Of a DNA stretch of 23,128 nucleotides, positions 1-23,128 are shown piece after piece. Position numbers and translations under genes: made by a program. This DNA is from a virus: IMG/VR virus record IMGVR_UViG_3300032241_000177, positions 1 through 23,128 of that record; one strand, written 5' to 3'. The stretch's first letter is position 1. Each line of letters begins with the position of its first letter. The notes under the pieces are model-generated. The model had not been told where the DNA came from, did no database searches, and saw nothing but the letters and a program-made list of their open reading frames with translations.

Positions 1-465
1 AAGTTTATGCGTCTTGCAAAGCTCATGTAGTCGTGCAGCAACAGGTTCCCATTGCTCTCTAGAGATAGCTTCAGTAAGCGCCCAGTAGACATGCAAGCCT
101 CTACCAGAATTAACAATTAAAGGCCTTGGCAAGCCAATAACACTACAGAACCTTTTGAGTTCTTCCATGCCAGTAGCTTGGTCTATGTAACCTTTATTAG
201 CTTCGTCTTTATCAATGCCGCAATCAATGTCTAGCCAGAATGATTTTAAAAACCCTACATTATCTTTTGTGCGATTAGTGTCTTCCTTGTACTTGGCGCA
301 ACCGAAAAATACATTAAATTTCTCCCGCACCAACTCATCTGCTAGCTTGTTTACTTCTTCCCTAGTTTGAACTAATGTTTGCCTGACGACTTTACCCTTG
401 ATGCCGACTACAGCAAACCATCCGCCGGGCGGGAGTACTGTGTCTAACAAATCAATCGTTGTCAT
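1..465 (-). CDS. Archaeo-eukaryotic-type DNA primase, N-terminal part (partial)
   Basis: This gene reads leftward from an ATG at 465 and is still open at base 1, so 155 codons of its N-terminus are visible. The segment FWLDIDCG (residues 76-83) supplies the D-x-D metal-binding pair of archaeo-eukaryotic primases. NSGRGLHVYW (119-128) matches the following S-G-x-x-x-H motif common in phage primase and primase-helicase proteins. The family makes RNA or DNA primers for replication and in phages is often fused to a C-terminal helicase; whether that is so here lies outside the window. A GGAAGA Shine-Dalgarno-like sequence precedes the start. It is the last gene seen in the leftward transcript and follows the HTH gene after a 63-base gap holding a GC-rich hairpin. 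The primase-type fold is well supported; the full architecture is unknown. Confidence 0.8.
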   Translation of the reverse strand, partial: MTTIDLLDTVLPPGGWFAVVGIKGKVVRQTLVQTREEVNKLADELVREKFNVFFGCAKYKEDTNRTKDNVGFLKSFWLDIDCGIDKDEANKGYIDQATGMEELKRFCSVIGLPRPLIVNSGRGLHVYWALTEAISREQWEPVAARLHELCKTHKL

Positions 466-491
466 CTATATCTTCCAAAGACGGGGAATCG

Positions 492-510
492 GAGGGGGAG
501 TGGCCCCCTC
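492..510. repeat. GC-rich perfect hairpin between HTH gene and primase
   Basis: GAGGGGG and CCCCCTC form a perfect 7-bp stem around a 5-base loop, in the short gap between the HTH gene (ends 529) and the primase start (465). On the minus strand no T-run follows it, so it is a poor intrinsic terminator in the reading direction. It could slow RNA decay, or partly terminate, or affect primase translation. The structure is seen directly; the role is inferred. Confidence 0.55.
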
Positions 511-528
511 TCAAATTACACCCAAATA

Positions 529-759
529 TTATTTAAAAATACTAAGTAACTTATTTATTGCTACTTCGTGTTTTGCTTGTGGTTCATGTGCTCCAACAAA
601 CCAGTTATAGATAGTCATACGGCTAACCCCAAGAATCTCAGAAACCCGTATAACTTCCATATTATTAGCAATACACTTTCTGCCCAAGAGCACGCCCAAG
701 TTAGACTTATTAGCCTTCTTGTTTAACTGGACGAGTCTTGAACTATACCCGTAGCTCAT
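529..759 (-). CDS. Small helix-turn-helix DNA-binding protein
   Basis: This is a 76-residue basic protein. Residues 37-58, around VSEILGVSRMTIYNW, have the pattern of a helix-turn-helix: a first helix, the LGVS turn, then a recognition helix ending in the aromatic pair Y-N-W. Such small phage proteins usually bind DNA as regulators, or act as an accessory replication factor. The start codon lies two bases after the stop of the four-cysteine protein gene and there is no convincing Shine-Dalgarno sequence, so translation is probably coupled to the upstream gene. The next gene downstream is the primase, so it sits inside the replication transcript. The fold is reasonably clear from sequence; its target is unknown. 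It is one candidate reader of the palindromes seen further right. Confidence 0.65.
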   Translation of the reverse strand: MSYGYSSRLVQLNKKANKSNLGVLLGRKCIANNMEVIRVSEILGVSRMTIYNWFVGAHEPQAKHEVAINKLLSIFK

Positions 760-761
760 TA

Positions 762-1640
762 CTAAGCATCACTCCAAGCGTTGATAACGGAAGCTAAATC
801 TTTCTTACCATCAGGAGCAACCTCTGGCTTTTTAGCAACACGTTTAACTGGCTCAGCGATTTCCTCATCTGGTTCCATTTGAGTCTTAGGCTTTGCTTTA
901 GGTGCTTCTAACTTAGGCTTTTTAACACCATCAGTCTGAGCGACAGTCATTGTAATCGCATTCTTAGCTTCTAAAGAATCTCCAGCAATTGTAGCTACAT
1001 GCCATTCATCTTCGTTAATATGACGTACTGGAGAGAACAACAACTTAGGTGTATCGCTATCAGTATCTAAACTAATCTGCGTTATGATTTGGTTAATGTT
1101 ACGACCATTACCAGCGATGTATTTGATGTAGCTTTCAAACGGATGTACGTTGCCTTCACCTTTACCAAAGATTGAAGTAGCTGGAAGCGTCAACTGATAA
1201 ACATCACCAGTCATATCACCTTCTAACAATACTGCAACACGGCGTGTATAGCGGCAAGCACGGCTATTACCTTGACCTGACCCTGCAATATTTTGTGGGC
1301 AGCTTGCACAACTTGCACCTTGCTTATCTTCTACTCCTGCATCAGGAGCATTACCGTCGCTTGACCAGCATGTAGGCGGAACAATCTCGGTTGGGTTATA
1401 TGCACCAGCGTAGAAAATGCGGGATACATTTTTAGCGGCATTAACAATAATTACATTAAGCTCACGCCCAGTAATCTTACCTACTTCTTCTCCGCCAACA
1501 ATCTTACGGAATACCCCGCCACGGATTGAAATACGTTTGCTGCCTGATGCATTACCAGCAAGAGATTTGGTTAAATCGTTTAGACCACCAGTACGTAGGA
1601 AGTCTGGTACATCTTGTTTAAATACTGAAATATTGCTCAT
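762..1640 (-). CDS. Four-cysteine phage replication protein, candidate ssDNA-binding protein
   Basis: The protein has 292 residues. Its N-terminal two-thirds look globular, with four cysteines at C91, C111, C114 and C129 that could hold one zinc ion (a CxxC pair flanked by two single cysteines). A long charged linker rich in K, P and E follows (about residues 235-280), and it ends in an acidic, aromatic tail (NAWSDA). A compact core, flexible linker and acidic tail resemble phage single-stranded DNA-binding proteins, and the gene lies between a helicase and a primase. I recall similar proteins in many phages as conserved hypotheticals, so the ssDNA-binding role is inference from layout and context. 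The ATG at 1640 has a strong AAGGAG site. The stop is two bases before the HTH gene. Confidence 0.55.
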   Translation of the reverse strand: MSNISVFKQDVPDFLRTGGLNDLTKSLAGNASGSKRISIRGGVFRKIVGGEEVGKITGRELNVIIVNAAKNVSRIFYAGAYNPTEIVPPTCWSSDGNAPDAGVEDKQGASCASCPQNIAGSGQGNSRACRYTRRVAVLLEGDMTGDVYQLTLPATSIFGKGEGNVHPFESYIKYIAGNGRNINQIITQISLDTDSDTPKLLFSPVRHINEDEWHVATIAGDSLEAKNAITMTVAQTDGVKKPKLEAPKAKPKTQMEPDEEIAEPVKRVAKKPEVAPDGKKDLASVINAWSDA

Positions 1641-1657
1641 TTACTTCTCCTTTTAAT

Positions 1658-2053
1658 TTAACTTCTGCGAACTATTACTGTGTATTTACTATCCACCAAA
1701 GTACCCGGTGGCATTAGGTCTGGATTCTCTTCAAGGAACTGGCGCATATTGGTCTGATGCAAACGCCGCTCTAATAGCCCGTATGCCTCATGCTCCTTTA
1801 TGAACTTGTACATTGAATCCCAGTCGTTCGTCCAGTAACGTATAGCTACCCTGCGAATTATGGTTCCAGAGTTAGTGCGTATGCTTGTTGCATCCTGCTC
1901 TTTGCATAGCTCCAACATTTTGTCAGCGACCATATCAAGTTGCTCTTGATACTTTGCTAATTCTGTTTCGAACTCGTTGGCCTTAGCTTCTTTGGCGTCC
2001 CGAATTTTTACGTAAATCTTAGCTAATTCCTCAGCCGATACTTTTTCTTCCAC
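1658..2053 (-). CDS. Coiled-coil-type phage protein of unknown function (GTG start)
   Basis: This 131-residue protein has an N-terminal half (about residues 5-55) rich in A, E, K and L with helical, coiled-coil-like periodicity. A basic second half follows, with RYWTNDWDSMYKF and the segment RRLHQTNMRQFLEENPDL. The last part looks like a conserved phage family I have seen beside replication genes, but I cannot assign a function. The start is GTG at 2053, chosen because AGGAG lies six bases upstream; the nearby ATG at 2058 is in another frame. It is the first gene after the promoter at 2085-2112, with a leader of about 25 bases, and is followed by the four-cysteine protein gene. A Gp157-like identity was considered and not supported. 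Confidence 0.6.
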   Translation of the reverse strand: MEEKVSAEELAKIYVKIRDAKEAKANEFETELAKYQEQLDMVADKMLELCKEQDATSIRTNSGTIIRRVAIRYWTNDWDSMYKFIKEHEAYGLLERRLHQTNMRQFLEENPDLMPPGTLVDSKYTVIVRRS

Positions 2054-2084
2054 AACATGCTCCTAGTTAAAGGGATAAATTACA

Positions 2085-2112
2085 ACTATACTCTTTTGTT
2101 TTACTTTGTCAA
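2085..2112 (-). promoter_or_regulatory. Sigma70-type promoter for the leftmost gene group
   Basis: On the minus strand TTGACA (2112-2107) and TATAGT (2090-2085) are separated by 16 bases. The -35 box is a perfect consensus and contains the TGA stop codon of the helicase gene. Its first ten bases, TTGACAAAGT, and the TATAGTT at -10 are shared with the promoter at 14140-14167, which points to a matched pair. Transcription should begin near 2078. Confidence 0.75.
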
Positions 2113-3482
2113 GAAGTTTCTTCAATCTCTTGGCGGTATAGGTCTATTATTCTAGCGTGATTATTAATGTTATTGCTCAACATTTTGTAAAGCCTTGATT
2201 CCACTTCACTTCCTTTAATGTGTACCACAGTCATTGCATTCTTTTGGCCTGGACGGTTGATACGTGCATTAGCTTGTAGGTACGTTTCTACACTCATAAC
2301 AGGTGCATACCAAATCACCGTATTAGCCGCAGTTAGGGTTAACCCGTGCGATGCAGCTTGTGGCTGGATGATTAGCACCTTGATGTTATCGGTCTTTTGA
2401 AAGTCATCCACAATACTGCTACGACGATTAACTGATACAGCGCCATTGATTACCTCGCAAGATATATTGTTCTTGGTAAGAAAATCTTTAAGTAATTCAA
2501 TGGTATGCGTAAACGGCACAAACACCAGCACCTTATGGCTGCTTTCTTCAATCACTTCAAGAATAACTTGTAGTCGGTTGGATACATCAAACTCTACAAT
2601 TTCTCTAGTATCCGTATACACCGCACCTCCGGATATTTGTAGTAGTTTATTAATGTTGGTAGCAGCATTAGCAGAACTTACTTCTTCTCCCGCTGCTTTC
2701 ATAATCATGTCGTCCTTAAGCATTTTGTAATATTTGTTTTGTTGTGGCGTTAGCGGTGCATCACGTTCTACAAAAGTTAATTCAGGTAAATCTAAACATT
2801 GGTCTTTCTCAAATCTAATCGCTGGTTGTAGTACGCTATGCACCACTTGTTGCGCATTAGGTTTTGGAACCCAACGATACATACTTACCTTGGTCATTAC
2901 TTGGTCACGGAACTGACCAAAGAACGCAGGTGTATTTTTAGGGTTGATTATCTTAGCTAATCCGAATGCGTCAACTGGTGATTGTGCTGCTGGAGTACCA
3001 GTAAGCATCCATAGACCTTTAATTGTCTTAGATAAATCACGCAATATTTTCCAGCGTTCTGTTGTTGGGTTTTTATATGCGTTAGCTTCATCAATAACGA
3101 TAAGGTCAAAGCCGCCATTTAAGATTTCATTTTTGACGATAGCCAAACCATCAAAGTTAATAATGACAAACTCAGCATCACTATTGATGATGTCTGCACG
3201 CTTCTTTCTATTGCCGTACGCCACGTCACATGAACGGTGCATAGCAAACTTAAACAAATCGTTCTGCCATGCAGATTTCATAATAGATAGTGGGCATACC
3301 ACAAGCACCCTACGTACCACACCTAAATTCATTAGGTAATCAGCCGCCCAAATTACAGAAGCAGTTTTCCCAGTACCTTGCTCGTTAAAGCAAAAAGCTC
3401 GAGGTTTGTTAACTAGGAAACTGGCGGTGATGCGTTGGTGGTCAAAAGGTTTATATTGTCCGGGCCAGTTGTAATCTTGCAT
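2109..3482 (-). CDS. SNF2-like superfamily 2 DNA helicase/ATPase
   Basis: This 457-residue protein has all the main superfamily 2 motifs: Walker A in NEQGTGKTAS (GTGKT at 36-40), motif II as DEAN (131-134), motif III LTGTP (160-164), a motif V region (HGLTLTAANTVIWY) and motif VI in QANARINRPGQ near the C-terminus. That order and the R-x-x-R-x-G-Q ending are typical of the SNF2 group, in the compact form common in phages. These enzymes use ATP to translocate on double-stranded DNA and may act in replication, recombination or protein removal. Motif II usually reads DEAH or DEAQ, so DEAN is a mild variant. The start overlaps the end of the preceding HNH-like gene, and its stop codon sits inside the -35 box of the next promoter. 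Confidence 0.9.
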   Translation of the reverse strand: MQDYNWPGQYKPFDHQRITASFLVNKPRAFCFNEQGTGKTASVIWAADYLMNLGVVRRVLVVCPLSIMKSAWQNDLFKFAMHRSCDVAYGNRKKRADIINSDAEFVIINFDGLAIVKNEILNGGFDLIVIDEANAYKNPTTERWKILRDLSKTIKGLWMLTGTPAAQSPVDAFGLAKIINPKNTPAFFGQFRDQVMTKVSMYRWVPKPNAQQVVHSVLQPAIRFEKDQCLDLPELTFVERDAPLTPQQNKYYKMLKDDMIMKAAGEEVSSANAATNINKLLQISGGAVYTDTREIVEFDVSNRLQVILEVIEESSHKVLVFVPFTHTIELLKDFLTKNNISCEVINGAVSVNRRSSIVDDFQKTDNIKVLIIQPQAASHGLTLTAANTVIWYAPVMSVETYLQANARINRPGQKNAMTVVHIKGSEVESRLYKMLSNNINNHARIIDLYRQEIEETS

Positions 3483-3776
3483 TTATTTTTTACGTTCTTT
3501 TTTGCTTACTTCTGAAACTAAATTGTGTTTAGAATCTCTCTTGAAAGAGCGGTTGCCGCTAGCATCCTGCACAAAATATCCATCCTTAGCAGAGCCGCCC
3601 TTGTCAAGTGCTTTTTTATGGGCTACATCTTTACCGTCGCCTTTATGAACTTTGCCTTCTTTCAATAGTTTGCGGCGTAGTGCGTTACGTTCTTCCCTAT
3701 GCTTTACTTGCTCAGGAGAATCCTCATAATTAGCAGCTTGCTTGTATTTTCTGTCAGCTTTGTTCTTGTATGGCAT
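3483..3776 (-). CDS. HNH-endonuclease-like small basic protein
   Basis: The protein has 97 residues and is strongly basic. DVAHKKALDKGG (residues 50-61) resembles the first strand and loop of an HNH nuclease (D-x-x-H), and GNRSFKR (74-80) with H84-N85 resembles the later N-x-x-x-x-R segment. No zinc-binding CxxC pairs are present. The HNH centre is short and lacks the usual D-H-I-x-P form, so it may be a divergent nuclease or a DNA-binding relative without activity. A TAGGA site precedes the ATG at 3776. It lies directly upstream of the SNF2-like helicase with touching ends, so the two are probably made together. The family assignment is moderate and catalysis is unproven. Confidence 0.5.
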   Translation of the reverse strand: MPYKNKADRKYKQAANYEDSPEQVKHREERNALRRKLLKEGKVHKGDGKDVAHKKALDKGGSAKDGYFVQDASGNRSFKRDSKHNLVSEVSKKERKK

Positions 3777-3777
3777 A

Positions 3778-4083
3778 TTACATTCCTACTATTTTGAGTT
3801 GTTCGAGGTCTTCCTTTGAAGGAATAAAGTCTGGTATATTAGTGTCATAGGGATTCGTTTCCCATAAAGGCACTCGTCCGTCTTTTTCTATAGATTGTAA
3901 AGCCTTTCCGATAGACAAGGTAATTTCTGTCATCATGGCTTGCTTTTCACGTTCTATAGCGGCATGGATTTCCTCACCCACTATATTGACCACCACTCGT
4001 TCTACGATGGCATGTACCCGTTCCTTTAGTTTATTTTCTAAGATTAGGGCTGAATCTACGGCTTCTTGGCTAATATCTTCCAT
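3778..4083 (-). CDS. Hypothetical helical phage protein
   Basis: I do not recognise this 101-residue protein. Its first 70 residues are predicted by eye to be mostly helical, with spaced V, I and L residues and many E and K, and could form a coiled coil. The last 30 residues (VPLWETNPYDTNIPDFIPS) are proline-rich and likely extended. It has no membrane segment and no cysteines. The start codon overlaps the stop of the Cas4/RecB-like nuclease gene (TAATG), with AGGAG upstream, and its own stop lies two bases before the HNH-like gene. This places it between two DNA-processing proteins; a partner role is possible but unproven. Confidence 0.55.
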   Translation of the reverse strand: MEDISQEAVDSALILENKLKERVHAIVERVVVNIVGEEIHAAIEREKQAMMTEITLSIGKALQSIEKDGRVPLWETNPYDTNIPDFIPSKEDLEQLKIVGM

Positions 4084-4745
4084 TAATAACTCCTATTATG
4101 CATACAGTTTTTAACAGGGCAAAACTTACATAGCGGTCCTGATACTGGATTCCAAACCCCTGATTGCACTGCATTTTCTAGTCGGTTCAGGTCTTGCATG
4201 GCGGACTCTAAATACGCTAAGTGAAACATCCGTTCGTGCTTCTTTTGCACAAACTCGCCACTAACTACAAATACTAGGGCAGACTTAATCTCCAGTACTT
4301 TGGGGAACTTTAAAAACACAGCCGAAGCCATGTAATCTAACTGTTTTAAATCGGCATACTTAGCGTTCTTACTAGTCTTATAATCAACCATATAAGCGCT
4401 ATCGTCGTTAACGATGAGTAAATCAACAATGCCGTGCCACCAGTAATCAGGGCTATCAAATCCACAAGAATTAAACCTACCATTTTTGCATGAAATGCCA
4501 AGTTCAAGTTCACAATATTTATCCCCCTTAATGTTTTCCAAAGACTCAAGAATTGGAACCATGTAGTCATATTTAGGGTGAACAGGTACACCCTTACTGA
4601 TGTAATCCTCAGCAGCTTTGTGTACCTCTTTCCCATAGTTAGTAGCCGTAGTATCTTGTTGGGCTACATCCTTAGCAACCTTCAAATGGTAGTACTTTTT
4701 AGGGCACTGCTGAAATAACTTCAGGCTACTATATGACCACTTCAT
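4083..4745 (-). CDS. Cas4/RecB-like PD-(D/E)XK nuclease with likely iron-sulfur cluster
   Basis: The 220-residue protein has the layout of the PD-(D/E)XK exonucleases related to Cas4 and to the RecB/AddB nuclease domains. GKEVH supplies H42, GIVDLL supplies D108, MVDYKTSK supplies D121 and K123, and KQLDYMA supplies the later Q of the family. C14 together with C206, C209 and C214 matches the four cysteines that hold a 4Fe-4S cluster in this group. The N-terminal SYSSLKLFQQCPKKYY is also typical. Such enzymes cut single-stranded DNA and make or trim ends during recombination. Its start overlaps the stop of a glycosyltransferase gene. The fold and active site are confident; the exact biological task in this phage is unknown. 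Confidence 0.85.
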   Translation of the reverse strand: MKWSYSSLKLFQQCPKKYYHLKVAKDVAQQDTTATNYGKEVHKAAEDYISKGVPVHPKYDYMVPILESLENIKGDKYCELELGISCKNGRFNSCGFDSPDYWWHGIVDLLIVNDDSAYMVDYKTSKNAKYADLKQLDYMASAVFLKFPKVLEIKSALVFVVSGEFVQKKHERMFHLAYLESAMQDLNRLENAVQSGVWNPVSGPLCKFCPVKNCMHNRSY

Positions 4746-5548
4746 TATGCTGACCTTGGCAATGCGCCGCTAAAGTTATAAGTACCTGTATGGGTCAATG
4801 TGCACCAAGGCGCTGCCCAAACTTTAAACCCCGCTTTCCTTGCAATTTTGCAAAAATGGTAGTCTTCAGATAATAGGCGGTTAGATTCTTCGTCAATGCT
4901 AGTAGCAAAGAACTCGTTAATAATCTTAGGTGTGCGCACTGCATCTACTGCGTGGTACATATCGTTAGTATAAGTTGGTACTTTACCAATTAAACCCTCA
5001 AATACCTTGCGCTTAATTAACATAAATCCTGTACCGCCGTTGTCAATTTCAATCGGTGTGTTTATATTAGTAGTTACTTGTTTGTTATCTACAAGGTTTA
5101 CAACAAATGCGCCTGTATATCTTTCTAACTCTTGTGGCGGAACTCCGTTTTTAACTGCCTCTTCTACGGTCATCCAGTTAATTTCTTTCTTTGGATACAA
5201 ACCACAAATGATGTCTTTATCTGCTTTAATCATTGGCGGAATAAAGTTAGGATTAAATCCAATGTCGGCATCAATAAACATTAAATGAGTAGCTTCGCTT
5301 TGTAAAAAGTCATATGCCAAACTGTTTCTAGCACGGGTAATTAAAGACTCATTCATCATAAAGCTATATAGCATGCCAATACGGTTAGCTTGCATTACGC
5401 CAATAGACTGTGCGACAGCAGAAGAATACATACCTGTACATAAACCACCATACATTGGTGTAGCCACAAACAAAATGTTTTCCGGCTTTTGAAATTGCGG
5501 TTGTTGCGGCACTGGCGACTTGCTGGGAATTGCTGGTTTCTTACTCAT
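4745..5548 (-). CDS. GT-A fold glycosyltransferase-like protein
   Basis: This protein has 267 residues. After a proline-rich N-terminus of about 25 residues, the segment LMFIDADIGF carries a D-A-D metal-binding motif with the hydrophobic strand before it, as in GT-A glycosyltransferases. DNGGTGFMLIKRKVFE and a later LLSEDYHFCKIARKAGF match the acceptor and catalytic regions seen in many phage glycosyltransferases of this kind. The reaction would move a sugar from a nucleotide sugar to an unknown acceptor. A strong AAGGAG site precedes the ATG at 5548, which overlaps the previous stop. It is one of four glycosyltransferase-like genes between 4745 and 9325. Donor and acceptor cannot be read from the sequence. 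Confidence 0.75.
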   Translation of the reverse strand: MSKKPAIPSKSPVPQQPQFQKPENILFVATPMYGGLCTGMYSSAVAQSIGVMQANRIGMLYSFMMNESLITRARNSLAYDFLQSEATHLMFIDADIGFNPNFIPPMIKADKDIICGLYPKKEINWMTVEEAVKNGVPPQELERYTGAFVVNLVDNKQVTTNINTPIEIDNGGTGFMLIKRKVFEGLIGKVPTYTNDMYHAVDAVRTPKIINEFFATSIDEESNRLLSEDYHFCKIARKAGFKVWAAPWCTLTHTGTYNFSGALPRSA

Positions 5549-5739
5549 TTCTTCTCCTTGTTTAACTTCTTACGTAATTTAATACCTTCTCGTGCATTTT
5601 TATTCATTGCAATTGCTTGGTTTATTAAAGATAACAGTCCTTCTTGCACCAAGAATTCTAAGCCTTCTTCATCAAAATTTACCATTGCATCAGCAGAACC
5701 ATCTTTGTTTTCTTTAATTACTTTTACTTTAATTTCCAT
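5545..5739 (-). CDS. Small hypothetical charged protein
   Basis: I do not recognise this 64-residue protein. It starts with a strand-like stretch (MEIKVKVIKENKDG), has an acidic middle (NFDEEGLEFLVQEG) and ends in a basic tail (KLRKKLNKEKK). An AGGAGAT site lies before the ATG at 5739, inside the end of the 55-codon gene upstream. Its TGA overlaps the ATG of the glycosyltransferase gene that follows, so it is coupled into the glycosyltransferase group. Nothing in it suggests catalysis. It may be a small accessory or regulatory protein, but no function should be assumed. Confidence 0.55.
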   Translation of the reverse strand: MEIKVKVIKENKDGSADAMVNFDEEGLEFLVQEGLLSLINQAIAMNKNAREGIKLRKKLNKEKK

Positions 5740-5896
5740 TATATTTATCTCCTAGTGCGATAGCGTCATAAACTTGCGCTGATACTCTTAATACGTAAGC
5801 AATATCGTTAGGCGTTAGTTGTCCCATTAGTTGTAATATTTTCATTACAGCAACGTCGTTATCTAATGCTTGGGGTTTTATTAGAGTTTCAATCAT
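5729..5896 (-). CDS. 55-residue hypothetical protein
   Basis: The ATG at 5896 overlaps the TGA of the glycosyltransferase gene upstream (ATGA) and is preceded by GGAGG at good spacing. The reading frame runs 55 codons to TAA at 5729, overlapping the next gene by 11 bases. The product begins MIETLIKPQALDNDVAVMKI and contains LTPNDIAYVLRVSAQVYDAI, which could form a small helix-turn-helix-like pair of helices. I cannot name a family. Tight coupling at both ends and a strong ribosome-binding site make it a real gene despite its size. Function is unknown; a DNA-binding role is only a weak possibility. Confidence 0.6.
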   Translation of the reverse strand: MIETLIKPQALDNDVAVMKILQLMGQLTPNDIAYVLRVSAQVYDAIALGDKYNGN

Positions 5897-6609
5897 TTCA
5901 ACCTCCACGGTAGCGGCTCTTTATAAGCCTGTTTCATTAATTTGTTGCCTTCTTTAAACATTCCAAGTAGGCGTTCGGGTGCTCTGTAATTAACTGTAGC
6001 CTCTCCTGTGCATCCAAAGGAAGGCAAATGTTTGGCGGCAGCTTTATAGAACTGGCGGTCTGCACCCCACTGTCCATAAAAATTGTGCGCCACACCAACC
6101 AAATATTCACGCCGAAAACAATAGCAATTAGTATCAACAAAATTGACAGTATGGTCATAAAACGTCGGGTATCTACCGAGTGCCTCGCAATCATCGTCAA
6201 AAACATATTCGTCTCGTTCATTGATAATTCTCCTTAGTGAGTAAGACCACATTAGTTTTTTGCTCTCTATTTTTCTAATCATGGTTTCCACATGATTGGG
6301 TTCGAACCAATTATCCTCATCCAAAAATAGAATGTAATCAGCGTTTACCATTAACGGCATAGCGGCATAGACTCGGTGTCCATACCAGCCATTACCACCT
6401 ACGTTTTCGGGTAGGGTAAGCCACTGCAAAGGGTTTTCGTAGTTAGGGCTAATCTTATTTAAAAGCATATTAGAAAAGCGGTCAGAAATATCTCCGCTCC
6501 CATCCACAACAATTAAATGCTCAGTTTTGATGCTTTGGTTTCGTACGCTTTCAATAGCCTTTAGCACCGTATCTTTCCCAGTAGTCGGGGTGATTACCAT
6601 TACTCGCAT
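5893..6609 (-). CDS. Family 2-type glycosyltransferase
   Basis: This 238-residue protein starts with the GT2 pattern MRVMVITPTTGKDTVLKAIE, followed by SVRNQ and a strand LIVVDGSGD. Residues around 95-100 (YILFLDEDNWF) hold the D-x-D motif that binds the metal and nucleotide sugar. WGADRQFYKAAAKHLP near residue 185 could be the acceptor-side region. Members transfer a sugar from an NDP-sugar to glycans, lipids or proteins, and phage copies are known that modify DNA or surface glycans. The start codon overlaps the stop of the membrane protein gene upstream (TAATG). The fold is confident; substrate and target are unknown. Confidence 0.8.
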   Translation of the reverse strand: MRVMVITPTTGKDTVLKAIESVRNQSIKTEHLIVVDGSGDISDRFSNMLLNKISPNYENPLQWLTLPENVGGNGWYGHRVYAAMPLMVNADYILFLDEDNWFEPNHVETMIRKIESKKLMWSYSLRRIINERDEYVFDDDCEALGRYPTFYDHTVNFVDTNCYCFRREYLVGVAHNFYGQWGADRQFYKAAAKHLPSFGCTGEATVNYRAPERLLGMFKEGNKLMKQAYKEPLPWRLK

Positions 6610-6971
6610 TAGTTAGTCTCCACCGTTTCCGTTACTTTCTTCGTGCATGCTTTACCGCAGCTTTCTCCATGACTAAACTCTGTAACCACTTTGTTGGTGT
6701 TATCGCACTTGGTAAAGTAACTGTTATAGTTACCGTTTTTCCAAACATATACGGTGCAGCCATCTATCTTGCTATATACGTGTGGTGTGCGCTCGGCAAT
6801 CTCTTGTGCCTGCTCTTTGGCTTTTTGTTCTGGTGACTTAGCGGCCTCAAAAATGCTGTAGATACCAAAACCAATGCCAAAAAGAATAGCGCAGGTAATC
6901 GCTAGTAAAGCAATTGCACCAAAAACAACACCTAAAAACTCTTTTGCGATGTCAATAAGATTTTTAATCAT
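6609..6971 (-). CDS. Small membrane-anchored protein with conserved cysteines
   Basis: The start is taken at 6971 (MIKNLID), giving 120 residues, because this ATG overlaps the stop of the preceding 26-codon frame (ATGA) and has GGAGAG at good spacing; an in-frame ATG at 6986 is less likely. Residues 14-39 form one long hydrophobic segment (GVVFGAIALLAITCAILFG). A charged stretch with EQKAKEQAQEIAERT follows, then a domain of about 60 residues with four cysteines (in DGCTVYVW, TKCDN and SCGKACTKK) that could pair in the periplasm. The likely layout is an inner-membrane anchor with an outside domain. Role unknown; it lies inside the glycosyltransferase group, so a surface-related task is possible. 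Confidence 0.6.
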   Translation of the reverse strand: MIKNLIDIAKEFLGVVFGAIALLAITCAILFGIGFGIYSIFEAAKSPEQKAKEQAQEIAERTPHVYSKIDGCTVYVWKNGNYNSYFTKCDNTNKVVTEFSHGESCGKACTKKVTETVETN

Positions 6972-7048
6972 GCTGATGCTCTCCATTCTTCAATTGTGCA
7001 ATCATAAGAAATACTATCCAATTCATCAGCTAGTTCATTTGCGTTCAT
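6968..7048 (-). CDS. 26-residue mini-ORF, duplicated N-terminus of the coiled-coil gene
   Basis: The reading frame starts at ATG 7048, overlapping the TGA of the cysteine-rich gene upstream, and has GAGGAAG before it. It encodes 26 residues beginning MNANELADELDSISYDC and stops at 6968 inside the start of the membrane protein gene. The first eight residues equal those of the protein at 7483-7752, and 25 bases around both starts are identical. It is probably the remnant of a duplicated gene kept as a translational link. Expression is plausible; a function for the peptide itself is doubtful. Confidence 0.4.
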   Translation of the reverse strand: MNANELADELDSISYDCTIEEWRASA

Positions 7049-7230
7049 TCGCAGTTCTTCCTCATTCGTTTAGTTTTGTCTTGGTTATCACTAAAGTATT
7101 TACACTCTTTGCCTTGTCTTGGACTATCCACAAAGTAAGACTGGTACTCTGGTGTCACTCTTGCAGTAAACCGATAGCACCTTTCACGCTTCTTACAAGT
7201 TTCGTCACGACACATGGTTATATCAGCCAT
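7045..7230 (-). CDS. Small cysteine-rich phage protein
   Basis: This 61-residue protein has cysteines at positions 7, 12, 18, 43 and 60. The stretch MCRDETCKKRERCYRF and a later QSYFVDSPRQGKEC fit a small metal-binding phage family I have seen as a conserved hypothetical, with the pattern C-x4-C-x5-C and then S-P-R-x-G-x-x-C. It may bind zinc. It has no membrane segment. It starts inside the end of the preceding gene, eight bases before that stop, and its own stop overlaps the mini-ORF start. No role can be given; nucleic acid binding is one possibility for a small basic cysteine protein. Confidence 0.6.
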   Translation of the reverse strand: MADITMCRDETCKKRERCYRFTARVTPEYQSYFVDSPRQGKECKYFSDNQDKTKRMRKNCE

Positions 7231-7486
7231 TCTCTTTTGCCTTTCTTAGTATTGCTCTAGAAAAATCCAGCCATTTAAAATAATTAAAACCATGTTTACC
7301 TTCAACACAATGTTCGTTATACATTTCTTTTATTTCCTCATCTGTTAGTGTCTTTGCTGGATGGGTGTAAAGTGGAATTTGTTTGTCTGACCATCTTTCT
7401 TTGGTAACAGTAATTTGCCAATCTGTGTCACCCCAATTAGTAGTATCTAATTCGTTTGTAGTCCACGCTACTGGTTCATTGCTCAT
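7223..7486 (-). CDS. Small phage hypothetical protein (EPVAW family-like)
   Basis: The start at 7486 (MSNEPVAW) gives 87 residues and overlaps the stop of the upstream gene as ATGA; a possible ATG at 7501 is less likely. The protein opens with SNEPVAWTTNE, has IPLYTHPAKTLTDEEI in the middle and ends with a helix (DFSRAILRKAKENG). The pattern EPVAW followed by IPLYTHP and LTDEEI recurs in many phage and prophage hypotheticals, but its function is not known to me. There are no membrane segments and no catalytic motif. It sits in a run of short coupled genes. Confidence 0.6.
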   Translation of the reverse strand: MSNEPVAWTTNELDTTNWGDTDWQITVTKERWSDKQIPLYTHPAKTLTDEEIKEMYNEHCVEGKHGFNYFKWLDFSRAILRKAKENG

Positions 7487-7752
7487 TTTGTATGCCTCCA
7501 TTCAACATAAGACAAATACAATTCATTTGCTTTTAAAAAGTATTTCAACGCCTCTATTTCAGCTTGTTGCTGTTTATGCTGCGCTTCTAATATTGCAATT
7601 CTGTCATGCTGTGCAACATGGCGCAGTTTGTACTTGGTCAGCTTTTCTTGTTGCTGGCGTAGCATGGTGGCTGCTTGTTCCATATACTCATCGCAGTCAT
7701 ATTCCATAGTAAGGCTGGACATCAATTTATCAGCTAGTTCATTTGCGTTCAT
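7483..7752 (-). CDS. Small coiled-coil protein
   Basis: The start at 7752 (MNANELADKL) gives 89 residues; it overlaps the upstream stop as ATGA and has GGGAGAG before it, so the in-frame ATG at 7770 is set aside. Residues 30-75 are rich in Q, K, L and E (LRQQQEKLTKYKL, then ILEAQHKQQQAEIEALKYFL) with heptad-like spacing, suggesting a coiled coil that forms dimers. Its first eight residues and 25 bases of DNA are repeated at the mini-ORF at 6968-7048. Function is unknown; an adaptor or structural helper role is conceivable. Confidence 0.6.
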   Translation of the reverse strand: MNANELADKLMSSLTMEYDCDEYMEQAATMLRQQQEKLTKYKLRHVAQHDRIAILEAQHKQQQAEIEALKYFLKANELYLSYVEWRHTK

Positions 7753-8456
7753 TTCAAACTCTCCCTGCAAAATACGTTAGGTGTTATATCCATTTTGGTA
7801 GATGTTGTGCCGTAAACAATCCTAGTCTTTACGGTTTCTTTGTTATGCACATTAAAGGTAGGCCAAAGTGGTCCTGTGTCTACAGAAATAATATGAGATA
7901 CATACTTAGATAAATTGCCGATGTCGGATACCGACATACCCAAATCCATCGTGCTATAACAAATGTCTGTAGGATGGGTAGTTGCTACAGTAAACCCTTG
8001 GTCAAGTAACTCTTGTGCTTTAGCTTTAAAAAACTCATAGTTAAAATCAGGTAACTGACCAGAGTTAGGTGGGGCGTTAATAATTAGGTAATCAAAATGC
8101 GGGTATACCTGTTTATTTAGCGCTGGATAATCAAACAAGAAATCATCCACAGTCTTAATTGGGTTATCAACCCTCAGCTTTTCAGATAACCTATCAAACC
8201 AAGCAAAGTGAAACTTCACCCAATCTTTTTTATCGGGGTGAGATACCAAAAAATTGCCCGTGTTTATCCACGCATCAACCGCACCAGCCGTTACTTCTGT
8301 GCCACCTAAAGTTATTTCCGTACCCTCAACTAATGGTGCTAACTCTTTGTGGTACATAGGATGGCAATGATGCACCGCAGGAATACCCAAGCGACGCAAG
8401 TAATTTAAGTGAATTAAGTTATCACCTAAATGGTATTGGTTATACGTTATTACCAT
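7749..8456 (-). CDS. GT9/heptosyltransferase-like GT-B protein
   Basis: The start at 8456 (MVITYNQYHLGD) gives 235 residues and overlaps the stop of the upstream gene as TAATG; an ATG at 8486 would need a 30-base overlap. HLGDNLIHLNYLRRLG near the N-terminus matches the G-D-x-x-x-x-x-P/L start of family 9 heptosyltransferases, and the C-terminal half has LSKYVSHIISVDTGPLWPTF, matching the D-T/S-G-x-x-H region but with L-W where these enzymes usually have H. Such proteins add heptose or related sugars to lipopolysaccharide. The family is likely but divergent, and activity is uncertain because of the missing histidine. It is part of the glycosyltransferase group. Confidence 0.6.
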   Translation of the reverse strand: MVITYNQYHLGDNLIHLNYLRRLGIPAVHHCHPMYHKELAPLVEGTEITLGGTEVTAGAVDAWINTGNFLVSHPDKKDWVKFHFAWFDRLSEKLRVDNPIKTVDDFLFDYPALNKQVYPHFDYLIINAPPNSGQLPDFNYEFFKAKAQELLDQGFTVATTHPTDICYSTMDLGMSVSDIGNLSKYVSHIISVDTGPLWPTFNVHNKETVKTRIVYGTTSTKMDITPNVFCRESLK

Positions 8457-9325
8457 TATTTGCTCATTCTTGTAGTTATGTTCCACACAAATGCAAGCGC
8501 TTCGTTAAGGCTAGGCTCTTTTAGTAATAATGGTTGTTCGTAATAGGCTTTGTAAAGTTCTTCATACTCATCCAAGTCTGCTACTCTGTTTACAAAAAAA
8601 GCCATGTCCTTAGTATTCATGTAGTTCAAGAATGCCTGTTCATTAAAGTCGCAATCCACAGACATAGTACCGCTATAAATAGGCACAGTACCGCCAGCGT
8701 ACGCATCAATAAGTTTTTCAGTAACATATCCGTCGTATATAGAGTTCTCAGGGCAAAGGCAGAACTTGTATTCAGGCAAGATATCAAACTTAGATTGACG
8801 TAAAGGATTGCCAAACATATTCCCGTAACCATCTACTTGCTTATACTTTGATATAGAGTTGTACAAGTTCACTCGCAACCCTTCAGGATTACCCGCTATC
8901 ATGGCGCAGAACTTATCCTTGCTTGCTATGTCTAACTTACGACCACGGGTAAGGCTTTTAATATCAATTAAATCTTCATAGCCGTGGTTATGTCCATTCT
9001 CGTCACGAACCTTTTGCTTAAACCTAGGCCAAGCTAAGCGAGCATACCAAAGAGGGAAACGAAAATTCCTACCACCATAGGTATCGTAATCAAAGGAAAG
9101 GCTATAACTGTAATTAACAAAATTAGGGCGTATATTTTCCCCGATAAAGGCAAGTGTTTTTGCAGGGTCGGTAGGGACATTTCCAAATACTGAGGTAACA
9201 ATAAGGTCAGCCGCATGTGGATTGTGAGTATAAACGATGTCACCGAAAGCAGTACGGAAAAAGTAATCAAAGAAATCTCCATCAAATGCCCCTTCCCAAA
9301 AATTAACTACACAAATTGTTTTCAT
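8456..9325 (-). CDS. GT10 alpha-1,3/4-fucosyltransferase-like protein
   Basis: The 289-residue protein carries the diagnostic C-terminal motif of GT10 fucosyltransferases: KFCLCPENSIYDGYVTEK, followed by LIDAYAGGTVPIYSG (about residues 185-220), which binds GDP-fucose. The N-terminal half is the acceptor domain, with FIGENIRP and a basic stretch. These enzymes add fucose in alpha-1,3 or alpha-1,4 linkage to GlcNAc-containing glycans. No signal or membrane segment is seen, so it would act in the cytoplasm or at the membrane face. The start overlaps the stop of the DUF3310 gene (ATGA). The family is confident; sugar donor and target in this phage are inferred. Confidence 0.8.
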   Translation of the reverse strand: MKTICVVNFWEGAFDGDFFDYFFRTAFGDIVYTHNPHAADLIVTSVFGNVPTDPAKTLAFIGENIRPNFVNYSYSLSFDYDTYGGRNFRFPLWYARLAWPRFKQKVRDENGHNHGYEDLIDIKSLTRGRKLDIASKDKFCAMIAGNPEGLRVNLYNSISKYKQVDGYGNMFGNPLRQSKFDILPEYKFCLCPENSIYDGYVTEKLIDAYAGGTVPIYSGTMSVDCDFNEQAFLNYMNTKDMAFFVNRVADLDEYEELYKAYYEQPLLLKEPSLNEALAFVWNITTRMSK

Positions 9326-9624
9326 TTAGTTCTCTTTGCAATTTCACGTTGAATATACCAAACGGCTTTACGCAAATCATCTATTGCTTCGCCTTTTAAA
9401 TCTGCACGCCAAATATACTTAATCGCATTGCCAAGATTAAATCCCATATGCTCAGTAATCTGTATGCACTCGATACCTGATGGGTGGTTGGTGTAATGCT
9501 TAGGGTGATTGACATTATCTTTAACTTTGACATTCGGGGGCGTAAAGTCTATAGGCACATATTTGTTGCCTGATGCCCCGACAATAACTGTGTCGTCACT
9601 AAAATATTGAAACTCTTGTTGCAT
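9322..9624 (-). CDS. DUF3310 protein (T7 gp1.7-like)
   Basis: The start at 9624 gives 100 residues, with AAGGAT before it; the longer in-frame start at 9717 would overlap the upstream gene by about 90 bases and is not preferred. The C-terminal half reads VNHPKHYTNHPSGIECIQIT, then GFNLGNAIKYIWRADLKG and DLRKAVWYIQREI. This is the conserved DUF3310 signature, found in many phages and in part of T7 gp1.7, a nucleotide kinase. The T7 link suggests a nucleotide metabolism role, but this short form lacks a clear kinase motif. It is followed by the GT10 gene with overlapping ends. Confidence 0.85.
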   Translation of the reverse strand: MQQEFQYFSDDTVIVGASGNKYVPIDFTPPNVKVKDNVNHPKHYTNHPSGIECIQITEHMGFNLGNAIKYIWRADLKGEAIDDLRKAVWYIQREIAKRTK

Positions 9625-9625
9625 A

Positions 9626-9877
9626 TTAGTATCCTTCGTCGTTGTTAAGTAAGTTAATAAATCTTTGCAGTTCTGCGCTAGGCATGTCGTTATGAAAGAA
9701 AACAGAGCCATTATCAAGAATCCTATATTGTGGAACGTAGCAACCTGAAACCTGAAGTATGGCTAAGCCTTGTTCTAGCAAATCATTCAACTCTCTTTTC
9801 GATAGTGAAGAAGACTTCTTGGCATCCTTCACATTTTCTTTTTCGTTCGACATAATTGTTTTTTGTTTTTGGGTCAT
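9626..9877 (-). CDS. Small hypothetical protein
   Basis: I do not recognise this 83-residue protein. The N-terminus is highly charged (KEKNVKDAKKSS-like composition) and the C-terminal two-thirds (LLEQGLAILQVSGCYVPQYR and LQRFINLL) look folded. The ATG at 9877 has a weak GAGA eight bases upstream, and an in-frame ATG at 9853 has no Shine-Dalgarno sequence, so the longer start is kept with moderate certainty. Its stop is two bases before the DUF3310 start. There are no cysteine pairs, membrane segments or catalytic motifs. A 58-base AT-rich gap separates it from the membrane protein gene upstream. Confidence 0.5.
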   Translation of the reverse strand: MTQKQKTIMSNEKENVKDAKKSSSLSKRELNDLLEQGLAILQVSGCYVPQYRILDNGSVFFHNDMPSAELQRFINLLNNDEGY

Positions 9878-9935
9878 AAAAAAATCTCGAATCTATAACT
9901 TTTGTTTTGTGTGTTTTACAAAAATCACAAACCAT

Positions 9936-10079
9936 TTACCTTGCCTCTATAAATAATCCTACGTTACCTATTGCATATCCAATAAACGCAATTCCTAATC
10001 CAATCTGCCCCTTACGTATAAAGTCTACGGCTACGACGGTATATACAACACCAATACATGCAATTAACCAGCTACTCAT
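9936..10079 (-). CDS. 47-residue membrane protein
   Basis: The frame starts at ATG 10079, overlapping the TGA of the nuclease-like gene upstream (ATGA), and ends at TAA 9936. The product reads MSSWLIACIGVVYTVVAVD, then FIRKGQ, then a second hydrophobic stretch LGIAFIGYAIGNVGLFIEAR. This gives two membrane spans around a short basic loop. Small proteins of this pattern are common in phage early regions and may alter the host membrane or exclude other phages. It is not a canonical holin, since there is no lysis cassette nearby. The gene is real by overlap and codon structure; the role is unknown. Confidence 0.65.
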   Translation of the reverse strand: MSSWLIACIGVVYTVVAVDFIRKGQIGLGIAFIGYAIGNVGLFIEAR

Positions 10080-10450
10080 GACGCATCTGCCTGAACGTAC
10101 CAATCATTGAGGATACTCTTTAAATCATCTGCATCCTTGCCAATCGGCACATACATTCCATACTTGTTAATAGCTTGAATATCCAATACTTCTACACCGT
10201 TATCTGTATTGCCTGTAATTACTAAGACTGTAGTATTAGGTTGCTTTGCTAAATTAACTAGCACGATTTCTTGTCCTCTGCTCATGTTTTCTGATGGGCG
10301 TTTCCACTCACCAAATAAAAAATGAGCCTTACGTTCAAACACCATGTCAATATTAGATGGCATAGCTTTAGGGTTGGCGGGAATTAGCCCACGCAAAAAG
10401 CCAAAGTCCACATGGGTTGCATGAGGGTTACGCATAGCGGGCTCAAACAT
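10076..10450 (-). CDS. Likely PD-(D/E)XK nuclease-like protein
   Basis: The start at 10450 gives 124 residues, with GGAGA seven bases upstream; in-frame ATG codons at 10486 and 10516 lie inside the preceding gene. The core SNIDMVFERKAHFLFGEWKR shows an acidic residue on one strand and E-W-K on the next, as in the D-x(n)-E-x-K active site of PD-(D/E)XK nucleases. The later TVLVITGNTD also fits the alternating strands of that fold. It could therefore cut or resolve DNA, but a non-catalytic relative is possible. It lies between a paralogue-type gene and the small membrane gene, with overlaps at both ends. Confidence 0.5.
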   Translation of the reverse strand: MFEPAMRNPHATHVDFGFLRGLIPANPKAMPSNIDMVFERKAHFLFGEWKRPSENMSRGQEIVLVNLAKQPNTTVLVITGNTDNGVEVLDIQAINKYGMYVPIGKDADDLKSILNDWYVQADAS

Positions 10451-10640
10451 TCTTTGTTCTCCTTTTCTTAACGGCAACAATTCCATGTTCTTCGGGTGCT
10501 TTATTGCGTGCTTCAATCATGGCGTCTGCAAAGGCATAACATCTTTCTGCACTGGCTAGCATAACCTCATTAGTTCCATCTAAACCTATCCTCAACGACG
10601 CAAACATCGCAAAGCAATCCCTTAAATCGTTCTCATTCAT
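10443..10640 (-). CDS. Small phage hypothetical, paralogue of the 60-residue protein at 10845-11027
   Basis: The start at 10640 (MNENDLRD) gives 65 residues and has AAGGA upstream. The pattern LRDCFAMFASL, then RCYAFADAMIEARNK, matches RDYFAAQIIQG and RAYEIADAMLKER in the neighbouring gene at 10845-11027, so the two are diverged copies of one small phage family. In this copy the middle is different (RIGLDGTNEVMLAS) and a basic tail (VKKRRTKNV) follows. Function is unknown for both. It overlaps the genes on either side by eight bases. Confidence 0.55.
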   Translation of the reverse strand: MNENDLRDCFAMFASLRIGLDGTNEVMLASAERCYAFADAMIEARNKAPEEHGIVAVKKRRTKNV

Positions 10641-10848
10641 ATATGTTCCTTGCATCTAACCAGCCCTTAATCTTCCACGCAATAAACTTATATACACTCA
10701 TGTTCCATACTTTATTTAAGCGTTCTTTCAATTCATAATTTTCCAATAACAATTCACTATTGTGTGTAGACATCATATTCCACGCTACTTGAATATCTTT
10801 ACCGTATGTCTTAACTTTCTGTGCCGTATCTTCGTCTTGTTCGTTCAT
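10633..10848 (-). CDS. Small hypothetical helical protein
   Basis: I do not recognise this 71-residue protein. It is acidic at the start (MNEQDEDTAQ) and mostly helical, with LLLENYELKERLNKVW resembling a short coiled coil, and it ends in an aromatic-rich, amphipathic segment (YKFIAWKIKGWLDARN) that might touch a membrane or a partner. The start overlaps the upstream stop (ATGA) without a clear Shine-Dalgarno sequence, so it is likely translated by coupling. It is flanked by the two paralogous genes, and no function can be proposed. Confidence 0.5.
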   Translation of the reverse strand: MNEQDEDTAQKVKTYGKDIQVAWNMMSTHNSELLLENYELKERLNKVWNMSVYKFIAWKIKGWLDARNIYE

Positions 10849-11027
10849 ACGTTATCAATCTCACGTTCTTTAAGCATGGCGTCAGCAATCTCGTAGGCGC
10901 GGCGTGTAGCTATTTCATCCCATGTTTTACCATCAGGCATAGCTAATTTCCAATCACCAGCACAAATACCTTGGATAATCTGCGCCGCAAAGTAATCCCG
11001 TAATTTAATATTGTTTAAGTTGTTCAT
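10845..11027 (-). CDS. Small phage hypothetical (RDYFAAQ...AYEIADAML family)
   Basis: The product has 60 residues: an N-terminal helix with LRDYFAAQIIQG, a loop with PDGKTW, and a second helix with IATRRAYEIADAMLKERE. This two-helix pattern is common in phage and prophage hypotheticals and is shared with the diverged copy at 10443-10640. Function is unknown. The start overlaps the stop of the N/Y-rich protein gene (ATGA), and its stop overlaps the next gene's start. The frame is secure because of the paralogue and the couplings. Confidence 0.65.
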   Translation of the reverse strand: MNNLNNIKLRDYFAAQIIQGICAGDWKLAMPDGKTWDEIATRRAYEIADAMLKEREIDNV

Positions 11028-11362
11028 CTTGAATACCCTATGCGGTTGCCGTTGTTATCAAAATAATTCACAGTCCCTTGTGAGGACTGCACCTCGTAAC
11101 CAATTCGATTACCTCTGTTGTCGTAAACGCCATTGGTTGAGTTGTAGTTCATAGGGCTATTCTGATAATTGAAAGGACTATTGTTGTAGTCCATAGCCGT
11201 ATTGTTAAAGTTGTTAGCGTTGTTCGCCCAGTTATTAGGGTTGTATTCCCAGTTATACGCTTGGTTAGTTTGTGCTTTTACATGGGGTGGAAAAAAGAAA
11301 AATACCGCCGCAATAAACGCAAACGCTATTAACATAAAAATAAAATCTTCTTTGAAGTTCAT
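11024..11362 (-). CDS. Exported or membrane-anchored Asn/Tyr-rich repeat protein
   Basis: This 112-residue protein has a hydrophobic N-terminal segment (residues 7-25, FIFMLIAFAFIAAVFFFF) followed by PPHVKAQTN, which could be a signal peptide cut after KA or a membrane anchor. The rest is rich in N, Y, S and P. It has short repeats such as FNYQNSPMNYNS and two copies of a Y/F-D-N-x-G-N-R-I-G-Y unit at the C-terminus. Similar asparagine-rich proteins occur in other phages as hypotheticals. It probably faces the periplasm. Its role is unknown; surface modification or exclusion of other phages are ideas only. The start overlaps the previous stop (ATGA). Confidence 0.6.
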   Translation of the reverse strand: MNFKEDFIFMLIAFAFIAAVFFFFPPHVKAQTNQAYNWEYNPNNWANNANNFNNTAMDYNNSPFNYQNSPMNYNSTNGVYDNRGNRIGYEVQSSQGTVNYFDNNGNRIGYSR

Positions 11363-11631
11363 TTTTTCTTTTTCGCCTTTTTAATTAGCTTTTCTTCTTT
11401 AGCTTCTTGCTGGGCTTCTGCATTTTTACGATTCCAAGTCATAATATCTGATGCCTTCTCGTCTAACTTGTCGCTTAATTCTGCTAACACATCTCTTGCT
11501 AGCCATAATGAACCACTCTGAGCATCATCGCTAATGTCTGCCGCTACTAGTTCTACTACCATAGCCGCACTATGAATCTTGTAACTAATTTCGCTAATCT
11601 CATTAGCCTTTTCCCATAAATCATTAATCAT
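11359..11631 (-). CDS. Small hypothetical protein downstream of DNA polymerase
   Basis: The ATG at 11631 gives 90 residues and overlaps the polymerase stop codon as TAATG; a TTG start two codons earlier is possible but not needed. The product begins MINDLWEKANEISEIS and is mostly helical and acidic, with ADISDDAQSGSLWLARDVLA in the middle, then a lysine-rich tail (KLIKKAKKKK). I have seen similar small proteins as phage hypotheticals but know no function. Its place directly after DNA polymerase may indicate a link to replication, which is inference only. Confidence 0.6.
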   Translation of the reverse strand: MINDLWEKANEISEISYKIHSAAMVVELVAADISDDAQSGSLWLARDVLAELSDKLDEKASDIMTWNRKNAEAQQEAKEEKLIKKAKKKK

Positions 11632-13454
11632 TAACAATCTCCATAACTTTTACCATAACCGCTCTCACAATTAAGTGGGAGTTCCTTTGCCCATTCGGGT
11701 CTTAACCGCATGCACATCTCTACAAACTCTTTCGCCGTCTGCGCTTGTGCTTCAGGTACTACGCAAGCAATCGCATCATGCACAGTCATTACTACTTTGT
11801 ACTTCTTGTTGATTTTGAGCATCTGTTCGCCAATGATGATTCTCGCAAGCGCTTGGCATAGATTCTCAACCACTTTGCCCCCGTAGATTCTGTTAGGGAT
11901 AACTGCTCTACCTCTTTTGGTGTCGTATACATATTCACTCTTTCCTTCGGTTTCTTGCTTGCGTAAGTTTGGATACTTCACATACAAGCCATTGGGTAGT
12001 CTGATACCCTTAAGTCCGTCTACATACAACACGCCGTTTCTACCTACATCACAGCTAGCATCCGCTATGATGGCATCCAAAGCTAATCCTGCTTCTCTCC
12101 AAAGGGCAGGTATTTTTGGATAGGTTTGGCGATAGACCGAGATAATACGAGCGGCTTCATCTTCCGCAATCTCCACACCGAATGTCTTGAGTTGCGCCCC
12201 GAATTTCTTGCTCCCCATGCCATAGCCACATCCAAGTATGGTCGTTTTACCGACGAACCTCTCGCCCTCCGATATCTCCGTAACATCCTTACCATAGATA
12301 GCCGAAGCCATGATTTTGTATACATCTTGCCCTTTCTCAAACGCATCAACCAAATCGTCTTGACCAGCCAGCCACGCAATAGTTCTCGCTTCAATTTGTG
12401 ATGAGTCGCTATCAATAATCACATGGTCTTTCGGCGCTACGATGGCACGCTTTAACGTAGATTTGCGGCCCAAGTTCTGCATGTTAATCTTATCGTCGCC
12501 GCCCCATCTGCCTGTGTGTGCCGCATAGTAGCGTAGGGGTATTGGTAATAAGCCTCTGCCGGCAATGTTAATAAATCGCTCAGTTCTTGTTTCTTCTAGC
12601 GTAGACTTAACACCCAAGCGAGCGGCAACTAAGGCTTGTACTGCTGGACTAGGGTGTTCCAGTAAGGCTTTGAACTCCTCATCATTCTTAGCAAACGCAT
12701 AAACTTCTTTGCCTGTTGTAGGACTAATCTTTCTAGGCGGTACAACATTTAAAATCCTTAACATTTCTGCAAAAGTTTCGCCACTCATTAATGAGTCACG
12801 GTTTTCTAGTCCAAGGTTATCAAGTAGTTTTGCTTTTTCATATATTAAGTTTCCTAAATAACTTTTAAGAACGGCTACATCCAGATATAAAGACGGTTCG
12901 CTATACATGCGTATGGTTAAGTCAATTAGTCTTAGCTCGCTTTGTGGAAATTGCGGGGACATGCAGTTAAACAACTTATATGTAAGTTCCGTATCGTTCT
13001 TACAATACTCGCCATACAACGCTAATTCTTCTTCGTTGAAATCTATACGGCGCTTACCTAGCGCTTTGAGTACTTCGTCGCCTTTTTGTCCAAGCCCATA
13101 ATACTCAGTAAGTTTTGCCAAACTACCGCCAACTTCTGTGCTATGTATTGCACGAGCCATGCTAAGTGTATCAAGCCAGCCACGAGGAGCAATCCCAAAA
13201 TGCCAAGTAAGAATAGCGGCATCAAACATAGCGTTGTGAGCCAAGACGAGGTGTTCGCCGAAATTGAACGACTCCAAAAACTTTTTGGTTTGTCCTTTAG
13301 TTCCCGAAAACCATACTGCCTCATTATCATTTTCCTTTACCGATACTCCAATAACTTCAAACTCTGAGCCACGCACATATTCTTCCGTTGTCAGCTTTGA
13401 CAAGGAATAGGTTTGCGAGTAATAGGTCTCAAAATCGAGAGTGTAGATATTCAT
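11631..13454 (-). CDS. Family A DNA polymerase with 3'-5' exonuclease domain
   Basis: The protein has 607 residues. The N-terminal exonuclease domain shows Exo I as LDFETY (D7, E9), Exo II as AHNAMFD (D78) and Exo III as YCKNDTELTYKL. The polymerase domain has motif A as DSDSSQIEAR near residue 346, the motif B region as TTILGCGYGMGSKKFG near 405, and motif C as VMTVHDAI near 555. It is shorter than bacterial Pol I, lacks the 5' nuclease domain and matches the size of compact phage polymerases. It would copy the phage genome. The start overlaps the stop of the gene at 13451-13843 (ATGA). No key residue appears to be missing. Confidence 0.95.
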   Translation of the reverse strand: MNIYTLDFETYYSQTYSLSKLTTEEYVRGSEFEVIGVSVKENDNEAVWFSGTKGQTKKFLESFNFGEHLVLAHNAMFDAAILTWHFGIAPRGWLDTLSMARAIHSTEVGGSLAKLTEYYGLGQKGDEVLKALGKRRIDFNEEELALYGEYCKNDTELTYKLFNCMSPQFPQSELRLIDLTIRMYSEPSLYLDVAVLKSYLGNLIYEKAKLLDNLGLENRDSLMSGETFAEMLRILNVVPPRKISPTTGKEVYAFAKNDEEFKALLEHPSPAVQALVAARLGVKSTLEETRTERFINIAGRGLLPIPLRYYAAHTGRWGGDDKINMQNLGRKSTLKRAIVAPKDHVIIDSDSSQIEARTIAWLAGQDDLVDAFEKGQDVYKIMASAIYGKDVTEISEGERFVGKTTILGCGYGMGSKKFGAQLKTFGVEIAEDEAARIISVYRQTYPKIPALWREAGLALDAIIADASCDVGRNGVLYVDGLKGIRLPNGLYVKYPNLRKQETEGKSEYVYDTKRGRAVIPNRIYGGKVVENLCQALARIIIGEQMLKINKKYKVVMTVHDAIACVVPEAQAQTAKEFVEMCMRLRPEWAKELPLNCESGYGKSYGDC

Positions 13455-13843
13455 ACGTTTATGGTTATTCCGCCGTTTGGAAGGCGTAAGGCTCTTATGT
13501 CTTCTAGTGAAGGTGCTTTCGTTCCGTCTAGGCGCAATTTGGTTTTTGGCGCTTTCGCAATAGAAGATGATAGTTCCTCATCTACAAGAAGTTCCCGCAT
13601 GATTGATTCGTCAAACTGCTTGCGTCTGACGCTGATTAACCCTGCATACAAAGCATCTACTTCGGCAGGGGTTAGCGTATCGTGATTGCTTTTGTTCTCT
13701 AGCTTAGCTTTAATAACACCTTGAACGATTGGATGCCATCTAGGTAATTGTCTACCGCTTGATACACCTAGTCCAAATTCCTCAGGATTGCTTTCCATTC
13801 GGGCAAGTAATATCTTTACTCCTGTGCAAAACTCATCACTCAT
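13451..13843 (-). CDS. Phage hypothetical protein upstream of DNA polymerase
   Basis: I do not recognise a domain in this 130-residue protein. It starts MSDEFCTGVKILLARMESNP, a pattern I have seen in phage hypotheticals, continues with a mixed helical core (RQLPRWHPIVQGVIKAKLEN) and a LTPAEVDALYAGL helix, and ends with LRLPNGGITINV. There is no membrane segment. Both ends overlap neighbours by ATGA: it follows the VRR-NUC gene and precedes the polymerase, so the three are probably made together. A replication-linked function is a guess from position. Confidence 0.6.
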   Translation of the reverse strand: MSDEFCTGVKILLARMESNPEEFGLGVSSGRQLPRWHPIVQGVIKAKLENKSNHDTLTPAEVDALYAGLISVRRKQFDESIMRELLVDEELSSSIAKAPKTKLRLDGTKAPSLEDIRALRLPNGGITINV

Positions 13844-14133
13844 AGCAATTCCTTAATGGTTGTTTCTAACAATGTTAGGTTTGATTCGTTTATGACTAGC
13901 GCAGTACCACCAGCAGTTTTAATGGCAGCCAGTTCTCGTTCTTGTAACGCAGTTGTTTTGCCTTTGCCAGCCTTGCACTCGATGGCTAAAAATTTACCAG
14001 CAACGCAACAAATAATATCGGGGATACCCGCACGACCCATACCGTTGGCAATGGGATAAAAGTAATACACGCCGTTAGCCTTGAGTAGCTTAACGCAAGA
14101 TGCTTTTACTTTTGATTCGGGTGTAGATGCCAT
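13840..14133 (-). CDS. VRR-NUC domain endonuclease
   Basis: This 97-residue protein is a stand-alone VRR-NUC nuclease. GRAGIPDII gives P38-D39, and KFLAIECKAGKG gives E52 and K54, the D-x(n)-E-x-K active site of this PD-(D/E)XK branch. An early glutamate (E6) may serve as the usual first acidic residue. Relatives cut branched DNA, such as Holliday junctions and flaps. The ATG at 14133 has no Shine-Dalgarno sequence, and the -10 box of a strong promoter ends seven bases upstream, so the transcript may start on the ATG itself. One CTAACA-type palindrome lies in its 3' end (13866-13878). Confidence 0.85.
   Translation of the reverse strand: MASTPESKVKASCVKLLKANGVYYFYPIANGMGRAGIPDIICCVAGKFLAIECKAGKGKTTALQERELAAIKTAGGTALVINESNLTLLETTIKELL
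13866..13878. repeat. CTAACA/TGTTAG palindrome copy
   Basis: CTAACAATGTTAG is a perfect 6+1+6 inverted repeat within the last codons of the VRR-NUC gene, where it encodes L-T-L-L. It is the leftmost copy found. Confidence 0.75.
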
Positions 14134-14139
14134 GCCATA

Positions 14140-14167
14140 ACTATAACATGGTTTTAGACTTTGTCAA
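14140..14167 (-). promoter_or_regulatory. Sigma70-type promoter giving a possibly leaderless transcript
   Basis: On the minus strand TTGACA (14167-14162) and TATAGT (14145-14140) are separated by 16 bases. The expected start point, seven bases downstream, is the A of the VRR-NUC ATG at 14133. It shares TTGACAAAGT and TATAGTT with the promoter at 2085-2112. It follows a terminator, so it opens a new transcription unit that includes DNA polymerase. Confidence 0.8.
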
Positions 14168-14168
14168 T

Positions 14169-14182
14169 ATCTATATATAGAT
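14169..14182. repeat. 14-bp perfect palindrome upstream of the VRR-NUC promoter
   Basis: ATCTATATATAGAT is a perfect palindrome between the T-run of the terminator and the -35 box. It could be an operator or an AT-rich upstream promoter element. Its alternating T-A core may also arise by chance in AT-rich DNA. Confidence 0.5.
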
Positions 14183-14209
14183 AAAAAAATAGGGGGCATA
14201 TAGCCCCCT
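14183..14209 (-). terminator. Rho-independent terminator ending the MoxR/VWA unit
   Basis: On the minus strand AGGGGGC and GCCCCCT form a perfect 7-bp GC-rich stem around a 5-base loop (14209-14191), followed by A and seven T (14189-14183). It lies 27 bases after the ribbon-helix-helix gene stop and just before the next promoter. Confidence 0.9.
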
Positions 14210-14235
14210 TAAAGTACAACCTCACGGAAAAACTG

Positions 14236-14403
14236 TTAAGTATGCGCCTTCATATACTCTGATAATACCTCACGCATTTTAGCCTGTGCGCCTCGCCCAT
14301 ACTTGGCTTTGAAAAACTCTACTACCTCAGGCATCAATCGTATACTCGTACTAGCCAATGCTGGCTTCTTACCTTTACCTCTGACCTTTTTCGGTTCACT
14401 CAT
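14236..14403 (-). CDS. Ribbon-helix-helix protein, BrnA-antitoxin-like
   Basis: The frame from ATG 14403 to TAA 14236 encodes 55 residues, with AAGGAG at ideal spacing. After a basic tail (PKKVRGKGKKPA), residues 18-24 (STSIRLM) form a short beta strand, and PEVVEFFKAKYG and GAQAKMREVLSEYMKAH form two helices. This is the ribbon-helix-helix pattern and is close to the C-terminal part of BrnA antitoxins (IRL-P-V-x-FFKA). No BrnT-like toxin gene is next to it, so it is more likely a free-standing DNA-binding regulator than half of a toxin-antitoxin pair. It is the last gene before the terminator and could regulate this unit or the next promoter. Confidence 0.7.
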   Translation of the reverse strand: MSEPKKVRGKGKKPALASTSIRLMPEVVEFFKAKYGRGAQAKMREVLSEYMKAHT

Positions 14404-14404
14404 T

Positions 14405-15244
14405 TTACTCTCCTTTTAGTATGACATAGGTATTCTCGTTTACCCTAGCACCAGTACCTTCAATCACAAAGCCATCTTGCACCAGCTTGAGTAACCCTAG
14501 TCTGCGTCTAATTAGCTCAGGTACTTTATCGCTTGGCAATACGGTTATCTCATCGCCTTCGCCTACGATATAGTCCATACCCATAAGCACCACATTATAA
14601 GTGCTATTGGTTCTAAACGCTTTGTATACATCTTCCACATACATCGCTTCTTTCATAGAATCGGGCATCTCGTTGGCTATCTTTACCTCTTCGTTGTTTG
14701 TAAGAATTGCTTTGAACGAATCAAAGTTAAGCGTAATATATTCTTTAATAGCCCTATCCAAAGCACGCCATCTACTTTGCATCTCTTGGTTCTTGCGCTG
14801 AGCAAACCTACCTACTACTTGGTCTGCTACTTGCTTAGATTCTGTATATCGTTCTACTAAGTTCTTGGTATAGAAATGCTTTTCCACTAGCTTGATAGCT
14901 TTATCTACCTTAGTAGTTTTCTTAGCATAACCTCGTTGTAACTCCTGTCCAATACGGTCATTGTGTATACCATACGCATAGCTACGACCAAACCATTCTG
15001 TTCTCAACGAACCTAACTGTTCACGCTTCTCTAGTACTTTGAACTGCGTAATCTCTATTGTCTCTTGACCAAGGCGGTTAGCGCTAGTGCCTACGAATGT
15101 CCACTCAGGATGCTTAACCGCCAACGCTTGCACCAACGGATACATAAACTTACTTACCCCTGCTACCTTACGCTGACTTGATTTCTCCATCTCGTCATAA
15201 CTAATGTTAGGTAGGGTCAATTCAATATAACTTTGCTCACTCAT
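14405..15244 (-). CDS. Large phage hypothetical protein
   Basis: I cannot name a family for this 279-residue protein. It begins MSEQSYIELTLPNISYDEME and has a mixed alpha/beta first half with a strand-like pair WTFVGTSANR and ETIEITQFKVLEK, suggesting a small sheet. The middle is strongly basic and helical (YAKKTTKVDKAIKLVEKHFY, then VVGRFAQRKNQEMQSRW). The C-terminal part has DYIVGEGDEITVLPSDKVPE, and the end is strand-rich. Basic patches may bind nucleic acid. The ATG at 15244 has AAGGA upstream. It lies 21 bases after the DUF3150-like gene, so it may belong to the MoxR/VWA module. Confidence 0.55.
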   Translation of the reverse strand: MSEQSYIELTLPNISYDEMEKSSQRKVAGVSKFMYPLVQALAVKHPEWTFVGTSANRLGQETIEITQFKVLEKREQLGSLRTEWFGRSYAYGIHNDRIGQELQRGYAKKTTKVDKAIKLVEKHFYTKNLVERYTESKQVADQVVGRFAQRKNQEMQSRWRALDRAIKEYITLNFDSFKAILTNNEEVKIANEMPDSMKEAMYVEDVYKAFRTNSTYNVVLMGMDYIVGEGDEITVLPSDKVPELIRRRLGLLKLVQDGFVIEGTGARVNENTYVILKGE

Positions 15245-15265
15245 TTTCTTTTCCTTATGTTCTTG

Positions 15266-16117
15266 TTACCAATCAAACTTGCCGAGGATGTCATCAATCT
15301 TGGACTTAACAGTTACTCTAGTATGCGGATTCTCTTTGATATCTTCGATGTCCACACCTAACATTGTTAGTTCCAAGGCACGCCTAGCTTCCTCTAACTT
15401 AGGGTCATTAGTAATGTTTAAGCTAGTCAGCATGGCACACATCTGTTGGGCATTGGTAACAAAGGTATCATGATACCGCTTCTTATCCTCACCATCTACA
15501 TCCGCTAGCTTGCCACTCATTGTGGATAACAGAGTATGCAAGTCTTCCCAAGGCTTACGCATCGCCACCTCTAGTCGCTGTGCAAAGTCTGCTTCGTACT
15601 TCTGTGCTATCTCTTGCATATCTAAGTTAGGGATATCCAAACGAAAATCTCCAGCCTCAGGCAATGGGCTAAATACCAAGCGGAATCCAAACCTACGCTT
15701 GACTTCTTCAATCGGCGGATAGTCCTGCTCGTTAAACAAACTGCCCATATAGTTCTTCGATGTCTGTACTAGCGCATCGTAGTTGTCATATAGCTTTTGT
15801 GTAAGCGAGTTAAAGTGCGCTTGCTTTACATTCATGTTCTGCTTGTAGTCCATAAACATAGATGTCGGTAACAGTCGCCCACCCTTATCAGCCCAAGGCA
15901 AAGTTACCTTGTTGTTATACAGTCGCACACTTGCGGCAAAGTCGCTAATGTCTTTACGCAAACTGGTTCCAGCCAGTAAGTTCTTGCGTACCTGTGCTGA
16001 GTTTTTACCTGCTGAGTTATCCGCAATCACCGCTTCGGTTGCACTTTTGTCTAATTTATTAGCGGGCCAAACACTAATGTTTAACTCTACCAATACTGCG
16101 CTAGATGCTATGCTCAT
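15266..16117 (-). CDS. DUF3150-like protein of the MoxR/VWA module
   Basis: The 283-residue protein has an N-terminal strand LVELNISVWPANKLDK, a phrase close to the D-V-S-I-W opening of DUF3150 proteins. A long helical region follows (LRKDISDFAASVRLY, then MNVKQAHFNSLTQKLYDNYD), with a late helical part (LEEARRALELTMLG). DUF3150 proteins are known next to AAA ATPase and VWA genes in bacteria and phages; the same neighbours are present here at 16638-17822 and 17976-19043. Its function is unknown, and a structural or adaptor role is plausible. The start overlaps the stop of a short membrane gene (ATGA). A CTAACATTGTTAG copy is inside it at 15358-15370. Confidence 0.6.
   Translation of the reverse strand: MSIASSAVLVELNISVWPANKLDKSATEAVIADNSAGKNSAQVRKNLLAGTSLRKDISDFAASVRLYNNKVTLPWADKGGRLLPTSMFMDYKQNMNVKQAHFNSLTQKLYDNYDALVQTSKNYMGSLFNEQDYPPIEEVKRRFGFRLVFSPLPEAGDFRLDIPNLDMQEIAQKYEADFAQRLEVAMRKPWEDLHTLLSTMSGKLADVDGEDKKRYHDTFVTNAQQMCAMLTSLNITNDPKLEEARRALELTMLGVDIEDIKENPHTRVTVKSKIDDILGKFDW
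15358..15370. repeat. CTAACA/TGTTAG palindrome copy
   Basis: CTAACATTGTTAG is a perfect 6+1+6 inverted repeat within the DUF3150-like gene, encoding L-T-M-L in frame, about 90 bases before the stop. Confidence 0.75.
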
Positions 16118-16221
16118 AATAGTATTACTCCCATTCTGATTAAAATATCACCGACAATTACACCTGATAGAAAAGCTACCAAGTGCCACGCTACATACTC
16201 GCTTCTTCCCATTTCTAACAT
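16114..16221 (-). CDS. Short single-span membrane protein (32 or 35 residues)
   Basis: The frame ends at TGA 16114, overlapping the start of the DUF3150-like gene (ATGA). Starts are possible at ATG 16221 (MLEMGRSEY, with GGAAAGG upstream) or ATG 16212 (MGRSEY). The product has one hydrophobic segment (WHLVAFLSGVIVGDILI) and reads as a membrane peptide of 32-35 residues. The longer start codon lies inside a CTAACA-type palindrome, which could control its translation. A real gene is likely from the coupling, but function is unknown. Confidence 0.5.
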   Translation of the reverse strand: MLEMGRSEYVAWHLVAFLSGVIVGDILIRMGVILL

Positions 16222-16227
16222 TTGTTA
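16210..16227. repeat. Extended palindrome copy over a start codon
   Basis: CATTTCTAACATTTGTTA on the plus strand holds a palindrome with a two-base centre (one outer base changed). It spans the two alternative ATG codons of the short membrane gene. Nearly the same 18 bases recur at 20541, 21950 and 23110. Confidence 0.65.
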
Positions 16228-16482
16228 CCTTTCCTGTGGTTTACCAGCCATTTTTGCTACACGATACAAACCTTCGGGTAACAAGCTAAACTGAACTACA
16301 CCTTCTTGGGTATCCTGTTCCCATACATGGTATGTATGAAAGCTAGGCTTATCGTTTTCAACCCTGTGGTACTTGTCGTCATACCTTTCTGCTTTACTTA
16401 ATATCCCGCACAAAGTAATAGCGTCTTCAGCATTTACAACATACTTCATGAATCCAATATTCACTACGCATTTAGAGCTCAT
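16225..16482 (-). CDS. Small hypothetical protein
   Basis: The start at 16482 (MSSKCVVNIGFMKYVVN) gives 85 residues; it has AAAGG upstream and overlaps the end of the 54-residue gene by 11 bases, while the longer frame back to 16596 would lie over that gene. The product is mixed alpha/beta with NAEDAITLCGILSKAERYDD, an aromatic segment FHTYHVWEQDTQ and a final strand VVQFSLLPEGLYRVA. I do not recognise a family. Two cysteines are present, with no membrane span. It sits between the VWA gene and the DUF3150-like gene and may belong to that module by position only. Confidence 0.5.
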   Translation of the reverse strand: MSSKCVVNIGFMKYVVNAEDAITLCGILSKAERYDDKYHRVENDKPSFHTYHVWEQDTQEGVVQFSLLPEGLYRVAKMAGKPQER

Positions 16483-16636
16483 CTTCGCTAACCTTTCTGT
16501 GTTCGTTGTGTAAACTGGCTTCCAACATTTCGAGGGCTTTAGTCCAGCCTTGTTCGTAGAAAAACTCCGCAGTACCTCGAGTAATCTCATCTTCAATTTG
16601 ATAGTCCTTGTTAAATTGTTCTTTCCACTTCTTCAT
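16472..16636 (-). CDS. 54-residue hypothetical protein
   Basis: The frame runs from ATG 16636, with AAAGGATTGAT before it, to TAA 16472. The product begins MKKWKEQFNKDYQIEDEITR, has an aromatic-rich helix GTAEFFYEQGWTKALEMLEA and ends in a charged tail (HRKVSEDEL). I know no family. It follows the VWA gene by one base and overlaps the next gene by 11 bases, so it is part of the same run of coupled genes. A strong frame with a plausible ribosome-binding site makes it likely real. Confidence 0.55.
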   Translation of the reverse strand: MKKWKEQFNKDYQIEDEITRGTAEFFYEQGWTKALEMLEASLHNEHRKVSEDEL

Positions 16637-16637
16637 A

Positions 16638-17822
16638 TCAATCCTTTACTCGTATCGTCTTACCAATAGGGGATACTGCATTGCCCCCACCGACTATTGC
16701 CCATAGCATCGGCACATTCTGCCATTCATCATCTGTACCCCAATCGCCGATGTAGCCATCAGTTAGATTGATAATGCACTCGGGTTTAATACCTTGGTCT
16801 TTCAGATGCTTAGCCATACATGTTGGGTCTGTGCCACCGCCACCCATTACCTTGGTATCACTAACAATGTTAGTTATCGCCGAACCTTCATACTGCTCAT
16901 GGTTTGCAACCTCTGCATCCCAATACACTAGGTCAATCTTCTCGGGTGCTACTTCATCCACAATACCCTTGACCTCGGCGATACACTCGGCAATCTCCCT
17001 AGCACCTTGACTGCCACTCGTGTCAATACCTATCGCAATATGTCCAACCTTCTCACCTATCATGCTAGGCATATACACATCACCAGCGAGATATCTACGA
17101 TTAGGTCTGCGCCATGAAGATGTATCCTTGGCACTACAAACTGACTTAACAAATTCACGCAGTTGTTCACGCCAATCCACCTTTGGTTCAAGCATGGATT
17201 CAATCTCACGATTCATCCCGCCACCACCTTTACCATGTAGCTTAGTAGCCGCAATCGCACCTGACCGCAATGCTTGGTCAATCTCCTTGCCTAACTCCTT
17301 CTTGACCTCATCGGTTAAGTCCTTTGCACCATCCCAATCATGCTCATCGAATCCACCACCACCGCTATATCCTTCTTCCTTTAGGATGTCGAATACTTGC
17401 TTAGCGTTAAGACCTCTAAACCTTTCGTCTACTAAGCCATACGCTTTACCATCTTTCTTAGGCATAGCTATGGTTTTCTCGCTTGGGTCTAAGTCTTTCA
17501 GTTGTAGATTGATTACATAATCACATGCCGCATTTGCCAGTTGCTTATCTTCATCGAATAGCTTGCGCCATGTAAATAGATGCCGATACGCCTTGTGCAT
17601 ATTCTCATGTAACACCACAAAGGCTAACTCTCGGTCATCCAATGTTGCAATGAACTCTCGACCATACATTTCATCTCGACCATTAGTGCATGCAGTTGGG
17701 ATATCATCTCGTACGCTAGTACGACCAACCATCAATATGCCTGACCAAAATGCAAACTCAGGGTTACGCATTAGACTAATTTTCGTCTTCTTCAATCTGC
17801 GTTCTTGCTTGTCGTCTGCCAT
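16638..17822 (-). CDS. Metallopeptidase-like/VWA-domain protein (CobT/MoxR-partner type)
   Basis: The start at 17822 (MADDKQERR) gives 394 residues, with AAGGAG upstream. Residues 65-81 include LHENMHKAYRH, an H-E-x-x-H zinc-site pattern (H72, E73, H76) as in the DUF2201-type putative metallopeptidase domain. After a Gly-rich linker (about 153-203), a C-terminal VWA-like domain follows with the metal-site motif IGIDTSGS (D267, S269, S271), T331 in GGGGTDP and LTDG (D355). Such proteins work with MoxR-type AAA ATPases, which remodel targets; the ATPase gene is upstream at 17976-19043. The pairing is strong; the target in this phage is unknown, and peptidase activity is unproven. Confidence 0.8.
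   Translation of the reverse strand: MADDKQERRLKKTKISLMRNPEFAFWSGILMVGRTSVRDDIPTACTNGRDEMYGREFIATLDDRELAFVVLHENMHKAYRHLFTWRKLFDEDKQLANAACDYVINLQLKDLDPSEKTIAMPKKDGKAYGLVDERFRGLNAKQVFDILKEEGYSGGGGFDEHDWDGAKDLTDEVKKELGKEIDQALRSGAIAATKLHGKGGGGMNREIESMLEPKVDWREQLREFVKSVCSAKDTSSWRRPNRRYLAGDVYMPSMIGEKVGHIAIGIDTSGSQGAREIAECIAEVKGIVDEVAPEKIDLVYWDAEVANHEQYEGSAITNIVSDTKVMGGGGTDPTCMAKHLKDQGIKPECIINLTDGYIGDWGTDDEWQNVPMLWAIVGGGNAVSPIGKTIRVKD
16861..16873. repeat. CTAACA/TGTTAG palindrome copy
   Basis: CTAACAATGTTAG is perfect, inside the VWA gene, where it encodes T-N-I-V-S, a different frame from the L-T-x-L copies. Confidence 0.75.
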
Positions 17823-17976
17823 CTGCTTCTCCTTTAGAATCATCAAAAAAATCCTCGAACTTATAACCTTTCTCCAACAAAATGCGTCTCATCTTTCCCA
17901 ATGCACGCATCTGTATCTGTCGTATTCGTTCTCGGCTTACTGTTTCTCGTTCTACTGCGTTGCGCTTCTTACCCAT
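17776..17976 (-). CDS. Small sigma70 region 4.2-like HTH protein
   Basis: The protein has 66 residues. Residues 11-31 (ETVSRERIRQIQMRALGKMR) closely resemble the recognition part of sigma70 region 4.2, which reads V-T-R-E-R-I-R-Q-I-E-A-K-A-L-R-K-L-R in housekeeping sigma factors. The following LLEKGYKFEDFFDD also parallels the sigma factor C-terminal end. There is no room for regions 2 or 3, so this is not a full sigma factor. It may bind -35 DNA, or compete with or adjust host sigma70. The start overlaps the stop of the MoxR gene (TAATG), and it overlaps the VWA gene start by 47 bases. The resemblance is clear; the action is inferred. Confidence 0.65.
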   Translation of the reverse strand: MGKKRNAVERETVSRERIRQIQMRALGKMRRILLEKGYKFEDFFDDSKGEADGRRQARTQIEEDEN

Positions 17977-19043
17977 TAGAGTAAGTCCTCATTCTTAGCT
18001 ACCCAGTCACTAAACTTACGGCTACTAAATGCAATCGCTTGCTTACTACTAGACTTAGCGATATTGATAGCAAAGCACGCTTGCCACTCGGATTCAAAGC
18101 GTTCGAGATAAGTCATAAAGTCATCAATCGTGTCTTTAGTTACCTTAGCAATCGCACCGAATACCACAATCGCACAAGCACCAGCACTTGTAGGTACTAG
18201 CGCAGTCTTAGGGTTTTGGATGGTACTTTCCCAAGTTGGTAACTGGTCTGAGTACTCAATAAACGCTTGCATATCACGACTTGCGGCTTCACCGATTGCG
18301 CCAGTAAGAGCATTGATGATAGTTTCGTTATCTAAAGAACCGCGCTTTCTAACAATGTTAGATGCAGTCTCCAATGAACGAGGCGATACAAACGCTGTCT
18401 GTACTTTCTTAGGGTTAAAGATGTACGGATTATCTTGCTGACCCTCATCGGTATAGCTAGCCATCGCCTGTGGGAACTGACGCACCCATGCACAAACCTC
18501 AGCCTCGATGCCATTGTTGATAGCCCAGTCTAACCACTCGTCTGCGCTTGGCTTGCGTACTGTTACTTCAACAATACGATTGCGAGTATGCGCTTTCATG
18601 TTATCGCCAACGCCATCACTATTTAGATTGCCTGTGAGAAATACAATAGATTCAGGGTTGATAGATACATCGCCCAATCTTGGGTTAGCCTTCTCCAACA
18701 TCGGATGCAACATATTCTTAATTGGCTCAGCACCTTTGGTGAACTCATCTAACATTGTTATGACTGGCTTACCTGTATGAACCTTGAACCTACGATTAGG
18801 GTAGTACGCAGTAGTTTTGGTTTCATGGTCTACGACTGGCATAGCAATATCGCCCAAGTCCATGTTAGGTACATCAATGTATGCAATCTCATGGTCGGGT
18901 AGGATTGCACCTAGCATCTTAAGTAGAGATGATTTACCGATGCCTGGCTCGCCACGCAACATATACCGATTCTCAGGGGTTGCGAGGATAAGTTCGGATG
19001 CTTGCTTAAGAGTTACTGTTCTACCAAATTGAATATCTGCCAT
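17976..19043 (-). CDS. MoxR-type AAA ATPase
   Basis: This 355-residue protein has the AAA fold. Walker A is GEPGIGKS (31-38), Walker B is ITMLDE (95-100), sensor 1 lies in LTGN (136-139), an arginine-finger candidate is in AHTRNR (R154/R156), and SPRSLE supplies sensor 2. The early D-x-x-D-L segment and overall size fit MoxR/CobS-type ATPases, which act as chaperones on targets brought by VWA proteins. A VWA protein is encoded just downstream. The ATG at 19043 has AAGGA upstream. The 126-base leader from the promoter at 19176 contains a terminator-like hairpin, so expression may be attenuated. Two palindrome copies lie inside the gene. Confidence 0.88.
   Translation of the reverse strand: MADIQFGRTVTLKQASELILATPENRYMLRGEPGIGKSSLLKMLGAILPDHEIAYIDVPNMDLGDIAMPVVDHETKTTAYYPNRRFKVHTGKPVITMLDEFTKGAEPIKNMLHPMLEKANPRLGDVSINPESIVFLTGNLNSDGVGDNMKAHTRNRIVEVTVRKPSADEWLDWAINNGIEAEVCAWVRQFPQAMASYTDEGQQDNPYIFNPKKVQTAFVSPRSLETASNIVRKRGSLDNETIINALTGAIGEAASRDMQAFIEYSDQLPTWESTIQNPKTALVPTSAGACAIVVFGAIAKVTKDTIDDFMTYLERFESEWQACFAINIAKSSSKQAIAFSSRKFSDWVAKNEDLL
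18349..18361. repeat. CTAACA/TGTTAG palindrome copy
   Basis: CTAACAATGTTAG is perfect, inside the MoxR gene, encoding S-N-I-V-R. Confidence 0.75.
18749..18761. repeat. Near-palindrome copy in the MoxR Walker B region
   Basis: CTAACATTGTTAT differs from the palindrome only in the last base. It lies over the Walker B codons (I-T-M-L-D-E), so protein constraint may explain it. Confidence 0.5.
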
Positions 19044-19117
19044 TTTGTTTTCCTTAAAGTTGTTTACCAGATGATTAAACTGCTTACTACTACTTTGTTA
19101 TACATAAGACTACGATT

Positions 19118-19141
19118 AAAAAACCTAACATTTGTTAGGTT
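19118..19141 (-). terminator. Palindrome-built terminator-like hairpin in the MoxR leader
   Basis: The plus strand reads AACCTAACATTTGTTAGGTT (19122-19141), a perfect 9-bp stem with a two-base centre. On the minus strand it is followed by a run of six T (19123-19118). It lies about 30 bases after the predicted start point at 19169 and 75 bases before the MoxR ATG. This is the longest copy of the palindrome family and could work as an attenuator, a terminator or a protein-binding site. Confidence 0.65.
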
Positions 19142-19175
19142 CGCTTGCACTACATACTTCTACCACTATACATAT

Positions 19176-19204
19176 ATTGTACCACAATTAGATACCTTAG
19201 TCAA
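19176..19204 (-). promoter_or_regulatory. Sigma70-type promoter of the MoxR/VWA unit
   Basis: On the minus strand TTGACT (19204-19199) and TACAAT (19181-19176) are separated by 17 bases, with TGG before the -10 (extended -10). The 19 bases CTAATTGTGGTACAATATA are identical to the promoter at 22045-22073. ATTGT-GGT-ACAAT is an inverted repeat over the -10 and could be an operator. Transcription should begin near 19169. Confidence 0.8.
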
Positions 19205-19205
19205 G

Positions 19206-20105
19206 TTATTTGCCAAACATATACCCCCATCTGTCCTTGAGAATCTTGCCCTCGGGTAACCCAATTACTTTAAAGACTGTGTCCTTATTCTTTGCAAACA
19301 AGAACTCATCTAGCTTTCTGCTTATCTGCTCAGCCGATGTCTTATACGAATTAAAGCGATAGTGTCTAGTACCACTACCCAATGCCAAGGTAAGCACCGC
19401 TTTATTTGCATCCTCGGGATTACCCGAATCAATCAAGCTAAAGAGTTGCTCAGTAGACTTTGGGTCGGGGGTACAGTCAGGCATATTGATGTATTCCCAA
19501 TGGTGAGTGTTATCCTCGCTACTACGCTTTTCCACACCAAACACCGCTTTGAACTCATCATCGCTAAACATGCCATCACGCACCTTGGTTGCACCTAACA
19601 AGTAAGACCTAAACTCTGCGTACTGTTTCCTAACTTTGTTAGCTTCACTCCTAATAATATGATGTACCACACTACGAGTCGCATTGACTGGTTCAATCGT
19701 GCCATCTGCATTTACAAACTTAAAGAGCATGCCTTCACCCCTCTCGATTGCATACTCCTTGCCGTTACTATTTACCACTAACTTGTAGTCTTTCTGATAC
19801 GCATTAGTTCTAGGTAGGATGTCCGCAATAAAATACCCTGCACTAATGGTCGAGTACTTACTATCTCTAATCATTACTGTGTTATCAGGATTAAAAATTA
19901 CTACGGGTTGTCCGCTATAACAGCACGCAATAGAGTTGTTACTCCACTTCTCCATTGAGTAGTATGTCGAACCCCTGCGCCCTAGTGGTACAAGTCCGTT
20001 GTTTCTGCCCTTACTTTTAATGGGCTTAACTTTGTTGTAGTACTCGGATGCTTCAATATAGCCACGCAAAAACGGAATACCTGAGTTTCTCGCATATCCA
20101 AACAT
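19206..20105 (-). CDS. Conserved phage hypothetical protein, 299 residues
   Basis: The protein starts MFGYARNSGIPFLRGYIEAS and has an extended beta-rich first half (KVKPIKSKGRNNGLVPLGRR, then VVIFNPDNTVMIRDS and YFIADILPR). The middle is helical (ATRSVVHHIIRSEANKVRKQ), and the C-terminal part has GSGTRHYRFNSYKTSAEQIS. The M-F-G-Y-A-R-N opening and the later R-H-Y-R segment recur in many phage early regions, but I know no function and see no catalytic motif. It is the last gene of its unit, and the next promoter starts just after its stop. One imperfect palindrome copy is inside at 19630. Confidence 0.6.
   Translation of the reverse strand: MFGYARNSGIPFLRGYIEASEYYNKVKPIKSKGRNNGLVPLGRRGSTYYSMEKWSNNSIACCYSGQPVVIFNPDNTVMIRDSKYSTISAGYFIADILPRTNAYQKDYKLVVNSNGKEYAIERGEGMLFKFVNADGTIEPVNATRSVVHHIIRSEANKVRKQYAEFRSYLLGATKVRDGMFSDDEFKAVFGVEKRSSEDNTHHWEYINMPDCTPDPKSTEQLFSLIDSGNPEDANKAVLTLALGSGTRHYRFNSYKTSAEQISRKLDEFLFAKNKDTVFKVIGLPEGKILKDRWGYMFGK
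19630..19642. repeat. Imperfect palindrome copy
   Basis: CTAACTTTGTTAG has one mispaired base in the arms. It lies in the 299-residue gene and encodes A-N-K-V-R. A sister copy with the same base change is at 22163. Confidence 0.6.
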
Positions 20106-20108
20106 GAT

Positions 20109-20330
20109 TTATCCCTTCACAAAAAAGTAAATTAACCCACCCACTCCAGCTACCACAGCACCCACAATCAACGCACCTAGCACCGCACCTTCAATGAACT
20201 CCATCGTCAGCTTTACATCTGACTTAAAAGTCTGAATAGCACATGCGTATCTCGCATCACGCTTAGCCTCGGATAGTGTCCGTGCTACTGGCGTAATATT
20301 TTTAACTAAAGTCTTGCTTGGGTATCTCAT
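20109..20330 (-). CDS. Small membrane protein
   Basis: This 73-residue protein has a conserved-looking N-terminus (MRYPSKTLVKNITPVARTLS) and EAKRDARYACAIQTFKSDVK, and then one membrane span at residues 47-71 (GAVLGALIVGAVVAGVGGLI). The N-terminus is basic and probably cytoplasmic. I recall similar small proteins in phage early regions, without known function. The start overlaps the preceding stop (ATGA); its AGGAGA ribosome-binding site is formed by the right end of the palindrome copy at 20341-20353, so binding there would affect this gene. The stop is three bases before the 299-residue gene. Confidence 0.6.
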   Translation of the reverse strand: MRYPSKTLVKNITPVARTLSEAKRDARYACAIQTFKSDVKLTMEFIEGAVLGALIVGAVVAGVGGLIYFFVKG

Positions 20331-20515
20331 ATCACTTCTCCTAACAATGTTAGAACTTCGTTTCGCATCGCTTCCATGCCCTGTGTATAGGCTTCAATGA
20401 AAATCATTCGGTCATCATCATTAAAGATGTTGCCTTGTTCTTCATCAAAGGTATAGAACGCATCGGTTGCATCTAAGTCAATGTCCATTACATCTAGTGC
20501 TAACTCTTTACTCAT
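20327..20515 (-). CDS. Small acidic hypothetical protein
   Basis: The product has 62 residues and is very acidic (MDIDLDATDAFYTFDEEQGN, then FNDDDRMIFIEAYTQGME). It could mimic DNA or bind a basic partner, but no family is recognised. AAGGAG lies before the ATG at 20515. Its 3' end carries a palindrome copy (20341-20353), encoding L-T-L-L, which also forms the ribosome-binding site of the following gene. It overlaps its neighbours at both ends. Confidence 0.55.
   Translation of the reverse strand: MSKELALDVMDIDLDATDAFYTFDEEQGNIFNDDDRMIFIEAYTQGMEAMRNEVLTLLGEVI
20341..20353. repeat. CTAACA/TGTTAG palindrome copy at a ribosome-binding site
   Basis: CTAACAATGTTAG is perfect. On the minus strand it reads into AGGAGA, the ribosome-binding site of the membrane gene at 20109-20330. 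Confidence 0.75.
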
Positions 20516-20996
20516 TTGCTTCTCCTTTATTGTGGTACTCCATTTCTAACATTGTTAGGTTCGCTTCCACATCCGTATTGCGTTTACCTAATAACCCGCT
20601 TGCTTCAAAACATAACATTGAACGGCAATAAAACATATCAAAGTCCACATCATCACCAAAGTTATCCTCCTCGATGTCATCCGTTTCTTCACCGACTCGA
20701 TTAAATAACCCTGATATACCCTCCACCGCTTGCATCTGTTTCCATAACTCGTTCCACGCTTGCACCGCATCATAGTCGGGATACCATTTCCAATTCTCTG
20801 CATGGAATACAAACCGCCCACAATCCCACCCTATGCACTTTTGGTCTTGTTCGTTTGACATCATCAACTCATAGAACTTGGATAGCTTTATAAACCCAAT
20901 CATTTCCTTGAACTTGGCAATACCTTCTTCTTTAGTCGCTGGATAGTTATACGCATCTACGCTAAACCCTCCAGCCACATCACTTCGATAGCCCAT
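20508..20996 (-). CDS. Phage hypothetical protein (MGYRSDV type)
   Basis: The 162-residue protein opens with MGYRSDVAGGFSVDAYNY, a start seen in several phage hypotheticals, and has an alpha/beta core with KFYELMMSNEQDQKCIGWDC and an aromatic loop FVFHAENWKWYPDYDAVQAW. An acidic stretch follows (GEETDDIEEDNFGDDVDFD). No function is known to me. The start overlaps the previous stop (TAATG). Near its 3' end is an extended palindrome copy (20541-20559) encoding N-L-T-M-L-E-M. Confidence 0.6.
   Translation of the reverse strand: MGYRSDVAGGFSVDAYNYPATKEEGIAKFKEMIGFIKLSKFYELMMSNEQDQKCIGWDCGRFVFHAENWKWYPDYDAVQAWNELWKQMQAVEGISGLFNRVGEETDDIEEDNFGDDVDFDMFYCRSMLCFEASGLLGKRNTDVEANLTMLEMEYHNKGEANE
20541..20559. 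repeat. Extended palindrome copy
   Basis: CATTTCTAACATTGTTAGG matches the extended form seen at 16210, 21950 and 23110, here inside a gene and with a one-base centre. Confidence 0.65.
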
Positions 20997-21214
20997 TAGT
21001 TTTCCCCTGTTATTAACTTCTCTTTACCCTTGAAATACCCCGCAAGAAATGCACCTTGTACTAGGAATCGCCATTGCTGGTAGTCCTCGCTTATTACTTT
21101 CGGGTCATTTGCTGGTGCTTTCATCCACAAGTTTTTGTACACAGCAGCATTGTTCTTCTCTAGCTCGTCTATAAAGTTTCGCCACTCTTGCCCAACCGCA
21201 TCATTTATTGTCAT
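20996..21214 (-). CDS. Small phage hypothetical (C-terminal AFLAGYFKGKE type)
   Basis: This 72-residue protein reads MTINDAVGQEWRNFIDELEK in its first part and ends in RFLVQGAFLAGYFKGKEKLI. The last part resembles EQAFMAGFYLKLTKGEE in the 59-residue protein at 21608-21787, so the two may be diverged copies of one small family. It has no cysteines or true membrane span. Both ends overlap neighbours (ATGA at the start, TAATG at the stop). Function is unknown. Confidence 0.55.
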   Translation of the reverse strand: MTINDAVGQEWRNFIDELEKNNAAVYKNLWMKAPANDPKVISEDYQQWRFLVQGAFLAGYFKGKEKLITGEN

Positions 21215-21402
21215 TTCTCACCCCTACTTTGAGCTAACATTGTTAGGTTTTCTTTGGCTATGGACTGCCATACTTGCTTGTTCACCCCCCAGTCTGTCGG
21301 GTCATTGATTACACTTCGAGAGTACGATTCCACCGCAGTCAAAATAAATGCTTTGCGTAACGGGTCATGCTCTATCTGCTTTGCTAGTTCTATTAAGTCC
21401 AT
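21211..21402 (-). CDS. Small hypothetical helical protein
   Basis: I do not recognise this 63-residue protein. It is mostly helical: MDLIELAKQIEHDPLRKAFI, then TAVESYSRSVIND, a short loop with PTDWGVNK, and a final helix with VWQSIAKENLTMLAQSRG. The start overlaps the stop of the CxC zinc-type gene (TAATG). A perfect palindrome copy lies over its last codons (21234-21246), encoding L-T-M-L, and its stop overlaps the next start. No functional motif is visible. Confidence 0.5.
   Translation of the reverse strand: MDLIELAKQIEHDPLRKAFILTAVESYSRSVINDPTDWGVNKQVWQSIAKENLTMLAQSRGEK
21234..21246. repeat. CTAACA/TGTTAG palindrome copy
   Basis: CTAACATTGTTAG is perfect, close to the 3' end of the helical protein gene and 20 bases before the next start. 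Confidence 0.75.
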
Positions 21403-21605
21403 TATGTTGTCCTCTTTGGGTTGGTAATGCTTAAGTCCTTAGGGTCATGTATATATTGATAAGCGCCTTTGGAATAGGGAATCTGTACCACAAACTTGCG
21501 CTCCCTAGCTTCCTTATCACCGCACAATAAACATGTCGTATAACCTAGTTTGATACGCCTTACATCTACTTCTTCACCACATGCACATTCAAAGCCATAT
21601 AACAT
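21402..21605 (-). CDS. Small zinc-ribbon-type phage protein
   Basis: The 67-residue protein has a C-x-C pair (C7, C9) and a C-x-x-C pair (C25, C28) in FECACGEEVDVRR and GYTTCLLCGDKEA, consistent with one zinc ribbon. The C-terminal half reads IPYSKGAYQYIHDPKDLSIT, which is typical of a small phage family I have seen as a conserved hypothetical. It may bind nucleic acid or a host protein. The start codon at 21605 is embedded in a partial palindrome copy, two bases after the previous stop. Confidence 0.65.
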   Translation of the reverse strand: MLYGFECACGEEVDVRRIKLGYTTCLLCGDKEARERKFVVQIPYSKGAYQYIHDPKDLSITNPKRTT

Positions 21606-21611
21606 TGTTAG
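21600..21611. repeat. Partial palindrome copy over a start codon
   Basis: TAACATTGTTAG lacks only the outer C of the left arm. The ATG of the zinc-type gene and the stop of the 59-residue gene both fall within it. Confidence 0.6.
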
Positions 21612-21787
21612 GTTTCCTCTCCCTTAGTTAATTTCAAATAGAACCCCGCCATGAACGCTTGCTCGTATGTCCGCTTTATGGCTATCTCGGTATGCCCTGT
21701 GTAGCCTTTACCCCACACATTCTCCTTCTGATACTTTGCCCACTCTTTGCTCATAACCCTGTGCATTACCAAGTAGTCATCTTTCAT
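21608..21787 (-). CDS. 59-residue phage hypothetical
   Basis: The frame starts at ATG 21787, overlapping the preceding TGA (ATGA), and ends at TAA 21608. The product begins MKDDYLVMHRVMSKEWAKYQ and ends in YEQAFMAGFYLKLTKGEET, a segment that resembles the C-terminus of the 72-residue protein at 20996-21214. It is mostly helical, with several aromatics. Function is unknown. Coupling on both sides and the likely relation to another gene here argue that it is real. Confidence 0.6.
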   Translation of the reverse strand: MKDDYLVMHRVMSKEWAKYQKENVWGKGYTGHTEIAIKRTYEQAFMAGFYLKLTKGEET

Positions 21788-21960
21788 TGGTTGCCCTTCA
21801 CTATTGGTAACTTGTGCGTATCAAGGTAAGACCGATGGACTGTGAGCATATAGTGTTGTTCGCATTGGCTACGCACTATGATGTTGTTCTGTCCTTTGTC
21901 CCACACTTGATACCACTTGTTCTTAATCTTGATAAGGTCGTTTACTGCTATTTCTAACAT
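21784..21960 (-). CDS. 58-residue hypothetical protein
   Basis: This is the first gene after the promoter at 22045-22073. The frame begins at ATG 21960 inside a perfect palindrome copy and ends at TGA 21784. The product starts MLEIAVNDLIKIKNKWYQVW and has a beta-rich pattern with QNNIIVRSQCEQHYMLTVHR, as in a small barrel. I know no family. The Shine-Dalgarno sequence is weak, so the palindrome and an adjacent CCAGC-TT-GCTGG dyad (21969-21980) may shape the leader and set the level of translation. Confidence 0.6.
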   Translation of the reverse strand: MLEIAVNDLIKIKNKWYQVWDKGQNNIIVRSQCEQHYMLTVHRSYLDTHKLPIVKGNQ

Positions 21961-21967
21961 TTGTTAG
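21950..21967. repeat. Extended palindrome copy over the first start codon of a unit
   Basis: TATTTCTAACATTTGTTAG-type sequence: CTAACATTTGTTAG (21954-21967) is perfect with a two-base centre and contains the start codon of the 58-residue gene. Confidence 0.7.
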
Positions 21968-21968
21968 C

Positions 21969-21980
21969 CCAGCTTGCTGG
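21969..21980. repeat. Short dyad CCAGC-TT-GCTGG in a leader
   Basis: A perfect 5+2+5 inverted repeat immediately upstream of the palindrome, in the leader of the 58-residue gene. It may add to an RNA structure there. Confidence 0.4.
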
Positions 21981-22044
21981 TCTCTCTTTCATTAGGTTCT
22001 CCCTGTGGTTGCGTTGTTATAGATAAAGTTCATACTATAACTAT

Positions 22045-22073
22045 ATTGTACCACAATTAGTGGTCTATGTCAA
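22045..22073 (-). promoter_or_regulatory. Sigma70-type promoter of the small early gene unit
   Basis: On the minus strand TTGACA (22073-22068) and TACAAT (22050-22045) are separated by 17 bases, with an extended -10 TGG. It shares CTAATTGTGGTACAATATA with the promoter at 19176-19204, including the inverted repeat ATTGT-GGT-ACAAT over the -10. The -35 box falls on the final two codons of the gene at 22065-22460. Transcription should begin near 22038. Confidence 0.85.
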
Positions 22074-22460
22074 ATCTTTTGGCACTAGTGCTTGGAACGA
22101 ACTTGCAGGGTAGAACTCACCCTCTATCCACTCGCCTTCTTCCTCGGGTTGTTCTTTGGTTTCTAACTTTGTTAGGTTCTTCCTCTGCTTTATCCGCATC
22201 TTGTCGTTAAGTGCTCTGCGTTGCTTGCGACTGTATGGCGCACTACCTTTATCACTTTCGGGAATGTTGTAGTTGAAATCACGATAGAACTTCGCCATCT
22301 TGCGTGACCAAAACACATTGAAATTGACTCGGCTACTCCCTGCATCCATTGCATACGATTGGATTGTTTTGCGTATTTTCTCGTAGCCTGAATAGTCCAA
22401 GTCCTTTAGTTTTGTATAAAGTTGCACATCATCAACACCTAAAATTGCTTCGTAGTCCAT
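22065..22460 (-). CDS. Hypothetical basic/acidic phage protein, 131 residues
   Basis: I do not recognise this protein. It begins MDYEAILGVDDVQLYTKLKD, has a helical first half (YEKIRKTIQSYAMDAG), then a strongly basic patch (YSRKQRRALNDKMRIKQRKN) that could bind nucleic acid, and an acidic end (EQPEEEGEWIEGEFYPASSF). The ATG at 22460 overlaps the first copy of the 13-base motif array, and AGGAAAT serves as ribosome-binding site. It is the first gene beside the candidate origin region, so a replication or origin-binding role is worth testing; this is inference from position and charge. One palindrome copy with a changed base lies at 22163. Confidence 0.55.
   Translation of the reverse strand: MDYEAILGVDDVQLYTKLKDLDYSGYEKIRKTIQSYAMDAGSSRVNFNVFWSRKMAKFYRDFNYNIPESDKGSAPYSRKQRRALNDKMRIKQRKNLTKLETKEQPEEEGEWIEGEFYPASSFQALVPKDLT
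22163..22175. repeat. Imperfect palindrome copy
   Basis: CTAACTTTGTTAG carries the same single base change as the copy at 19630. It encodes L-T-K-L in the 131-residue gene. Confidence 0.6.
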
Positions 22461-22878
22461 GTTATTTCCTAATGTTATTTTGTAAATTTACAAAATTGCA
22501 TGCCATGTTATTTCGTATAGTAATGCAATGTTATGAGAGTATACCACATGTTATTTTGTAAAAGTGGGGTAGTTTGTATGTTATTTCGTGTAATTTGTGC
22601 AAAAAACAATAACAATATAAACCTTTATAGTACAAGGCTTAGATGTCTATTTTATATGTTATTTTATAAAGTTATCATAAAAAAATGGTATATAGCTACC
22701 TAAATGCAATTATGTATAATTTTTGCTTTGCACTACATCTTGTGCACGAAATAACATTTAGAGCCATTCACTCTCCAAAAATTACATAAAATAACCTACA
22801 ATACACCTAAGTCCTTGATTATAAAGGGATGTAACTTTATAAATGCGTTTTTGGTTTATAACACTCATAAAATAACAT
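22459..22878. repeat. Array of about ten copies of a 13-base motif, candidate origin or operator region
   Basis: The motif ATGTTATTTYRTR occurs on the plus strand at 22459 (partial), 22472, 22505, 22528 (seven bases only), 22548, 22578 and 22656. On the minus strand it occurs at 22745-22757, 22785-22797 (one core mismatch) and 22866-22878. Spacing is irregular. Between 22669 and 22744, where orientation switches, the DNA is very AT-rich and could melt easily. Iterons around an AT-rich segment are typical of origins bound by an initiator protein; repressor operators are the alternative. This array fills most of the gene-free stretch 22461-22998. Confidence 0.65.
22538..22546 (-). promoter_or_regulatory. 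Possible extended -10 promoter within the motif array
   Basis: On the minus strand TGGTATACT is an extended -10 box, and the preceding TGTGGTA is shared with the two TACAAT promoters. No good -35 box is present 16-18 bases upstream. It could drive the gene at 22065-22460, with start near 22531. Confidence 0.4.
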
Positions 22879-22917
22879 GGGGACTCTCGCCAATCGGTGC
22901 TCACGCACACGCTTGCG

Positions 22918-22935
22918 TTTCGCTTTCGCTTTCGC
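22918..22935. repeat. Three tandem TTTCGC units
   Basis: TTTCGC is repeated three times without change in a locally GC-richer patch of the gene-free region, between the motif array and the terminator. CCAAT at 22890 and ATTGG at 22937 flank it as distant inverted ends. No function is assigned. Confidence 0.5.
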
Positions 22936-22975
22936 TTATTGGAACTATCATAAAAGAATGTCGGGGATAAACAGA

Positions 22976-23000
22976 AAACAAAAAACCCCAAAAGGGGTTT
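22976..23000 (-). terminator. Rho-independent terminator after the short right-end gene
   Basis: On the minus strand AAACCCC and GGGGTTT form a 7-bp stem with a four-base loop (23000-22983), continuing into a run of six T, then G and TTTT. It begins at the stop codon of the short gene at 22999 and isolates it from the candidate origin region. Confidence 0.9.
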
Positions 23001-23121
23001 AAGTTGATTCTCGTAAAATTTTAATAACTTCGTCTGTTTTGCCATGCTCAAGTAGGACTAATAAAGTTCTCAAATAATCTTGCATCATTCGTTCGGTCAT
23101 GATTTTCTCCATTTCTAACAT
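22999..23121 (-). CDS. Short hypothetical protein before a terminator (33-40 residues)
   Basis: The frame ends at TAA 22999, directly at a strong terminator. Two starts are possible: ATG 23121 (MLEMEKIMTERMM, 40 residues), which lies inside a palindrome copy, or ATG 23100 (MTERMMQDYL, 33 residues), which has GGAG at good spacing and is the better supported one. The product contains two helices with DYLRTLLVLLEHGKTDEVIK, like small phage regulators or helper peptides, but I cannot name it. A frame that ends exactly at a terminator is unlikely to be chance. Confidence 0.55.
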   Translation of the reverse strand: MLEMEKIMTERMMQDYLRTLLVLLEHGKTDEVIKILREST

Positions 23122-23128
23122 TTGTTAG
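23110..23128. repeat. Extended palindrome copy at the right edge
   Basis: CATTTCTAACATTTGTTAG ends at the last base of the window. CTAACATTTGTTAG (23115-23128) is perfect with a two-base centre and covers the longer start codon of the short gene. Confidence 0.7.

Follow-up and report, generated by a model that had tools for sequence, protein, structure and literature searches.

The NorQ/NorD, RavA/ViaA and CbbQ/CbbO systems each pair a MoxR ring and a VWA protein that bears a MIDAS; their targets are host enzymes, in which they differ from the phage unit described here, and we know of no DUF3150 protein in any of them. For the mechanics of such pairs we draw on NorQ/NorD (PMC9976466). The VMAP ternary systems likewise join MoxR and vWA proteins to a third protein, but this is VMAP itself, and they are proposed to be conflict systems of multicellular bacteria (PMC7159879). 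In phages, the MoxR-VWA pair has been described in jumbo phages, where group 2.2 carries MoxR beside a VWA protein whose N-terminal domain is a metallopeptidase, and a role in virion assembly is proposed; DUF3150 does not occur in that text (PMC7824862). The pair is also a core feature of N4-like phages (PMC4193335, PMC7650795). The relevant passages of the CRISPRi-ART main text gave no result for N4 gp24/gp25. The initial annotation of the present locus was right that the task of the pair in phages is not settled, but the pair is not unexplored (PMC7824862, PMC4193335, PMC7650795). By contrast, the triad with DUF3150 was not found in print in open-access PMC, where a search for "DUF3150" returned no paper; four papers there mention DUF2201, none of them concerned with its function to judge by the listing and one passage.

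The window analysed here is a stretch of 23,128 nt (IMG/VR virus record IMGVR_UViG_3300032241_000177, positions 1 to 23,128), in keeping with its earlier description as phage DNA. On the minus strand, genes for MoxR, DUF2201, DUF3150, a 279-aa protein and a BrnA-like ribbon-helix-helix protein follow each other in one direction (Table 1); the three-protein set and the 279-residue protein, as first annotated, are all open reading frames of this strand. The DUF2201 (VWA) protein starts at the ATG at 17822, preceded by an AAAGGAG box, an alternative TTG at 17846 being less likely. VRR-NUC and PolA genes come after the unit. The unit had been credited with its own promoter and terminator, and promoter-like and terminator-like sites do lie at its ends, but these are consensus matches. 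Since the region has fewer promoter-like sites than shuffled sequences (9 vs a mean of 16.5), the promoter consensus by itself proves nothing.

Table 1. Features of the unit and its surroundings in the 23,128-nt window.
Feature	Position	Strand	Basis or remark
Promoter-like TTGACT-17-TACAAT with TG	19176..19204	-	Consensus match only, 10/12
MoxR/midasin-type AAA+ ATPase, 355 aa	17976..19043	-	PHROG 1297, Midasin profile relative, intact residues
66-aa protein with sigma-70 region 4.2-like recognition helix; overlaps both neighbours; optional part	17776..17976	-	Pfam Sigma70_r4 below cut-off
DUF2201 protein, 394 aa; N-terminal HExxH zincin-like and C-terminal VWA domains	16638..17822	-	PF13203 and PF09967 over cut-off
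Small ORF, 54 aa	16472..16636	-	Read from sequence; relatives in 2/80 loci
Conserved small protein, 85 aa (123 aa if TTG start)	16225..16482	-	Relatives in 39/80 loci
Hydrophobic small ORF, 35 aa	16114..16221	-	Read from sequence; relatives in 0/80 loci
DUF3150-family protein of 283 aa, completing the triad	15266..16117	-	Relatives in 73/80 loci
279-aa protein, family unknown, after DUF3150	14405..15244	-	Relatives in 68/80 loci
BrnA-like ribbon-helix-helix protein, 55 aa	14236..14403	-	Pfam PF14384 over cut-off
Terminator-like hairpin and T run	14191..14209	-	Consensus match only
Replication genes after the unit; neighbours outside the triad	11631..14133	-	Pfam/PHROG matches
VRR-NUC-like nuclease	13840-14133	-	Downstream neighbour; a 130-aa protein also lies in the 11631..14133 block
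PolA-type DNA polymerase with exonuclease	11631-13454	-	Downstream neighbour

The ATPase matches PHROG 1297 ("ATPase", E 2.5e-45), while its best Pfam match, AAA_5, falls just below the cut-off (21.4 vs 22 bits) and NCBIfam returned no MoxR name for it. The best solved relative of the MoxR profile is Midasin (E 1.1e-33), followed by ClpB (2.8e-11); the VWA gene is adjacent, and the protein belongs to the MoxR/midasin branch rather than to another AAA+ branch. In the alignment, the Walker B D and E, the sensor-1 N and the arginine-finger R are each present in 72/72 rows, and the Walker A K in 69/72, the other 3 being gaps, so that it is intact in every ungapped row. The VWA protein exceeds the Pfam cut-offs for both DUF2201_N (104.6 bits) and DUF2201 (48.8 bits), and across its family PF13203 and PF09967 are both matched by 49/49 rows at E 0.001. 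The HExxH motif, followed by an additional His five residues further along, and the full MIDAS (D-S-S-T-D) are intact at all checked residues in 81/81 rows. The active sites of the two proteins thus hold up on alignment. The VWA protein also matches PHROG 1314 (E 3.8e-88), labelled HNH endonuclease; none of the 49 rows matches an HNH family at E 0.001, and the label looks like an error that has been propagated into RefSeq names.

By alignment the third protein is a relative of a DUF3150-named protein of phage MinM2 (26% over 99%). It has no match to PF11348 at E 0.1; among 43 aligned family members 14 match this family (best 1.2e-5), and two genome matches to it are both below cut-off. The first 20 residues form the most conserved block (0.80 vs 0.45-0.71 elsewhere), with a highly conserved N-terminal strand and invariant W17 and D23, and 13 invariant columns are spread across most of the length (43 rows). 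The structure model (pLDDT 82.5, pTM 0.52) has no PDB match at E 0.001, which excludes no fold, and at the same threshold a viral structure library returned only DUF3150-named, uncharacterised or unnamed proteins. In a second structure search the best match was a designed protein, covering residues 179-283 only (Z 9.6, rmsd 2.5, 105 aligned). VMAP-C was not among the Pfam matches of the 43 rows, although Pfam may hold no VMAP-C model.

The three genes travel together in other viruses, as the initial annotation had supposed. In viral loci seeded with VWA, MoxR is kept in 73/80, all 7 misses having at most 587 bp before VWA, and DUF3150 in 73/80, with at most 745 bp after VWA in 4 of the 7 misses. 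Contig ends thus account for most misses, but among the others L002 and L003 have MoxR and VWA and truly lack DUF3150, and in L027 DUF3150 is reduced to a 31-codon remnant that retains exactly the conserved start and could reflect faulty assembly or gene decay; DUF3150 is therefore dispensable. In the DUF3150-seeded set, which has contigs in common with the first, VWA is found in 75/80 loci and MoxR in 55/80, and the contig ends no more than 529 bp away wherever VWA is missed and no more than 2520 bp away wherever MoxR is. The stretch covered of L095 has DUF3150 without the pair. The order changes to DUF3150-MoxR-VWA in four loci (L070, L071, L091, L092) and to MoxR-x-DUF3150-xxx-VWA in phage MinM2, and the genes also lie together, again reordered, in a distant cyanophage. 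With linkage extending to plasmids (see below), a three-gene module is well supported. Tree comparison adds no proof of it and was rejected for this purpose: distance matrices within the triad correlate at 0.75-0.85 (Spearman) and with PolA at 0.77-0.83, so the triad shows no special co-evolution. On a VWA tree of 30 rows the association with DUF3150 needs 3 changes, but the AU test does not reject a single clade (p-AU 0.077).

Most MoxR-VWA pairs of phages come without DUF3150. The gp24-gp25 pair of N4-like phages (Schitoviridae) belongs to the same two families and lies near the gp39 polymerase gene, and the MoxR and VWA profiles match Ab09 gp24/gp25-like proteins (these rows, which tblastn had picked up first, are part of the profiles), but no DUF3150 relative was found in the N4-like stretches L086 and L105. 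More broadly, N4-like, rv5-like and jumbo phage stretches (L086-L089, L101-L109) gave no relative at useful E-values, and a hidden relative there is rejected for now. A common small protein after VWA was not found in these stretches either, only L107 and L109 being alike. The phages with the triad are far smaller than the group 2.2 jumbo phages, their largest contigs measuring about 60-67 kb, and the triad is also present on plasmids.

On Burkholderiales plasmids the three families are encoded consecutively in one direction, differing from the phage unit in order (MoxR-DUF3150-VWA) and in a neighbouring PRTRC system specific to those plasmids. Among 42 plasmid records with DUF3150, VWA is present in 41 and lies within 200 bp in 40. 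PRTRC is a neighbour only: ThiF relatives occur on 367 plasmid records against 42 for DUF3150, by which it is rejected as a needed partner, and its cassette (ParB-related, ThiF-related) is absent from those proteins of the window, itself a fragment, that were scanned. Relatives of the 279-aa protein were not found in plasmid loci L083-L085. Because the linked gene set also occurs on bacterial plasmids, the triad is probably a protein-remodelling machine common to mobile DNA elements, and remodelling, as first suggested, is consistent with MoxR/VWA pairs generally.

Replication, transcription or nucleotide genes lie near the pair in 8/14 annotated phage neighbourhoods, within the flank examined and taking gp39 as a polymerase. 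Since the triad is on plasmids and its phage copies often lie beside such genes, our leading reading, at a probability of about 0.4, is that the three proteins remodel not the virion but the DNA-handling apparatus of the element itself (complexes of replication, transcription or partition). A role as a virion-assembly chaperone, the ring and VWA/metallopeptidase building or processing a virion part, is a less likely competitor. Besides the jumbo phage proposal, it draws on the tail system of archaeal virus ATV (cited in PMC7824862 and PMC7159879), on four virion proteins encoded near gp24/gp25 homologues in roseophage RPP1 (PMC4193335) and on structural genes adjoining the pair in L102 and L105, yet plasmids carry the same triad and make no virions, the present unit adjoins polymerase and nuclease genes, and N4 gp24 and gp25 are middle genes (PMC4193335).

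The small proteins of the unit bear on a host take-over or counter-defence role, in which the module would unfold or cleave a host protein such as a defence complex or part of RNA polymerase. The 66-aa protein shows a weak likeness to Sigma70_r4 on 18 residues only (E 0.001, below cut-off); its relatives occur in 11/80 loci, in 4 of those 11 far from the position seen here, so it is no stable part of the module. The 55-aa ribbon-helix-helix protein matches BrnA_antitoxin (31.0 bits vs a cut-off of 26.1, E 3.3e-7) and has relatives in 27/80 loci. The 279-aa protein yields a confident model (pLDDT 95.7), whose structure search gave three uncharacterised viral matches (best Z 5.2), excluding no fold. 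Co-encoded sigma-like and BrnA-like proteins, and the presence of the triad on phages and plasmids exposed to the same defences, would suit host take-over. Take-over genes are usually variable, however, whereas triad distances track PolA like those of a core gene; the two small proteins occur in only 11/80 and 27/80 loci, and the triad has no match to PADLOC families. The suggestion finds no direct support here, and we regard it as improbable.

For remodelling of the DNA-handling apparatus, the MoxR protein would form an ATP-driven ring onto which the DUF2201 VWA domain docks; its MIDAS metal, for which the target has to supply an acidic residue, would grip a partner. DUF3150 may be the target-facing third subunit or the gripped handle, with its N-terminal strand (W17, D23) as the likely contact, and the HExxH domain may trim or hold the target. 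More specifically, and only tentatively, the three proteins could constitute an undescribed ternary ATP-driven remodelling protease of phages and plasmids that acts on their own replication or partition complexes, DUF3150 being the handle to which the MIDAS binds. Alternatively, DUF3150 might be fed by the ring to the HExxH site as its substrate, the cleaved N-terminus being the active product of a proteolytic switch. The conserved N-terminal 20 residues, the L027 remnant and the intact HExxH motif are consistent with such a switch, but the remainder of DUF3150 is also conserved, the remnant has the other explanations given above, and the peptidase persists in L002 and L003, where DUF3150 is missing; we consider the switch very unlikely.

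The third partner, travelling with the MoxR-VWA pair in phages and on plasmids, is a candidate adaptor for this pair, which is core to N4-like phages. DUF3150 offers a short conserved putative contact region open to mutation, and the plasmid versions of the triad are testable without infection. In addition, the widespread label "HNH endonuclease" is set right by this analysis.

The long genes of the window, a 23,128-base virus record, lie on the minus strand, and the MoxR ATPase, the DUF2201 protein (HExxH zincin-like plus VWA, hereafter VWA) and the DUF3150-like protein are encoded in one run that starts after a promoter-like site and ends at a terminator-like hairpin (table). Farther along are a SNF2-type helicase, an exonuclease, a minor head protein and glycosyltransferases; three glycosyltransferase-like genes adjoin replication genes, and one belongs to fucosyltransferase family GT10.

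Features of the gene run and its surroundings, with similar small proteins at related viral loci
Feature	Coordinates	Strand	Position or remark
Promoter-like site	19204-19176		upstream of MoxR
MoxR	17976-19043	minus	first gene after promoter-like site
Sigma-70 region 4.2-like small protein, 66 aa	17776-17976		between MoxR and DUF2201 gene
DUF2201 protein	16638-17822		followed by three small frames
DUF3150-like protein	15266-16117		downstream of the small frames
279-aa protein	14405-15244		after DUF3150-like gene
BrnA-like ribbon-helix-helix protein, 55 aa	14236-14403		after 279-aa gene
Terminator-like hairpin	14209-14191		end of gene run
Second promoter-like site	14167-14140		ahead of VRR-NUC-like nuclease, 130-aa protein, PolA-type polymerase
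Glycosyltransferase-like genes	4745-5548, 5893-6609, 8456-9325
Sigma-70 region 4.2-like small proteins, related loci	L058:8461-8748; L060:9672-9959; L049:12260-12499; L041:15990-16313
DUF3150 remnant	L027:7496-7591
Second AAA-like ATPase, Pseudomonas phage Ab09	L086:3858-4646

The three genes travel together in related phages. Among the best 80 of 269 viral stretches found with the VWA protein, MoxR and DUF3150 are each present in 73 and the 279-aa protein in 68. Where MoxR is missing (seven loci), no more than 587 bp precede VWA; in four of the seven loci missing DUF3150, no more than 745 bp follow VWA. In L002 and L003, whose VWA proteins are 78% identical, DUF3150 is truly absent from between the 85-aa and 279-aa genes; its place in L002 is taken by a protein with similarity, judged by eye, to the 130-aa protein ahead of PolA. 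In L027 it is cut to a 31-codon remnant with its start joined to its end, either a natural deletion or an assembly error. With DUF3150 as the seed, VWA was recovered in 75 and MoxR in 55 of the best 80 loci (out of at least 590 that were confirmed), every locus missing either lying near a contig end; the two sets overlap in their contigs and are not independent.

The linkage extends to other replicons. The window's DUF3150 protein matched three phage records (26% identity over 99%), and in the one examined, MinM2, MoxR, DUF3150 and VWA form a single run with small genes interspersed. It also matched 44 plasmid records (E ≤ 1), and a plasmid copy used as query matched 42. VWA is on 41 of these 42, within 200 bp in 40; the odd one out is NZ_CP015038 (2,782 bp from the listed DUF3150 piece). 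The PRTRC gene ThiF occurs on at least 34 of the 42, in at least 31 cases no more than 15 kb away in linear coordinates, among 60 of 367 ThiF records listed. One scan of genomes for DUF3150 gave six loci: four (L091-L094) contain the whole triad, L090 has a VWA cut by the contig end, and L095 lacks the pair within the stretch examined. Among 300 genomes from the taxonomic order of the Variovorax genome, three, including that genome, encode DUF3150, with VWA and MoxR adjoining in each. From these plasmid and genome counts, the triad is rare in sampled genomes and typical of mobile elements. Gene order varies by lineage while the genes remain together and co-directional, a combination that chance does not explain.

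The active sites are intact. The DUF2201 protein carries HExxH, another histidine five residues further along, and a complete MIDAS, and all nine counted positions are identical in 81/81 rows (window plus 80 loci). Both DUF2201 models match 49/49 rows of a wider VWA alignment that includes plasmid, N4-like and phage G copies. The widespread label "HNH endonuclease" (PHROG 1314, many RefSeq phage records) was rejected, the protein being without an HNH domain. All 72 MoxR rows (those below 80% of the window protein's length excluded) agree at Walker B, at sensor 1 and at the arginine, and 69 of them at the Walker A lysine, the other three being gaps; midasin is the closest solved relative of its profile (E 1.1e-33). 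By eye, phage Ab09 (N4-like) has a second AAA-like ATPase directly before its gp24-like gene (MoxR profile only E 1.1).

The MoxR-VWA pair without DUF3150 is widespread: at E 1e-5, 745 phage records match VWA and 248 match MoxR, and no DUF3150 relative was found in 13 further phage stretches (L086-L089, L101-L109) or in the plasmid pSYSA stretch (L112). In a tree of 30 VWA proteins, DUF3150-bearing members split over three groups, and the AU test does not reject one origin for them (p-AU 0.077). The phage pair has already been described, as passages of PMC7824862, PMC4193335 and PMC7650795 attest; for its association with DUF3150 we found no precedent in open-access PMC text, which yielded no publication naming DUF3150 or joining it to MoxR and VWA.

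DUF3150 has 13 invariant columns across 43 rows, including W17 and D23, and is best conserved in residues 1-20 (mean 0.80 vs 0.45-0.71 in other blocks); in its predicted model, a strand near the N-terminus (7-15) is followed by a mixed central region and then by a C-terminal half that is helical. The 279-aa protein is fast-evolving (mean distance 0.78), and its very confident model (pLDDT 95.7) gave no clear relative in structure searches. The 55-aa protein scores above the cut-off for the BrnA antitoxin family and may act either as an orphan antitoxin or as a local repressor; relatives occur at 27/80 loci, 12 of them within 300 bp downstream of the 279-aa gene. Sigma-70 region 4.2-like small proteins occur at 11/80 loci in varying positions.

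In NorQ/NorD, the VWA domain has been modelled on the MoxR ring, with the MIDAS thought to hold the target, and MIDAS sites bind acidic target residues (parts of PMC9976466). The triad may act likewise, its VWA domain seated on the MoxR ring and its MIDAS holding the target; DUF3150 would then serve as handle or adaptor, and the zincin domain may provide a second tool. Because MIDAS sites bind acidic residues, D23 of DUF3150 would be a natural candidate for the bound residue. As to the target, virion assembly has been proposed for the pair in jumbo phages (PMC7824862, in part); structural-labelled genes also occur in 2/14 phage neighbourhoods examined (L102, L105), and RPP1 virion proteins are coded near the pair (PMC4193335, in part). 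We nevertheless prefer the element's own DNA-handling complexes as the target of the triad, since it occurs on plasmids, replication, transcription or nucleotide genes lie close by in 8/14 phage neighbourhoods (L082, L086, L088, L089, L102, L105, L107, L108), and gp24/gp25 of N4 are middle genes according to the same part of PMC4193335.
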